Source: a virus. Taken from it: a stretch of DNA of 40,004 bases. Under the pieces are notes generated by a model. The model saw only the letters and a list, made by a program, of their open reading frames with translations. It had not been told where the DNA came from and ran no database searches. Position 1 is the first letter of the stretch. The number at the start of each line of letters is the position of its first letter. This document shows positions 1-40,004 of this stretch, one piece after another. The stretch lies in the IMG/VR virus record IMGVR_UViG_3300032215_000333, positions 1-40,004 of that record. The stretch is one strand, 5' to 3'. Position numbers and translations under genes: made by a program.

Positions 1-234
1 ACCGTAGCAACAGGTGGCATAGTTATAGGAACCGTAGCAACAGGACCCGGTAAACCATTGGATACCGGTGGACCAGCAGTACCCGGCAGTTTAGGACAGT
101 CACCGTATCAGCAATTGATACCGGCATCACTAAACCCATATTATACCTCAGGTATCTTATTGCCGGCGACTAACTCAGTATCACAGGCCATCGAACAAGT
201 TGTCGCATGTAACTGTGACTGCTGGGTGCATTAA
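1..234 (+). CDS. C-terminal end of a low-complexity, probably structural protein (partial)
   Basis: An open frame runs from base 1 to the TAA at 232-234 and gives the last 77 residues; the start lies outside the window. The visible part is rich in Gly, Pro, Thr, Ala and Val, has two copies of a TVATG-like segment, and ends in a cysteine-rich tail CNCDCWVH. Composition resembles tail fibre or decoration proteins, and the tail-fibre-like genes at the other end of the window also end in Trp-Cys. No domain can be named. It precedes the lysis genes, separated by an 88-bp gap with a clear promoter. Confidence 0.7.
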   Translation, partial: TVATGGIVIGTVATGPGKPLDTGGPAVPGSLGQSPYQQLIPASLNPYYTSGILLPATNSVSQAIEQVVACNCDCWVH

Positions 235-243
235 CCAAAAATA

Positions 244-272
244 TTGTATATAACAGTTTTTTCTGTTATAAT
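244..272 (+). promoter_or_regulatory. Sigma70-type promoter for the lysis genes
   Basis: TTGTAT (244-249), a 17-nt spacer and a perfect TATAAT (267-272) lie in the only gap upstream of the endolysin gene. The expected start near 279 leaves a leader of about 44 nt carrying AAGGAG. Confidence 0.7.
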
Positions 273-322
273 ATATTTTTGTCCCTATTAGTCGGGGGAA
301 CTTGATAAAAAAGGAGAACAAG

Positions 323-889
323 ATGGAAAATGTAATTAGAGGTGTATACATGTTATTGGGTGCAATGTTAATTGCACTTGTAACACAGAGTATCACACAC
401 TACAAAATGAATTACTATCGTGGTCAAGACAAATACGTTGAAAATATACCAGTTGATACAATTGAAAAACGTTTAAATTGCATGACACAAAATATCTACA
501 GAGAAGCAGGTTATGAGCCATTCGAAGGTAAGGTAGCGGTAGCACAAGTGACATTGAACAGGGTTAATGACCCAAGATTCCCAAAAGATATCTGTGCAGT
601 GGTATATCAAAAGAGTATTATTATGGAAAAAGTAGTTTGTCAGTTTTCATGGTATTGTACTAACGGTATGGAAAAAACTAAACCAATCAATAATACAGCA
701 TACAAAGAAAGCTACGAAGTAGCCAAAAAGGTCATGCTAGAAGGGTTTAGACTAGATGGAATAAAAAATGCATTGTATTATCATGCAGTTTATATTAACC
801 CAAATTGGAATCTACACAAAGTAGCAAAAATTGGAAATCATGTATTTTATGAAGACAATCACACAACTAAAGGAAAAAATAATGATTAA
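323..889 (+). CDS. SleB-type cell wall hydrolase, probable endolysin
   Basis: A 188-residue protein with a hydrophobic N-terminal segment (about residues 5-22, signal-anchor-like) followed by a Hydrolase_2/SleB domain. Family signatures visible are NIYREAGYEP (candidate catalytic Glu near residue 61), a GKVAVAQVTLNRVNDPRFP segment, CQFSWYC and IGNHVFY. SleB proteins are peptidoglycan lytic transglycosylases or amidases; here the likely job is host lysis from the periplasmic side. I chose ATG 323 over an upstream TTG at 302 because AAGGAG (311-316) sits 6 nt before it. It overlaps the next gene by 8 nt; that small membrane protein fits a holin role. Confidence 0.85.
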   Translation: MENVIRGVYMLLGAMLIALVTQSITHYKMNYYRGQDKYVENIPVDTIEKRLNCMTQNIYREAGYEPFEGKVAVAQVTLNRVNDPRFPKDICAVVYQKSIIMEKVVCQFSWYCTNGMEKTKPINNTAYKESYEVAKKVMLEGFRLDGIKNALYYHAVYINPNWNLHKVAKIGNHVFYEDNHTTKGKNND

Positions 890-1208
890 TACAATAATCG
901 ATTCAATGGCAAAATCAATAAATGAATTTGGCAAAGACTTTAAAGAAAAGATTACACATTTATCTTCTGAAACAATTCATTGGATGGCGGTACTATGTCT
1001 ATTTGGTGCAACCGCTCCAAATCTAATTGGTCTTATGGTTGGTGTTACTGACACAATGCCACCAGTTGAGATTGTTTTGATTGTTTGGTCAGCACTAGCT
1101 TTGTTGTTTATGAAAGCAATTATTCAACGTGATAGTTTAAATCTTATTACGATTGGATTTGGTTTCATGGCACAAGCAGTGGCTATGGCATTGATATTCT
1201 TCAAGTAA
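882..1208 (+). CDS. Small membrane protein, holin candidate
   Basis: A 108-residue protein with a charged N-terminal third (KSINEFGKDFKEK) and about three hydrophobic segments: around residues 33-50, 61-78 and 87-107. Its start ATG overlaps the end of the endolysin gene and is preceded by AAGGA. Size, membrane segments and position directly after a lysin match class I holins, which open the inner membrane for the lysin. No family motif was recognised, so the role rests on context. An upstream in-frame ATG at 831 would create a long overlap and has no ribosome site. Confidence 0.65.
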   Translation: MINTIIDSMAKSINEFGKDFKEKITHLSSETIHWMAVLCLFGATAPNLIGLMVGVTDTMPPVEIVLIVWSALALLFMKAIIQRDSLNLITIGFGFMAQAVAMALIFFK

Positions 1209-1209
1209 C

Positions 1210-1686
1210 ATGAGTGAAGAAGACAAGAGTAATCTTGCCAAAGGCAGGACTAGTTATGACCTAAACGTGGGGGGTTCTCTTGTACCGTTCTTTAATAGAA
1301 ATGTAAGTGAGTATCCTACTGAGGCAGGTGGACCTAAATTTGATTTAGTACCTGTAACCAAACAAAAAGATATCATGATTAATCATGCTAGGTTGTATGC
1401 CCAGCAAGAATATGATAGAATCATGGAGTTAGTTAACGTATTACAAAAACAGGCTGAAGATATCAAGCGTAGACTTGATGTAACTGATATGGTCTATGCC
1501 GCGGAATATCAATTTCAAATTGTCATGGGTAATTACTATTGGTTGGTGTTCAACACACGAAAACAACAAATGATACTAACATCACATGGTCCAAATGATT
1601 GGAGTACAGGAAAACCCACAGACTATGATTATATAACACAGGTCAAGTATATGGGAGACCATACCTGGATGGAAATAAAAAAATGA
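1210..1686 (+). CDS. DUF2452 family phage protein
   Basis: A 158-residue protein that matches the pattern of DUF2452: a Gly/Pro-rich N-terminus, a central amphipathic helix (LVNVLQKQAEDIKRRLDVTD), then the conserved AEYQFQIVMGNYYWL and a C-terminal GPNDW...MGDHTWME segment. The family is found in phages and some bacteria and has no established function. It starts 1 nt after the holin candidate stop and overlaps the next gene by 4 nt, so the three genes are probably translated from one message. Confidence 0.75.
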   Translation: MSEEDKSNLAKGRTSYDLNVGGSLVPFFNRNVSEYPTEAGGPKFDLVPVTKQKDIMINHARLYAQQEYDRIMELVNVLQKQAEDIKRRLDVTDMVYAAEYQFQIVMGNYYWLVFNTRKQQMILTSHGPNDWSTGKPTDYDYITQVKYMGDHTWMEIKK

Positions 1687-2246
1687 ATAAAGTAAACAGT
1701 AGCAAAGAACGTCATACTTTTCAATTAGAAAAATATATTGAACGTAAACAAAAAGAGGGTAAAGAACCTTCTGAAGATTACTTAGATTTTTGGAAAACTG
1801 CTAAACAGCAAGACGAAGAAAATCTTGTTAACTCTGAATGGCAAAAAGATAACTTAGAGTATGATTTGCGTAGTACCCAATGGATATGTGATAAAGTCAA
1901 AGGTGATGAAGTTTACGCACAAAATTTATATGCATCAATGTGTAATAGAGACTTTACCAAAAATGATGTGTGGCCTATACTAACTGAAAAACGCTGGAGC
2001 TGTAGTTGGAGACATGCAGGTGGTATTATCGCTGACATGCGTGAAGAAGGTGATTATATTGACTGGTACTGTAGTGGTATCAGAAATAGTCCAACTGAAG
2101 AAGAAATAGCAAATTTTAATGATAAAGAAAAACAACGATATCTAGAACTACAGGCGTTTGTGGGTGAAGGTTATGTTACTGATGAAATACGTGAAGATTT
2201 ATTTAAGTTAGGCTGGATTGTTCTACCCGACGATTTAGATGACTAA
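1683..2246 (+). CDS. Conserved-looking phage protein of unknown function
   Basis: A 187-residue hydrophilic, highly charged protein without signal peptide or membrane segment. The N-terminal 75 residues look helical (many Glu, Lys, Gln), followed by a Trp/Cys-containing part (TEKRWSCSWRHAGGIIADMRE, WYCSGI) and a C-terminal block GYVTDEIREDLFKLGWIVLP. I do not recognise a family with a known role. The start overlaps the previous stop (ATGA). Confidence 0.75.
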   Translation: MNKVNSSKERHTFQLEKYIERKQKEGKEPSEDYLDFWKTAKQQDEENLVNSEWQKDNLEYDLRSTQWICDKVKGDEVYAQNLYASMCNRDFTKNDVWPILTEKRWSCSWRHAGGIIADMREEGDYIDWYCSGIRNSPTEEEIANFNDKEKQRYLELQAFVGEGYVTDEIREDLFKLGWIVLPDDLDD

Positions 2247-2269
2247 ATACAGTATAAGGAACTTACTAT

Positions 2270-2650
2270 ATGGCATATTCAGAAAAAGTAATTGACCACT
2301 ATGAAAACCCGCGAAATGTGGGTAGTTTTAGTAAAGAAGACTCAGATGTAGGTACGGGCATGGTCGGCGCCCCAGCTTGCGGTGACGTAATGAAACTGCA
2401 AATTAAAGTAGACCCTAATACAGGACTAATAACAGATGCCAAATTTAAGACATATGGGTGTGGGTCAGCAATTGCTTCTTCAAGCCTTGTCACAGAGTGG
2501 GTCAAGGGTAAAACATTGGATGAGGCTGCAACCATTAAGAACTCAACAATTGCCGAAGAACTCGCCCTCCCCCCAGTTAAAATCCACTGCTCAATCCTCG
2601 CAGAAGACGCTATCAAAGCCGCAGTAGAGGACTATAAAAAGCGCCACTGA
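2270..2650 (+). CDS. iscU: IscU-type iron-sulfur cluster scaffold
   Basis: A 126-residue full-length IscU homologue. All three cluster-ligand cysteines are present: Cys37 in GAPACGDV, Cys64 in YGCGSAIASSS and Cys107 in KIHCSILAEDAI, together with Asp39. The LPPVK motif (100-104), which in bacteria is recognised by the HscA chaperone, is intact, so the protein could dock onto the host ISC machinery. No IscS, HscA or ferredoxin gene is nearby. IscU assembles 2Fe-2S clusters on the scaffold and hands them to apo-proteins. Late-promoter-like TAAATAC and AAGGAA precede the start. It ends in a TGATG overlap with the next gene. Confidence 0.95.
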   Translation: MAYSEKVIDHYENPRNVGSFSKEDSDVGTGMVGAPACGDVMKLQIKVDPNTGLITDAKFKTYGCGSAIASSSLVTEWVKGKTLDEAATIKNSTIAEELALPPVKIHCSILAEDAIKAAVEDYKKRH

Positions 2651-3306
2651 TGAATGCTGATATAGTCCCAATCAGTTATATTGGAGGTACCGGTGGCAAT
2701 TTTCTCTGTCATTTTATTGTTGCGGCAAAATATAATGACTATAACAAGTATAAACTTCATTTAAGTGCATACGGCAATGCTCATGGCAATGGAGCAGATA
2801 TACCAATAGCACCTTATGCCCCGTATGATAGTGACGATAAAAAAATTGAATATTTTTTATCATATGCAGTAGAAAATGATAAAATAAAACCCTACTATAC
2901 ATTGGGACATGTAGTTGATTCTAATTTAATACATAAAAATTTTGCAAAATCAATACGTATTACATATGATGATACCGATATTGATGAATTAACGACTGTG
3001 TTTTTAGGCAAATATATTTCGGATAGTAAAAAATTAATTAAAAATAAACTTTCTATTTTTATCCCATCGATGAGATTTCAACTGGTAAAGTATAATATAA
3101 ATTTTACATATCAAGATAATCAATCAATGTTGTGTATTAGTTGGAAAGAAATTTATCAGTTTGATAGTACAATATTAATAAACAAGTTGAGTACGTTTAC
3201 CAATATTCCCGCACAAAATTTTTCGTTAGACCAATTGAACCAATGGAGAAACGCAACAACAAATGGGGTTGATTTAGTAAATGATATGTTACAAAAAGAA
3301 TCATGA
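2650..3306 (+). CDS. GTGG-motif protein, paralogue 1 (sulfotransferase/P-loop-like, tentative)
   Basis: A 218-residue protein with an N-terminal strand followed by a glycine loop, ISYIGGTGGNFLCHFIV, reminiscent of the phosphate-binding loop of sulfotransferases and related P-loop proteins. Later conserved blocks are KPYYTLGH, SIRITYDD, VFLGKY and SWKEIYQFD, ending in FTNIPAQNFSLDQLNQWRNATTNG. The next gene is a clear paralogue that shares all these blocks. A true Walker A lysine is missing, so nucleotide use is uncertain. Translationally coupled to iscU (TGATG) and to paralogue 2 (ATGA). Confidence 0.75.
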   Translation: MNADIVPISYIGGTGGNFLCHFIVAAKYNDYNKYKLHLSAYGNAHGNGADIPIAPYAPYDSDDKKIEYFLSYAVENDKIKPYYTLGHVVDSNLIHKNFAKSIRITYDDTDIDELTTVFLGKYISDSKKLIKNKLSIFIPSMRFQLVKYNINFTYQDNQSMLCISWKEIYQFDSTILINKLSTFTNIPAQNFSLDQLNQWRNATTNGVDLVNDMLQKES

Positions 3307-3965
3307 ATGAAGATATTATACCTATAACTTACATGAGTGGCACCGGCGGTCATTTTCTTTGTCATTTTATTGTAAGTGCTAAACGAGATAATAACATAAT
3401 TAATCTTAGCCCGTATGGTAATGTACATGAGTTTGGGCTAAAAGATATACCTGGTCCTCCTTTTGGGGTACAGATACCCGATATTAAAAAAATTAATTCG
3501 ATATTAAATGATGAAATTGTTACGCTTATTAAGCCTTACTATACTATAGGACATATTCGGGATATAGAATTACTTGGTAGTTATTTTAAAAAATTTATAA
3601 GAATCATATATGATATAGAGGATATAGCTGAAATATCAAGTGTATTTTTAGGTAAGTATGAAATAGACCAGAATAATGTAAAACAATCAAAGACATACTT
3701 AGAATTTTTTCATAACCAAGACAAAAGTATTCTTACCCATTATGCTAAGTATTTTACTTATGTAGAAAACTATGAGTCATCATTATTCGTATCTTGGAAA
3801 GAAATCTACCATTTAGATCCAACTGTTTTAATCAATAAGTTGCATAACTTTACTAATATACCCATAGAAAATTTTTCGATAGATATGATAAACACATGGA
3901 GAACAGCTACTAAAAACGGTGTAGATAAGGTAAAACAAATTTTAAATGGGCAAGAATCTATATAA
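3303..3965 (+). CDS. GTGG-motif protein, paralogue 2
   Basis: A 220-residue tandem duplicate of the preceding gene: ITYMSGTGGHFLCHFIVSAK, KPYYTIGHI, FIRIIYDIED, VFLGKYE, SWKEIYHLD and FTNIPIENFSIDMINTWRTATKNG align block by block. The divergence is large enough that the duplication is old. A third, more distant protein with NPGAGGHMV at its N-terminus is encoded at 22774. The role is unknown; a sulfotransferase-like fold is a guess from the glycine loop and the length. Confidence 0.75.
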   Translation: MNEDIIPITYMSGTGGHFLCHFIVSAKRDNNIINLSPYGNVHEFGLKDIPGPPFGVQIPDIKKINSILNDEIVTLIKPYYTIGHIRDIELLGSYFKKFIRIIYDIEDIAEISSVFLGKYEIDQNNVKQSKTYLEFFHNQDKSILTHYAKYFTYVENYESSLFVSWKEIYHLDPTVLINKLHNFTNIPIENFSIDMINTWRTATKNGVDKVKQILNGQESI

Positions 3966-3971
3966 TAAATA
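3964..3971 (+). promoter_or_regulatory. T4-late-like promoter element for ahpC
   Basis: AATAAATA lies 25 nt before the AhpC start, leaving a short leader that carries CAGGAG at 3985-3990. It differs from the T4 late octamer TATAAATA at one position. Confidence 0.45.
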
Positions 3972-3996
3972 ATTTACTAACACACAGGAGTAAGTT

Positions 3997-4542
3997 ATGA
4001 AAACAATAGGCGATAAATTAACCAGTTTTGCAGTTACTGGAGTAAAACCTGGTGCATTGACACCAGACAATGCATTTGAAACAATCACAGAAAAAAGTTT
4101 TGAAGGTAAATGGAAAATCATCGTTTACTATCCAAAGGACTTTACATTCGTATGTCCAACAGAAATCGTAGCATATGATGCACTACGCAGTCAATTTGAA
4201 GACCGTGATGCTGTCTTATTAATTGGTTCAACAGACAACGAGTTCTGTAAACTAGCATGGCGTAATGCACACGAAGATTTAAAGAAAACAAACTCATGGA
4301 GTTTTGCTGACGTTGCACGTGGTGAACTATCACTAGCAAATCAATTGGGTATTTTCTTTGAACCAGCTGGTGCCGCATTACGTGCAACATTTATTGTTGA
4401 CCCCGATAACACAATTCAACACGTTACAGTAAACAACTTAGATGTTGGTCGTAATCCAGATGAAGCATTGCGTGTACTAGATGCATTGCAAACTGGTGAA
4501 CTGTGCCCTTGTAGTCGTCCAATCGGTGGCGACACATTATGA
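3997..4542 (+). CDS. ahpC: Peroxiredoxin AhpC
   Basis: A 181-residue typical 2-Cys peroxiredoxin. The peroxidatic cysteine is Cys53 in FTFVCPTE, and the C-terminus holds CPC (170-172) with the resolving cysteine. Such enzymes reduce hydrogen and alkyl peroxides and need a thiol reductant. The genome supplies an AhpD homologue 391 nt downstream, the reductant used with AhpC in mycobacteria, which suggests a self-contained peroxide defence. Preceded by CAGGAG and an ATAAATA element; overlaps the next gene by 4 nt. Confidence 0.95.
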   Translation: MKTIGDKLTSFAVTGVKPGALTPDNAFETITEKSFEGKWKIIVYYPKDFTFVCPTEIVAYDALRSQFEDRDAVLLIGSTDNEFCKLAWRNAHEDLKKTNSWSFADVARGELSLANQLGIFFEPAGAALRATFIVDPDNTIQHVTVNNLDVGRNPDEALRVLDALQTGELCPCSRPIGGDTL

Positions 4543-4937
4543 TTGATTGCTTGATACTTGGAGATAGCATTGCAGTAGGAACACATCAGTTTAAACAAGA
4601 ATGTGTTGCCTATGCCAAAGGGGGAATCAATAGTAAACAGTTTTTAGATAAGAATATAACCAACTCACCGTTTGTTGCAAATACGGTAATTATTAGCTTG
4701 GGTAGTAATGACCACCAGTATGTCAAGACAGAAGATGAGTTGCGTACTCTTAGAAAATTAACTAAGGCAGACAGAGTTTATTGGATATTACCTGCAATTA
4801 AACCTAATATACAAGAAATTGTTAAAAAGGTAGCAAGTGAAAACAACGATATAGTGTTACCCATTAAAAGCCTACAACCAGACAAAATTCATCCTAGTTG
4901 GGCAGGGTACAAAGATTTAGCAAAGGAAGCAAAATGA
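4539..4937 (+). CDS. Small SGNH/GDSL-like hydrolase
   Basis: A 132-residue protein with the three diagnostic blocks of SGNH hydrolases in order: ILGDSIAVG (block I, candidate Ser10), SLGSNDHQ (block III, Asn) and DKIHPSWAGY near the C-terminus (Asp-x-x-His, block V). Members are esterases or lipases acting on acyl groups. It is shorter than most family members. Its position between ahpC and ahpD, overlapping both (ATGA at each end), suggests co-translation; a link to acyl peroxides is only an inference. Confidence 0.75.
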   Translation: MIDCLILGDSIAVGTHQFKQECVAYAKGGINSKQFLDKNITNSPFVANTVIISLGSNDHQYVKTEDELRTLRKLTKADRVYWILPAIKPNIQEIVKKVASENNDIVLPIKSLQPDKIHPSWAGYKDLAKEAK

Positions 4938-5512
4938 ATAATCCAAAAGATATTAACAGCGTTAACATGCCACCAATCAATGTTAACGGCAATTGGGTAG
5001 AAACAGTTAAGGAAGCTATTCCTGATTACTGCAAGGATATCAAATTGAATTTAGATACAATCATGACACGACATGGCTTAGACCCAGTTGATGCACATGC
5101 TTGTGCGTATGTTGCGGCTATTGCTAGCAACAACGGTGCTTTGGCATTTGAAATTGAAATGAACAGTCCGTTGTTCTCTGAGAGTTCAGATCCGGAACGC
5201 AACGCAATGAAGACCGCAGTTGCATTAATGGCAATGAATAACATCTATTATCCATTTGCAGAAATGACACAAGACCCTGACTTAAAGGGTCTTCCGCTCG
5301 GCTTACGTATGAATGCATATGCTAATCATGGCGGTGTAAGTAAAAAGAAATTTGAGATGTATGCATTAGCCGCAAGTATTATTGGTAAGTGTGAATTCTG
5401 TGTTAGGAATCACTATGATGCGCTTAAAAAAGAAGGCATGACTGTGCAACAACTACAGGCTGTTGGTAAAATTGCCGCAATCGTTAACGCTATAGGTAAA
5501 GTGGCATTGTAA
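4934..5512 (+). CDS. ahpD: AhpD-like alkyl hydroperoxidase/reductant
   Basis: A 192-residue all-helical protein with the AhpD core motif GKCEFCVRNHYDAL (Cys153, Cys156 and His160), the CxxC...H dithiol centre that reduces AhpC. An upstream half resembles the second repeat of the AhpD fold (DAHACAYVAAIASNNGALAFEI). Start chosen at 4934, which overlaps the previous stop; the frame opens earlier at 4898 but inside the SGNH gene. AhpC and AhpD on one transcript form a plausible redox pair. Confidence 0.9.
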   Translation: MNNPKDINSVNMPPINVNGNWVETVKEAIPDYCKDIKLNLDTIMTRHGLDPVDAHACAYVAAIASNNGALAFEIEMNSPLFSESSDPERNAMKTAVALMAMNNIYYPFAEMTQDPDLKGLPLGLRMNAYANHGGVSKKKFEMYALAASIIGKCEFCVRNHYDALKKEGMTVQQLQAVGKIAAIVNAIGKVAL

Positions 5513-5513
5513 C

Positions 5514-6059
5514 ATGGAAGTTAACAAGGACGCATTTTCTAGTGGTCAAATAGGTAGTAAACTATGGCTATGCGAAGAATTAGAAAAAACAGGCTGGACT
5601 AGCAAGACTACACACATCTATGCAGGTTGGTATGGTATTACTGCGTTCTTGTTATTGAGCCGCGGTAACTTTAAAGTTGACCATATCAGAAGTTATGATA
5701 TTCATCCTGAGTGTGAAGAAATTGCAAATCTAGTCAATCAAAATTGGGAATGGCAGAACTGGCGCTTCAAAGCATTTACTCAAGACTGTAATCAAATTGT
5801 TGATGGAGACAGAGACTTAGTTATCAACACATCCACTGAACATTTTCATGTCATGGATTGGTTCGATAATATTCCCAAAGGTACACGAATTATATTGCAA
5901 GGTAATGACATGCCGCATGATGACCACTTTGTACATAGTGAAACACTAGATGATTTTATAGGTCATTATCCACTTAGTGAGTATGCATATACAGGTACCA
6001 AACACTTTCAATACGAAACTTGGGGATTCACACGGTTCATGGTTATAGGTGTAAAATGA
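5514..6059 (+). CDS. Class I methyltransferase-like protein
   Basis: A 181-residue protein with a Rossmann-like start: a glycine-containing turn in HIYAGWYGITAFLLLSRG, then IRSYDIHPECEEIANLVN, where the Asp fits the acidic residue that binds SAM ribose, and DLVINTSTEH in the position of motif IV. The substrate is unknown. It begins 1 nt after ahpD and its stop overlaps the next start (ATGA). First of a run of probable small-molecule or macromolecule modifying enzymes extending to 10185. Confidence 0.65.
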   Translation: MEVNKDAFSSGQIGSKLWLCEELEKTGWTSKTTHIYAGWYGITAFLLLSRGNFKVDHIRSYDIHPECEEIANLVNQNWEWQNWRFKAFTQDCNQIVDGDRDLVINTSTEHFHVMDWFDNIPKGTRIILQGNDMPHDDHFVHSETLDDFIGHYPLSEYAYTGTKHFQYETWGFTRFMVIGVK

Positions 6060-6604
6060 ACGATCCAGTAAAATTTATTACTGATTTAATAAATTTGAAT
6101 TTAAAAACGGGCCCGTTTATAACAGGTAGCTACATGACATGGTTACTTGAAAAAAAATTAGGATACGATCCACTGTGGTTACCTGATGACCTAGATATTT
6201 GTTGCACTAATGAAGAACAGTTTAGTATCGTAAAAGAAAAATTACAACCACTGGCAACAACTATTAAAGAAACCAATTGGTTAGGTAACAGCGGTACTTA
6301 TTGGACAATCGATGATTTTAAATTTCAAGCATTTGTCCATCCAGTAACTGTACAAGAAAGATTATATTGTGTAGATTATACCATGGGTGCTATTGCCTGC
6401 GATGGTATAGATTATATTACAAATCAAAGTACAATGTATGACATACTCAATAAGGTTATTAGGATGAATGAAAATATTTTTGATTGGCCAGTTGAAAGTA
6501 TTATGGGTCGATACAAAAAATATTTAAGTCGCGGGTATATAGATATTGCTAACAAAACTTTAAACAGGTTACATAAAATATATGACATCAATGGAACAAT
6601 TTAA
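6056..6604 (+). CDS. Nucleotidyltransferase-like protein
   Basis: A 182-residue protein with FITGSYMTWLLEK followed by WLPDDLDICCTNEEQF, matching the GS...DxD arrangement of the polymerase-beta-type nucleotidyltransferase fold (Gly-Ser then Asp-x-Asp about 25-30 residues later). A third acidic residue may lie in DDFKFQAF. The rest is helical with basic residues near the end (GRYKKYLSRGYIDIA). Start at 6056 overlaps the previous stop. Substrate and whether it is catalytic are unknown. Confidence 0.6.
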   Translation: MNDPVKFITDLINLNLKTGPFITGSYMTWLLEKKLGYDPLWLPDDLDICCTNEEQFSIVKEKLQPLATTIKETNWLGNSGTYWTIDDFKFQAFVHPVTVQERLYCVDYTMGAIACDGIDYITNQSTMYDILNKVIRMNENIFDWPVESIMGRYKKYLSRGYIDIANKTLNRLHKIYDINGTI

Positions 6605-7289
6605 AGATTACTTACAGCCTGACAATAAAAATTTATTTCAAGTTTTTAGTTCTAGTATGTTGAACATTGATTGGCATAACGTTTCTATACTTGATTATGG
6701 CTGTAATCAAGGTAATTATCTAAACTCAGCACGTGGTTACATAGACACTACCAAATATATTGGTGCAGACATAATGTTAAAATCAATTATGACAGCAACT
6801 AATATACATACTGATTGTAAATTCTTACACTACAATAAATGGCATCAAGCATGGAATCCAAACGGCGAGAAGAATTTAAATTTATCTAATGTACCAATGG
6901 GTGAGAAGTTTGATGTAATATTATGTTATAGTGTATTCACTCATACAACGTTTGAACAAACAAAACATGAATTAGAAGATTTAAAAAAATTACTAAATCC
7001 CAACGGTATAATATTGTTTACTATTTGGAGTAAAGAAATATTTCCAATGTTCAATAAATGGTTATTAGAACGATATGACAACGTATCAGCTATTTATTCA
7101 TTGCAATGTGCAAAGTTTGCATATTGGATAGACACGTCCAGACTAGTAATAGACACAGATGATTATATAAGCAATCAAGCTGAATCATTTAATACGTTTT
7201 ATGATTTAGAATGGTTTAAGAAAAATACCGGTGCAATGCATTTGGGAACGCCGGCGAACCAACATCAAAATTTATTTTATATAAAATGA
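6582..7289 (+). CDS. SAM-dependent methyltransferase
   Basis: About 235 residues with clear class I methyltransferase motifs: VSILDYGCNQGNYL (motif I, SAM-binding glycine loop), YIGADIML (motif II), KFDVILCYSVFTHT (motif IV) and LKKLLNPNGIILFTIW (post-core). The start is uncertain: ATG 6582 overlaps the previous gene by 23 nt, ATG 6591 by 14 nt, and neither has a good ribosome site. The substrate is not evident. Overlaps the next gene by ATGA. Confidence 0.85.
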   Translation: MTSMEQFKDYLQPDNKNLFQVFSSSMLNIDWHNVSILDYGCNQGNYLNSARGYIDTTKYIGADIMLKSIMTATNIHTDCKFLHYNKWHQAWNPNGEKNLNLSNVPMGEKFDVILCYSVFTHTTFEQTKHELEDLKKLLNPNGIILFTIWSKEIFPMFNKWLLERYDNVSAIYSLQCAKFAYWIDTSRLVIDTDDYISNQAESFNTFYDLEWFKKNTGAMHLGTPANQHQNLFYIK

Positions 7290-7810
7290 AAATTATAATT
7301 ACAGGCCATACTAGAGGATTAGGATTACAAATTTATAATCACTTTATAAATCAAGGGCACGAAGTGATTGGGTTGTCTAGGAGTAATGGATTTGATTTGG
7401 AGACCGCCACAGATAAAATTGTTGAGTTTGTAAAAGACAGTGGTTGTGATTATTTTTTTAACAATGCATACTGCCATGATATACAATTGGTATTGCTAAA
7501 AAAACTAGCACCGTATATAAAAACCATTACCAGCGGCAGTATGGGTTCTAATGAATATTGGATAAGCAAAAGAGATAACCCCTATTATATTAATAAATAT
7601 CATATAGAACTAACACATATTGAAGTCAAGAAAAACAATCCATTGCCAATGTTGTTATTGAAAATGGGTTACTTAGAAAGTTATCCAGATAAAGATCCTA
7701 TAGCCTACAGCGAAGTATTACACGCTATAGAGTTTTGGTTGACTAATCCTAGAGTCAGTATGATTGAGTTTGGAAACATCAACTATGATAAAAATATTAA
7801 ATTCAATTGA
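7286..7810 (+). CDS. Short-chain dehydrogenase/reductase-like protein
   Basis: A 174-residue NAD(P)-binding Rossmann protein beginning IIITGHTRGLGLQIYNHF, the TGxxxGxG cofactor loop of SDR enzymes, then GHEVIGLSRS and FFNNAY in place of the NNAG motif. It is shorter than usual (about 250) and lacks an obvious YxxxK pair in the normal context, although YYINKYHIE could supply Tyr and Lys. A paralogue is encoded at 18475 and shares TGHTRG(L/I)G. Substrate unknown. Confidence 0.8.
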   Translation: MKIIITGHTRGLGLQIYNHFINQGHEVIGLSRSNGFDLETATDKIVEFVKDSGCDYFFNNAYCHDIQLVLLKKLAPYIKTITSGSMGSNEYWISKRDNPYYINKYHIELTHIEVKKNNPLPMLLLKMGYLESYPDKDPIAYSEVLHAIEFWLTNPRVSMIEFGNINYDKNIKFN

Positions 7811-8339
7811 CATAACTGATATTCTAACTGAATATCATAAACTAGAATCCGGCATTCAATGGACTAGCATGGGGCATAAAGGTCGTCAAGCAGGATTACA
7901 ATACAAAATAGAAAACGACCATTGGAACAGTCAAACACAGACTATTAATCCAGAGACAAACCAACCCTGGACTAAAAACGAATGGGCTAGTGCTGTAGGT
8001 AGAAATCGTGGTATGGAGCTAGACTATAACCTATTAAATCCTTATTTTAAAGACACTATCTTTGAAAAGTTAATTAGTGACTATAAGATGTATAGAACAC
8101 GATTCATGTGGGTTAATAGAATGAGTTGCTATAGCATACACAGAGATTCAACACCTAGAATACATATTCCATTGATAACTAATCCAGAGTGTTATTTTGT
8201 TTTTAAAGAAGGAGACACTGCAAAGTTAACCTATATGGAAACAGGTAATGTATATTGGGCTGACACTAGAAACAATCATACTTTTATGAACTGTTCAGAA
8301 ATGGAAAGACTTCACTTGGTTGGTGTAGTAGCAGAATAA
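7785..8339 (+). CDS. Aspartyl/asparaginyl beta-hydroxylase-like dioxygenase
   Basis: A 184-residue protein with the metal-binding pattern of the double-stranded beta-helix dioxygenases: YSIHRDSTPRIHIPLITNP (His119, Asp121, Arg125) and NNHTFMN (His165), followed by ERLHLVGVV. This matches AspH-type 2-oxoglutarate/Fe(II) enzymes, where an HxD and a distal His hold iron. Start at ATG 7785 (26 nt inside the previous gene) rather than a TTG at 7764. Several related proteins follow at 8889, 9526 and on the minus strand at 10932. Substrate unknown. Confidence 0.75.
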   Translation: MIKILNSIDITDILTEYHKLESGIQWTSMGHKGRQAGLQYKIENDHWNSQTQTINPETNQPWTKNEWASAVGRNRGMELDYNLLNPYFKDTIFEKLISDYKMYRTRFMWVNRMSCYSIHRDSTPRIHIPLITNPECYFVFKEGDTAKLTYMETGNVYWADTRNNHTFMNCSEMERLHLVGVVAE

Positions 8340-8340
8340 C

Positions 8341-8889
8341 ATGGACAAGATTGAAGTTTTGGTTCTGACGCCTGAAAATAAAGTTGAGTTTACTGAAAAG
8401 TTAACACGTGCGGCACTTGACTATTTTGATTGTGAAACTGTAGAAGAACTACCAGACAACTATGGAAGAAAACATCCTTGGAGTTTATTGAGTTTTATTG
8501 ATAATGACCAACTTGACATATATCAAATGTTGTATGTCAATGACCAGGTATGGTGCTGTGCAGGAGGCATACACCGAGTACACAACGGCAAAAAAGTTTA
8601 TCAAGGTGGCTTTCGTTGGTTCTCCAACGCTGAAAAAATTTGCAAAGGTTTAGGATCAATCAAAAGTTATTCACATAAATATCTGATAGCACATCACTTA
8701 GAACGTGCTAGAGAACAGGGGTTTGAAGAATTCATACTATCTTTTAATGACTATAACTATAGAATGTTTCAATCTATCAGAAAATATCATTTAAGAAAAG
8801 TATTACCTGATGTTAACTTTGAGCCCAGTAGTGAAATGGTGTTGTTTAACAACACACCGCAGTGGTTACTAACCGTGAAATTAAAATAA
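8341..8889 (+). CDS. GNAT-like acetyltransferase (tentative)
   Basis: A 182-residue protein. The middle (VWCCAGGIHRVHNGKKVYQGGFRWF) could be the beta-strand pair and IKSYSHKYLIAHHLERAREQGFEEFILSFNDYNYRMFQSIRKYH the CoA-binding loop, helix and C-terminal half of a GNAT fold, with N-Y-R-M-F in the usual place of the family N-x-x-A-x-x-F motif. The R/Q-x-x-G-x-G/A loop is not canonical, so the call is moderate. It overlaps the next gene by TAATG. Confidence 0.5.
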   Translation: MDKIEVLVLTPENKVEFTEKLTRAALDYFDCETVEELPDNYGRKHPWSLLSFIDNDQLDIYQMLYVNDQVWCCAGGIHRVHNGKKVYQGGFRWFSNAEKICKGLGSIKSYSHKYLIAHHLERAREQGFEEFILSFNDYNYRMFQSIRKYHLRKVLPDVNFEPSSEMVLFNNTPQWLLTVKLK

Positions 8890-9524
8890 TGTTTACTATA
8901 ATACAAGATTGCAGTCCCTACTATATAACCTTCACATACGAGGGTTTGTCAGCGTACACCAAACAATTACAAGATATTGCAAATCAATCACAATTTAAAA
9001 ATTCTTACAACAACTGTGTTGCGGCTATCCAAGAGGCTATACCTAGCTATGATACCGATGAGTTATATGTCAATACTGAAGAAAATTTAAAAATTGTAAT
9101 TGACGATAATCCATTAAGTAGTTTATTGCATTTGGATAGAAATGCCGCATATCTAACAACACTACCCAAAGTTAAAGGCCCTATACACACAGATGAAGAT
9201 GGTAAATTAAAAACACCTGTACCCTTTAGAATTAATTATCCTGTTTTCATCAATGATGATAAATGCATAACTAGTTGGTACAGTAGTGCAGGCATTGTGA
9301 AATATGAAAAACTGACATTTATGGCTGATGTTAATCTAAGTAAGCCAAAAAAATTAATCAGCACTCACTTTTCACAAGATTATGCAGTACTATTTAATAC
9401 AACAATTTATCATGATTGGGATAACACACAAAGTAGCAACAGTAGAACAATGATGGGTATTCGTCCACGTAGTGAATCTACCCTAACATTTGATAACGCA
9501 AGAAAACTTTTATTTGGAATTTGA
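8889..9524 (+). CDS. Probable Fe(II)/2OG-type dioxygenase-like protein
   Basis: A 211-residue protein with the beta-helix iron pattern: KGPIHTDEDGK (His100, Asp102), VPFRINYPVF (Arg114), TTIYHDWDN (His175) and SRTMMGIRP (Arg186). The arrangement HxD...R...H...R resembles the neighbouring dioxygenase-like genes, but overall similarity is low, so they are probably ancient relatives rather than recent copies. Start at 8889 shares two bases with the previous stop. Substrate unknown. Confidence 0.6.
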   Translation: MFTIIQDCSPYYITFTYEGLSAYTKQLQDIANQSQFKNSYNNCVAAIQEAIPSYDTDELYVNTEENLKIVIDDNPLSSLLHLDRNAAYLTTLPKVKGPIHTDEDGKLKTPVPFRINYPVFINDDKCITSWYSSAGIVKYEKLTFMADVNLSKPKKLISTHFSQDYAVLFNTTIYHDWDNTQSSNSRTMMGIRPRSESTLTFDNARKLLFGI

Positions 9525-9525
9525 T

Positions 9526-10185
9526 ATGGATGATTTATTGTTTGCAAGCATTAATATACCAATGATAGATAAAACAAAAGTTCTTAATGAAATTTATCCA
9601 CTGATTGGTAGTAAAGATATGTTTTGGGAACCCTATAGAGGTTTATACATGCTACCATTATTGACCAAAGGTGCAGCCTCAGGTGTAGACAGTATGTACA
9701 AGTCTAATGGGTTTAACGCTGATTTTGTTTGGTCTAGCTTTACCCCGCCCACAATCAAAGAATACTTTCAAGATGTAGTGTTTCCTTGGGCAGGCACTGA
9801 TAGCAGTAGAATCATGTTGCTATTGACACCTGGTGGTACACAGAACAAAGACCATATTGACAGTAGACTGCGTGAAGTTGGCATGCGTAAGCATAAGTTC
9901 CGAATTGTTTTACAAGGTACCACCGATACGCTATACTATATCACAAAGAGCGGTATAGTCAATGCACCAAAGATTGACACACCTTTCTTGATGGATGGCA
10001 GTTGGCCTCACGGTCTAGACAATACAAGTGAGCAGATGAAAATCACTATAGCATTTGGTAGCCCTTGGGAGGGTCGTGAAAGCTATGGTCCTGAAGTCAA
10101 CATGCTTATGAAACGTAGTGACTATGAGTTACCGGACAATCTTGGAGACTACGCTGAGAAAAACGAGGATGGGTCATACAAGTGA
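9526..10185 (+). CDS. AspH-type dioxygenase-like protein
   Basis: A 219-residue protein with NKDHIDSRLREVG (His110, Asp112), KHKFRIVLQGTTDTLYYI and DGSWPHGLDN (His162), then MKITIAFG. The HxD, basic beta-strand and distal PH-x-L-D-N pattern fits aspartyl beta-hydroxylase-like dioxygenases. It begins 1 nt after the previous stop; a TTG at 9490 is a poorer start. It is the last gene of the long plus-strand block and is followed by a 124-nt gap with a strong promoter. Confidence 0.65.
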   Translation: MDDLLFASINIPMIDKTKVLNEIYPLIGSKDMFWEPYRGLYMLPLLTKGAASGVDSMYKSNGFNADFVWSSFTPPTIKEYFQDVVFPWAGTDSSRIMLLLTPGGTQNKDHIDSRLREVGMRKHKFRIVLQGTTDTLYYITKSGIVNAPKIDTPFLMDGSWPHGLDNTSEQMKITIAFGSPWEGRESYGPEVNMLMKRSDYELPDNLGDYAEKNEDGSYK

Positions 10186-10213
10186 CTTTTGGGCAACAAG
10201 GTTAAAAAAAGTG

Positions 10214-10242
10214 TTGACAATATATCAGACACCTGCTATACT
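10214..10242 (+). promoter_or_regulatory. Strong sigma70-type promoter before the leader and RNA island
   Basis: TTGACA (10214-10219), 17-nt spacer, TATACT (10237-10242). Expected start near 10249. Transcription from here would pass the small ORF at 10310, the terminator at 10489-10520, the gene at 10543 and the structured segment 10726-10931. Confidence 0.75.
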
Positions 10243-10293
10243 ACACACAATGAATCAAAAAGGAGTACTTAATTGTACTAATTTGTAAACAGG

Positions 10294-10301
10294 GATAAAT
10301 A
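10294..10301 (+). promoter_or_regulatory. T4-late-like promoter element
   Basis: GATAAATA sits 8 nt before the ATG of the 51-codon ORF at 10310. A start about 6 nt downstream would leave only two or three nucleotides of leader. Confidence 0.4.
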
Positions 10302-10309
10302 ACTATACT

Positions 10310-10465
10310 ATGAAACATATTAACTGTCAATCGCTAAACCATACGATAGCATCACTACAGATGCCGGTTGTAGCCTTTGAGGGGAAAAATACTCTAAGTA
10401 TTCGCTGGTCATATAATGATACAAGTTTACGTAGGGGTTTCATAGCAGGAGTAGGTTACACATAA
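10310..10465 (+). CDS. 51-residue small ORF, possible leader peptide
   Basis: ATG 10310 to TAA 10463-10465. The peptide contains IASLQMPVVAFEGKN and ends RRGFIAGVGYT; no family is recognised and there is no good ribosome site. Its 3' part contains the segment AGGGGTTTCATA (10433-10444), which can pair with the left arm of the downstream terminator. This arrangement is that of an attenuator leader peptide: translating ribosomes would mask the segment and let the terminator form. It could also be an ordinary small gene whose terminator happens to repeat an internal sequence. Confidence 0.45.
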   Translation: MKHINCQSLNHTIASLQMPVVAFEGKNTLSIRWSYNDTSLRRGFIAGVGYT

Positions 10466-10526
10466 AGTAACACTCTAACAAGTTTATGAAACCCCTGAAG
10501 ATGAAAGTTTTCAGGGGTTTTTGTTT
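10433..10526 (+). terminator. Intrinsic terminator with a competing antiterminator pairing
   Basis: Terminator: AAACCCCTGAA (10489-10499) and TTCAGGGGTTT (10510-10520) form an 11-bp stem with a 10-nt loop, followed by TTGTTTTG. Alternative: AGGGGTTTCATA (10433-10444) is perfectly complementary over 12 nt to TATGAAACCCCT (10485-10496), which overlaps the left arm. The two stems cannot form together. Confidence 0.75.
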
Positions 10527-10542
10527 TGTAGAAAGGAAAACG

Positions 10543-10725
10543 ATGAAATATAATAATATCGATTATTCAAATTTGAATGAACGAATTGTTGAACAGGCTT
10601 ATGAAACTGCTTTTGGACATGAACTGTCTAAAGAACAGCTTCAGAAACTTATTCAAGATAAGATTGAACGTGCTAGGTTATATTCTGAACAGCAAAAGAA
10701 ATTTGCAAGTTATAGTATAGCTTAA
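10543..10725 (+). CDS. Small charged protein of unknown function
   Basis: A 60-residue, mostly helical, hydrophilic protein (IVEQAYETAFGHELSKEQLQ, then KIERARLYSEQQKKF). AAAGGAAAA (about 10531-10540) precedes ATG 10543, which is why I prefer it to the in-frame ATG 10486 inside the terminator stem. Expression would require read-through of that terminator or a promoter I cannot see. No family recognised. Confidence 0.6.
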   Translation: MKYNNIDYSNLNERIVEQAYETAFGHELSKEQLQKLIQDKIERARLYSEQQKKFASYSIA

Positions 10726-10931
10726 CGCAACGTGTGTATAGGTAACGAGGACCTAGCTTGCACGTAAAACATGAGCGAACGGGCGGACAGTAGGATGAAA
10801 TCTGTGGCGATAACGCAGACTGTAAAATCACTGGTTGGGGTATTGACCCCAACATAACGCAAGAAATTGCGTTATTCACTAGTACTCTATGAGAACAACG
10901 CCCTGGCCCCTGAAAGGCTAAGCATAGAGTA
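10726..10931 (+). ncRNA. Candidate structured RNA, hairpin-rich 206-nt segment
   Basis: No coding frame. Hand-found pairings: ACGTGTG (about 10729) with TGCACGT (about 10758), nested with TAGGT/ACCTA; TCTGTG (10801-10806) with CGCAGA; GTTGGGG/CCCCAAC around 10833-10853; ATAACGCAA/TTGCGTTAT around 10853-10875; TACTCTATG (10883-10891) with CATAGAGTA (10923-10931). Five consecutive stems in about 200 nt is far more than expected in an AT-rich spacer. It lies between a small gene and the convergent minus-strand gene. Confidence 0.5.
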
Positions 10932-11639
10932 TTAATGAATAACAAATTCTTTGAACAATTCACAACCTTGTTCCCATGTAGAAATCTGTTCTATTGGAAA
11001 TTTAAAACTTAATCCGCATCTATAATCAGCTCCACTAGGATATGTCGTGCTGTGTGCTATAGATGGATTAATCAGACTAGCACTACCACTCTTAAGAGTA
11101 AATGTTTCTAAACATGGAAAATTATGTTCAAACCCAACCGTCATTGGTGGGACATCACCGTACCAGCAAGACTTGACTCTGCTGACTGGATCATTTGGTA
11201 TAACCATTTTTTCAACACTAGGGTACCATACTTTAGTGTTAGATGTGTCCCACCATTTAAATTCAGTATCGGTTTCAGATAATTCCCAGTTAATTGAAAA
11301 TGGAATTTTAACCCACTCTCCGTTAACTTCAACTAAATCTGTGTGAACAGTTGGGTTTTTAAAATTAGGATATAAATCTTTACGTGCATGACCGAAAATA
11401 AAAACCCATTTTGGTGTTAAATTTTTTGATTTAAAAATCTCAGACAATTCAGGATTAATAATAGCATGTATAAGTTCATCAGCGCCTGTATAAAAATATT
11501 TTTTACCTGCTTGATGAGCGTATTGATTTTGAATTTTTGTTGCATCAATCTTAAGATTATTGATAAAATCAATACATGATGTATCTTTTATAGGGCTACA
11601 TATGTTTATTTCAACGTGATATTTATTAAGTGTATTCAT
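10932..11639 (-). CDS. AspH-type dioxygenase-like protein (minus strand)
   Basis: A 235-residue protein with a beta-helix dioxygenase pattern: NPTVHTDLVEVNG (His99, Asp101), IPFSINWELS, then ASLINPSIAHSTTY (His196) and DYRCGLSFKF (Arg207). It is related in pattern to the genes at 7785-9526 but transcribed oppositely. The frame stays open into the tRNA genes to 11765; I chose the Met at 11639 because upstream residues only translate tRNA sequence. A CATAAATA element ends 5 nt before the ATG and no ribosome site is visible, suggesting a leaderless mRNA. Confidence 0.7.
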   Translation of the reverse strand: MNTLNKYHVEINICSPIKDTSCIDFINNLKIDATKIQNQYAHQAGKKYFYTGADELIHAIINPELSEIFKSKNLTPKWVFIFGHARKDLYPNFKNPTVHTDLVEVNGEWVKIPFSINWELSETDTEFKWWDTSNTKVWYPSVEKMVIPNDPVSRVKSCWYGDVPPMTVGFEHNFPCLETFTLKSGSASLINPSIAHSTTYPSGADYRCGLSFKFPIEQISTWEQGCELFKEFVIH

Positions 11640-11644
11640 ACATT

Positions 11645-11652
11645 TATTTATG
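11645..11652 (-). promoter_or_regulatory. T4-late-like promoter directly at a start codon
   Basis: CATAAATA on the minus strand, followed by 5 nt and the ATG at 11639. With T4 spacing, transcription would start at or next to the A of the start codon. Its outermost base is also the first base of tRNA-Arg. Confidence 0.5.
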
Positions 11653-11728
11653 CGACCGTAACTCAGTTGGATAGAGTACCAGGCTACGAACTTGGGAGTC
11701 GGGAGTTCGAATCTCTCCGGTCGCACCA
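11652..11728 (+). tRNA. tRNA-Arg (ACG)
   Basis: Acceptor GCGACCG/CGGTCGC, anticodon loop CTACGAA, T-loop TTCGAAT, encoded CCA. First tRNA of the island. Confidence 0.95.
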
Positions 11729-11738
11729 AACAAAATAT

Positions 11739-11814
11739 ACCCTCTTCGCCAAGTTGGTAAGGCACGGGATTTTGATTCCCGCATGCGGTGGTTCGAGTCC
11801 ATCAGGGGGTGCCA
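11739..11814 (+). tRNA. tRNA-Gln (TTG)
   Basis: Acceptor ACCCTCT/AGGGGGT with one G-U pair, anticodon loop TTTTGAT, discriminator G as in bacterial tRNA-Gln, encoded CCA. Confidence 0.92.
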
Positions 11815-11815
11815 A

Positions 11816-11891
11816 GGTAATATAGCATAGCGGCTAATGCAACTGCTTCATACGCAGTCTATCGATGGTTCGAGTCCATCTATTACCACCA
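11816..11891 (+). tRNA. tRNA-Met (CAT), elongator or Ile2
   Basis: Acceptor GGTAATA/TATTACC, anticodon loop TTCATAC, T-arm GGTTCGAGTCC, encoded CCA. One base separates it from tRNA-Gln. A CAT anticodon can also be lysidine-modified Ile2; the tRNA at 16208 looks more like Ile2, so this one is more likely Met. Confidence 0.88.
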
Positions 11892-11897
11892 ATCATT

Positions 11898-11974
11898 GCC
11901 TCAATAGCTCATTTGGTTAGAGCACCGTCTTGATAAGGCGGGGGTGCCTAGTTCGAATCTAGGTTGAGGCACCA
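11898..11974 (+). tRNA. tRNA-Ile (GAT)
   Basis: Acceptor GCCTCAA/TTGAGGC, anticodon stem CCGTC/GGCGG with loop TTGATAA, T-loop TTCGAAT, encoded CCA. Confidence 0.95.
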
Positions 11975-11978
11975 ATAT

Positions 11979-12054
11979 GCCGATGTAGCTCAGATGGTAG
12001 AGCACCTGTCTGAAGAACAGGGTGTCACAAGTTCAACTCTTGTCGTCGGTACCA
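11979..12054 (+). tRNA. tRNA-Phe (GAA)
   Basis: Acceptor GCCGATG/CGTCGGT, anticodon stem CCTGT/ACAGG with loop CTGAAGA, T-loop TTCAACT, encoded CCA. Its 3' end overlaps the end of a minus-strand small gene. Confidence 0.93.
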
Positions 12055-12212
12055 AATAGTTCTAACTGAACAAATTCTTTTTGTTTAGTAGGAGAAAGTA
12101 TAGGATTAAGTACAAACTCTGTACTTGTAGTATATGATGCAGGTATCTTATATTTTTCATTAGAAAAATGTTTATATAACAACATGAATTCGGTATACTT
12201 ATCGGATTGCAT
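12033..12212 (-). CDS. 59-residue small protein of unknown function, antisense to tRNA-Phe end
   Basis: Minus-strand ATG at 12212 to stop at 12033. The C-terminus KEFVQLELFGTDDKS is partly encoded by the complement of tRNA-Phe. The frame opens further upstream, but this ATG has CATAAATA (12217-12224) exactly 4 nt before it, as at 24776. It fills a 169-nt gap between two tRNAs that is otherwise empty. No family recognised. Confidence 0.5.
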   Translation of the reverse strand: MQSDKYTEFMLLYKHFSNEKYKIPASYTTSTEFVLNPILSPTKQKEFVQLELFGTDDKS

Positions 12213-12216
12213 ATTG

Positions 12217-12224
12217 TATTTATG
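12217..12224 (-). promoter_or_regulatory. T4-late-like promoter directly at a start codon
   Basis: CATAAATA, then CAAT, then the ATG at 12212 on the minus strand. Overlaps the first base of tRNA-Leu (CAA). Confidence 0.45.
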
Positions 12225-12301
12225 CCCCCGTGGACAAATTGGCAAAGTCGTTTCTCTCAAAAGGAAAAGTTTTCTCCGTTCAACTCGGAGCGGGGGTACC
12301 A
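12224..12301 (+). tRNA. tRNA-Leu (CAA), atypical short variable region
   Basis: Acceptor GCCCCCG/CGGGGGT with G1-U72 as in some tRNA-Leu, D-arm GAC...GTC, anticodon loop CTCAAAA, T-arm CTCCG/CGGAG, encoded CCA. Only about 6 nt lie between anticodon and T stems, whereas tRNA-Leu normally has a long variable arm, so the isotype follows from the anticodon only. Confidence 0.75.
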
Positions 12302-12305
12302 GTAT

Positions 12306-12534
12306 TTCAACATCCGACCTAACGCTGGAAACAGAGGAAGTTCGGGACTTGTGGCAAGTGCGAGTGGGAGAAATTTACTTTGTTATTTGTCTGAAATTTA
12401 CTTTGTTATTTCGTTAAACCACCGTGATACAACAAGCAACACAAACAGAATCAGGCAACACTTGCGCTATTGATTTGGGTTGTGGCAAAGATTAATGTTA
12501 GGATAGAACAGAATCCCGGCTACGGGGTGTTGAA
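12306..12534 (+). ncRNA. rnpB: Miniature RNase P RNA candidate
   Basis: The two universally conserved halves of the RNase P catalytic core are present in the right order. 5' side: GAGGAAGTTCGGGA (12334-12347; bacterial consensus GAGGAAAGUCCGGGC). 3' side: AGAACAGAATCCCGGCTA (12505-12522; consensus AGACAGAAYCCGGCUUA). They pair as P4 (AAGTTCGGGA with TCCCGGCTA), keeping the single bulged U that is invariant in P4. Flanking helices also form: P1 TTCAACATCC (12306-12315) with GGGTGTTGAA (12525-12534); P2 CCTAAC (12318-12323) with GTTAGG (12497-12502); P3 reduced to CTG-GAAA-CAG (12325-12334). Inside, GCAAGTG (12354-12360) pairs with CACTTGC (12459-12465). At about 229 nt it is much smaller than the usual 350-400 nt; much of the specificity domain is missing or replaced by a tandem repeat. 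RNase P cleaves the 5' leader from pre-tRNA, fitting a position among 30 tRNA-type genes. Confidence 0.78.
12370..12411 (+). repeat. Tandem 19-nt repeat inside the RNase P RNA candidate
   Basis: GAAATTTACTTTGTTATTT occurs at 12370-12388 and again at 12393-12411, separated by 4 nt. It lies in the peripheral part of the RNA, not in the P1-P4 core. Confidence 0.85.
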
Positions 12535-12538
12535 TATT

Positions 12539-12630
12539 GCCAGCGAGACTTGATAGTCAGAGAGGTCTTATAAGCCTTTTAGCGCCAGATTAGCGTTCTT
12601 GAGTGGGTTTGATTCCCACCGCTGGTACCA
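12539..12630 (+). tRNA. Aberrant type II tRNA-like element, isotype unclear
   Basis: Acceptor GCCAGCG/CGCTGGT with encoded CCA and a 5-bp T stem GTGGG/CCCAC are clear, and a long variable-arm-like segment is present. The rest is abnormal: the T-loop is TTTGATT with U replacing the near-universal C56, and the candidate D-arm GACT-TGAT-AGTC has a 4-nt loop without GG, so the G19-C56 contact is lost on both sides. The best anticodon loop is CTTATAA (TAT) in a weak stem. It starts 4 nt after the RNase P RNA candidate. It may be degenerate, or a processing signal rather than a decoding tRNA. Confidence 0.5.
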
Positions 12631-12637
12631 ATTTTAT

Positions 12638-12714
12638 GGTGACTGTAGCTCAGTCGGTAGAGTCCCGGATTGTGATTCCGGTTGTCGGGAGTTCGAGCCT
12701 CCTCAGTCACCCCA
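12638..12714 (+). tRNA. tRNA-His (GTG)
   Basis: Eight-bp acceptor with the His-specific extra G(-1) opposite C73 (GGTGACTG/CAGTCACC), anticodon loop TTGTGAT, encoded CCA. Confidence 0.95.
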
Positions 12715-12739
12715 AATAATAAAGTATTTACTGTTTTGT

Positions 12740-12747
12740 GATAAATA
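12740..12747 (+). promoter_or_regulatory. T4-late-like promoter for the tandem paralogue cluster
   Basis: GATAAATA followed by a 22-nt stretch that carries ACAGGAG before ATG 12770. Confidence 0.45.
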
Positions 12748-12769
12748 CATGCACAGGAGACTATTAATC

Positions 12770-13102
12770 ATGGAACTAGTATTTAAAAAATATACATTAA
12801 TAACATATGTAGACTGGGTGCAAAATCCCGACAATGGTAATAATGTACCGGATAATGTACGACAATATACCGCTGCCAATGAATCATATCGAAGTGAGGC
12901 TCAAAAAAATAATGAAACACATCCATATTGTGGCTTTGATTTTGAAAATCAACAAGTAACAAGATATTGGAAAACTCAAGAAGCCGCAGAAGCGTATAAG
13001 GAAGTAGTACTAGCCAATGCACAAAAATTTAATATTAATATTAAAAGTTTAGAAATTTTAGACAATACTGATTGGGATCCGTCTAAAATCGTTAAAGTTT
13101 AA
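12770..13102 (+). CDS. Tandem paralogue family member 1, unknown function
   Basis: A 110-residue protein starting LVFKKYTLITYVDW, with the family core RYWKTQEAAEAYKEVVLANAQKF followed by NINIKSLEILDN. ACAGGAG (12752 onward) precedes ATG 12770; the frame is open upstream through tRNA-His but that part is not coding. The four neighbours in this family share a beta-strand-like start, an aromatic-x-T-x-E-x-A-E helix and an I-x-D-N end. No known function. Confidence 0.8.
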   Translation: MELVFKKYTLITYVDWVQNPDNGNNVPDNVRQYTAANESYRSEAQKNNETHPYCGFDFENQQVTRYWKTQEAAEAYKEVVLANAQKFNINIKSLEILDNTDWDPSKIVKV

Positions 13103-13116
13103 AAAGGTATTAAATA

Positions 13117-13446
13117 ATGACACTTAAATACACAAAATATATGGTAATATCATATAATGTATCTAAACAATTTCAAGATTTTACTGACAACGAAATTGCA
13201 TATACAAACGCTAATAAAGAAGAACGTTTAAAACATGTAAATTCGGGAGATACTCATCATGATGAGGTTATTCCATTGGAAGTACTGTATGATAATGAAA
13301 ATGGAAAAGTAAAAAGATATTTTACGACACTAGAGGCAGCAGAATCATATAAAGCAACCGTGATTGCTAACGCACAAAAATACAATGTTGGATTAAAAAG
13401 TGTAGACATTTTTGATAATGATAAAGATCCAGATATTATTTTATAA
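13117..13446 (+). CDS. Tandem paralogue family member 2, unknown function
   Basis: A 109-residue protein: KYTKYMVISYNVSKQFQDFT at the N-terminus, family core VKRYFTTLEAAESYKATVIA, then NAQKYNVGLKSVDIFDNDKD. Thirteen nt after member 1 with AAAAGG in the gap, so probably on the same transcript. The core aligns residue by residue with members 1 and 3. Confidence 0.8.
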   Translation: MTLKYTKYMVISYNVSKQFQDFTDNEIAYTNANKEERLKHVNSGDTHHDEVIPLEVLYDNENGKVKRYFTTLEAAESYKATVIANAQKYNVGLKSVDIFDNDKDPDIIL

Positions 13447-13470
13447 AATAATTTATTGTTAATTAACGTT

Positions 13471-13478
13471 TATAAATA
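13471..13478 (+). promoter_or_regulatory. T4-type late promoter, exact octamer
   Basis: TATAAATA identical to the T4 late consensus, 20 nt before ATG 13499, with ACGGAGA in the leader. Supplies paralogues 3 and 4. Confidence 0.6.
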
Positions 13479-13498
13479 TGTCTACGGAGATATGACAC

Positions 13499-13897
13499 AT
13501 GGAACTAACATATAAAAAATACGGATTGGTAGTTTTTGCTAATCCCACAAAAGAATTAACAAAAAATCAAATAGCATTCATGATGGATAACATGGAAAAA
13601 CTTCAAGTATTCATCGACGCCAAAGAAACACCAAATAACTTAATTCCCACACTTGACGGTCCTGGTCGTGTAAAGAAATACTTTACTACGCAAGAATCTG
13701 CTGAGGCGTGGAAGATTTCTATGTTAGCTAATGGTGAAAAACATGATGTGGGAATTTCTAGTTTAGAAATTTTTGACAATGATGTAGATCCCGTATTGCC
13801 CCCTCTAGAGGCAATGCAAAAATTCAATGCAATGTTAATATCAAATGCAAATAAATTTGATGTTGCCGTTCCTGATGTAGCTTGTTTAAAAGTCTAA
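13499..13897 (+). CDS. Tandem paralogue family member 3, unknown function
   Basis: A 132-residue protein: LTYKKYGLVVFANPTKELTK, then core VKKYFTTQESAEAWKISMLA and HDVGISSLEIFDNDVDP. It carries an extra 30 residues at the C-terminus that partly repeat the NANKFDV segment of the core (MLISNANKFDVAVPDV), as if a fragment of the family unit were duplicated. Exact T4 late octamer and ACGGAGA upstream. Confidence 0.8.
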   Translation: MELTYKKYGLVVFANPTKELTKNQIAFMMDNMEKLQVFIDAKETPNNLIPTLDGPGRVKKYFTTQESAEAWKISMLANGEKHDVGISSLEIFDNDVDPVLPPLEAMQKFNAMLISNANKFDVAVPDVACLKV

Positions 13898-14184
13898 TGT
13901 ATACTAAATACACCGTTGTTACTTTTGCTAATCCAAAAGAATCTTTTGCCGACTGGAGTGATGCTGAAATTGATTTTATAAATGATGCTTTTGAAAAAGC
14001 AGTATTACTTACTAGTCAAGGAAAAACACCAGGCTACCATGAACCAGTGGGTCTTGGTCAAGTTAAAAGATTATGGATAAATCTAGAGGCTGCTGAAGAA
14101 TGGAAACAATTTATATTTGACAATGCAGTTAAGCATAGTATATCCATAGATAATATTAAAATTTTTGATAATTTGGATTCTTAG
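13897..14184 (+). CDS. Tandem paralogue family member 4; stop codon lies inside tRNA-Arg (CCG)
   Basis: A 95-residue protein: MYTKYTVVTFANPKESFADW, core VKRLWINLEAAEEWKQFIFD, then NIKIFDNLDS. It starts on TAATG shared with member 3. Its last codons (GGA-TTC-TTAG in the DNA) are the first bases of the next tRNA: the TAG stop at 14182-14184 is tRNA nucleotides 8-10. Cutting at the tRNA 5' end would leave the mRNA without a stop codon. Confidence 0.8.
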   Translation: MYTKYTVVTFANPKESFADWSDAEIDFINDAFEKAVLLTSQGKTPGYHEPVGLGQVKRLWINLEAAEEWKQFIFDNAVKHSISIDNIKIFDNLDS

Positions 14185-14249
14185 TTCAACGGATAGAACC
14201 CCACGTTCCGATTGTGGCAACGCAGGTTCGAGTCCTGCAGAATCCGCCA
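14175..14249 (+). tRNA. tRNA-Arg (CCG)
   Basis: Acceptor GGATTCT/AGAATCC, anticodon stem CCACG/TGTGG with loop TTCCGAT, T-loop TTCGAGT, discriminator G, encoded CCA. Nucleotides 1-10 overlap the end of the upstream gene. Confidence 0.93.
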
Positions 14250-14273
14250 ACATAGTCTAAGAAAGGAAAAATC

Positions 14274-14834
14274 ATGTCTGTGTTAACTTTAGATATCTCT
14301 GGTACTCCAAGACAATGGATTTCTACTGACGATGCTATTACATATCATGCAAAAAAAGCAGTGGCATGGGCACTAGGAGAAGTCATTGCAAAATATCGTG
14401 GTGGAACACAACGTGACGGACAAACAAGTTATTTAGAAACAACAAGTATAATTGCAGTTAAAGGTCATGGATTTAATCCATACAAACATGCAAATGTTGC
14501 ACTAAGTAACAAAACACTGTTTGGTCGGGACCGACACATATGTGCATACTGCGGGGACCACTTCCCAAATTATCATCACCTAAGTAGGGACCATATAGTC
14601 CCTAAATTTTTGGGTGGTGAAAACACTTGGATGAATGTTGTTACTGCATGTAAAGACTGCAATAGCAAGAAAAGTCACAAGACACTAAAACAAGCACGTA
14701 TGGAGTTGTTGTACGTACCCTACGTACCAAATCACTATGAAAATATGATTCTACAAAATCGCACGATTTTAGCGGATCAAATGGAATACCTATTAGCAGG
14801 TGTCCCTAAACATAGTAGAATTCTACTAAACTAG
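14274..14834 (+). CDS. HNH endonuclease
   Basis: A 186-residue protein with a C-terminal HNH domain: zinc cysteines CAYC (90-93) and CKDC (126-129) frame HHLSRDHIVPKFLGG (Asp106-His107) and Asn121/Asn130 of NTWMNVVTACKDCN. HNH enzymes nick or cut DNA; in phages they are often homing endonucleases or packaging-associated nucleases. Free-standing next to tRNA genes, a homing role is plausible but no intron is seen. GAAAGGAAAA precedes the start. Confidence 0.9.
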   Translation: MSVLTLDISGTPRQWISTDDAITYHAKKAVAWALGEVIAKYRGGTQRDGQTSYLETTSIIAVKGHGFNPYKHANVALSNKTLFGRDRHICAYCGDHFPNYHHLSRDHIVPKFLGGENTWMNVVTACKDCNSKKSHKTLKQARMELLYVPYVPNHYENMILQNRTILADQMEYLLAGVPKHSRILLN

Positions 14835-14857
14835 GTTGACATAAAAATCAGCCTAGT
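14830..14857 (+). promoter_or_regulatory. Inverted repeat over the tRNA promoter -35 region
   Basis: ACTAGGTTGA (14830-14839) and TCAGCCTAGT (14848-14857) form a 10-bp stem with one G-U pair and an 8-nt loop. It covers the HNH stop codon and the -35 box. Could be an operator or a weak terminator; there is no T-run. Confidence 0.5.
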
Positions 14858-14864
14858 GTATAAT
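14836..14864 (+). promoter_or_regulatory. Sigma70-type promoter for tRNA-Thr/Asn
   Basis: Perfect TTGACA (14836-14841), 17-nt spacer, perfect TATAAT (14859-14864), starting 12 nt before tRNA-Thr. Confidence 0.8.
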
Positions 14865-14882
14865 TCATCTAAATAAGTATTC

Positions 14883-14958
14883 GCCCCCTTAGCTCATCTG
14901 GTAGAGCAACTGATTTGTAATCAGTAGGTGGTCTGTTCGAGTCGGACAGGGGGCACCA
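14883..14958 (+). tRNA. tRNA-Thr (TGT)
   Basis: Acceptor GCCCCCT/AGGGGGC, anticodon stem ACTGA/TCAGT with loop TTTGTAA, encoded CCA. Confidence 0.95.
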
Positions 14959-14963
14959 AATAT

Positions 14964-15038
14964 TCCCTTGTAGCTCAGTGGTAGAGTAGTTGACTGTTAA
15001 TCAATTGGTCCGTGGTTCGAGCCCACGCAGGGGAGCCA
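14964..15038 (+). tRNA. tRNA-Asn (GTT)
   Basis: Acceptor TCCCTTG/CAGGGGA, anticodon loop CTGTTAA, T-arm CGTGG/CCACG, discriminator G as in tRNA-Asn, encoded CCA. Confidence 0.94.
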
Positions 15039-15059
15039 AATAAATCTTTGTTGTCAGGC

Positions 15060-15088
15060 TTGACAATAAATCGAATCACAAGTATAAT
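15060..15088 (+). promoter_or_regulatory. Extended-element promoter for tRNA-Arg (TCT)
   Basis: TTGACAATAAATCG followed by TATAATAC with 17-nt spacing. Same extended sequence as at 15314, 25297, 29206 and 29964. Confidence 0.8.
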
Positions 15089-15106
15089 ACACTTTTTAGA
15101 AATTCT

Positions 15107-15181
15107 CTGGCGTTCGTTCAACGGATAGGACATGATTCTTCTAAAGTCATTATGGGGGTTCGATTCCCTCACGCCGGACCA
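15107..15181 (+). tRNA. tRNA-Arg (TCT)
   Basis: Acceptor CTGGCGT/ACGCCGG, anticodon stem TGATT/AGTCA with loop CTTCTAA, T-loop TTCGATT, encoded CCA. Reads AGA and AGG. Confidence 0.93.
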
Positions 15182-15187
15182 ATAACA

Positions 15188-15209
15188 GTTGTTGTAATTT
15201 TACAACAAC
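15188..15209. repeat. Perfect GTTGT/ACAAC hairpin upstream of a promoter
   Basis: GTTGTTGTAA and TTACAACAAC form a 10-bp stem with a TT loop, directly upstream of the promoter at 15216. Similar hairpins precede the promoters at 25297 and 29964. Confidence 0.7.
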
Positions 15210-15215
15210 AAAAAG

Positions 15216-15244
15216 TTGACGTTAAATCGAGGTAGTGATACAAT
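15216..15244 (+). promoter_or_regulatory. First of two tandem promoters for the large structured RNA
   Basis: TTGACG (15216-15221), 17-nt spacer, TACAAT (15239-15244). Lies in the first copy of a 40-nt repeat. Confidence 0.7.
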
Positions 15245-15360
15245 CATTACATGAGTTGAGAAATTGATTCAGATTAGTTGGTAAAAGATTGTTGTAGAAA
15301 TACAAAAAATCATTTGACAATAAATCGAGGTAGTGATACAATCATTACATGAGTTGAGAA
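15223..15360 (+). repeat. Exact 40-nt direct repeat duplicating a promoter
   Basis: The 40 nt beginning TAAATCGAGGTAGTGATACA and ending GAGTTGAGAA occur at 15223-15262 and 15321-15360, identical, 98 nt apart. Each copy carries a promoter spacer, -10 box and initial transcribed region. Confidence 0.9.
15314..15342 (+). promoter_or_regulatory. Second tandem promoter for the large structured RNA
   Basis: TTGACA (15314-15319) within TTGACAATAAATCG, 17-nt spacer, TACAAT (15337-15342); expected start near 15349. Confidence 0.75.
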
Positions 15361-15785
15361 GTTATCAGACTTTTTAACGTGTTCTTTAAAAAATTAAGTT
15401 TCATATAGCATCTTGATTTTCAAGGTGTTATATGTAAGTATCGTAAAGGTTACCTACACCGTTAGGAGCTGTAAGAGAGGAGCACAGGGGCCGCCCTACG
15501 CAATCTTATAGCTCATGAAGTCAGGCGAACCACTGTCAAGGTGGCAAGTGAGATGGCGGAAACTGTAGGACTGTAATGACCGTGCAGGCTTACGTGGAGA
15601 CGTTCCCGTAAGTAGAGATAGATGCACAATGGTTCCTTTAGTTTACTTACATATAACATTTTATGCTCAGATACGTCCACGCAAAGTTCGCAACTTTGGA
15701 CCACGCTTAGGTAGCACCTAAGGGCAGTGGGTGGGGCTTACGTAGCCTCTCGGTGATAGAAGGTGGGAATCCTTCAAGGAGCGCC
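15349..15785 (+). ncRNA. Large structured non-coding RNA (about 440 nt)
   Basis: No coding frame of note. Pairings found by eye: GTTATATGTAAGTA (15427-15440) with TACTTACATATAAC (15644-15657), 14 perfect bp spanning 200 nt; TAAAGG (15444-15449) with CCTTTA (15635-15640), stacked inside it; GAGCTGTAAGA (15466-15476) with TCTTATAGCTC (15504-15514); CTTACG (15589-15594) with CGTAAG (15607-15612). A 3' domain holds four local hairpins: CAAAGT/ACTTTG (15682-15698), CTTAGGT/ACCTAAG (15706-15722), GGCT/AGCC (15735-15747) and GAAGG/CCTTC (15759-15775). The size, elaborate fold, tRNA neighbours and phage setting recall the GOLLD and ROOL classes of large ornate RNAs, but I cannot assign it to either. 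Confidence 0.75.
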
Positions 15786-15793
15786 TAACTAAT

Positions 15794-15869
15794 GCTCGGT
15801 TCGTCTAGAGGCCTAGGACAACGCCCTTTCACGGCGTGAACAGGGATTCGAATTCCCTACCGAGTACCA
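15794..15869 (+). tRNA. tRNA-Glu (TTC)
   Basis: Acceptor GCTCGGT/ACCGAGT with G1-U72, anticodon stem ACGCC/GGCGT with loop CTTTCAC, T-arm AGGGA/TCCCT, encoded CCA. Confidence 0.94.
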
Positions 15870-15874
15870 ATATC

Positions 15875-15958
15875 GGAGATGTAGGAAAACTGGTAACCCC
15901 AGCTGACTGTAAATCAGCCGCTTCGGCACTGTTGGTTCAACTCCAACCGTCTCCACCA
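15875..15958 (+). tRNA. tRNA-Tyr (GTA)
   Basis: Acceptor GGAGATG/CGTCTCC, anticodon stem GCTGA/TCAGC with loop CTGTAAA, long variable arm, encoded CCA. Confidence 0.95.
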
Positions 15959-15965
15959 AGAACAT

Positions 15966-16042
15966 GGTCCCATAGTATAGCCTGGTAAATATAGCGGCTT
16001 GTCACGCCGTCGACAGGGGTTCGAATCCCCTTGGGACCGCCA
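15966..16042 (+). tRNA. tRNA-Asp (GTC)
   Basis: Acceptor GGTCCCA/TGGGACC, anticodon loop TTGTCAC, discriminator G, encoded CCA. Followed by a 72-nt spacer without recognised content. Confidence 0.95.
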
Positions 16043-16114
16043 GAGCAAATAACAGGAAACTGTTCAACGGTTGTTAGTGACGATGGGTGTTAGCAGGAAC
16101 TAATATAAATTTTT

Positions 16115-16201
16115 GCGAGTGTGGTGAAATAGGTAGACACAAGAGACTTAAAATCTCTCGCCTGAAAGGGCATGCCGGTTCGATTCCGGCCACTCGCACC
16201 A
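16115..16201 (+). tRNA. tRNA-Leu (TAA)
   Basis: Acceptor GCGAGTG/CACTCGC, anticodon stem AGAGA/TCTCT with loop CTTAAAA, normal long variable arm, encoded CCA. Confidence 0.95.
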
Positions 16202-16207
16202 AACGTG

Positions 16208-16284
16208 GGGCCCTTAGCTCATTCGGTTAGAGCAGTGGACTCATAATCCATTGGTGGTGTGTTCGAATCACACAGGGCCCACCA
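16208..16284 (+). tRNA. tRNA with CAT anticodon, probably Ile2
   Basis: Acceptor GGGCCCT/AGGGCCC, anticodon loop CTCATAA, encoded CCA. The acceptor and TTAGCTCA start resemble bacterial tRNA-Ile2, whose C34 becomes lysidine and reads ATA. Elongator Met is the alternative. Confidence 0.85.
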
Positions 16285-16305
16285 AATTGTTAGTGTGTGA
16301 TTATT

Positions 16306-16400
16306 GGAGACGTGGGTGAGCCGGTTTAAACCACCTTCCTGCTAAGAAGACGTATGAGCAAAAACTTGTACCGAGAGTTCGAATCTCTCCGTCTCCGCCA
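16306..16400 (+). tRNA. tRNA-Ser (GCT)
   Basis: Acceptor GGAGACG/CGTCTCC, anticodon loop CTGCTAA in a 4-bp stem plus a C-A mismatch, long variable arm, discriminator G, encoded CCA. Confidence 0.92.
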
Positions 16401-16413
16401 ATAATATTTTTTC

Positions 16414-16491
16414 GGTGAGGTGGCAGAGCGGCCCAATGCAAGGGATTGCAAATCCCTAAAACCGTGAGTTCAAATCTCACCCTCACCTCCA
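16414..16491 (+). tRNA. tRNA-Cys (GCA)
   Basis: Acceptor GGTGAGG/CCTCACC, anticodon stem AGGGA/TCCCT with loop TTGCAAA, discriminator U typical of tRNA-Cys, encoded CCA. The following 112-nt spacer has two inverted repeats (GACA..AACGT/ACGTT..TGTC and GGGAT..ACGT/ACGT..ATCCC) and no gene. Confidence 0.94.
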
Positions 16492-16603
16492 GCAGATTTT
16501 TAACTTAAAGGAAATGACATGAAACGTAGCAAACGTTAGTGTCATCTTTAGATTCCATGTATGGTCTAGGGATGGCACGTAAAATCAAATTAATACGTAC
16601 TAT

Positions 16604-16678
16604 CCCTTCGAGATGTTACGGTAGCATACCGGACTCTTAATCCGAGAAGACTGAGTTCAATTCTCAGCGGAGGGACCA
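16604..16678 (+). tRNA. tRNA-Lys (CTT)
   Basis: Acceptor CCCTTCG/CGGAGGG, anticodon loop CTCTTAA, T-arm CTGAG/CTCAG, encoded CCA. One C-A mismatch at the base of the anticodon stem. Confidence 0.88.
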
Positions 16679-16684
16679 TATTAT

Positions 16685-16760
16685 GGAAGCATAACTCAAT
16701 GGCTAGAGTATCCGGCTTTTAACCGGAAAGTTGTGGGTTCGAGCCCCACTGCTTCTACCA
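16685..16760 (+). tRNA. tRNA-Lys (TTT)
   Basis: Acceptor GGAAGCA/TGCTTCT, anticodon stem TCCGG/CCGGA with loop CTTTTAA, T-loop TTCGAGC, encoded CCA. The CCA also belongs to a long downstream inverted repeat. Confidence 0.94.
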
Positions 16761-16981
16761 TATATAAACATACTATAGGTTGGGTTAGATTCGCGGTCTA
16801 ACTATTTGGGTCTGTAGTGTAGCCCTCCAAAACTACACGTGACTAAGATACATAGTGTGTTTATATATGGTAAAAATTGTCCGGCACAGGATCCGAAAGG
16901 ACTGCAAAGACGTATAGCCAGGATTTACTGGTGAACTGGAAAGGAACAGCCAGGTACGGACATCCGGGGAGGATAACCCCC
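16758..16981 (+). ncRNA. Candidate structured RNA that pairs with the tRNA-Lys 3' end
   Basis: CCATATATAAACATACTAT (16758-16776) pairs with ATAGTGTGTTTATATATGG (16852-16870), 19 bp with one G-U, including the CCA of tRNA-Lys. Enclosed hairpins are GTTAGA/TCTAAC (16784-16802) and GTGTAG/CTACAC (16817-16838). A second domain is closed by TGTCCG (16878-16883) and CGGACA (16957-16962), followed by GGGG/CCCC (16966-16980). No coding frame. Confidence 0.55.
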
Positions 16982-16990
16982 AACTAATTT

Positions 16991-17082
16991 GGAAATGTGG
17001 CAGAGTCCGGTTTATTGCAACAGTCTTGAAAACTGTCGTGTCAGCGATGGCACCGTGAGTTCGAATCTCACCGTTTCCGCCA
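16991..17082 (+). tRNA. tRNA-Ser (TGA)
   Basis: Acceptor GGAAATG/CGTTTCC, anticodon stem ACAGT/ACTGT with loop CTTGAAA, long variable arm, discriminator G, encoded CCA. Confidence 0.95.
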
Positions 17083-17086
17083 AAGG

Positions 17087-17233
17087 TTTTGTTTACGTGC
17101 GTACGGTAACCATATGTGACTAGCGAGTTGCCCAAGACACTTGTTAGTGTACCTGATGTCCGTAGCAGGTCTGGCTCCATGCCTGGGCTCCGCACACGAC
17201 TTGGACATTGTGTAACGGTAAACAAATTCATTT
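17087..17233 (+). ncRNA. Candidate structured spacer RNA between tRNA-Ser and tRNA-Trp
   Basis: TTTGTTTAC near the 5' end pairs with GTAAACAAA near the 3' end (about 17217-17226), enclosing hairpins ACACT-TGTT-AGTGT (about 17137-17151) and ACCTG/CAGGT (about 17150-17169). GC content of the interior is clearly above that of neighbouring coding DNA. No coding frame and no family recognised. Confidence 0.45.
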
Positions 17234-17235
17234 TT

Positions 17236-17309
17236 GTCTCTCTGATGTAATGGCAGCATAGCGGTCTCCAAAACCGTTCGTTGGGGTTCGAGTCCCTAGG
17301 GGGACGCCA
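17236..17309 (+). tRNA. tRNA-Trp (CCA)
   Basis: Acceptor GTCTCTC/GGGGGAC with G-U pairs, anticodon stem GCGGT/ACCGT with loop CTCCAAA, discriminator G, encoded CCA. Confidence 0.93.
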
Positions 17310-17313
17310 AATT

Positions 17314-17387
17314 GCGGGGTTCGTATAGTGGTAATACCTTAGCCTTCCAAGCTAATGCTGAGAGTTCGATTCTCTTACCCCGCTCCA
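17314..17387 (+). tRNA. tRNA-Gly (TCC)
   Basis: Acceptor GCGGGGT/ACCCCGC, anticodon stem TTAGC/GCTAA with loop CTTCCAA, discriminator U as in bacterial tRNA-Gly, encoded CCA. Confidence 0.95.
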
Positions 17388-17389
17388 CT

Positions 17390-17397
17390 GATAAATA
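17390..17397 (+). promoter_or_regulatory. T4-late-like promoter element
   Basis: GATAAATA, 8 nt before ATG 17406; leader would be very short and has no ribosome site. Confidence 0.4.
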
Positions 17398-17405
17398 AAA
17401 ATATC

Positions 17406-18041
17406 ATGCAAACAATAACAGTTAATAGCGTAAATATAGATATCCACGAAGGTCCAATTGGAGTTAGTGTAAGCGGTGGTGCTGATAGTGCAATTTTATT
17501 ATATATACTAATGAAACACGCACCGGGCCCAATCCATGTATATACATGCGTTGGTAAATCAAAGAATAGAGTAGCACCGCATGTTGTATCTAATTTGATT
17601 GGTAAATTGATTGATATGACCGGTAGAAAAGATAATGAAATTTTTCATCACTGTTCATTTGTAGATGACCAGCATATTACTAACATGTTTGTTTTACCTA
17701 GAGATAATCTTAATAATGGTATTATTAATTACATGTATACTGGTACAACAGCGAATCCCCCGGTAAATGTCACCGATGATTTTTTTGGAGACAACTTTAC
17801 ACATAATGAACGTAATCCTGAGGTAATAAGACCCTATTATAAAAGTAGAGACAATAAATTTTATGTGCCGTTTATAAACGTAGACAAACAAGTTATACGC
17901 GGTATGTATGAAGAATTAAATGTACTAGAAGAATTATTTCCATTGACACGTTCCTGTGAAAGTTTTACATTAACTGAAGGGCATTGCGGTGAATGCTGGT
18001 GGTGTCAAGAAAGGCACTGGGGATTTGGTAGGCTCTTTTAA
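17406..18041 (+). CDS. PP-loop ATPase, QueC-like
   Basis: A 211-residue protein with the PP-loop motif SGGADS (23-28) after a beta-strand, which binds ATP pyrophosphate, and a C-terminal zinc-type cluster CGECWWCQERHWGFGR preceded by SCESF. The SC..CGxCxxC..R..GF layout is that of QueC/ExsB 7-cyano-7-deazaguanine synthases. No folE, queD or queE homologue is in the window, so it may belong to a 7-deazaguanine pathway encoded elsewhere or act on another carboxylate. Start at 17406 since upstream frame is tRNA-Gly. Confidence 0.75.
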   Translation: MQTITVNSVNIDIHEGPIGVSVSGGADSAILLYILMKHAPGPIHVYTCVGKSKNRVAPHVVSNLIGKLIDMTGRKDNEIFHHCSFVDDQHITNMFVLPRDNLNNGIINYMYTGTTANPPVNVTDDFFGDNFTHNERNPEVIRPYYKSRDNKFYVPFINVDKQVIRGMYEELNVLEELFPLTRSCESFTLTEGHCGECWWCQERHWGFGRLF

Positions 18042-18067
18042 CTAAATAGTTAATCAGGAGATTAACT

Positions 18068-18244
18068 ATGGACAACACGTTAAAGCAAGAAATCAAACAG
18101 TATTTAAAAGAAAATATGACCTTGGACATATCACAGATATCTGATATCTATCAGATTAATCCAGATGAAGTAAAAATCAATATTTTACTTGAGGGTGAAG
18201 TGATAGCAAGTGGGAAAATTAATCCAACATATGATTGGAGTTAA
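18068..18244 (+). CDS. 58-residue small protein of unknown function
   Basis: ATG 18068 with CAGGAG 10 nt before and TAA 18242-18244. Sequence begins MDNTLKQEIKQYLKENMTLD and continues with a beta-rich end (EVKINILLEGEVIASGKI). The N-terminal helix-rich segment with DISQISDIYQINPDEV could be a small HTH-like fold, but this is weak. Located just upstream of a tRNA promoter. Confidence 0.7.
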   Translation: MDNTLKQEIKQYLKENMTLDISQISDIYQINPDEVKINILLEGEVIASGKINPTYDWS

Positions 18245-18245
18245 G

Positions 18246-18274
18246 TTGACAAATTCAAACTAACATGATACAAT
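18246..18274 (+). promoter_or_regulatory. Sigma70-type promoter for tRNA-Leu (TAG) and tRNA-Ala
   Basis: TTGACA (18246-18251), 17-nt spacer, TACAAT (18269-18274). Confidence 0.75.
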
Positions 18275-18290
18275 ACATGTTAGATTAAAT

Positions 18291-18373
18291 GCCCCGATGG
18301 TGGAATGGTAGACACGGTGGTCTTAGAAGCCACTGCCAAAAGCGTGAGAGTTCGAGTCTCTCTTGGGGCACCA
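18291..18373 (+). tRNA. tRNA-Leu (TAG)
   Basis: Acceptor GCCCCGA/TTGGGGC, anticodon stem GTGGT/GCCAC with loop CTTAGAA, variable arm present, encoded CCA. Confidence 0.95.
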
Positions 18374-18382
18374 AAAAGTTTT

Positions 18383-18458
18383 GGGGGTGTAGCTCACCTG
18401 GGAGAGCGACTGGTTTGCAACCAGTAGGTAGCGGGTTCGAGTCCTGTCACCTCCACCA
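18383..18458 (+). tRNA. tRNA-Ala (TGC)
   Basis: Acceptor GGGGGTG/CACCTCC, anticodon stem ACTGG/CCAGT with loop TTTGCAA, encoded CCA. The usual alanine identity pair G3-U70 is present. Confidence 0.94.
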
Positions 18459-18474
18459 AGTATAGAAAGCGTAA

Positions 18475-19047
18475 ATGAAAATTGCAATTACTGGACACAC
18501 TAGAGGAATAGGTAAAGCACTAAGCGATGGCTTTGCAAGTCAGGGACATGAGGTTATAGGCTTTAGTAGGTCTACAACTCCCAACTTATCTAGTGAAGAA
18601 GGTATAGAGGCAGTTGCAAACGCAAGCATTGATTGTGATATGATTGTTATTAATGCGTATGATTTTGAATTACGTAAAACTAATTTAGGATTTGCACAGA
18701 CAACATTATTACTTAAGATGTGGGAGTTATGGAAAGATAAAGATAAAATTATTGTGACTATAGGTAGTAGGTCAAGTGATGGTAGCATGATTGGTAGTGA
18801 CCCAGTACCAATGAGACCTTTTTACTATTATATTCACAAGTGTACGCTAGATTTAGCAGTCAAACAGTTGAGAAACATACAGAAAACTAATCCGCAAATT
18901 ATAAATTTAAAACCGGGTTACGTTGATACTGATATGATATCACATGTGACTGCTAAAAAGTTAGATCCAAAAGATGTGTTTGAATTATTAGATTGGGCAA
19001 TTAAGCACAAGAATCTAATTTTAGACTTATCTTTTACTGTTAGATAG
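18475..19047 (+). CDS. Short-chain dehydrogenase/reductase-like protein, paralogue 2
   Basis: A 190-residue Rossmann protein: IAITGHTRGIGKALSDGFA (cofactor loop), GHEVIGFSRS, MIVINAY, IVTIGSRSS in the catalytic Ser position, YYYIHKCTLDLAVKQL supplying Tyr and Lys as in the YxxxK motif, and LKPGYVDTDM, the PG motif after the active site. More canonical than the paralogue at 7286. Substrate unknown. It ends 4 nt before tRNA-Met. Confidence 0.88.
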   Translation: MKIAITGHTRGIGKALSDGFASQGHEVIGFSRSTTPNLSSEEGIEAVANASIDCDMIVINAYDFELRKTNLGFAQTTLLLKMWELWKDKDKIIVTIGSRSSDGSMIGSDPVPMRPFYYYIHKCTLDLAVKQLRNIQKTNPQIINLKPGYVDTDMISHVTAKKLDPKDVFELLDWAIKHKNLILDLSFTVR

Positions 19048-19051
19048 ATTA

Positions 19052-19125
19052 CGCGGGTAGGGTGGTCACCACTTCGGTCTCATAAGCCAGGAGCATCGGC
19101 AGTTCGAATCTGTCACCCGCATCCA
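19052..19125 (+). tRNA. tRNA-Met (CAT), initiator-like
   Basis: Acceptor CGCGGGT/ACCCGCA leaves C1 opposite A72, the mismatch that marks bacterial initiator tRNA. Anticodon loop CTCATAA, encoded CCA, discriminator U. The anticodon stem lacks the three G-C pairs of classical initiators and the D-arm is short. Confidence 0.8.
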
Positions 19126-19137
19126 AAATTAACACGG

Positions 19138-19180
19138 CTCCCTTCTGTTGCTTAACAGGACAGCTAGGGAGTTCTTCATT
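19138..19180 (+). terminator. Terminator-like hairpin after tRNA-Met
   Basis: CTCCCT (19138-19143) and AGGGAG (19166-19171) enclose CTGTT/AACAG (19145-19158), followed by TTCTTCATT. Confidence 0.5.
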
Positions 19181-19191
19181 CTAGGAAAGTT

Positions 19192-19320
19192 ATGATAGTT
19201 GAAATTTTTGTATATGGATTTATATCAGCATTTGGTTGGTGGACAGCTAATCATTATGTAATTGAACCTCATTTTCCTCCTGCAATTGAACGCAAGGATA
19301 AAGAGGATAAGGACAAGTGA
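19192..19320 (+). CDS. 42-residue small membrane protein
   Basis: ATG 19192 with AGGAAAG upstream; TGA 19318-19320 overlaps the next ATG. N-terminal hydrophobic segment IVEIFVYGFISAFGWWTA, then a highly charged tail ERKDKEDKDK. One membrane pass is likely. No family recognised; co-translated with the following membrane protein. Confidence 0.65.
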   Translation: MIVEIFVYGFISAFGWWTANHYVIEPHFPPAIERKDKEDKDK

Positions 19321-19565
19321 TGTTAGAGTACATCATTACTTTTTTTGCTATTTTTTTACTGGATGTGGTATACACATACTATTTAAGATGCGTAGCAAAT
19401 AATAATGTATTAGGAGCAAGTTTTTGGTCAGTAGCCTGTTACATTTTAGGAAGTGTAGCAGTTATAAATTATACGACCAACCATTGGTTAATGATTCCGG
19501 CAATGGCTGGAGCATTCTTTGGAACATTTGTAGGGATGAAAATTAAAAAGAATAACGGAGTGTAG
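19320..19565 (+). CDS. Small membrane protein; stop codon lies inside tRNA-Pro
   Basis: An 81-residue protein with about three membrane segments (YIITFFAIFLLDVVYTYYL, a middle SVACYILGSVAVI and a C-terminal MIPAMAGAFFGTFVGM) and a basic end KIKKNNGV. ATG 19320 overlaps the previous TGA. Its TAG stop (19563-19565) is nucleotides 8-10 of tRNA-Pro, the same geometry as the gene before tRNA-Arg (CCG). Function unknown. Confidence 0.75.
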   Translation: MLEYIITFFAIFLLDVVYTYYLRCVANNNVLGASFWSVACYILGSVAVINYTTNHWLMIPAMAGAFFGTFVGMKIKKNNGV

Positions 19566-19632
19566 CGCAGTCTGGTAGCGCACCTGGTTTGGGACCAGGG
19601 GGTCCAAGGTTCGAATCCTTGTACTCCGACCA
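19556..19632 (+). tRNA. tRNA-Pro (TGG)
   Basis: Acceptor CGGAGTG/TACTCCG with the C1-G72 pair typical of tRNA-Pro, anticodon stem CCTGG/CCAGG with loop TTTGGGA, encoded CCA. First ten bases overlap the upstream gene. Confidence 0.95.
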
Positions 19633-19653
19633 ATTTTATTAAAAGGAAATGTT

Positions 19654-19821
19654 ATGACATGTAGAGGGTATGATGCTAAGGCAGTGAAAATTTCAAAACA
19701 AGTTAAGCGTACCGCGGCGCAATATCTTGATCCGCACCTACGTGGAGCTATTATTCGTAGTTTTGTTGAGATTGAAAAGTCAGGACTACGTTCAGCACGT
19801 AAAGATAAGGATAGCAAGTAA
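19654..19821 (+). CDS. 55-residue small basic protein
   Basis: ATG 19654 with AAAAGGAAA upstream, TAA 19819-19821. Sequence starts MTCRGYDAKAVKISKQVKRT and is rich in Lys and Arg with little hydrophobic content. Helical and nucleic-acid-binding in character, but no family is recognised. Shares its stop (TAATG) with the next gene. Confidence 0.7.
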   Translation: MTCRGYDAKAVKISKQVKRTAAQYLDPHLRGAIIRSFVEIEKSGLRSARKDKDSK

Positions 19822-20000
19822 TGAGTAAGGGTAGTATGCCTCGTCCATATAGTGTTGATTTGAACACATTTGACAATAACTGGAACATGATTTTTCGTAA
19901 GCCTGATCCAAGAGTAATTGAAGACGCACAATTGGAAGATGAGGCATTCAACGAAATTGCTAAACAGACAGAAGTTAAAGACAGTCAACAAGGTGGCTAA
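19821..20000 (+). CDS. 59-residue small acidic protein
   Basis: ATG 19821 overlaps the previous TAA; TAA at 19998-20000, 10 nt before tRNA-Val. The sequence SVDLNTFDNNWNMIFRKPDP is followed by an acidic helix. It is acidic while its co-translated neighbour is basic, so the two could form a complex; that is speculation. Confidence 0.7.
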   Translation: MSKGSMPRPYSVDLNTFDNNWNMIFRKPDPRVIEDAQLEDEAFNEIAKQTEVKDSQQGG

Positions 20001-20010
20001 ATAGAATTAT

Positions 20011-20085
20011 GCCTGAATAGCTCAGGGGTAGAGCATCTCGTTTACACCGAGAGGGTCCGCGGTTCGAAACCGTGTTCAGGTACCA
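20011..20085 (+). tRNA. tRNA-Val (TAC)
   Basis: Acceptor GCCTGAA/TTCAGGT, anticodon stem TCTCG/CGAGA with loop TTTACAC, encoded CCA. Confidence 0.94.
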
Positions 20086-20092
20086 AGTATTT

Positions 20093-20168
20093 GCGGGAAT
20101 AGCTCAGTTGGTAGAGCGAGTGCTTGCCAAGCACTAGGTCGTCGGTTCGAACCCGATTTCCCGCTCCA
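20093..20168 (+). tRNA. tRNA-Gly (GCC)
   Basis: Acceptor GCGGGAA/TTCCCGC, anticodon stem AGTGC/GCACT with loop TTGCCAA, discriminator U, encoded CCA. Last tRNA of the island. Confidence 0.95.
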
Positions 20169-20185
20169 AATTTATAAAGGAAAAT

Positions 20186-20467
20186 ATGTCATCAATATCA
20201 TCTAGATACACAAGCGAAAAAGCAGTAGACAAAGTAGGTAACAGATTTGATTTAGTTCTCATCGCATCATTGAGGGTCAGAGAATTAACTACAGGTCATA
20301 GAACCAAGTTAACTGACCTTGGCACGAATAAAGATGACATGCCTAAACCAATGACAATCGCTTTGAGAGAAATTGAAGAAGGTTTAGTTGGTAGAGAATA
20401 TCTAGAACGCTATCGTAATAGTGACCGACAACGTAAGAAAAATTCTGACCGCTATACAGATTTGTAA
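20186..20467 (+). CDS. rpoZ: RNA polymerase omega subunit homologue
   Basis: A 93-residue protein that follows the bacterial RpoZ sequence: the N-terminal TSEKAVDKVGNRFDLVLIAS matches the conserved V-E-K-I-G-N-R-F-D-L-V-L-V-A block, then an R-x-R-E-L-x-x-G turn, and PMTIALREIEEGLVG matches the conserved T-V-I-A-L-R-E-I-E-E-G-L. Omega binds the C-terminal region of beta-prime, helps assemble RNA polymerase and forms part of a ppGpp site in proteobacteria. The C-terminus differs (basic, RQRKKNSDR). AAAGGAAA precedes the start. A phage copy could replace host omega. Confidence 0.93.
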   Translation: MSSISSRYTSEKAVDKVGNRFDLVLIASLRVRELTTGHRTKLTDLGTNKDDMPKPMTIALREIEEGLVGREYLERYRNSDRQRKKNSDRYTDL

Positions 20468-20672
20468 AGACACCCGGACGCCCTTGTCCGTTATACAAAG
20501 GGGGTGGGGCAGTCACCATAAAGAGTGCTAGGTTTGTAGTGCTATGACCATCCGATCCTGTGTAGGGAATACGGGAACGCATTAGGTGAGGTTTAACACC
20601 TTCCCATAAGAAGAAATGTTATGGACAGAGTAACCGCTCAGTTAGGGGCTCATGTGGTGTGAGTAGCCTAAC
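20468..20672 (+). ncRNA. Candidate structured RNA after rpoZ
   Basis: Gene-free stretch with successive stems: CGGAC/GTCCG (20475-20490), AGGTG/CACCT (20584-20601), CCATAA/TTATGG (20604-20624) and GTTAGG/CCTAAC (20641-20672) with an inner GCTCA/TGAG. The last stem could end rpoZ transcription or that of the convergent gene, but no long T-run follows. No family recognised. Confidence 0.45.
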
Positions 20673-20673
20673 A

Positions 20674-21273
20674 CTAACTTAGTTTTGGTCCCCAACTGCG
20701 ACCAATCAAACAAATCCTATTTCCCCTAGTAATTTTAGTAACATTGTGAGGATAATTAGCTGGGAAGAACACACAACTACCAAATGCTCTACTAACATGA
20801 TGGTCAGCAACATATAAATCCCCACCTTCATAATCATTGCTATCTGATAACTGTATTATCAAATTTACTTTTCTTTCTTGTGTTAGGTCATCTGTGATAG
20901 ACCCATCATGATGTGTACTGAAATAGTCACCTGGATGATAGATTTTTATCTCATATGGTTCTATGAATAGGATATCATTTTTTATTTTACTTGCGTGAAG
21001 TGTCCAGGCATCATGTAAGATTTGATATATACTATTGTCGTATCCAAATGCATACATTGTTTCATGAACTTGGCATGTAGAAAATTCTGAACCATCATTG
21101 ACATTTGATTGACGCCTGTGTAGACCACTTGCCTGTTCATCCATAGCATATTTTTTTAAGTTGTCTGCTATAGATTGACTAACCATATTTGGTAATTCAA
21201 ATATGTTAGAATAATCTATCACCGCAGGATCAGGGGATAGAAATGATTTTGGTTTATACTTTACGGGATACAT
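20674..21273 (-). CDS. Prolyl-4-hydroxylase-type 2OG-Fe(II) oxygenase
   Basis: A 199-residue protein with the complete P4H/PKHD signature: YEIKIYHPGDYFSTHHDGS (His121, Asp123 iron ligands), RKVNLIIQLSD, YEGGDLYV, then GSCVFFPANYPHNVTKI (His176) and GNRICLIGRSW (Arg186 for 2-oxoglutarate). It hydroxylates an unknown protein or small substrate with Fe(II), oxygen and 2-oxoglutarate. The start codon is 4 nt after AATAAATA with no ribosome site. Divergent from the phosphatase gene at 21332. Confidence 0.9.
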   Translation of the reverse strand: MYPVKYKPKSFLSPDPAVIDYSNIFELPNMVSQSIADNLKKYAMDEQASGLHRRQSNVNDGSEFSTCQVHETMYAFGYDNSIYQILHDAWTLHASKIKNDILFIEPYEIKIYHPGDYFSTHHDGSITDDLTQERKVNLIIQLSDSNDYEGGDLYVADHHVSRAFGSCVFFPANYPHNVTKITRGNRICLIGRSWGPKLS

Positions 21274-21277
21274 GTTG

Positions 21278-21285
21278 TATTTATT
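21278..21285 (-). promoter_or_regulatory. T4-late-like promoter directly at a start codon
   Basis: AATAAATA, then CAAC, then the ATG at 21273 on the minus strand. It abuts the -35 box of the divergent promoter. Confidence 0.45.
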
Positions 21286-21313
21286 TGACAGAAAATCAAT
21301 TGAATGTTATAAT
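21285..21313 (+). promoter_or_regulatory. Sigma70-type promoter for the phosphatase operon
   Basis: Perfect TTGACA (21285-21290), 17-nt spacer, perfect TATAAT (21308-21313), then AAAGGAG before ATG 21332. Confidence 0.85.
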
Positions 21314-21331
21314 TAATTAAAGGAGAAAATC

Positions 21332-21850
21332 ATGCCATGGATTGAAAATATTCCCTTGGAAAATGTAGCGAAAGGTCAACACCACAATTGTGGAGAAAAT
21401 AGCATGTTGATTCAAATTTCAGACCATGACATGGCATTTCCTACTCCCAAGCATAAATTTAAAGAAGTACACAAATTTACTTTTTTAGATATTGAAGACG
21501 ATGGTGTGACCAATACTGGCGATGGCAGAACAATTGATATGAGTGATTTTGCTATCACAGATAGCCAAGCTAAAGAACTTGTTAGGCTTTTACAACATGC
21601 ACAGGAAAATCGCATGAATGTTGTTGTTCATTGTCATGCTGGTATTTGCCGTAGTGGAGCTGTAGCAGAAATTGGTGTAATGATGGGTTTTGCAGATTGC
21701 GAACGTTTTCGCATTCCCAACTTATTAGTTAAACACAAAATGATGCGGGTACTGGGTTGGACTTATGACGAAAACGAAAAGTCTTATGACGTTAATGGTA
21801 CAGTAAACGAATGGGGATTTATAATGCCTAATCATGAAGGAGATATTTAA
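21332..21850 (+). CDS. Cysteine-based protein phosphatase (dual-specificity/tyrosine type)
   Basis: A 172-residue protein with the PTP signature VVVHCHAGICRSGA: Cys101 nucleophile, Arg107 phosphate-binding, Ser108. An upstream Asp (FLDIEDDG or TIDMSDF) may be the general acid. Dual-specificity phosphatases act on phosphotyrosine or phosphoserine/threonine, or on RNA 5' phosphates or lipids. The downstream kinase-like and metallophosphoesterase genes suggest a phosphate-editing operon. Expressed from a strong promoter with AAAGGAG. Confidence 0.85.
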   Translation: MPWIENIPLENVAKGQHHNCGENSMLIQISDHDMAFPTPKHKFKEVHKFTFLDIEDDGVTNTGDGRTIDMSDFAITDSQAKELVRLLQHAQENRMNVVVHCHAGICRSGAVAEIGVMMGFADCERFRIPNLLVKHKMMRVLGWTYDENEKSYDVNGTVNEWGFIMPNHEGDI

Positions 21851-22305
21851 TGACTAAGAAAATATATTATGAAAAAGTGGGACGTAGATATGTTCCTATT
21901 AGTGAATATGATAGTGATTTTTTGGACGGCTTTACCAAAGGTACGCATTTGGTTATGAGTTATCCAGGTGGTTCAAGCCGTAGATATAACATCGATCCTG
22001 CCTATGCTCCAATGATTGCCGCCGGTCGTGTGGCTGAAGATGCTATCTGCCGAGCCATTAGTAAGGCTAGCGAACTACGTCCCAAACAAACTCCTATTAC
22101 ACTGGGTCAAAAAAAGGCATGGGAAAAACTGGCTAAAGAGTTTGGAGACGAACTCTGCACACTTCATGGACTTAGTGTGCATGACTGTGCTGAAGCAGGA
22201 GTCAAAGCCATGATGGAAGAAGCTGAAAAGTTAATGAAGTACGAATCTGTTCGTAATGCTTATGAACATTTTCAATTGGTATGTAAGTTAGTAGGAGAAG
22301 AATAA
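21850..22305 (+). CDS. Phage protein of unknown function
   Basis: A 151-residue protein: MTKKIYYEKVGRRYVPISEY with an S-Y-P-G-G-S-S-R-R-Y-N-I segment, then a long helical half (PITLGQKKAWEKLAKEFGDE). No membrane segment and no recognised motif. Start overlaps the previous stop (TAATG) and its own stop overlaps the next start, so it is co-translated with the phosphatase and kinase. Confidence 0.75.
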   Translation: MTKKIYYEKVGRRYVPISEYDSDFLDGFTKGTHLVMSYPGGSSRRYNIDPAYAPMIAAGRVAEDAICRAISKASELRPKQTPITLGQKKAWEKLAKEFGDELCTLHGLSVHDCAEAGVKAMMEEAEKLMKYESVRNAYEHFQLVCKLVGEE

Positions 22306-22772
22306 TGCCCAAATGTTATCAATTGATTGGTGTGCCATGTAGTGGTAAAACCACATGGATAGAAAATCAAGTTTGGACCTTGCCCTGTGCTAAAGTTAGT
22401 ACGGACAAATGGGTAGAATTCTATGCTAAGGAAGTAGGTAAAACCTATTCAGAAGTGTTTGCAGATTTTATGCCCACTGCGGTAGAACTGATGGCCAAAG
22501 AAGTTGCTATGGCACGTGCTATAAAACGTGATATAATTTGGGATCAAACCAGTACTACAGTAAAAAGTCGTGCCCGCAAGTTTAACATGTTACCTGACTA
22601 TGAACATATTGCGGTTGTGTTCAAAACCCCTGAACATAAAGAACTGTTACGCAGATTGTCTAGTAGACCAGGAAAAGAAATCCCAGAACATGTCATTACT
22701 AGTATGATTGCAAGTTGGGAAGATCCTACTCATGATGAAGGCTTCTCTGATATCTTATATATAAATACTTGA
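22305..22772 (+). CDS. P-loop kinase, polynucleotide-kinase-like
   Basis: A 155-residue protein with Walker A GVPCSGKT (9-16) followed by TW, a STDKW segment like the S/D-x-D of AAA_33 kinases, a Walker-B-like IIWDQTS (D of the second strand) and basic KSRARKF, then a lid region LSSRPGKEIPEHVI. This layout is that of the 5'-kinase domain of T4 polynucleotide kinase and related small kinases. The phosphatase and nuclease domains of T4 PNK are absent. Substrate (RNA, DNA or small molecule) unknown. Confidence 0.8.
   Translation: MPKCYQLIGVPCSGKTTWIENQVWTLPCAKVSTDKWVEFYAKEVGKTYSEVFADFMPTAVELMAKEVAMARAIKRDIIWDQTSTTVKSRARKFNMLPDYEHIAVVFKTPEHKELLRRLSSRPGKEIPEHVITSMIASWEDPTHDEGFSDILYINT
22760..22767 (+). 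promoter_or_regulatory. T4-type late promoter, exact octamer, directly at a start codon
   Basis: TATAAATA, 6 nt before ATG 22774, inside the end of the kinase gene. Confidence 0.5.
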
Positions 22773-22773
22773 T

Positions 22774-23400
22774 ATGTATATAGTACTCTATAATCCGGGG
22801 GCCGGTGGACACATGGTATCCTCTGTGATTGACAATAAAGACTATTTTTCTGTTATTTCCAAACATGACACTACAGTAATGCACATGTATGCAAATGACA
22901 ATAGTCCACGACTGCAACTCCGAACTATTGACTATCATGAGGATTACGCCAGTCTAAGTCCAGAAGACAAAGAACAGGTAAAAATAGAATGTCTAGCTAA
23001 ATGCAATGAAAAATATCTATCGGTTGCAGATTCATATACACCCCACTATATAGACATGGGTAAAAATCAAATAAAATTAAAACAGTATGATTATATAATA
23101 ATTGATGATACCAAATTCATTGAATATACAACAAAAAGAAATCTAGAGGTTGACTTTAATATGTCGGGTGTGTTAAAATTTCATAAAGAACATAGAGTGA
23201 ACATAGAACCTCGGCGACTGAATTGGCTTCGATGGGCTAGGACTAATTTTAACAAGATTGTTCAATTTGAAGATATAATCAATGGTAATTTAATTGACGT
23301 ATTAAAACAGTGGATAGATACACCGTTAGATGAAGAACTCTACAGGCTATGGGTAGAAAAACATAGTATGTACAACAAGAAAGGAGGGCAAGATGCCTAG
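22774..23400 (+). CDS. GAGG-motif protein, distant relative of the GTGG paralogues
   Basis: A 208-residue protein that begins IVLYNPGAGGHMVSSVID, the same strand-glycine-loop-helix start as the proteins at 2650 and 3303. The rest has diverged: YDYIIIDDTKFIEYTTK and QFEDIINGNLIDVLKQWI are the clearest later blocks, the latter resembling the C-terminal K-E-I-Y/Q-F-E-D motif region. Possibly sulfotransferase-like. It overlaps the metallophosphoesterase by 8 nt. Confidence 0.65.
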   Translation: MYIVLYNPGAGGHMVSSVIDNKDYFSVISKHDTTVMHMYANDNSPRLQLRTIDYHEDYASLSPEDKEQVKIECLAKCNEKYLSVADSYTPHYIDMGKNQIKLKQYDYIIIDDTKFIEYTTKRNLEVDFNMSGVLKFHKEHRVNIEPRRLNWLRWARTNFNKIVQFEDIINGNLIDVLKQWIDTPLDEELYRLWVEKHSMYNKKGGQDA

Positions 23401-23995
23401 TGTATTTTTAGTCAGCGACACGCACTTTGGTCACGCAGGTGTCTGCCGCTTTACAAGAAACGATGGTGTGACAAAGTTACGCCCATGGACTGATCCAGAT
23501 GAAATGGATGAGGCTATGGTAGAACGTTGGAATGCAAAAGTAAAGCCAACGGACAAAGTCTATCACTTAGGTGACGTTGTTATCAACAGGAAAGCATTAA
23601 AGATTATGCATCGGTTAAACGGTGATAAAGTTTTAATCCGTGGTAACCATGACATTTTTCGTGATGATGATTACCGATTACACTTTCGTGAATTACGTGC
23701 TTATCACGTGATGAATGGAATGATATTAAGTCATATACCTATACATGAAGAAAGTTTAGGTAGATTTGGCGTCAACATTCACGGTCACTTACATGCTAAC
23801 CGTGTAATGAAACGTGCTGAAACATTACATGAATTTACGACACGCGGTAAACGTGAATGGATTGACCCAAGATATCATTGTGTTTGCGTGGAACATACAG
23901 ACTTTGCGCCTATCTTATTTGAAGAAGTCATAGACCGAATCAAGGCAGAAGGTGGTGAAGTTGGTTTCAAAAATGGTAACGGTCCTACAATGTAA
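23393..23995 (+). CDS. Calcineurin-like metallophosphoesterase
   Basis: A 200-residue protein with all five metal motifs in order: SDTHFGH (Asp9, His11), LGDVV (Asp61), GNHD (Asn85-His86), LSHIPIH (His114) and GHLH (His132, His134). These bind two metal ions and hydrolyse phosphomono- or diesters. Small phage members act on nucleotides, 2',3'-cyclic ends or phosphoproteins. GGAGGGC lies upstream of the start, which overlaps the previous gene. Confidence 0.93.
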   Translation: MPSVFLVSDTHFGHAGVCRFTRNDGVTKLRPWTDPDEMDEAMVERWNAKVKPTDKVYHLGDVVINRKALKIMHRLNGDKVLIRGNHDIFRDDDYRLHFRELRAYHVMNGMILSHIPIHEESLGRFGVNIHGHLHANRVMKRAETLHEFTTRGKREWIDPRYHCVCVEHTDFAPILFEEVIDRIKAEGGEVGFKNGNGPTM

Positions 23996-24741
23996 TGCGT
24001 AAGCTGTTTATATTGTTATTGTTTCCATTGAATGCATTGGCTACTAATCTAGCAGTACTTAACTCCAGTACCAACACATTGATAGAAGGTCAATTGTGTT
24101 GTGAAAAAGTTAGTATTGCTAGCATTAGTAAATTGATGACAGTGTACACCGTGTTATCAGCCAATCAAGATTTAAATGAACAGTTAACTATATTTGAAAA
24201 CAAAACACATGGTAGGTTGTCTAAAGGCATGGAACTATCTAGGATAGATATAATTAAATTAGCACTAGTAAGTAGCGACAATACTGCCGCCATTGCACTA
24301 GCTGATAATTATCCAGGAGGGCAAGTGCAGTTTGTCATGGCTATGAATCAAAATGCTAAAAAATTAAATTTACAACATACAGGCTTTGTAGAACCAACTG
24401 GTCTTAGTGCTATGAACTATAGCACCATTGGTGATGTGATTGTTATGACAAATGAGTTATCTCAATACAAGATTTTTAAAGATGCAGGACAAACAAAAGA
24501 ACTGTCAATATTGGTAAGAAAAAATAAAAAATTAATGGTATTACACTCACGTCCCACTAGTAGTTATTTTGGAACTGAAAACGTTGTGGCGCTTAAAACA
24601 GGATTCACTAATGCCGCAGGGTTTTGTATTACCATGATAGTAAGTAAAAACAATCAACTGTACAATATTGTGGTGTTGGGAAGTAGAACACCAAACGAAC
24701 GAACCAAATTGGTACAACAATTGTTGTCCAAAATTAAATAA
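23995..24741 (+). CDS. D-alanyl-D-alanine carboxypeptidase-like protein (peptidase S11)
   Basis: A 248-residue exported protein. Residues 1-17 form a signal peptide (KLFILLLFPLNALA). The three active-site motifs of PBP5-type enzymes are present: SISK (Ser43-Lys46), SDN (94-96) and KTG in ALKTGFT. These enzymes trim the terminal D-Ala from peptidoglycan stem peptides in the periplasm. The C-terminal membrane-anchor domain of PBP5 is absent. A phage copy could alter wall cross-linking during infection. Start overlaps the previous TAA. Confidence 0.92.
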   Translation: MRKLFILLLFPLNALATNLAVLNSSTNTLIEGQLCCEKVSIASISKLMTVYTVLSANQDLNEQLTIFENKTHGRLSKGMELSRIDIIKLALVSSDNTAAIALADNYPGGQVQFVMAMNQNAKKLNLQHTGFVEPTGLSAMNYSTIGDVIVMTNELSQYKIFKDAGQTKELSILVRKNKKLMVLHSRPTSSYFGTENVVALKTGFTNAAGFCITMIVSKNNQLYNIVVLGSRTPNERTKLVQQLLSKIK

Positions 24742-24763
24742 TATTATCATTTATTAAATTTAT

Positions 24764-24771
24764 CATAAATA
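24764..24771 (+). promoter_or_regulatory. T4-late-like promoter directly at a start codon
   Basis: CATAAATA, then CGCT, then ATG 24776; the same octamer and spacing as the minus-strand gene at 12212. Confidence 0.5.
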
Positions 24772-24775
24772 CGCT

Positions 24776-25234
24776 ATGCTAGAATTCATTAGAGACATTT
24801 CCCACGCACTACTAAGTTTCATTAAGGATGACCCAGTGAGACCTGAAATACCAACCGACTTTAGAGTTAGTGATGGTCGTATGGTTGCGGCATTAACTGA
24901 CGAAGAAAAAAATCCTGAGGCTATGGTATGTGTTAGCTTTCATGATTTTGTTCCTGAATCGGTTGATGGATTAAAACAAACAAGCAAAGTTCCTACTACT
25001 GCAATATTCTACACAATATGGAGTTATAAGTCAGGTAAGGGTCAGGAATTATTGTTCAGGGCTGTTAAAGGAATACAAGAACAATATCCTAGTGTAACTA
25101 GGTTTGTGACACTAAGTCCCAAAACCAATATGGCCCGACGTTTTCACTTGAAAAATGGAGCCATTATCCTACGTGAAAATGTAGACACTACAAACTACGA
25201 ATACCTTGCAAAAACTGAGGAAAAACAGTCATAA
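24776..25234 (+). CDS. GNAT-like acyltransferase (phage type)
   Basis: A 152-residue protein. After PVRPEIPTDFRVSDGRMVAAL, the segment TAIFYTIWSYKSGKGQELLFRAVKGIQEQYP resembles the beta4 strand and CoA loop/helix of GNAT enzymes, and LSPKTNMARRFHLKNGA matches the N-x-x-A-x-x-F-x-x-x-G motif. Substrate unknown. Only 4 nt separate a CATAAATA element from ATG and no ribosome site is visible. Confidence 0.7.
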   Translation: MLEFIRDISHALLSFIKDDPVRPEIPTDFRVSDGRMVAALTDEEKNPEAMVCVSFHDFVPESVDGLKQTSKVPTTAIFYTIWSYKSGKGQELLFRAVKGIQEQYPSVTRFVTLSPKTNMARRFHLKNGAIILRENVDTTNYEYLAKTEEKQS

Positions 25235-25256
25235 AATGTGTCAATTTTATGACACT
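25228..25256 (+). terminator. Stem-loop terminator after the GNAT-like gene
   Basis: GTCATAAAA (25228-25236) and TTTTATGAC (25245-25253) form a 9-bp stem around the stop codon; a second TTTTATGAC follows at once. Confidence 0.55.
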
Positions 25257-25269
25257 TTTATGACAATTT

Positions 25270-25287
25270 TGTTGTAAAAATACAACA
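25270..25287. repeat. GTTGTA/TACAAC hairpin upstream of a promoter
   Basis: TGTTGTA, AAAA loop, TACAACA; 9 nt before the -35 box at 25297. Same type as at 15188 and 29936. Confidence 0.6.
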
Positions 25288-25296
25288 TTCCATAAT

Positions 25297-25325
25297 TTGA
25301 CAATAAATGGGTTCGGGTATATAAT
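25297..25325 (+). promoter_or_regulatory. Extended-element promoter with start codon at +1
   Basis: TTGACAATAAAT (25297 on), 17-nt spacing, TATAAT (25320-25325), then 6 nt and ATG 25332, so the start codon lies where transcription is expected to begin. Confidence 0.8.
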
Positions 25326-25331
25326 ACTCTT

Positions 25332-25670
25332 ATGAACTCGAAAATCACACGTAAACGCAGAACTGACAGAAATCAAGTGATTTACTTTATCCAAGATACA
25401 GTAACACTTGAGTACTACATTGGTTTAACTGCTCTTTGCTACAACGGTAATGTTCGCAAGACACTTACCCGTCGTATGCAAAAGCACATGCAACGTGCCC
25501 TGACTGAAAACAAAAATTGGGGCTTATCACGTGCATTACGTGAGCGTGGTGCTGAACGATTCATATTTGGTGTAGTAGAAATTGTACGTGGCAAGCGTCC
25601 TGCTCATCAATGTGAGACAGAATTAATCAACAGTTTACAACCTTCACTTAACACATTTGGAGTAAAATAA
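25332..25670 (+). CDS. GIY-YIG nuclease
   Basis: A 112-residue single-domain protein: VIYFIQD and EYYIGLT correspond to the GIY and YIG strands, with Arg in LTRRMQKHM, NWGLSRALRERG and catalytic-type Glu in CETELINSL followed by N-T. GIY-YIG enzymes cut DNA; free-standing phage copies may be homing nucleases or host-DNA degraders. No ribosome site is present and ATG lies 6 nt after a perfect -10 box. Shares TAATG with the next small gene. Confidence 0.88.
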   Translation: MNSKITRKRRTDRNQVIYFIQDTVTLEYYIGLTALCYNGNVRKTLTRRMQKHMQRALTENKNWGLSRALRERGAERFIFGVVEIVRGKRPAHQCETELINSLQPSLNTFGVK

Positions 25671-25762
25671 TGTCACAAGCACTTATCAATTTTGCAATTA
25701 TGTTGTCTCCTGTTTTCTTGATGTTGGTAGCAATCCTAATTGAGGAAACTTTTTACAAATGA
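25670..25762 (+). CDS. 30-residue membrane peptide
   Basis: ATG 25670 (overlapping the previous TAA) to TGA 25760-25762. The peptide is one hydrophobic helix, INFAIMLSPVFLMLVAILI, with a short acidic end EETFYK. The next gene overlaps it by ATGA. Size and position between translated genes support expression; function unknown. Confidence 0.6.
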   Translation: MSQALINFAIMLSPVFLMLVAILIEETFYK

Positions 25763-25986
25763 AATTAAATGATATCCTACAATGGACTGGTACATGTTCA
25801 TTCATGTGCATGTACTCTATTATGAGTGTGTTCCCTGAATATCGACCATTTGATATTTTATTTGGTGCGATAGGTGGTGGAATATATTTGATTTGGAGTC
25901 TACGTGTGGCAAACAAACCGCAGACACTTACCAACATTGTGGGACTATCAATTTGTTTGATTGGTTTATATAAAGCATTCGTATGA
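25759..25986 (+). CDS. Small three-pass membrane protein
   Basis: A 75-residue protein with three hydrophobic segments: about 12-25 (CSFMCMYSIMSVF), 31-48 (DILFGAIGGGIYLIWSL) and 58-73 (NIVGLSICLIGLYKAF). The pattern resembles one half of small transporter or sensor-like families such as SWEET/PnuC types, but no motif settles this. Co-translated with its neighbours (ATGA at both ends). Confidence 0.65.
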   Translation: MKLNDILQWTGTCSFMCMYSIMSVFPEYRPFDILFGAIGGGIYLIWSLRVANKPQTLTNIVGLSICLIGLYKAFV

Positions 25987-26354
25987 AAAGCCTAATAGAT
26001 TTTGACAACCTGCCACCGGGTTACATGGGTATGGAAATCCCACAACATACCAAACAAACATTACATCATTATTTAATTAAAGGTTGGGCGCCGGGAGGTT
26101 TTGTTGAAAGCATGTTGGCATGTGATTATGAACGTGCCCTGTATACGGCTGACATAGGTAATCGTCAATGTTTTTGGGCGATAGCAATGTGGATTAGAAA
26201 CAATGCCCCAAAACATTCTTGGGGTAGTTATGAGACTATTGAAAAATGGCGTGATGATTTTATGAATCATCGTACCAAATATGTTACTGAAGTAGAGAAA
26301 AAATATATTTGGGCAACATTAAAGGGTGACCTTGTCAACGAAACATCCGTCTGA
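25983..26354 (+). CDS. Phage protein of unknown function
   Basis: A 123-residue soluble protein with IKGWAPGGFVESMLACDYE, ALYTADIGNRQCFWAIAMWI and NAPKHSWGSYE as the most conserved-looking blocks. It recalls small proteins common in aquatic phages, but I know no function. Start overlaps the previous stop. Confidence 0.7.
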   Translation: MKSLIDFDNLPPGYMGMEIPQHTKQTLHHYLIKGWAPGGFVESMLACDYERALYTADIGNRQCFWAIAMWIRNNAPKHSWGSYETIEKWRDDFMNHRTKYVTEVEKKYIWATLKGDLVNETSV

Positions 26355-26388
26355 GGCGTTGTATATATAACACCTTAAAGGAGTTATT

Positions 26389-26529
26389 ATGTCACAACAA
26401 GATTTGATTTTAACAGTTAGAGAAGTATTACAACGTTACCACGATGCTAGTCCAAATGAAATAGCAAAAAAATTACATTTGGATACAGCTACTGTGGAAT
26501 ACGCACTTAGACTAATAAAAACTCAGTAA
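26389..26529 (+). CDS. 46-residue helix-turn-helix-like protein
   Basis: ATG 26389 with AAAGGAG 7 nt upstream and TAA 26527-26529. The sequence SPNEIAKKLHLDTATVEYAL fits a helix-turn-helix (A-K-K-L as first helix, turn at H-L-D, T-A-T-V as recognition helix). It is a candidate DNA-binding regulator. An inverted repeat just downstream, over the next promoter, could be its operator. Confidence 0.65.
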   Translation: MSQQDLILTVREVLQRYHDASPNEIAKKLHLDTATVEYALRLIKTQ

Positions 26530-26533
26530 CCAA

Positions 26534-26562
26534 AACATTTTACACAAATAGGGTAAAATGTT
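26534..26562. promoter_or_regulatory. Perfect inverted repeat overlapping a promoter, operator candidate
   Basis: AACATTTTAC (26534-26543) and GTAAAATGTT (26553-26562), 9-nt loop. It covers the -35 box and spacer of the next promoter and starts 4 nt after the HTH-like gene. Could instead be a terminator stem, but no T-run follows. Confidence 0.5.
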
Positions 26563-26567
26563 ATAAT
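26539..26567 (+). promoter_or_regulatory. Sigma70-type promoter
   Basis: TTTACA (26539-26544), 17-nt spacer, TATAAT (26562-26567), then AAAGGAG before ATG 26599. Confidence 0.65.
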
Positions 26568-26598
26568 CACACTACACATTAACCTAAAGGAGTTATCA

Positions 26599-27111
26599 AT
26601 GTTTTTAAAAGATGTCAATGAAGCACTAGACCACAAAATTGTAGGTGGTAGTGAGTATCAATGGAACTGCTATCCTGAAGCTAGATTCATGGATTACGAA
26701 AGTCCATATGCACATGTAGGAGTACTTTTTAGTACAGACACACAGGTAATTTATTGTGCGGAAATTAATGACAAGGAAAACAAATATAGACCCTATCGTT
26801 GGTTGAACCCTGCATTCAAAGATGCGTATATTGAGGAAGCAACTAAACGTGGAGTTGATCCTAACAATGCATGGGACGATACTGTTTGGTCTGATTTAGA
26901 ATTATCGGAAGATTGGTTAGAGAAGGCTACTGCAATTTTCAATGGTCAAGAATTTGATGACCGTGTTCAAATTCAAGTAGATTTGGAAGAAGATGTGATT
27001 CTTCAATTGTCTATGGAAGCACATAAACGTGATATTACACTAAATAAAATGATGGAGCTTGTTTTACAAACCGCAATCGACCATCACCGTGTCAACGAAA
27101 CAACAAGCTGA
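26599..27111 (+). CDS. Phage protein with C-terminal ribbon-helix-helix-like segment
   Basis: A 170-residue protein. The first 130 residues are rich in aromatic and acidic residues (YEQW-like: EYQWNCYPEARFMDYESPY, VIYCAEIND) with no recognised fold. The C-terminus, VQIQVDLEEDVILQLSMEAHKRDITLNKMMELVLQ, has the strand-helix-helix pattern of Arc/MetJ ribbon-helix-helix DNA-binding proteins. It could be a regulator or a non-DNA-binding dimerisation unit. Confidence 0.7.
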   Translation: MFLKDVNEALDHKIVGGSEYQWNCYPEARFMDYESPYAHVGVLFSTDTQVIYCAEINDKENKYRPYRWLNPAFKDAYIEEATKRGVDPNNAWDDTVWSDLELSEDWLEKATAIFNGQEFDDRVQIQVDLEEDVILQLSMEAHKRDITLNKMMELVLQTAIDHHRVNETTS

Positions 27112-27146
27112 CACGTTATAAGTGTATCATAAGAAAGGAAATCATT

Positions 27147-27479
27147 ATGAAAAAACTTCTTTTAGCTACTGTTTTAGGATTAGGATTAATTGCGACAACT
27201 GCCCATGCTGATTGGCATGGTGGATATCGAGGTGGTTATCACCCAGGTTACTATCATGGCGGATGTTATGGATGCGGTAATTGGGTAGCTCCTGCAATCA
27301 TCGGTGGAGTAATTGGATATGAACTTAGTCGTCCAAGTACTGTAGTTGTAGAACAACCAAGTGTTGTTTACACACAACCTCAGGCTGTTATTCAACAACC
27401 ACCTGTTGGTTATCATTGGCAAGAAATGATTGACCCGCAAACAAACACAAGAAAAATTGTTTTAGTTCCCAATCAATAA
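27147..27479 (+). CDS. Secreted Gly/His/Tyr-rich protein
   Basis: A 110-residue protein with a textbook signal peptide (KKLLLATVLGLGLIATTAHA, cleavage before DWHG). The mature N-terminus is a Gly-His-Tyr repeat (GGYRGGYHPGYYHGGCYGCG), then a hydrophobic glycine segment APAIIGGVIGYEL resembling Gly-zipper periplasmic proteins, and a Pro/Gln/Val-rich tail. Export to the periplasm is expected; metal binding by His/Cys is possible. GAAAGGAAA precedes the start. Function unknown. Confidence 0.8.
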   Translation: MKKLLLATVLGLGLIATTAHADWHGGYRGGYHPGYYHGGCYGCGNWVAPAIIGGVIGYELSRPSTVVVEQPSVVYTQPQAVIQQPPVGYHWQEMIDPQTNTRKIVLVPNQ

Positions 27480-27489
27480 CCAAAAACTC

Positions 27490-27518
27490 TTGTAATTTAA
27501 AAGTGCCTGTTATATAAT
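27490..27518 (+). promoter_or_regulatory. Promoter inside a terminator loop, start codon at +1
   Basis: TTGTAA (27490-27495), 17-nt spacer, TATAAT (27513-27518), then 6 nt and ATG 27525. Confidence 0.65.
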
Positions 27519-27555
27519 ATCACTATGAATGATATTTTAACAGGCATTTTTATTT
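27504..27555 (+). terminator. Terminator spanning the next gene's start codon
   Basis: TGCCTGTTA (27504-27512) and TAACAGGCA (27538-27546) form a 9-bp stem followed by TTTTTATTT. It would end transcription from the secreted-protein gene, while the -10 box and ATG of the next gene sit in its loop. Confidence 0.6.
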
Positions 27556-27815
27556 GGATCAAAGATGATTACAAAACGCACCCGTTTAGGTTTTTCGTTG
27601 AAGTACTTGCATGGGCAATTAGCGTTGGCTGTAGTTTCACTATGGCAGTTACTGTGCCCAATCCTCCTCTTTTTGTTTTATATCCTATCTGGATCAGTGG
27701 TTGCGCTATGTATGCTTGGTCTGCTTTTACTAGGAAATCATTTGGGATGTTGGCTAACTATTTACTGTTAGTCACTATTGATAGTGTAGGTTTAATTAGG
27801 ATGATGATATCATGA
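27525..27815 (+). CDS. Small membrane protein
   Basis: A 96-residue protein with hydrophobic segments at about 24-42 (FVEVLAWAISVGCSFTMAV), 48-66 (LFVLYPIWISGCAMYAW) and 74-92 (GMLANYLLLVTIDSVGLI). No family recognised. ATG is 6 nt after a TATAAT box with no ribosome site. Overlaps the next gene by ATGA. Confidence 0.7.
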   Translation: MNDILTGIFIWIKDDYKTHPFRFFVEVLAWAISVGCSFTMAVTVPNPPLFVLYPIWISGCAMYAWSAFTRKSFGMLANYLLLVTIDSVGLIRMMIS

Positions 27816-28432
27816 GACTAGAATTAGACGAATTATTGTGCAAGAAGTATCCAAAGATGATGGTTAATCGTAGTAAGGATATGAAGGAAACTTGCATGTG
27901 TTGGGGATTTGAATGTGGAGATGGTTGGTATAATTTACTAAATCAACTCATGGGCAATATCCAGCATCATATTGATTGGAAACGCAAACAACGTGCCTAT
28001 GCATTACGATACAATCGTGCATTGAAACAAGCATTAAATGGTAATAAAAATGCATTGATTCGTCATTATACATACGGTGAGGCACCCACAGATGGTACAT
28101 ATGAGAGTGTTGAAGAAGATATTGAAAAAGCAGAGTTTCGTGATGTACCGAATAAACCTCAACAAGTCACACTAGACCAAGTTAAAGAAAAGTTTGGCAC
28201 ACTACGTTTTTACTACACAGGTGGTGATGATTATATTAGAGGTATGGTAACATTAGCAGAGAGCATGAGTGGTGTCATGTGTGAAGAATGCGGTAATCCT
28301 GGTGAACGTAAAGGTGGTGGATGGATACGTACAATGTGCAATCCATGCGAGGAAGCACGTGAGAAGGCACATGCATTGCGTAGGGCTGAATATGAATTAT
28401 CAAAACCAACTATAAAGGTATCAGACATATGA
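27812..28432 (+). CDS. Zinc-ribbon phage protein
   Basis: A 206-residue protein with a basic, helical N-terminal half and a C-terminal metal-binding unit MCEECGNPGERKGGGWIRTMCNPCEE (CxxC...CxxC). Preceding it is VKEKFGTLRFYYTGGDD, a block often seen in phage proteins of unknown function. A second Cys cluster (CMCWGFEC) lies near residue 28. Probably zinc-binding and nucleic-acid-related. Confidence 0.75.
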   Translation: MRLELDELLCKKYPKMMVNRSKDMKETCMCWGFECGDGWYNLLNQLMGNIQHHIDWKRKQRAYALRYNRALKQALNGNKNALIRHYTYGEAPTDGTYESVEEDIEKAEFRDVPNKPQQVTLDQVKEKFGTLRFYYTGGDDYIRGMVTLAESMSGVMCEECGNPGERKGGGWIRTMCNPCEEAREKAHALRRAEYELSKPTIKVSDI

Positions 28433-28890
28433 AACATACTGTAAAATTAGAAGAAGATCCTGTAACAGGAGATTTGATTATGCCTCTTTCTGATGACATG
28501 TTAGCAGAACTAGGTTGGAAAGAGGGTGACACCCTAGATTGGAAAGACAATAATGATGGTAGTTTTACACTAACTAAGAAAGAAGAAGTTATGACACAGG
28601 AAACTGAATGGGTGTTGGTAGAAACCCTTAGTCAATTCAAAGTAAGTTACATGGTAGAAGTGCCCAAGGGCAAAGCCGAGTATGCATTGGATACGGTAAC
28701 TATGGAAGATGCACAGGAGTTTAGTCAAGAACATTTGCGTCCAACTGATATTATCCTTGGGCATCGTGTTGTCTCTAAAGAAGAGGCATTGGCATTGTGT
28801 GATGAACGAAATGAATATGGTAGTGGGTGGGAAGAAGAAACAAAAATCAAAAACTTTTTTACAACATTGGAAGATATAAATGCTAGATAA
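28429..28890 (+). CDS. AbrB/MazE-like N-terminal domain protein
   Basis: A 153-residue protein. Residues 1-50 (VKLEEDPVTGDLIMPLSDDM then LGWKEGDTLDWKDNNDGSFTL) match the swapped-hairpin AbrB/SpoVT fold of antitoxins and transition regulators. The remaining 100 residues (TEWVLVETLSQFKVSYMVEVPKGKAEYAL) form a separate, unrecognised domain. No toxin gene is adjacent. Overlaps the next gene by 11 nt. Confidence 0.65.
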   Translation: MKHTVKLEEDPVTGDLIMPLSDDMLAELGWKEGDTLDWKDNNDGSFTLTKKEEVMTQETEWVLVETLSQFKVSYMVEVPKGKAEYALDTVTMEDAQEFSQEHLRPTDIILGHRVVSKEEALALCDERNEYGSGWEEETKIKNFFTTLEDINAR

Positions 28891-29209
28891 TACAAAAAGC
28901 TCCACATGGACTGATGCAGAATGGGACACTTTTACTGATTGGTTAAAAGGTATGTTACGTACAGAAAAGGTAAATGTTACTTTTACCAAAGCCGATGGTA
29001 CTGAACGTGTGATGTATTGCACACTAAATCCTGACTTGCTACCTAAGGTAGAGCCTAAGGCTGAATTAAAAGAAGGGGCAAAGACTCGCAAAGAAAACAC
29101 CACAGCACTTAAGGTTTATGATTTAGAAAAATCGGAATGGCGTAGTTTTACTATTAAAAAGGTAAAAGGTGTATCATTTGTTATAGGTGAGGAAAACATC
29201 CAAGGTTGA
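28880..29209 (+). CDS. WYL_2/DUF2693 Sm-like SH3 beta-barrel phage protein
   Basis: A 109-residue protein with the family pattern VNVTFTKADGTERVMYCTLN followed by a basic linker and ALKVYDLEKSEWRSFTIKKV. This family of Sm-like barrel proteins is common in T4-like phages and binds nucleic acid or acts as a regulator in related WYL proteins; function here unknown. Its TGA overlaps the -35 box of the next promoter. Confidence 0.82.
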   Translation: MLDNTKSSTWTDAEWDTFTDWLKGMLRTEKVNVTFTKADGTERVMYCTLNPDLLPKVEPKAELKEGAKTRKENTTALKVYDLEKSEWRSFTIKKVKGVSFVIGEENIQG

Positions 29210-29234
29210 CAATAAATACGGGTACTGCTATAAT
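29206..29234 (+). promoter_or_regulatory. Extended-element promoter with start codon at +1
   Basis: TTGACAATAAATACGGGT, 17-nt spacing, TATAAT (29229-29234), then 6 nt and ATG 29241. Confidence 0.8.
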
Positions 29235-29240
29235 ACTTAC

Positions 29241-29396
29241 ATGAAAAAAGAAATCTTATCCTTTACTGTTAAAGCCCCAAAAACTAGGGCCCATTATGTG
29301 TTGTTTTCACACAACACTCCCTTTACACCTAAGGTTGTGAAGGATAAGACTCTTTACAATCGCAAGCAAAAACATCGCAACAAAGTCGAGGAGTAA
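29241..29396 (+). CDS. 51-residue basic protein, leaderless
   Basis: ATG 29241 follows a perfect -10 box by 6 nt, so the mRNA probably begins at or near the start codon. The protein is basic (KAPKTRAHYVLFSHNTPFTP, KTLYNRKQKHRNK), with no recognised family. The open frame extends upstream to 29187, but that part is promoter. It ends 2 nt before the next gene. Confidence 0.7.
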   Translation: MKKEILSFTVKAPKTRAHYVLFSHNTPFTPKVVKDKTLYNRKQKHRNKVEE

Positions 29397-29398
29397 TT

Positions 29399-29689
29399 AT
29401 GGAACAAGGACGTGGCACATGCCCAGTTTGCAACGGAGCACTTAGAGTACCTGCCGGTGATAACAAATACAAGCATGTTATGGCAGGATACGATAAGGAA
29501 ACTGACACACTTGGTTGTAGTAATTGTGGTGGACAATACATGTACGGTAGCGCCAGAGGTAACGTAAAACTTAGACCCGATGGTATACCCTGTACTCATA
29601 GTTATTCAAGCAAAAATGTAGGTCGTTGTTTGACACAATATACCTGTGTACATTGTAGCGAAAGCTACCAAATTGATTCTGGTGATTAA
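29399..29689 (+). CDS. Zinc-ribbon protein
   Basis: A 96-residue protein with three Cys pairs: TCPVCNGA, GCSNCGGQYMYG and YTCVHCSESY, separated by basic and polar segments, i.e. a likely multi-zinc protein. Similar small zinc-ribbon proteins occur in aquatic phages. GAGGAG lies just upstream of ATG 29399. Could bind nucleic acid. Confidence 0.75.
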   Translation: MEQGRGTCPVCNGALRVPAGDNKYKHVMAGYDKETDTLGCSNCGGQYMYGSARGNVKLRPDGIPCTHSYSSKNVGRCLTQYTCVHCSESYQIDSGD

Positions 29690-29707
29690 TTAACAAAAGG
29701 AAATATC

Positions 29708-29932
29708 ATGACACTTAAACAAAAAGCACTTTTACAAACTGTAACCATTATTTTTTCAATAATCTTTGGTTCTATTGCACTTCAATTAATTATATATACA
29801 GTACCGGCAGAGGTATTACAATACGCATTTGCAACATTATTTGTCCTTTTGGGGTTCAAATTAATCTATGATTTGGTCCTTTCTAGACTAGAATCCCAAG
29901 AAACCTTGAAAAACCTTACAGAAAAGCAATAA
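29708..29932 (+). CDS. Small two-pass membrane protein
   Basis: A 74-residue protein with membrane helices at about 9-30 (LQTVTIIFSIIFGSIALQLII) and 37-58 (LQYAFATLFVLLGFKLIYDL) and a charged C-terminal tail (SRLESQETLKNLTEKQ). AAAAGGAAA precedes the start. Function unknown. Confidence 0.7.
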   Translation: MTLKQKALLQTVTIIFSIIFGSIALQLIIYTVPAEVLQYAFATLFVLLGFKLIYDLVLSRLESQETLKNLTEKQ

Positions 29933-29935
29933 TTT

Positions 29936-29951
29936 GTTGTTTTTAAACAAC
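29936..29951. repeat. GTTGTTT/AAACAAC hairpin upstream of a promoter
   Basis: A 7-bp stem with a TT loop, 12 nt before the -35 box at 29964; may terminate the upstream gene. Same type as at 15188 and 25270. Confidence 0.6.
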
Positions 29952-29963
29952 ACGGTTAAAAGG

Positions 29964-29992
29964 TTGACAATAAATCGGTTTGGGCATATAAT
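29964..29992 (+). promoter_or_regulatory. Extended-element promoter
   Basis: TTGACAATAAATCGG, 17-nt spacing, TATAAT (29987-29992). Unlike the others it has a 32-nt leader with CGGAGA. Confidence 0.82.
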
Positions 29993-30024
29993 ACTTATAT
30001 TGAATCAACAAACGGAGATAGTAA

Positions 30025-30423
30025 ATGGCTTACATGAATCAGGAACGCAAAGCAAAAATCGCAACTATTCTTAAACCTATTCTTAAAAAATATGGTGTCA
30101 ACGGTAGCTTGTCTGTTCGCAATCACATGACTATTTGCTTGACCGTAAAGTCAGGTAAAATCGATTTCATTGGTAACTTCAACGAAACAGTTAATACTGT
30201 TAGAGGTGACCGCATGGCAGTAGGTTCAATTGATGTTAACCCCTACTGGTTTCAGGATCACTTTTCAGGTGTTTCCAAACAATTCTTGACAGAGGCTTTC
30301 AAGGCTCTTAAGGGTGCTGATTGGTACGACCGTAGTGATGCAATGACCGATTACTTTGATACCGCTTACTATGTTGACCTCAACATTGGTAAATGGAATA
30401 AACACTACGTGTTGGAAGCATAA
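30025..30423 (+). CDS. LPD29-like phage protein
   Basis: A 132-residue protein: MAYMNQERKAKIATILKPIL, KYGVNGSLSVRNHMTICLTV, KSGKIDFIG, NPYWFQDHFSG and AYYVDLNIGKWN. This order matches the LPD29 domain found in large polyvalent and phage proteins of unknown role. It has a strong promoter and a ribosome site, suggesting high expression. Shares TAATG with the next gene. Confidence 0.75.
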   Translation: MAYMNQERKAKIATILKPILKKYGVNGSLSVRNHMTICLTVKSGKIDFIGNFNETVNTVRGDRMAVGSIDVNPYWFQDHFSGVSKQFLTEAFKALKGADWYDRSDAMTDYFDTAYYVDLNIGKWNKHYVLEA

Positions 30424-30629
30424 TGATGAACGAACGAATATTAGAAATTGCCAAACAAGCAGGTATCAAGTATTCTTCCGAAAAGGCACTAAGCCCAGCG
30501 GAAATAAAGTTCGCCCAGTTGATTGTGGCAGAATGTGCTGAATTTGCCGACGAACATAATTCAGAAGTTGAAGGTGTTACTCTTGGTGTCGGTAAGGCAA
30601 TTAAACAACATTTTGGAGTTGAAGAATGA
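30423..30629 (+). CDS. Small phage protein, tandem paralogue A
   Basis: A 68-residue helical protein: ERILEIAKQAGIKYSSEKAL, FAQLIVAECAEFADEH and the ending AIKQHFGVEE. The next gene shares the I-x-x-x-A-x-Q-A-G start, the F-A-x-L-I-V-x-E-C core and the K-x-H-F-G-V-E-E end. Function unknown. Confidence 0.72.
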   Translation: MMNERILEIAKQAGIKYSSEKALSPAEIKFAQLIVAECAEFADEHNSEVEGVTLGVGKAIKQHFGVEE

Positions 30630-30868
30630 ATGACAGAATTAACATCCTTGCAGAACAGGCTGGATTTTATGTATCCGAAAGCAGGCTTGAAATACTTGCT
30701 CCGGACTCAACAACCGACAATGTTACTGAGGCATTAAGAGAGTTCGCTGAGTTGATTGTGAAGGAATGTATTGCCAAATATAATGAATGGGCAGAGCATA
30801 GTACAGACAAAACAAGTTTTGCTATGGCTCAACATAATGTAAAGAAACATTTCGGAGTTGAAGAATGA
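30626..30868 (+). CDS. Small phage protein, tandem paralogue B
   Basis: An 80-residue protein: DRINILAEQAGFYVSESRLE, EFAELIVKECIAKYNEW and VKKHFGVEE. Duplicate of the preceding gene with an inserted middle. The identical GTTGAAGAATGA ends show that the 3' gene junctions were duplicated too. Confidence 0.72.
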   Translation: MNDRINILAEQAGFYVSESRLEILAPDSTTDNVTEALREFAELIVKECIAKYNEWAEHSTDKTSFAMAQHNVKKHFGVEE

Positions 30869-31104
30869 ATCCCAATGAAACAAAATATTTTCAATTCATT
30901 ACTAAAATGAATCAGGATGAATTTGAAAATTGGTACACTACTGTTAGTGACGAAGAGGCTAATTATGCACTTAGCATCATGCAAAAAGCTAGGGCTGAAA
31001 TTGGCACTAAAATTGCAGAAATTTTTGATGCTGATGAAGCTACCAAAAACTTGTCTGCCGCTAAAAATGTTCTTGGTAAATTCACATTAAAAGGCACTGT
31101 ATGA
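30865..31104 (+). CDS. Small phage protein of unknown function
   Basis: A 79-residue mostly helical protein (FITKMNQDEFENWYTTVSDE, ANYALSIMQKARAEIGTKIA, AKNVLGKFTLKG). No recognised family. Co-translated with its neighbours through ATGA overlaps. Confidence 0.7.
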   Translation: MNPNETKYFQFITKMNQDEFENWYTTVSDEEANYALSIMQKARAEIGTKIAEIFDADEATKNLSAAKNVLGKFTLKGTV

Positions 31105-31256
31105 AAACTTTTTGGGCACTTGTCAAAACATCTACACAACCCGGTGCAGGATTCACTAGGGTTACAATTCAAGCTGACAACACATATATGGCTACCCAGC
31201 TGTTAAAAGGAATGTATGGTCCTTTGATGTTGTCGGAATCTGCAAACGCAGTTTAA
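31101..31256 (+). CDS. 51-residue phage protein of unknown function
   Basis: ATG 31101 overlaps the previous TGA; TAA at 31254-31256. Sequence MKTFWALVKTSTQPGAGFTR then VTIQADNTYMATQLLKGMYG. The beta-hairpin then helix pattern (F-T-R-V-T-I-Q-A-D-N) is typical of small phage proteins of unknown role. Followed by the promoter at 31279. Confidence 0.68.
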   Translation: MKTFWALVKTSTQPGAGFTRVTIQADNTYMATQLLKGMYGPLMLSESANAV

Positions 31257-31278
31257 AAGATTTTGGTAACATAAGTGG

Positions 31279-31307
31279 TTGACAATAAAAGCCCTTTATG
31301 TTATCAT
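31279..31307 (+). promoter_or_regulatory. Extended-element promoter, weaker -10
   Basis: TTGACAATAAAA, 17-nt spacing, TATCAT (31302-31307). A leader of about 58 nt carries GAGGAAA before ATG 31372. Confidence 0.7.
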
Positions 31308-31371
31308 TATACTGTGCAATATGTCATTGCATTTTTTATCAACTTAGCTTATCTTATAGAGGAAACTAAAA

Positions 31372-31749
31372 ATGGCTAATCAATTGTTCAAAGTCGCAGG
31401 TCTTACTACTCACAATAGTAACACTAAGGTTCGTTTTACTGATGATATGGTCCGTCGTATCAAGCAATTCACTAAAGGTGGTGCATCACGCATTGACTTG
31501 GTAGAGTTGCCTAGTGAAATGACAAAAATCGAGGCACTTAAGTATTTGGCATCACATGCTGAATTTCAAAGTGCCGGAGACCAGGCAACTATCGCTGATT
31601 GTCTTGCTGACAAAATGAAGGAAGCAAACAAAGGTGAAGTTAAAGTTAAGGCAGTGACTAAGCCTTCACTTGATGCTATCAAGGCTCGTACTAAGAAAGT
31701 AACCAAAGAAGTTACACCTGAACAAGTCTTATCTGCAATTCAAGAATAA
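31372..31749 (+). CDS. Phage protein of unknown function, own promoter and terminator
   Basis: A 125-residue protein: MANQLFKVAGLTTHNSNTKV, RFTDDMVRRIKQFTKGGASR, then a long basic C-terminal half rich in Lys and Val. The N-terminal part resembles small proteins seen in aquatic phages. A dedicated promoter, GAGGAAA site and strong terminator make it a single-gene transcript, implying high expression. Confidence 0.75.
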   Translation: MANQLFKVAGLTTHNSNTKVRFTDDMVRRIKQFTKGGASRIDLVELPSEMTKIEALKYLASHAEFQSAGDQATIADCLADKMKEANKGEVKVKAVTKPSLDAIKARTKKVTKEVTPEQVLSAIQE

Positions 31750-31753
31750 TTAA

Positions 31754-31776
31754 AGGGGCTACGGCCCCTATTTCTT
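31754..31776 (+). terminator. Strong intrinsic terminator
   Basis: AGGGGC, loop TACG, GCCCCT (31754-31769), followed by ATTTCTT. Confidence 0.85.
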
Positions 31777-31786
31777 AAGGAAAATA

Positions 31787-32038
31787 ATGAATTACAGTCA
31801 TTTAAAATTGTTGTCAAATCGTAGACTTTTTGATCCTTCAAAAACTGAGGATTTACTAGAGTTAAAATACTTTGTTGAAAACAATCGCTGGGTCGGTAAT
31901 TGCCCTTTTTATCTTGAAGAATATTGGGATAACATTCCTACAATGTGTCTCTACAAGTATGCGGTATACATGTTAGGTTCTGTTAAAAAACCAATTAAAA
32001 ATACTGTAAAGAAAAAAATCAAAGTGTCCGTAGCCTAA
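31787..32038 (+). CDS. Small phage protein of unknown function
   Basis: An 83-residue protein with aromatic-rich middle (ENNRWVGNCPFYLEEYWDNI) and a strongly basic end (KKPIKNTVKKKIKVSV). The basic tail may bind nucleic acid. AAGGAAAA precedes ATG 31787. Last plus-strand gene before the convergent tail-fibre operon. Confidence 0.7.
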   Translation: MNYSHLKLLSNRRLFDPSKTEDLLELKYFVENNRWVGNCPFYLEEYWDNIPTMCLYKYAVYMLGSVKKPIKNTVKKKIKVSVA

Positions 32039-32042
32039 ATAC

Positions 32043-32066
32043 AAGCCCCTTAAGTGGGGCTTTTTT
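32043..32066 (+). terminator. Intrinsic terminator between convergent operons
   Basis: AAGCCCC (32043-32049) and GGGGCTT (32056-32062) with a TTTTTT run ending at 32066. Works on the plus strand; the run overlaps the stop of the minus-strand protease gene. Confidence 0.85.
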
Positions 32067-32910
32067 ACGGGTTACTAACCGATTTGATGATCCAAAAATC
32101 GCTACTCATTTGTGTATTCTGAATTACTTGAAATGGCATATAGAAGTAACCTCGGTCTCCCCAACTAGTACCCCAACTATTACGTACAATATAAACCTGT
32201 CTGGTCTTATCATATCCTACAAGCAATACAGCATGTCCGCCTAATAATTGTTCTCTACTGGTATTTGGATAAGGCATAATACCTGTTCGTGCTACCGTAG
32301 CACTTTCAAAACTACTGTACACGCTAAATCCAATTACAACAGGATAGCCATTTGCCAATGCATCTAGACAACCTTGATGATTTGCCACTGCTTGATACAA
32401 TGTTACCTTACGTTTTGCACCGTCAGTGATTGCCTGTTGTGAAGGTTGTGTTCTAAATTTAGTAATATCATAGGGCCATAAATTTTCAGTTGGAGCACCG
32501 TAGTTGTATACTGCTCTCATACCATCACGAATATAAGCACCACTGTCATAATTCACAGTACCTTCAAATAATCTTTCATAATAATAGATATACAAACGGC
32601 TTACATCAAGATTTTTACCTGCTCGTTTGTCTAGTAACTCAATTGCACCTGCAATAGCATTACCAGTGCAACTACCTAGATTGCCTTGGTCTTCTATTGA
32701 TGAACAGTAAGGACGTAAGTCAACAACATTAGGTTGAGCAACAGAAGATAATGTATATGGTTTATCACGTGAATCTTCAGGTTGTTTAGCCCAATGATAT
32801 TTAGGAATATCAAATGGTAATTTAAAAGGAGTTATTTTTTGAATACCCGGTCTACGATGTAATCCCGGATCCTGTTCTATATCTATTATTGTTCTTGAAT
32901 CTTGTTTCAT
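32065..32910 (-). CDS. Papain-like (C1A) cysteine protease
   Basis: A 281-residue protein. After a 60-residue N-terminal extension comes a C1A domain: EDQGNLGSCTGNAIAGA (oxyanion Gln75, catalytic Cys81), LLGGHAVLLVGYD (catalytic His) and VRNSWGTSWGDRGYFYMP (Asn and the NSWG block). No signal peptide. Position at the end of a tail-fibre operon, overlapping the pirin gene by ATGA, suggests a virion or late-infection role such as processing fibre proteins. The target is unknown. Confidence 0.93.
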   Translation of the reverse strand: MKQDSRTIIDIEQDPGLHRRPGIQKITPFKLPFDIPKYHWAKQPEDSRDKPYTLSSVAQPNVVDLRPYCSSIEDQGNLGSCTGNAIAGAIELLDKRAGKNLDVSRLYIYYYERLFEGTVNYDSGAYIRDGMRAVYNYGAPTENLWPYDITKFRTQPSQQAITDGAKRKVTLYQAVANHQGCLDALANGYPVVIGFSVYSSFESATVARTGIMPYPNTSREQLLGGHAVLLVGYDKTRQVYIVRNSWGTSWGDRGYFYMPFQVIQNTQMSSDFWIIKSVSNP

Positions 32911-33587
32911 ATGTTTCCTTTTAAGTCAAACAGAATAACTTCTGATTCGTTACTGTTTGTTATTGTCATGATTGATTCTCTAGTAAAACTTAGGCCGTCA
33001 CCTTCTATCAACTCTATGTTATTTATTGTAGCTACGCCCGAAACAACATACAAGTAGTATTTTCGCAAAGTGTCCAATTGGTAGGTATAATCACTTGTAA
33101 AAATACCTGCTAGTAGTCTTGTATCTTGTTTGATTGGAAGTTTTTCTGTGATGTTACAGAATGTGTTTAGCTTGTCTTCTCTAGTAAACTGATGCCAATC
33201 ATGTCTGGGTTCAGTATCAAACTCGTCGGGTCTTATCCAAAGTTGTAAGTAACGATTTGGAGTATCTGCTGTGTTACCTTCAGTATGACTTATACCACGA
33301 CCACTGCTCATACGCTGTACACCGCCGGCTGGCACCTCTACATCATTCCCTAAGCTGTCAATATGATGGCTACTACCTTCAACTACATAGCCAAAAATTT
33401 CCATGTTCTTGTGTTCGTGCCACGGTACTTGCCAACTATACTGAACACGGTCATCATTAATTGTTTGAAGGTCGCTAAAATTCATATAGCGACTATCATA
33501 ATAACTAGGGAAGCTAAATGTTCTATAACTGTTTATAAAAGGGGCACGTGGATTGCCCCTTGTGTTAGCAGGACGATGTGTTATCAT
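32907..33587 (-). CDS. Pirin-family cupin protein
   Basis: A 226-residue protein with the pirin/YhhW pattern: VPWHEHKNMEIFGYVVEGSS (metal-binding His, His and Glu region), HIDSLGNDVEVPAGGVQRMS, GRGISHTEGN (distal His) and YLQLWIRP. Bacterial members are cupin metalloproteins, some with quercetin dioxygenase activity. A pirin in a phage structural operon is unusual; an oxidative modification of fibre proteins is only speculation. One nt separates it from the adhesin-like gene. Confidence 0.9.
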   Translation of the reverse strand: MITHRPANTRGNPRAPFINSYRTFSFPSYYDSRYMNFSDLQTINDDRVQYSWQVPWHEHKNMEIFGYVVEGSSHHIDSLGNDVEVPAGGVQRMSSGRGISHTEGNTADTPNRYLQLWIRPDEFDTEPRHDWHQFTREDKLNTFCNITEKLPIKQDTRLLAGIFTSDYTYQLDTLRKYYLYVVSGVATINNIELIEGDGLSFTRESIMTITNSNESEVILFDLKGNI

Positions 33588-34778
33588 TTAACACCAATTA
33601 CCAGAGCCACCTAGTGTCGTTGTTGGTATATACGGTGTCAATGTTACAGGTAATGTAAACACTCCTTGCAATGCAGGAACTTGGTCTGTCGGAGTAATCT
33701 GCCAATCTTGGAATGAGGTGTCTATAGGCACAATGAATATCTGCTCAGTGCCACCATTGGGGTTCAATTTCATTCTTACCACACCCGTACCGCCTGTAGC
33801 CCAAGTTGCATTCCAAGCATATGAATATGTGTTATAATCATACCCGGCATTGGTCCAGTTCGCTACCCATTGTGCTGTCACACCAGGAGATGCCGAACCA
33901 AATAGTATAGCAGTAGCTATGCTGCCATCGTAGCTGCCAAAGAATGGCACATTAATATCCCAAGATCCTGAACCTGAATAAACTCCTAAGTTATTAAAAA
34001 TGCTAGGACTTGCAATATCTGACAACTTTATAACAAAAGATGTCAACTGACTACCATATGGATTTGTTGTGCTTGTTGTTACTGTATTAACATTTGTAAC
34101 TGTGAATGCATTTGCTGAAGTATCATCAAAGTAATTAGGAGCAACTGTATTCAATAACAATTGACATTGTGTTCCAGTGATTGCTGAAATATTTGTACCA
34201 GAACCTTGTGTAGTTGCTAATGGCGCAGATGGCACTACAAAATTACCAGTATAAACTGCTACGCCTTTTGTCACACGCAGATTTGAAACATTTCCTCTGA
34301 AAGGATCACTGCCACCTGGAGTGTACGATCCAATTTGAGTTGTTGCTAGTGATCCTACTAAACCACTAACACCGGCACTGCCTTGAAACCCACCATTAAC
34401 AAAAAGTGATATTGAACCAGAACCGTCGTAGACCATAGCCACATGATACCAGTTGTTTATTGGAAAACCATTTTGTGAATTTATTTGAAATCCAACACCT
34501 GATTGGTCTACGCTAAATGTATTACCACCGTATACCAGTCCCAAAAACCCACTAGTATTTTGCATGTAAATATACCCTTGTGTGCCGTTTGTGGGGTACA
34601 CATAGCACTCTACTGTCCAAGCACCACTGTCTTGACTGAATGCTGTGTTATTGGGTACTTGTAAACGGTTGCTACCATTAAACACTACACTACCACTAAC
34701 GATGGGTGCAGGTGCACCTGCACCTAACGTTGCACCGCCGTCTATTATAATTCCACTTGTTATTGTTATTCCACTCAT
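33588..34778 (-). CDS. Tail-fibre-like protein with LamG/ConA-like domain
   Basis: A 396-residue protein starting ITITSGIIIDGGATLGAGAP, followed by a LamG-type domain (about 28-190): VFNGSNRLQVPNNTAF, WTVECYVYP, NNWYHVAMVYDG and ISLFVNGGFQGS. Such domains bind glycans. The C-terminal half is a repeat-like module also found in the next two genes (an AWNATWATGG strand, I-D-T-S-F-Q-D-W-Q, a TLPVTLTPYIP end) and the protein stops in GNWC. Probable receptor-binding or decoration protein. Confidence 0.8.
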   Translation of the reverse strand: MSGITITSGIIIDGGATLGAGAPAPIVSGSVVFNGSNRLQVPNNTAFSQDSGAWTVECYVYPTNGTQGYIYMQNTSGFLGLVYGGNTFSVDQSGVGFQINSQNGFPINNWYHVAMVYDGSGSISLFVNGGFQGSAGVSGLVGSLATTQIGSYTPGGSDPFRGNVSNLRVTKGVAVYTGNFVVPSAPLATTQGSGTNISAITGTQCQLLLNTVAPNYFDDTSANAFTVTNVNTVTTSTTNPYGSQLTSFVIKLSDIASPSIFNNLGVYSGSGSWDINVPFFGSYDGSIATAILFGSASPGVTAQWVANWTNAGYDYNTYSYAWNATWATGGTGVVRMKLNPNGGTEQIFIVPIDTSFQDWQITPTDQVPALQGVFTLPVTLTPYIPTTTLGGSGNWC

Positions 34779-34796
34779 TTTTTATCCTTGTTTATT

Positions 34797-35360
34797 TTAG
34801 CACCATTGATTATTGTTAACGATATTAGGTGTGATTATTGTAAATGTAGCAGGTAAGTTCCAAGTTCCTGCCAATGTGTAAATAGGACCGTCGTAGTAAC
34901 CAGTTCCAGAAGTTTGCCAGATAGGATTACTAGTATCAACCACGCCCATATCCAAATTTGCGTCATTGTCACCGTTGTCATAAAAATCCATAATAACCAC
35001 ACCTGAACCGAGTGTGCTACCGGCTCCCCAAGCAACATTAAACATATAGGTATTGCTATTGGTATTCAATCCATTGTTGGTCCAGAACGCACGAAGTTCA
35101 GCAAGTTTGGCAGGACTACCGCCGTTGTTTAAACTTAAACTAGGCGCCCAAAATGCTTCTCCTGGACCATACTGCCCAGTAGTGGTAAATCCTGTATTAC
35201 CGTTAGGACTAATACCTGTGCCACCATAGGAAATAGTAAAGTCTGTTGAACTTAGTGAAAATGAATTTGTTGGTGTCGCACCCAACCCAATGCCAGCACC
35301 AAAACTAATGCCTGCTCCTACTTGTATTCCGCTTGGGGGAACTCCGAATGGTTGACTCAT
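34797..35360 (-). CDS. Short tail-fibre-like protein sharing the C-terminal WC module
   Basis: A 187-residue protein with a Gly-rich start (GIQVGAGISFGAGIGLGATP) and only the C-terminal module: TYMFNVAWGAGSTLGSGVVI, MGVVDTSNPIWQ, GTWNLPATFTIITP, ending NNQWC. It lacks the LamG domain of its neighbours. The short length suggests it is a single module, perhaps interchangeable with the others. Start overlaps the 44-residue gene (ATGA). Confidence 0.75.
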   Translation of the reverse strand: MSQPFGVPPSGIQVGAGISFGAGIGLGATPTNSFSLSSTDFTISYGGTGISPNGNTGFTTTGQYGPGEAFWAPSLSLNNGGSPAKLAELRAFWTNNGLNTNSNTYMFNVAWGAGSTLGSGVVIMDFYDNGDNDANLDMGVVDTSNPIWQTSGTGYYDGPIYTLAGTWNLPATFTIITPNIVNNNQWC

Positions 35361-35491
35361 TTCTTTTCCTTTGTTGGCTTTGCTAATTTAGGCGCTTGTT
35401 TAAGTGCCAATCGTTGTGCTTGAGCATTTTGTTTAAATAATTGCTTAGTAGCCTCTACTTCTGCTGTATTAAAATTTGTATTGAATATCAT
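35357..35491 (-). CDS. 44-residue basic helical protein
   Basis: Minus-strand ATG at 35491 preceded by AAAGGATAAAG, stop at 35357 overlapping the next start. Sequence MIFNTNFNTAEVEATKQLFK, continuing with an Ala/Gln/Lys-rich helix that ends APKLAKPTKEKK. Fills the gap between two fibre genes. A small fibre-assembly or attachment factor is possible but not shown. Confidence 0.65.
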   Translation of the reverse strand: MIFNTNFNTAEVEATKQLFKQNAQAQRLALKQAPKLAKPTKEKK

Positions 35492-35506
35492 ATCTTTATC
35501 CTTTGA

Positions 35507-38500
35507 TTAACACCATGCAACACCGTTTGATTCAATCAATGGTGTATATGGAGTAAATGTTGCGGGGAAACTAAATGTTCCGCCCAGTACTGGGTTAGGG
35601 TTACCAACGCTAGCTGGGTTTGCTGTTTGCCAATCAGTATAACTTGTATCTATGATAGATAATACTATCTCACCATCATTTGCATTCCAACTCATTCTAA
35701 CTTTACCTGTACTGTTGTCAGCCCAAGTAACATTGAATATGTATGCGTTGAATATGTTTGGATTAGGTGTAGCACCACTATATTGTAGTGTACCAAAAGT
35801 AGTCATACCTGCTTGTCTATACACGGCAGTGATATCTTGTGCTAGTGTATTGTTGACTAATCCGTATAGATTGACATATCTATCTATAATATTACTACCA
35901 CTATTAGTGGTTAAACTAACTACATAACCGCCACTGTAGTTTGCAGTCATACCGGTAGTGCTTGCATTATTGAAATCATTTGTTGCAATAGTAAATGAAC
36001 TTGGACCTGCTGGATCAATACCAACATTAGTAGTTGGGAATGTTCTGGTATCACCAGGCCATACAATACGAACTGCGCCTCCACCACCTACACCTGCGTT
36101 AGTATAGTTATCATTACCAGTACCTCCGCCCCAACCACCTTGACCAACTATAATTTGATAAGTATTGCCGGGTGTCACTGCAATGGTATTTTTATACGCT
36201 AATGCACCACCGTTACCTGCGTTCCAGTAACCTGTAGCACTACCACCTCCGCCACCTGGCCATCCACCTCTACCACCGTTCCACACTGTAGCTTGGCCAC
36301 CTTGTGTACCTGAATTACCTAGAGTACTGCCACCGGTAGCACCAAGCGCCACACTAGTTTGGTATCCACTACCATTTAAATCATTACCAGACTTCCATGT
36401 ACCTTTAGTTCCTGGCGCACCTCTACCATATAAGCCTATTCCCCCGCCACCGGTACCACTGTCATTATGACGCCCACCTCCACCTGCACCTGATCCAGCA
36501 ATGCCTTGACCATTTCTAGCAGTTTGACATCTAGGGCTAGATCCGTCACCACCGGTTGAACCTGCATTTGCATTACCTGCAATAAATGTAAACCCACTTG
36601 GTACCGTAAAACTGCTAGTAGGATTAATAGACCATTGACCTATATCAGTTGCACTACCCTGTGTGGTCATCAAGTACAAGTTGGCATTCCAATTTGTACC
36701 TGTCAGTGAGCTAAAGCTAAAGCCACCTGTATTTAATGATGGATTGGCATTAGCATCTCCATTCCAAGCACCACCGTTAACTCTATACCAAATAGAACGA
36801 TTGTCATTGTCTACTGCTAAATCAACTACGCTATTTGTAGTAAATGTAACACTACCTTGACCTATGTTTGTTCCATTATTAAAAACATTACCGCTGTTAT
36901 ATATACCTATACTGTTTGCATCAGAGCCAACTGGTATCTGTAGATTAGCATTATAATTACCAATGCCAAGACCCTGAAGGTCAACGCCGGCATTAGAATT
37001 CACAGTTAAACTAAACATGACACCTTGACCGATTGTTATACCATATGTACCGGTCGCAGTTGCATGATATCCACTATTGTTTGCTGTTGCTGTTACTGAT
37101 AGATTGTTATTAGTTAAATTTAATACAATATTTGCTATACCAGTGTTTTCATCTCCGTCATCTTCATACACATACGTTTGATTGGTATCAAATGCTATGA
37201 TAGGATCAATCGTACCATAACCTCCTGCACCAGCACCACCAATTGGATAACTTTTGGTTGGGTCAATCACACCACCCATGCCACCTATACCACCAAGTAA
37301 TGGTATTGCTCTAGGACCCGGGCTTTCTCCGTTGCCGTTGTTGTTAGTATAATGACTATCTGTTGCTTCACGTCCACCCTGTGCACCTAAGATACCTTGA
37401 CCTTGAAAGTAAAAAATATCTCCAGAAGTAAAACTATCAATATTTGTATTAAGAGTAACAATAACATTACCCAAGTCATTTGTATCTACACTTGTAACTA
37501 TTGCATAAACATTACCTTGGATTAATGCTCTATTGGCTTCTGTATTATTTAATTGAGTACCTGTAACCAACCAATCCTGCGCTACATTGCCTAAAATTAA
37601 GCTATTAGGACCACTTGTACAATCAAATATCAATTGATTTGAATTACTACCTGATTGATTTATAGATAACCCAACTGAACTTTGATTCCATATTGTACTG
37701 ATATATGTATCTCCACCGGGTGTAGAGTATGAACTCTGTGTTGCACCACCGCCGGCGCCTACCGTTACTGCACTGATACTTGTCACACCAGCTGGTACTG
37801 TCCATTGGTATATTCCAGGCTCAGAGAACAACTGACTATATGTTTGTGTAGGCATATCATTATTTTGGCTTGTACTTGCAATGCCATATGGTGCACCGTA
37901 GGTTGTAGTGTAACTAGTAATTTCGCTAGGATTTAATGTTCTAGACCATGCACTCATTACAGCAAGGTCTCCGTTTAACCAGTTGAATCCTTCCCATGTA
38001 CCCCAGTATAGAGGTTCATTGCCACTAAATGGTGTTATACCTGTACCAGTAGAAGTATGAACACCATTGACATATAACTTCATAGTCTGCATAGCACCAT
38101 CATATGTAACTGCTACAGCATACCAAGTGTTAGGTTGAAATTCAGTAGTAGCATCTACTACACCAGATGATAGGTTATTATTAGACGCTACCAATGAAGG
38201 ATAATTGCTAGGTACAAATCCTACTGTGTTTGGCGGAACAAATCCAAATTGTGTGTTATTACCGCCTACAATACCGCCTGCCCATCCGCTAGACCCGCCA
38301 CTACCCACACCAAAATTATTTACTCGTACTACTGAAAAGATTGTATAATTGCTACCTGATGGTATGTCAAATCCATTAACAGAATCACTAGCAACATATT
38401 GACCACTAGTGCCGCCGTCAAATGTAAGATAACTTATTGGTCCATGATTTATATAGTCACTACCCGTTATATTACTATTACTTCCGAACTTTAGGTATAA

Positions 38501-38728
38501 TCCTAAATTACCATATTCGCCATTGGCATAATCTGCTGATATATCAAAAATTTGATTAGTACCGTTATTTGGTGGACTACCATTAAAATTACCATTTTGT
38601 AAGTCCATACCCTGACCACTAAAACTCATTGAGTTTCCTATGTTGTATGAAAATACCGGGCCGCTTAGTGTGGCACTAGCTCCTAGCAATGCCCCTGAAT
38701 TTATGATTACGCCTGATCCTATCTGCAT
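35507..38728 (-). CDS. Large tail-fibre/adhesin-like protein
   Basis: A 1073-residue protein. It starts MQIGSGVIINSGALLGASAT, a motif shared with its neighbours, then has a LamG-like domain (about 120-270: SYLTFDGGTSGQYVASDSVN, NTWYAVAVTYDG, MKLYVNGVH). A central region is extremely Gly/Ser/Asn-rich (GSGAGGGGRHNDSGTGGGGI), typical of glycine-rich phage adhesins. The last 120 residues are the shared module (ATFTPYTP near the end) finishing in VAWC. AAAGGTAAT and two TATAAATA octamers lie upstream. Probable host receptor recognition. Confidence 0.82.
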   Translation of the reverse strand: MQIGSGVIINSGALLGASATLSGPVFSYNIGNSMSFSGQGMDLQNGNFNGSPPNNGTNQIFDISADYANGEYGNLGLYLKFGSNSNITGSDYINHGPISYLTFDGGTSGQYVASDSVNGFDIPSGSNYTIFSVVRVNNFGVGSGGSSGWAGGIVGGNNTQFGFVPPNTVGFVPSNYPSLVASNNNLSSGVVDATTEFQPNTWYAVAVTYDGAMQTMKLYVNGVHTSTGTGITPFSGNEPLYWGTWEGFNWLNGDLAVMSAWSRTLNPSEITSYTTTYGAPYGIASTSQNNDMPTQTYSQLFSEPGIYQWTVPAGVTSISAVTVGAGGGATQSSYSTPGGDTYISTIWNQSSVGLSINQSGSNSNQLIFDCTSGPNSLILGNVAQDWLVTGTQLNNTEANRALIQGNVYAIVTSVDTNDLGNVIVTLNTNIDSFTSGDIFYFQGQGILGAQGGREATDSHYTNNNGNGESPGPRAIPLLGGIGGMGGVIDPTKSYPIGGAGAGGYGTIDPIIAFDTNQTYVYEDDGDENTGIANIVLNLTNNNLSVTATANNSGYHATATGTYGITIGQGVMFSLTVNSNAGVDLQGLGIGNYNANLQIPVGSDANSIGIYNSGNVFNNGTNIGQGSVTFTTNSVVDLAVDNDNRSIWYRVNGGAWNGDANANPSLNTGGFSFSSLTGTNWNANLYLMTTQGSATDIGQWSINPTSSFTVPSGFTFIAGNANAGSTGGDGSSPRCQTARNGQGIAGSGAGGGGRHNDSGTGGGGIGLYGRGAPGTKGTWKSGNDLNGSGYQTSVALGATGGSTLGNSGTQGGQATVWNGGRGGWPGGGGGSATGYWNAGNGGALAYKNTIAVTPGNTYQIIVGQGGWGGGTGNDNYTNAGVGGGGAVRIVWPGDTRTFPTTNVGIDPAGPSSFTIATNDFNNASTTGMTANYSGGYVVSLTTNSGSNIIDRYVNLYGLVNNTLAQDITAVYRQAGMTTFGTLQYSGATPNPNIFNAYIFNVTWADNSTGKVRMSWNANDGEIVLSIIDTSYTDWQTANPASVGNPNPVLGGTFSFPATFTPYTPLIESNGVAWC

Positions 38729-38751
38729 TTTGATTACCTTTTAATTATATA

Positions 38752-38765
38752 TATTTATATTTATA
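38752..38765 (-). promoter_or_regulatory. Two overlapping T4-type late octamers upstream of the large fibre gene
   Basis: On the minus strand TATAAATA occurs at 38758-38765 and 38752-38759, about 23-30 nt before ATG 38728, with AAAGGTAAT between. Confidence 0.6.
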
Positions 38766-38782
38766 TCTAGCTTAACTAACTG

Positions 38783-40004
38783 TTAAAGTTTAGTGTAACC
38801 CCAATTTACAACTGCATTAGCACCACTATTGTTAGTAATACTAAATTCAAACACATTGGCAGTTGTAGTTGCAACTACAGCATTACTGATATTGTTTAAC
38901 GTGCCAACAAACTGTGTAGGTATCGAATTAAGCACTAATGCATTGCCGACTGCATAATACCAACCATAACTAGTACCTAATACCGGTACATTGGTATTAG
39001 TCACAACCGCAGTAGCAGTATATGTAACAATACCATTTGGAATATTTCCTCTAACCCATATAGAGTAAGTACCGTTTAACGGTACACTAATGTTTGCTGA
39101 GTTAACTCCGGGTACAAGTTCCCAATTACCTGTTGCTTGTGTAGGAATGTAGGCAGTATTTTGTACTGAATTATCAGCAAAAACAATTGCACCACCTGGG
39201 TTAGGAAGATAAAAATTACCTGCAGGGGCATCAAATATAAACTCAGCACCTTTGCTGTTAAGAATTACATTACCATTTGAACTTATCATTAATCCATTAG
39301 AACCACTACCACTGATATTGCCAGGAATAGTTAAGTTACCGCTAGCATCAAATTTAAAATTGTTGTTGGTTGTTTGTGTATATGTATTAAGATTGATATC
39401 TTGCCATGCTCTTAAATTTACATTGCCAGTATCTTCTAGTGTTAGTAAAGTAGCATTGTTCTGTGAATTTGCAGATAATGTAACAGTCTCTATTGTACGG
39501 AATGGATTTACTACAATTGAACTTTGTTGTACTGCTGAATTGTTAGTAAAGTTTATATTACCCGACAAGTCTATATCACCCGGAGCAGTTAAATTACCAT
39601 CTGCGCCAAAAACCCATTCTTTGAGAGCTGGTAAGGTACCATCAACATAAGCCGCTATAGTTACTCCAGCAGAGGTTGGACCTGTAAATCCAGAGTTTAA
39701 TAAAATCTCTCCGCCTGACCCAACAGTAGTATTAGCCGATTGTATATCTAATAATGAATCAAATGATTTTATACTTAATTGTCCAGCCGTGTTAATTGTA
39801 TTAGCTGGGAATTGCATAGTGCCGTCGGGATTAAATCTCCAAACTGCGGTAGGCACATTAGCAACACCGTTTTCGTTCATACCAATATAAAGACCACCAC
39901 CGTTGATAAACATTGTGTTGCGGAGCACAGTATTATTGCCAAAACTATTAGCAGGATCGTTGGCGTTCATCCAATCCAGTTCAGGACCACCGTGAATACC
40001 AAAG
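38783..40004 (-). CDS. Tail-fibre protein, C-terminal part (partial)
   Basis: The frame is open to the window edge and reads GIHGGPELDW just before a Met at 39970, so the gene almost certainly starts outside. Visible: 395 residues plus about 11 upstream. Repeats such as GVANVPTAVWRFNPDGTMQF, EWVFGADGNLTAPGDIDLSG and FDASGNLTIPGNISGSG are the W/F-x-F-x-x-D-G-N-L beta-solenoid units of T4-like and cyanophage fibres. The end IPNGIVTYTATAVV...WGYTKL is a globular tip domain. It lacks the WC ending. Confidence 0.82.
   Translation of the reverse strand, partial: FGIHGGPELDWMNANDPANSFGNNTVLRNTMFINGGGLYIGMNENGVANVPTAVWRFNPDGTMQFPANTINTAGQLSIKSFDSLLDIQSANTTVGSGGEILLNSGFTGPTSAGVTIAAYVDGTLPALKEWVFGADGNLTAPGDIDLSGNINFTNNSAVQQSSIVVNPFRTIETVTLSANSQNNATLLTLEDTGNVNLRAWQDINLNTYTQTTNNNFKFDASGNLTIPGNISGSGSNGLMISSNGNVILNSKGAEFIFDAPAGNFYLPNPGGAIVFADNSVQNTAYIPTQATGNWELVPGVNSANISVPLNGTYSIWVRGNIPNGIVTYTATAVVTNTNVPVLGTSYGWYYAVGNALVLNSIPTQFVGTLNNISNAVVATTTANVFEFSITNNSGANAVVNWGYTKL

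Follow-up and report, generated by a model that had tools for sequence, protein, structure and literature searches.

A phage tRNA with a UAU anticodon, an extra-arm hairpin and an A19–U56 elbow pair beside an RNase P-like RNA

INTRODUCTION

In nearly all tRNAs the elbow pair between positions 19 and 56 is G–C. tRNA-Sec (RF01852) is known for a short D-loop, an anticodon stem of at least 6 bp and a long extra arm. Isoleucine tRNAs with a UAU anticodon occur in bacteria: tRNA-Ile3(UAU) is described in Bifidobacterium, Mycoplasma and Neorickettsia in the available part of PMC8450103, and a redundant UAU tRNA-Ile of Lactobacillus plantarum is named by a title among the references of PMC9976931. 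According to the available part of PMC7609411, the metagenomic allo-tRNAs, with 8/4 or 9/3 cloverleaves, have a long extra arm and commonly a UAU anticodon, while tRNA-Pyl has a short D-loop without GG, no C56 and a lengthened anticodon stem. In yeast mitochondria the RNase P RNA RPM1 shares a transcription unit with tRNA-fMet and tRNA-Pro and is further cut internally (excerpt of PMC3797045). Phages also encode tRNAs that differ from those of the host and evade host tRNA-targeting defences; the changes described in the accessible parts of PMC10264068 and PMC11555353 concern the anticodon loop or expression.

Here we describe a tRNA gene in a 40,004-base viral record, which we call the window (the whole stretch of DNA that was analysed). 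Like the bacterial tRNA-Ile(UAU) it carries the anticodon UAU and presumably decodes AUA. In contrast to that tRNA, which replaces or accompanies tRNA-Ile2(CAU) in cells, it is encoded by a phage, and it has an extra-arm hairpin and a short D-arm, both absent from the available descriptions of bacterial tRNA-Ile(UAU). It shares the long extra arm, the UAU anticodon and a metagenomic origin with the allo-tRNAs, and the features listed above with tRNA-Sec and tRNA-Pyl. As with RPM1, an RNase P-like RNA lies among tRNA genes, so that the yeast case, although organellar, offers a precedent for tRNA punctuation. Like the defence-evading phage tRNAs it is phage-encoded and differs from the host's, but its change is in the elbow.

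RESULTS

ARAGORN finds 30 tRNAs in the window. It calls tRNA-Ile(tat) with boundaries at exactly 12539 and 12630 (plus strand, as are all features of this locus given below), and this tRNA gene, with its encoded CCA, is also delimited by its fold and by a family alignment (A1). The minimum-energy fold is a full cloverleaf with a 7-bp acceptor stem, a D-stem of 4 bp capped by the 4-nt loop UGAU, a 7-bp anticodon stem, a 5-bp extra-arm hairpin and a 5-bp T-stem, followed by ACCA; its stability (z = -4.2) was reached by none of 200 shuffles. An earlier note on this DNA had recognised the acceptor stem, the T stem and the CCA, all of which are in the fold. In the family alignment the 5' strand of the acceptor stem (12539..12545) pairs with 12620-12626, and the first pair is G-U. 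The short D-arm (12547..12558) consists of GACT, the loop TGAT and AGTC, with A at position 19 (12553). The anticodon loop CTTATAA (12567..12573, ARAGORN) presents UAU at 12569-12571. The 17-nt extra-arm hairpin (12581..12597) has a covarying stem and the loop CAGATTA (12586-12592), which contains GAU, and the T-arm (12603..12619) has the loop TTTGATT with T at position 56 (12610). The same note was also right that C56 and a D-loop GG are missing: the T-loop UUUGAUU has U56 and the D-loop has GA. The Rfam tRNA model gave no match to 12539-12630, and the tRNA-Sec model reached 31.8 bits, under its cut-off of 47.

The note had treated the element as an aberrant one-off, whereas we found more than 100 relatives. 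A search pattern that allowed either purine at position 19 of the D-arm and left the T-loop and the extra arm unspecified matched at least 120 stretches. With all loci included, at least 124 places gave 117 parsed tRNAs with 76 unique sequences; seven of the 124 places were left out, three because they were cut by locus ends and four because the pairing 3' half was missing. Members share acceptor and T-stems of 7 and 5 bp (in A1, columns 1-7 pair with 82-88 and 65-69 with 77-81). Their D-stem of 4 bp closes a 4-nt loop, the anticodon stem has 7 bp, and the variable region forms a hairpin; some members of the UAU family have an ordinary D-arm. Among the matches listed, 99.7% of the 2170 cells of A1 are paired, both partners vary in 16 of 29 pairs, and none of 500 shuffles scored as high. 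All seven pairs of the acceptor stem are kept across the 76 unique sequences among the matches listed, four of them with changes on both sides, and the stem of the extra-arm hairpin covaries as well. The invariance of the D-stem is uninformative because the search pattern fixed it.

Could the loss of GG and C56 be decay of a pseudo-tRNA in a redundant array? The window does hold a CAU tRNA of the Ile2 type, with which the element would be redundant, and the Rfam tRNA matches omit the element. In contrast, all stems are perfect and covary, the CCA is kept, the fold is stable (z of -4.2) and, in the four cases among the matches listed in which the elbow bases changed, they changed jointly to a Watson–Crick pair (4/4). 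Decay is thus rejected on covariation, and we regard it as highly unlikely. A complete covarying cloverleaf with CCA is what a functional tRNA has, and these sequence comparisons identify 12539-12630 as a genuine phage tRNA whose kind is widespread but unusual.

The anticodon is UAU in all 76 unique members among the matches listed; likewise A37 and A73 are each present in 76 of 76 among these matches, and base 38 is not A in 17 of 76. The conservation of the extra-arm loop was first noticed in loci whose search pattern included that loop, and it was therefore recounted on loci fetched with a pattern omitting it: of 73 unique members among the matches listed, 70 carry CAGATTAG in the extra arm. 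GAT is contained in this loop in 76 of 76, again among the matches listed. Named phages matched by blast of the element and two relatives infect, by their names, Synechococcus, Sinorhizobium, Pectobacterium, Vibrio, Escherichia, Klebsiella and Lactobacillus, and the 13 of 14 such loci that could be parsed (L301 could not) all have UAU together with GAT in the extra arm. A two-loop pattern applied to bacterial genomes gave 16 stretches, of which all except L255 parse as tRNAs and 11 are called tRNA-Ile(tat) by ARAGORN; these members include several Acidobacteria tRNA arrays, Nostoc and Armatimonadetes, and some of these assembled stretches may derive from phages or other mobile DNA. As judged from these matches, the UAU family occurs in unrelated phages and in some bacterial tRNA arrays, usually without an RNase P RNA.

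We then compared the two sides of the elbow across the family. The note had concluded that the elbow contact was lost on both sides; instead, A19–U56 stands in its place. Among the matches listed, positions 19 and 56 are G and C in 72 of the 76 unique members and A and U in four, with no mixed case, so the column pair is a standard one in 76 of 76 by pair count; within the family, again among the matches listed, G18G19 goes with C56 in the 72 and G18A19 with U56 in the four. The latter are the window tRNA, L131, L171 and L203. The close relatives L025 and L030 have G19–C56, and the window tRNA differs from its neighbour L025 only by the switch at 19 and 56 and by one D-loop base. Because the two positions change together and these relatives keep G19–C56, the elbow contact of the window tRNA was exchanged, not lost, and the alignment indicates that an A19–U56 Watson–Crick pair replaces the near-universal G19–C56. 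The four A19–U56 members share much sequence, and therefore they may go back to only one or two events.

To place this exchange among other tRNAs we surveyed the collected loci, where 2360 ARAGORN calls gave 2015 unique and 1779 parsed tRNAs. Of these, 1723 have UU at 54-55 together with A58, and in 34 of the 1723 base 56 is not C; D-loops were delimited for 1707 phage or array tRNAs (34 non-C56 and 1673 C56). In all 34 of the non-C56 tRNAs the D-loop holds G followed by the Watson–Crick partner of base 56, a dinucleotide test that leaves the position within the loop unfixed: GA accompanies U56 in 27 of 27 tRNAs, GC is found with every G56 (4 of 4) and GT with every A56 (3 of 3). GG is found in the D-loop of 2 of the 34, against 1580 of the 1673 C56 tRNAs; as background, GA is present in 649 of the 1673 C56 D-loops. 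The 34 form 22 clusters at 75% identity and, with the UAU family removed, the non-C56 tRNAs cover 16 anticodons and 23 loci. Under a stricter reading, in which positions 18-19 were taken from alignment to canonical relatives, GA remained in 22 of 27 U56 tRNAs, GC in 3 of 4 G56 tRNAs and GT in 0 of 3 A56 tRNAs. The same alignment reading gave eight C56 tRNAs without GG, so the complementarity between base 56 and its partner is not absolute. Five named-phage stretches hold 98 tRNAs, of which 82 could be parsed; the sole U56 tRNA among these, tRNA-Thr(cgt) of the isolated phage Phosso, has GA. The comparison thus argues for elbow exchange beyond the UAU family, strongly for A–U and more weakly for C–G and U–A, with exceptions.

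What would such a tRNA decode? In 33 window ORFs, 197 of the 7276 codons are AUA, which is 40% of the isoleucine codons. The anticodon UAU in the loop CTTATAA, A37 and A73 are those of a tRNA-Ile, and A73 and A37 agree with isoleucine identity as given in the available part of PMC9976931. Depositors annotated the tRNA as tRNA-Ile in Phosso, PhiM1, WD615, 12VC501, ENFP1 and PCEc3. AUA and AGA codons are rare in E. coli, and in four coliphage or Klebsiella phage records a family member follows a tRNA-Arg (annotated tct in two of them). Sequence features therefore make it most likely that the UAU tRNA reads AUA as isoleucine. This decoding would be redundant, because the window also has a CAU tRNA (16208-16284) that we take to be an ordinary AUA-reading tRNA-Ile2.

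A long extra arm otherwise marks leucine, serine and tyrosine tRNAs, and here it counts against a plain isoleucine reading. The tRNA could instead be a missense or suppressor tRNA, with the extra arm allowing it to be charged by seryl- or leucyl-tRNA synthetase, so that AUA would partly be read as serine or leucine. Besides the arm itself, this alternative draws on tRNA-Sec as the best Rfam match (31.8 bits) and on A73, which also fits leucine. UAU is, moreover, a predominant anticodon among the 8/4 allo-tRNAs in the available text of PMC7609411. On the other hand, the stems are 7/5, neither 8/4 nor 9/3; A73 is invariant in the 76 members among the matches listed, whereas bacterial serine tRNAs have G73; and wholesale misreading would be costly because AUA accounts for 40% of isoleucine codons. 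We consider this alternative unlikely. Allo-tRNAs are known from phages too, but assignment to them was rejected on the 7-bp acceptor stem, the 5-bp T-stem and A73. Similarly, tRNA-Sec was rejected on the UAU anticodon (not UCA), the 4-bp instead of 6-bp D-stem, the 7/5 stems and the score of 31.8 against 47 bits, and tRNA-Pyl on UAU instead of CUA, a 17-nt hairpin instead of a 3-nt variable loop and the A–U elbow, which is kept.

GAU, the anticodon of ordinary tRNA-Ile, sits at the place of bases 34-36 in the 7-nt extra-arm loop CAGAUUA, and the PhiM1-type loop CAGAUAA equals the tRNA-Ile(GAU) loop YUGAUAA except at base 33 (with any pyrimidine at base 32). The hairpin might be a second, non-decoding anticodon arm, yet this is a quite improbable proposal, against which the geometry argues.

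Upstream of the UAU tRNA, tRNA-Leu(caa) (12224..12301, ARAGORN) ends with its CCA at 12301 and is followed by GTAT and, from 12306, by P1 of an RNase P-like RNA (12306..12534). P1 ends at 12534, and after TATT the UAU tRNA starts at 12539; the next gene of the array is tRNA-His(gtg) (12639..12714, ARAGORN). Both 4-nt spacings given in the note, between the tRNA-Leu CCA and the RNA and between the extended P1 and the element, are therefore those of the coordinates. The variable loop of this tRNA-Leu is short and the gene scores under the Rfam tRNA cut-off; leucine tRNAs normally have a long variable loop.

The RNase P-like RNA was recognised by covariation of P1, an extended helix (12306-12315/12525-12534), and by a pair count over seven helices, among them P4 with a bulged U (12339-12347/12514-12521). 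P1, P2, P3, P4 with the bulged U and CR-I/CR-V are all found in 12306-12534, where the helix and motif names are our own assignments from general knowledge. In an alignment of 11 sequences (A2), 98.6% of the cells of the seven helices pair and in 25 of 45 pairs both partners vary, counts that include L003, the P1 ends of which were badly delimited; none of 500 shuffles scored as high, slid versions paired at most 40.2%, and P4 does not vary. A further alignment with L028 (A3) was left out of the counts. A pattern for the 3' conserved segment matched 32 viral stretches, many of which also contain the 5' conserved segment and show covariation in P1; other matches of this pattern were chance ones in coding sequence. 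Starting from 55 CR-I places and leaving out the 23 without CR-V within 420 nt, we delimited 32 RNAs of 195-438 nt (the window and 31 others). Rfam gave nothing at E<=10 for the window RNA, and blastn of it against named phages gave no match. Of 16 relatives searched at the gathering threshold, Rfam matched one, L019, with RNaseP_bact_a at 189 bits; this RNA lies between tRNAs on a 332-kb contig and has CR-I/CR-V in common with the window RNA. Because of the covariation and the L019 match, phages do carry RNase P RNAs, and on this comparative evidence the RNase P-like RNA at 12306-12534 is real. At L005:341-682(-), and likewise near 655(+) of L013, the phage RNase P RNA encloses a tRNA-like piece (GGGGCAT...ATGTTCCACCA) that has a T-arm and CCA; in L005 it is located between the 5' and 3' conserved segments, and in the L013 stretch the 5' segment was not seen. 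If the piece is cut, the ribozyme would be split.

The note proposed that the element is a self-processing signal. If RNase P cuts at 12538/12539 as predicted, the RNase P RNA would keep a tail of 4 nt at its 3' end; the predicted 3' maturation of the tRNA-Leu would give it a 4-nt 5' leader. A tRNA ends no more than 5 nt upstream of P1 in 15 of the 32 delimited phage RNase P-like RNAs, a tRNA starts no more than 10 nt downstream in 10 of 32, and both sides are so flanked in 7 of 32, with several near-copies among these RNAs; in these loci, 53 of 476 gaps from one tRNA to the next measure no more than 5 nt and 158 no more than 10 nt. The upstream tRNAs are Leu (caa, cag, taa, gag), His and Arg, and the downstream ones Ile (tat), Leu (aag, caa), Gly, Thr and Arg. 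Since phage RNase P RNAs are often closely flanked by tRNAs, tRNA maturation could set the ends of the RNA.

In its strong form the proposal makes cleavage by the neighbouring RNase P RNA the main purpose of the element: the ribozyme would thereby release itself. It gains from the 4-nt spacing on both sides and from the many phage RNase P RNAs that are closely flanked by tRNAs, but among the matches listed only 3 of the 117 family members have an RNase P RNA as neighbour (the window, L025 and L030, which form one clade), other phage RNase P RNAs have other tRNAs at the same place, and both the anticodon loop and the loop of the extra arm are conserved, although an element serving only as a cleavage site would have no need of this. 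RNase P conserved segments occur anywhere in the fetched stretch for at least 5 of the 117 members, the stretches being short. Thus the geometry of the proposal stands and the special role of this tRNA does not: a dedicated signal is quite unlikely as an explanation, and we conclude that the UAU tRNA is not one. Punctuation of phage RNase P RNA by tRNAs, as read from gene order, is plausible, recurrent and independent of the UAU tRNA, which in the window probably helps to cut out the RNase P RNA.

Several other features of these loci were observed. The window array contains a QueC-like protein (17355-18041; Pfam QueC 29.2 bits, PHROG 1550), and between tRNA genes at 12770-14184 four small consecutive ORFs have similar C-terminal parts, with no PHROG match for the first three and no Pfam match for the first two. 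The window also encodes a phage RNA polymerase omega/Rpb6-like subunit (20186-20467; Pfam RNA_pol_Rpb6, 50.8 bits) and, at 3997-5512, a peroxiredoxin (AhpC/TSA) near a carboxymuconolactone decarboxylase-family protein. Amber-reading tRNA(cta) genes lie at L002:6836-6910, L004:4321-4395 and L014:1747-1821 (-), the Pyl label coming from the anticodon only; the one in L002 has U56 together with GA in the D-loop.

DISCUSSION

Our reading, to which we give a probability of about 0.72, is that the element is a functional UAU tRNA with an A19–U56 elbow, which decodes AUA with isoleucine and is cotranscribed with the RNase P RNA and cut at its 5' end. We infer that a polycistronic tRNA transcript would hold both the UAU tRNA and the phage RNase P RNA. 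RNase P, of the host or the phage, would cut the 5' end of the UAU tRNA and with the same cut release the RNase P RNA on its 3' side; on the 5' side, maturation of the tRNA-Leu would release it. The matured UAU tRNA, once charged, would read AUA, a codon common in this phage, with isoleucine.

In the literature searched, with most subscription journals outside the search, we found no published description of an A19–U56 elbow, of UAU tRNAs with extra arms or of a phage RNase P RNA; the main text of the huge-phage paper PMC7162821 contains neither 'RNase P' nor 'ribonuclease P' nor 'rnpB'. A widespread phage UAU tRNA with a nearly invariant extra-arm loop escapes the Rfam tRNA model in the window, and for the phage RNase P RNAs a separate model would be worthwhile. 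These RNAs sit inside tRNA arrays, often framed by tRNAs, and a phage that carries one there may therefore supply the enzyme that matures its tRNAs and itself.

The variation of the 19–56 pair as A–U, and in a few cases apparently as C–G and U–A, is natural covariation evidence for the elbow contact, and suggests that Watson–Crick geometry is kept rather than base identity. If the second-anticodon reading were true, the extra arm would supply the isoleucine identity that bare UAU gives poorly, and phages would read AUA without the host lysidine enzyme TilS. The charging of the UAU tRNA could reveal such a TilS-independent way to read AUA.

Follow-up and report, generated by a model that had tools for sequence, protein, structure and literature searches.

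Introduction

The large structured RNAs GOLLD and ROOL occur in phages near tRNA islands (PMC12286853). In the rRNA operons of E. coli, the antitermination complex needs no more than boxA for its assembly, and 18–19 nt behind boxA, in the leader strand, lies boxC; it has been proposed that boxC stays with the polymerase up to the emergence of the trailer, and the leader–trailer helix is essential for 30S formation (PMC10250234).

Here, we describe a locus in a 40,004-bp IMG/VR virus record, the whole of which is referred to as the window. We consider it probable that the locus reproduces, in a phage, the layout of a bacterial rRNA operon, delivering an exchangeable structured RNA together with tRNAs via host Nus antitermination and stalk processing.

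The structured RNA and its gene context

Folding of 15349–15793 gave −146.9 kcal/mol (z = −4.57), with none of 100 dinucleotide shuffles as low, which bears out the large structured RNA that the initial annotation had placed at 15349–15785. The structural elements listed there were recovered as well, namely the "14-bp perfect helix" as 15 uninterrupted base pairs (15426–15440 with 15644–15658) within a 19-bp helix (15422–15440/15644–15662), the stacked inner helix as TAAAGG/CCTTTA (15444–15449/15635–15640), the 11-bp side hairpin at 15466–15476/15504–15514, and the 3′ domain of four hairpins between 15675 and 15775. The duplicated promoter proved to be a 59-nt repeat of 88% identity, 98 bp apart, and the RNA is indeed embedded among tRNAs, with tRNA-Arg(TCT) ending at 15181 and tRNA-Glu(TTC) starting at 15794. 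The absence of coding potential was likewise confirmed, plus-strand ORFs of at least 60 aa being absent from 14834–17355. A coding reading of the motif AUGAAG was rejected, since its AUG varies (AAG, AGG and ACG occur) and no ORF spans the RNA.

The conserved RNA was narrowed to 15428–15656, and the preceding stretch, 15353–15434, was assigned as a boxA leader with hairpins. Two features follow the conserved part:

15663–15785, plus strand: four-hairpin 3′ module, in whose place most relatives carry other modules
15794–15869, plus strand: tRNA-Glu(TTC), the first tRNA behind the RNA

Among the loci read, a recognisable homologue of the 3′ module was found in L133 only. tRNA-Glu(UUC) is the first tRNA 3′ of the RNA in 53 of 57 loci. 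Counted from the predicted transcription start, the array comprises about 2 kb with the RNA and 12 tRNAs (15349–17387).

Several protein-coding genes of the window were recorded alongside. A QueC-like protein is encoded within the tRNA array (17355–18041), a short-chain dehydrogenase-like protein at 18475–19047 and, by sequence resemblance only, a short-chain dehydrogenase look-alike at 7286–7810. Four tandem, small, similar-looking proteins without Pfam or PHROGs match lie between tRNA genes at 12599–14184.

Promoters and boxA leader

The region upstream of the conserved RNA contains the following features:

15207–15265, plus strand: promoter copy 1, TTGACG (15216–15221) and TACAAT (15239–15244); from the 88% repeat of copy 2 and a promoter scan
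15305–15363, plus strand: promoter copy 2, TTGACA (15314–15319) and TACAAT (15337–15342); from the repeat and a promoter scan
15353–15378, plus strand: 11-bp hairpin directly before boxA, in the boxB position of rrn leaders; from folding
15380–15392, plus strand: boxA-like antitermination signal TGTTCTTTAAAAA; from sequence match
15402–15434, plus strand: hairpin a–b, with strand a CATATAG (15402–15408), an inner stem and strand b TTATATG (15428–15434)

Both promoter copies are of the sigma-70 type (TTGAC(A/G)-17-TACAAT), and from copy 2 the transcription start is predicted at about 15349. At least one such promoter stands upstream of boxA in 46 of 47 homologous loci, with two or three present in 31. 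The hairpin in the boxB position has 5–11 bp in most relatives, the mean of 5.7 versus 4.4 in shuffles being a modest excess.

The boxA-like 13-mer was found in all 48 loci checked, with 9–13 of 13 positions matching TGYTCTTTAAMAA and, throughout, 8–14 nt before strand a of the hairpin; every one of these loci has a boxA near the rrn consensus close to the predicted transcript start. The boxA of the window differs by one base from the spacer boxA of E. coli rrnB (TGCTCTTTAAAAA), the rrnB leader carrying TGCTCTTTAACAA; nine loci have G instead of T at position 6. The spacing between the −10 element and boxA, 37 nt in the window, is about equal to that of rrnB P2, and it varies between 24 and 46 nt in most loci, exceeding 95 nt in a minority. 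The minimum free energy (MFE) structure pairs 15379–15387 with the 3′ end, a pairing that consumes boxA and is probably not biological. In the open-licence literature, we found no description of a boxA in phage tRNA arrays.

The boxA is still present between promoter and first tRNA in loci that lack the RNA, L098–L100 and L193 (twice), which ties it to transcription of an untranslated array rather than to this particular RNA. In L098–L100 and in L193 (minus strand), the promoter is followed directly by boxA and then by tRNA-Leu, without an ornate RNA.

Distribution of the RNA

The phage family was opened by a papain-like protease (32065–32910), through which 54 related contigs, the largest of 524 kb, were reached; between the two tRNAs that flank the RNA in the window, several of these contigs carry an RNA sharing its 5′ end. 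A search of viral contigs with a pattern of the bases in common (TATATG, GGTYACC, CCGTTAGG) returned 62 stretches; a hairpin pattern matched 37, many of them in common with the first set. After removal of near-duplicates, at least 39 non-redundant full-length cores from uncultivated phages were available, and covariance model R1 was built from 34 of these. R1 scored the window, which is itself part of the model, at 149.6 bits (E = 2.9e-32) and was positive in 27 of 48 phage records, some with only short stalked cassettes. L124 had been left out of the hand alignment, yet is a real member according to R1 (G049, E 8e-16). Three loci that matched the hairpin pattern alone (L175, L186 and L187) were dropped as chance matches.

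As a BLASTN query, the window RNA had no match in 50,697 phage records, nor had four divergent relatives, and neither the first exact pattern taken from the window RNA nor a scan with the QueC-like protein uncovered an RNA homologue. Among 84,980 bacterial and archaeal species genomes, the RNA was not found; the two matches to the pattern of common bases, in Mucilaginibacter and in a Chloroflexi MAG, lacked boxA, stalk and tRNAs and were rejected as chance.

In L166, a phage-encoded tmRNA of betaproteobacterial type is present in the same contig region (2366–2686), to which the permuted model also matches. Going by this one tmRNA match, the host is probably betaproteobacterial.

Core structure and covariation

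The conserved RNA is composed of a closing stalk (P1), two core helices (P2, P3) and three variable arms (P4–P6):

15428–15449, plus strand: P1 stalk, leader strand; from covariation and covariance model R1
15635–15656, plus strand: P1 stalk, trailer strand, with a′ (CATATAA) at its end; from covariation and covariance model R1
15453–15457, plus strand: P2 5′ strand CCTAC, pairing with GTAGG at 15565–15569
15565–15569, plus strand: P2 3′ strand GTAGG; from covariation
15459–15463, plus strand: P3 5′ strand CCGTT, pairing with GGCGG at 15555–15559
15555–15559, plus strand: P3 3′ strand GGCGG; from covariation
15466–15514, plus strand: variable arm P4, an 11-bp stem in the window and a hairpin in nearly all members
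15515–15554, plus strand: conserved ATGAAG linker and variable arm P5
15570–15634, plus strand: conserved GTAATGA motif and variable arm P6, with GACGT in the loop

Because about one third of the rows in the automatic alignment (A2) have P3 in the wrong place, the helices were tested in a scaffold alignment (A3) of 28 sequences, from which the variable arms had been cut out and which covers P1 (17 pairs), P2 (5) and P3 (5). In total, 94.4% of cells were paired and 12 of 27 pairs showed two-sided changes. None of 500 shuffles reached any of five measures, a count that is not a probability because the sequences are related, and sliding the partner strand by 1–3 columns lowered pairing to 31–52%. 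For P1 taken separately, a long leader–trailer helix closing the RNA as in rrn-type stalks, 7 of 17 pairs showed two-sided changes and 92.2% of cells were paired; for P2, the two-sided changes concerned three of five pairs, with the variants CCUACA/UGUAGG, CCUAGU/ACUAGG, CCCACU/AGUGGG, CCUAUA/UAUAGG and CCCACA/UGUGGG. The strands of P3, which is exchanged to CCAG/CTGG in L176, were located with motif expressions, so that its 100% pairing arises partly by construction; this does not apply to P1 and P2, which also hold in an alignment built without motif anchors. The long helices thus possess covariation among homologues, the lack of which the initial annotation had listed first among its refuting conditions.

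P4 was present in 32 distinct sequences, forming a hairpin nearly throughout, and P5 and P6 vary likewise. The arms are mosaic, L133 combining a P6 of the window type with a P5 of the L172 type. The stretches between the arms retain GGUUA, CCGUUAGG, A(N)GAAR and GUAAUGA. TATATG, GGTYACC and CCGTTAGG were part of the patterns used to gather the loci, so that the invariance of those letters is partly selection. Fixed junction motifs on changing arms suggest a function of the RNA itself and make a role in trans likelier than that of a spacer. GACG is a recurrent element of the P4 loops and often of the P6 loops, lying in the apical loop while the stems change; it equals the P3 3′ strand and is complementary to CCGUU of P3, so that loop–core or intermolecular contacts are possible.

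Exchangeable cassettes

The stalk CTATATGnAAACA...TGTTTnCATATAG was found to enclose at least seven other, unrelated interiors, the unrelated interiors of this stalk spanning 68–263 nt. Individual interiors measure 68 nt (L182/L189), 78 nt (L171), 83 nt (L177), 106 nt (L185), 112 nt (L181), 133 nt (L137) and 82–84 nt (L095/L097/L119/L164/L166/L188), and in L119, L137, L166 and L171 a second cassette stands in tandem behind the core. Comparison of the loci suffices to establish this exchange of cassettes, as it does the RNA family with its core structure, the boxA leader and the stalk.

For the layout, the core interior is dispensable, since other interiors or a 68-nt hairpin occupy the stalk in its place, and the importance of the conserved RNA may therefore be confined to effects in cis. 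According to this explanation, boxA, hairpin and stalk serve transcription and processing of the tRNA array, and the RNA within the stalk would be no more than an insulator or a stable spacer, with no target of its own. Unrelated interiors in one and the same stalk are what it would lead one to expect, as is a boxA that stands without the RNA in L098–L100 and L193. However, in at least 39 non-redundant loci, the single-stranded junction motifs of the commonest interior are preserved exactly although the arms have strongly diverged, and a spacer would need none of them; we regard the purely cis-acting explanation as unlikely, while giving it some weight.

Further stalked modules were observed between tRNA genes. 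A continuous helix of at least 16 bp was present in 7 of 80 inter-tRNA spacers examined versus 0 of 400 shuffles. In the window, a second stalked module lies behind tRNA-Lys(TTT) at 16761–16867, where a 16-bp perfect helix encloses 75 nt; its 24-nt arms are 92% complementary, its stalk resembles the main one (TATATAAACATACTAT/ATAGTGTGTTTATATA) and a further structured spacer follows, to 16990. Between tRNA-Tyr and tRNA-Asp of L164, L188 and L123, a 21-bp stalk around 113–118 nt with compensatory changes (AGTTAAG/CTTAACT versus AGCCAAG/CTTGGCT) represents another stalked RNA family. L116, L118, L128, L134, L135 and others carry a long-stalk module of 18 bp, TGTTATTAGTTTTGCTGA...TCAGCAAAACTAATAACA, between the core and tRNA-Glu, and a third module type occupies the interval between core RNA and tRNA-Glu in L136, L144 and L171.

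Three-strand arrangement of the stalk

Strand b (CTATATG) is the 3′ strand of the leader hairpin and at the same time opens P1, the leader–trailer stalk of 15–20 bp that encloses the RNA. It may pair either with a or, alternatively, with a′ (15650–15656). Pairing of a with b extends over 6–7 of 7 positions in 48 of 48 loci, and the inner stems differ. The predicted median stability is −21.6 kcal/mol for P1 (b–a′) versus −16.2 kcal/mol for a–b, and the MFE structure of leader plus core contained b–a′ in 33 of 39 cases; in some loci, the two stabilities are similar. The first trailer bases to emerge encounter the unpaired stretch behind b earlier than a′ arrives at b; this order, read from the sequence, would allow a to be displaced from b by branch migration.

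Two mutually exclusive helices could also constitute a cis-regulatory switch, controlling read-through into the tRNAs or their processing upon a signal. The retention of the alternative pairing in 48/48 loci and the similar stabilities in some of them would fit, but the region contains no terminator-like plus-strand site, and the helices are the same whatever the interior, which leaves no constant sensor. A switch is, hence, improbable.

Position of the RNA and relation to known families

The RNA is always found in one orientation, before tRNA-Glu and behind promoter and boxA. This constancy argues against a mobile or selfish RNA element with the stalk as its insertion boundary, to which the exchange of cassettes and the tandem cassettes at a common boundary might otherwise point; moreover, Rfam searches of the window and its relatives linked the RNA neither to group I/II introns nor to other elements of Rfam, and we consider such an origin very improbable. 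In the survey so far, no copies have come to light outside tRNA arrays.

At gathering thresholds, Rfam 15 recognised tRNAs only in the window. With lax filters on 621 nt, four matches were obtained, the best at E = 1.4, and the Infernal search with the GOLLD and ROOL models that the initial annotation had proposed gave no match at E ≤ 10; in 14 relatives, ROOL gave none at E ≤ 2. The window RNA stayed below the gathering score of 150 bits of the GOLLD model (RF02032), and, as a positive control, true GOLLD was detected at 196–206 bits elsewhere in related phages. It occupied a separate site in 7 of 43 phage records screened, standing behind the RNA in the same tRNA array in L176 and about 2–3 kb from the RNA in G051 and G054, from which it follows that the two RNAs are different. 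Of the two options in the initial annotation, a divergent GOLLD or ROOL member or a new class, the latter is retained: judged by these searches, the RNA belongs to no Rfam 15 family and is a new class. Despite the shared setting in phage tRNA islands (PMC12286853), a divergent GOLLD or ROOL RNA is the least probable explanation, given the missing matches at E ≤ 10, the separate GOLLD copies and the differing size and core.

A remnant of 16S rRNA, suspected from GACGGG..AGTAATG, was rejected, since nhmmer at maximum sensitivity found nothing and blastn only chance words of 9–10 nt. Rfam gave no rRNA match for the enclosed RNA, and nhmmer of the family against an E. coli stretch with 16S gave none either.

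Proposed mechanism and implications

The boxA, the leader–trailer stalk and the exchange of cassettes, none of which figures in the initial annotation, point to an rRNA-operon-like unit. From the rRNA parallel, we infer how the unit would be transcribed, bound by Nus factors, rearranged in its pairing and cleaved at the stalk, as follows. The twin sigma-70 promoters would start an untranslated transcript, whose boxA near the 5′ end would recruit host NusB–S10 (NusE) together with NusA, NusG and SuhB, and RNA polymerase would thereby resist Rho across the array. The leader strand of P1 would at first be kept in the local hairpin a–b; the emerging trailer would then pair with the free bases behind b and displace a by branch migration, upon which the leader–trailer helix would close around the finished RNA. 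Cleavage of the stalk, probably by RNase III or by a similar nuclease, would set free both the RNA and the precursor of the tRNAs. For P2–P6, the RNA within the stalk, in which a fixed core bears exchangeable arms, a role in trans is most likely; its partner would be a protein of host or phage, the ribosome or the RNA's own copies.

A wider reading, which is possible but put forward tentatively, is that huge phages run a "stable-RNA factory", in which an rRNA-operon-like unit captures host rRNA antitermination and maturation and mass-produces interchangeable structured RNA cassettes on a standard stalk mount, which would accept new arms as well as entire RNAs; GOLLD would be a further product of these arrays and the dominant cassette a new functional RNA class. 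If so, the dominant cassette might be, for example, a decoy for a ribosome-assembly factor, a counter-defence RNA or a self-assembling particle.

With this RNA, a large, well-supported family joins the few ornate phage RNAs of open function, and it brings a context that GOLLD and ROOL lacked, in the form of a proposal for where transcription of such an RNA begins, why it does not terminate early, and what sets the limits of the RNA and frees it. Should the parallel with rRNA operons prove correct, phages would be using the ribosome-production pathway for their own RNAs, and the function of an ornate phage RNA becomes testable with rrn assays. The exchangeable cassettes provide a natural comparative series for target finding.

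Comparison with known systems

ROOL is likewise a phage RNA near tRNAs with unsettled function (PMC12286853), from which the present RNA is set apart by the Rfam results in the window (E ≤ 10) and in the 14 relatives (E ≤ 2). With GOLLD it shares the character of a large structured RNA of phage tRNA arrays, even in the same phages, but it has no covariance-model match to GOLLD and a different core, of about 190–260 nt and closed by the CTATATG...CATATAG stalk. GOLLD of G078 also has boxA-like sites upstream; in that tRNA array (L211, G078:279500-284500), a stalked 85-nt cassette adjoins.

The nut site of lambda resembles the leader in that boxA is followed by a stem-loop near the transcript start, which is predicted here; however, the boxA of the phage locus is closer to the rrn form, and strand b of its hairpin also takes part in a long-range stalk. 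The rRNA operon differs in that the RNA enclosed in the phage locus is not rRNA, that the interiors are exchangeable and the unit is phage-borne, that a hairpin sequestering the leader strand is present between boxA and stalk, and that P1 is shorter than the 16S leader–trailer helix of E. coli. The order in E. coli rrnB is nevertheless the same, with twin promoters, hairpin, boxA, closing stalk, structured RNA and tRNA-Glu(UUC), the latter standing behind 16S as it does behind the phage RNA.

Follow-up and report, generated by a model that had tools for sequence, protein, structure and literature searches.

A phage-encoded RNA polymerase omega subunit at the end of a tRNA island, and its likely place in the host enzyme

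The last gene of a viral tRNA island raises the question of whether a phage can encode a true omega subunit of RNA polymerase (RNAP), and which polymerase such a subunit would join. The window analyzed here is the whole of IMG/VR record IMGVR_UViG_3300032215_000333, a genome fragment of 40,004 bp. The gene (20186–20467, + strand) is an intact RpoZ-like reading frame of 93 aa with an ATG start and a TAA stop, and a ribosome-binding site, AAAGGA (20176–20181, +), is located 4 nt ahead of the start codon. Comparable AAAGGA or GAAAG sites are found upstream of the omega genes of many relatives. The protein matches Pfam PF01192 (Rpb6) with an E value of 1.7e-13 and 50.8 bits (cut-off 26), and NCBIfam TIGR00690 (the rpoZ equivalog) with 45.9 bits (cut-off 23.6); the score for the narrower model NF001579 is 24.1, under its cut-off of 58. 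A sequence search of the PDB finds omega chains for all the top matches, with E values of 1e-13 to 1e-12 for those of Vibrio and E. coli. The two motifs quoted in the initial annotation, VGNRFDLVLIAS and IALREIEEGL, are both present in the reading frame, as are the core motifs GNRFDLVL, A..RAR and AL.EI, with RVR in place of RAR in the window. A chance reading frame is excluded, because a homolog with 80% identity occupies the equivalent place, after the same two tRNA genes, in two related loci (L001 and L002).

The AlphaFold (AF2) model of the protein has a pLDDT of 79.9, with helices at residues 11–17, 20–35, 55–64 and 70–91. Its Foldseek matches at E values of 0.001 or below are bacterial omegas, including that of Vibrio cholerae (7e-5), for which VIA gives a Z score of 10.4, and both programs rank bacterial omegas at the top. 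The protein is therefore predicted to have the omega fold. The equivalents of E. coli G14, N15, R16, D18, L21, A23, R26, R28, A50, L51, E53, I54 and G57 are kept in 91–100% of the phage sequences aligned. Family models, fold and core motifs agree, and the gene encodes a true omega with an intact core, as first annotated.

The window carries matches to an endolysin, a phage 2OG-Fe oxygenase, a polynucleotide-kinase-like protein and a baseplate-type tail protein, and neither a terminase nor a capsid gene was recognized within its 40,004 bp. A 331-kb relative (G006) encodes a terminase, a tail sheath protein and a ribonucleotide reductase, and a 524-kb relative (G263) encodes a terminase. The phage label of the window is thus supported. 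Bacterial DNA, present as contamination or as a chance host fragment inside a viral contig, would be another source of an omega gene, and the INPHARED matches to the window query are mostly DNA of this kind. Two records named 'Acinetobacter phage MD-2021a' (CAKLQH020000003.1 and CAKLQF020000004.1) match at an rpoZ gene, and the first of them is host chromosome at this position (gmk-rpoZ-spoT and pilus genes), that is, mislabeled or host DNA. For the window this explanation is extremely improbable, and it is refuted by several observations: the omega gene lies inside a phage tRNA island and does not adjoin gmk or spoT, the profile matches fall on 430 viral contigs, the phage omegas examined form their own clade, and relatives carry terminase, one of them with a tail sheath as well. 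Every INPHARED tblastn match is to bacterial DNA or is unverified, so that no named isolate is obtained from this collection. A search for pmoC as a clue to the host gave no match, and neither did its control.

A scan of IMG/VR with the single sequence finds 22 loci, and a profile scan finds 430, each on its own contig, of which the best 80 were kept; the contigs with a phage omega reach 524 kb. A tree was computed from 37 phage and 51 bacterial sequences, and in it a branch of length 1.04 (support 100/98) separates the phage omegas from the bacterial ones. This tree is based on 77 columns, its bootstrap is not fully settled, and its bacterial sequences are from Pseudomonadota only, although they include those that match the phage profile best. 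What was annotated as a single gene is hence a member of a widespread phage clade, and a phylogeny against bacterial RpoZ, the check proposed with that annotation, places this clade apart from the omegas of Pseudomonadota. The window omega has roughly 40–53% identity to its nearest bacterial matches, as compared to 62–66% to those of other phages and 80% to those of L001 and L002. Together with the separate clade, these values point to an ancient capture of a bacterial omega by large tailed phages, and not to a recent pick-up. The dN/dS ratios among related phage copies are 0.03–0.21, which indicates purifying selection. Between the window and L001 the ratio amounts to 0.18: about 60 synonymous sites carry 30 differences, and about 219 non-synonymous sites carry 29 (Fisher p = 9e-9).

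The position of the gene is also conserved. As the initial annotation noted, it is located at the end of the tRNA island (11652–20168, +), 18 nt past tRNA-Gly(gcc) (20093–20168, +), the last of 30 tRNA genes, which in turn follows tRNA-Val(tac) (20011–20085, +). The order tRNA-Val(tac), tRNA-Gly(gcc), omega recurs in the family, followed by tRNA-Ala(tgc) or tRNA-Trp(cca) and often with tRNA-Ser(tga) as well. Among 67 distinct phage omegas, 62 have tRNA genes on the same stretch and 48 have one within 300 nt; those of L010, L012, L013, L015, L017 and L022 are without a close tRNA gene. The closest strong upstream promoter of the sigma70 type (18246–18274, +; TTGACA-17-TACAAT, with TG before the -10 element, 11/12) stands ahead of tRNA-Leu(tag), and is a plausible start for a transcript in which omega would be made together with the tRNAs.

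The roughly 200 nt downstream of the gene (20468–20673) have no clear gene on the + strand and are flanked by omega and a convergent oxygenase gene. BLAST finds no match for this segment, and its terminal part (GCTCATG..GTGAGTAG) recurs directly downstream of omega in L001 and L002. A structured RNA directly 3' of omega was considered and rejected: Rfam gives only tRNAs in the window, the fold z-score is -0.67, and there is no similar phage DNA. Elsewhere among the tRNA genes, four adjacent reading frames (12599–14184) have similar C-terminal parts (YFTTxEAAExxK...IFDND) and resemble a tandem gene family.

Which polymerase would this omega join? Pfam models find no beta' domain in 11 large records and no beta domain in 14, and a scan for the beta' catalytic motif DxDGD in the long reading frames of two genomes (G006 and G263) gives only low-complexity matches and one that is unlike the catalytic loop; very divergent subunits of the phiKZ type could evade the Pfam models. 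The window's own genome could hold RNAP genes outside this view, as the window is a 40-kb fragment. The promoters are of the host type. Six perfect TTGACA-17-TATAAT promoters (at 14836, 15060, 21285, 25297, 29206 and 29964, all +) occur in the window, as compared to 0.03 expected, and several of them have TTGACAATAAAT in common. G263 has 52 perfect promoters with a spacer of 17 and 0–1 at other spacers, and G006 has 9. Since no beta or beta' domain was found in the large records and the window and two relatives have perfect sigma70 promoters, the sigma70 polymerase of the host is likely both the transcriber of these phages and the partner of their omega. Entry into host RNAP, which the initial annotation had raised, is well supported by these observations and by the conserved core, although indirectly, and we consider it quite likely that the phage omega enters this enzyme by binding beta'. 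An omega fold recruited for a task away from RNAP is very unlikely. In the window and L001 proteins, one loop does exceed that of the relatives by about 7 residues, but the core positions vary little or not at all throughout the phage clade, which is hard to explain without a beta' partner.

For omega within host RNAP, the sequences suggest three possible effects. The first involves ppGpp. In E. coli, the main chain of omega residues A2-R3-V4 holds the 3'-diphosphate of ppGpp at site 1, which governs elongation and backtracking (PMC10191844). In the window, the codons for S6-R7-Y8-T9-S10 (20201–20215, +) align with E. coli A2-R3-V4-T5-V6, the site 1 strand described in that study. The Met-Ala-Arg start of bacterial omegas is altered here, with R7 kept and an extension ahead of it. 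Such an extension is present in 50 of 66 distinct phage omegas (by exactly 4 residues in 39), compared with 3 of 118 bacterial ones. In addition, the arginine at the position of E. coli R52, a residue that may or may not contact ppGpp, is found in 11/66 phage and 117/118 bacterial omegas; it is lacking in the other 55 phage proteins, with at least 7 changes across the phage part of the tree. Because the ppGpp diphosphate is held by the omega main chain at this end of the protein, the altered phage N-terminus suggests an altered ppGpp response in elongation. Binding at site 1 could be lowered or abolished, so that phage transcription would not be slowed or backtracked as ppGpp rises in the infected cell. 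This effect is possible but somewhat unlikely. Site 1 is not uniformly destroyed, as 60 of 66 phage omegas retain an arginine at the position of R3 and 16 have no extension; the window omega itself retains both arginines (R7 and R61), and the stringent response does not need site 1 (PMC10191844). No RelA/SpoT homolog was found among 14 records.

The second possible effect is on dosage and assembly. Extra omega would act as a chaperone for beta' and keep RNAP stable as the host supply drops, and the residue changes would reflect drift or fit to the beta' of the host. The best documented role of omega is in the assembly and stabilization of beta' (PMC7700224, PMC9973325), and the conserved core residues and strong purifying selection are consistent with such a role. 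By itself, however, it does not account for the N-terminal extension or for a phage-specific segment, LVGREYLK (LVGREYLE in the window), which is near-fixed among phage omegas and variable among bacterial ones. This effect is doubtful, though a real possibility.

Residues E33, H38, V68-G69-R70 and Y72 are near-invariant in the phage clade and vary in bacteria. They could form part of a docking platform, the third possible effect, by which the phage omega would recruit a phage-encoded activator or sigma-like factor to RNAP, thereby shifting promoter choice. There is a precedent in GafA, which binds omega directly and activates the virus-like genes of RcGTA (PMC9638019). This reading is unlikely, as no partner was identified: among 14 large records sigma70 region 2 was not found in any and region 4 was not found in 13, and the phage promoters already fit the host consensus. 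The only region 4 match is in a 348-kb record (G262), in a protein of 327 aa (L278, 1075–2058, –) in which the domain is joined to a C-terminal metallopeptidase-like part with a HELTH motif. The three effects, which include the changes in promoter choice and ppGpp response raised in the initial annotation, are hypotheses that the present data do not separate.

Taken from capture to effect, the preferred reading is that large tailed phages acquired omega long ago and hold it by selection, probably so that the host enzyme they borrow contains a phage-made part during infection. A sigma70 promoter probably serves both the subunit and the phage tRNAs, and the subunit would bind host beta' through its conserved core and replace host omega in RNAP assembled during infection. 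As the host enzyme transcribes the phage, a phage-made subunit would favor phage transcription, most likely by keeping RNAP assembled and active under stress, by blunting ppGpp at site 1 in the beta'-omega pocket, or by offering a docking surface to a phage factor. E. coli can do without omega (PMC7700224), and the benefit to the phage must therefore be conditional. A more specific proposal is tentative, and we give it slightly less than even weight: that these large phages, as a widespread lineage, seize host RNAP through their own omega, one that is tuned to be blind or altered toward ppGpp or to carry a phage factor, and hence by replacing a subunit and not by an added inhibitor, a sigma factor or a chemical modification.

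Phages are known to supply complete polymerases, sigma factors, or proteins that act on the polymerase of the host by binding or modifying it. A conserved phage-made stand-in for one of the core subunits of the host polymerase, if true, would be a different route of takeover. The purpose of omega has long been debated, and a phage clade under selection provides a natural set of altered omegas for asking what omega and ppGpp site 1 do.

The phage omegas are similar to bacterial RpoZ (PF01192, TIGR00690; E. coli, V. cholerae) in fold, helix order, core residues and the site 1 arginine, and align with it nearly end to end. They differ in the N-terminal extension, in LVGREYLK, in the loss across most of the family of the R52-equivalent arginine, and in length (median 73 aa, as compared to 91 in the bacterial set). 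Moreover, the phage genes are located in tRNA islands and form a separate clade, whereas the bacterial genes are in a gmk-rpoZ-spoT block. The RPB6 proteins of nucleocytoviruses, weak matches in BFVD, are likewise virus-encoded members of the omega/Rpb6 superfamily. Those subunits work within complete virus-encoded polymerases of the eukaryotic type, whereas omega is the sole core subunit found in these phages. Phages with multi-subunit polymerases of the phiKZ type (PMC7824862) are also large phages with homologs of RNAP core subunits, but the arrangement is reversed: they have split beta and beta' subunits, and omega is not mentioned in the main text of that survey. As with GafA in RcGTA (PMC9638019), a virus-like element would act on transcription through omega, but in RcGTA the host provides omega and the element provides the activator.

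PHROGs has no match to an omega family and INPHARED, whose matches are host DNA or unverified, has no genuine phage omega; the family is thus missing from the usual phage references. A limited search of the open literature found no published account of a phage omega, and the terms 'omega' and 'rpoZ' are absent from the main text of the 224-genome jumbo phage survey (PMC7824862) and of the papers on huge phages (PMC7162821) and large freshwater phages (PMC7674155). Within this limited search, the family, its clade, its home in tRNA islands and its altered ppGpp end appear to be undescribed. Phage omega genes are not wholly unrecorded, as UniProt has one annotated entry, A0A6J5T227 from an uncultured Caudovirales phage, which is evidently the same kind of gene; its name, 'DNA-directed RNA polymerase', is a database annotation. 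This entry is the only BFVD match with an E value below 0.001 (39% identity, TM-score 0.78 by target length). Farther from the omega gene, the window also encodes a NifU/IscU-type scaffold protein (2270–2650) and an AhpC/TSA peroxiredoxin (3997–4542).
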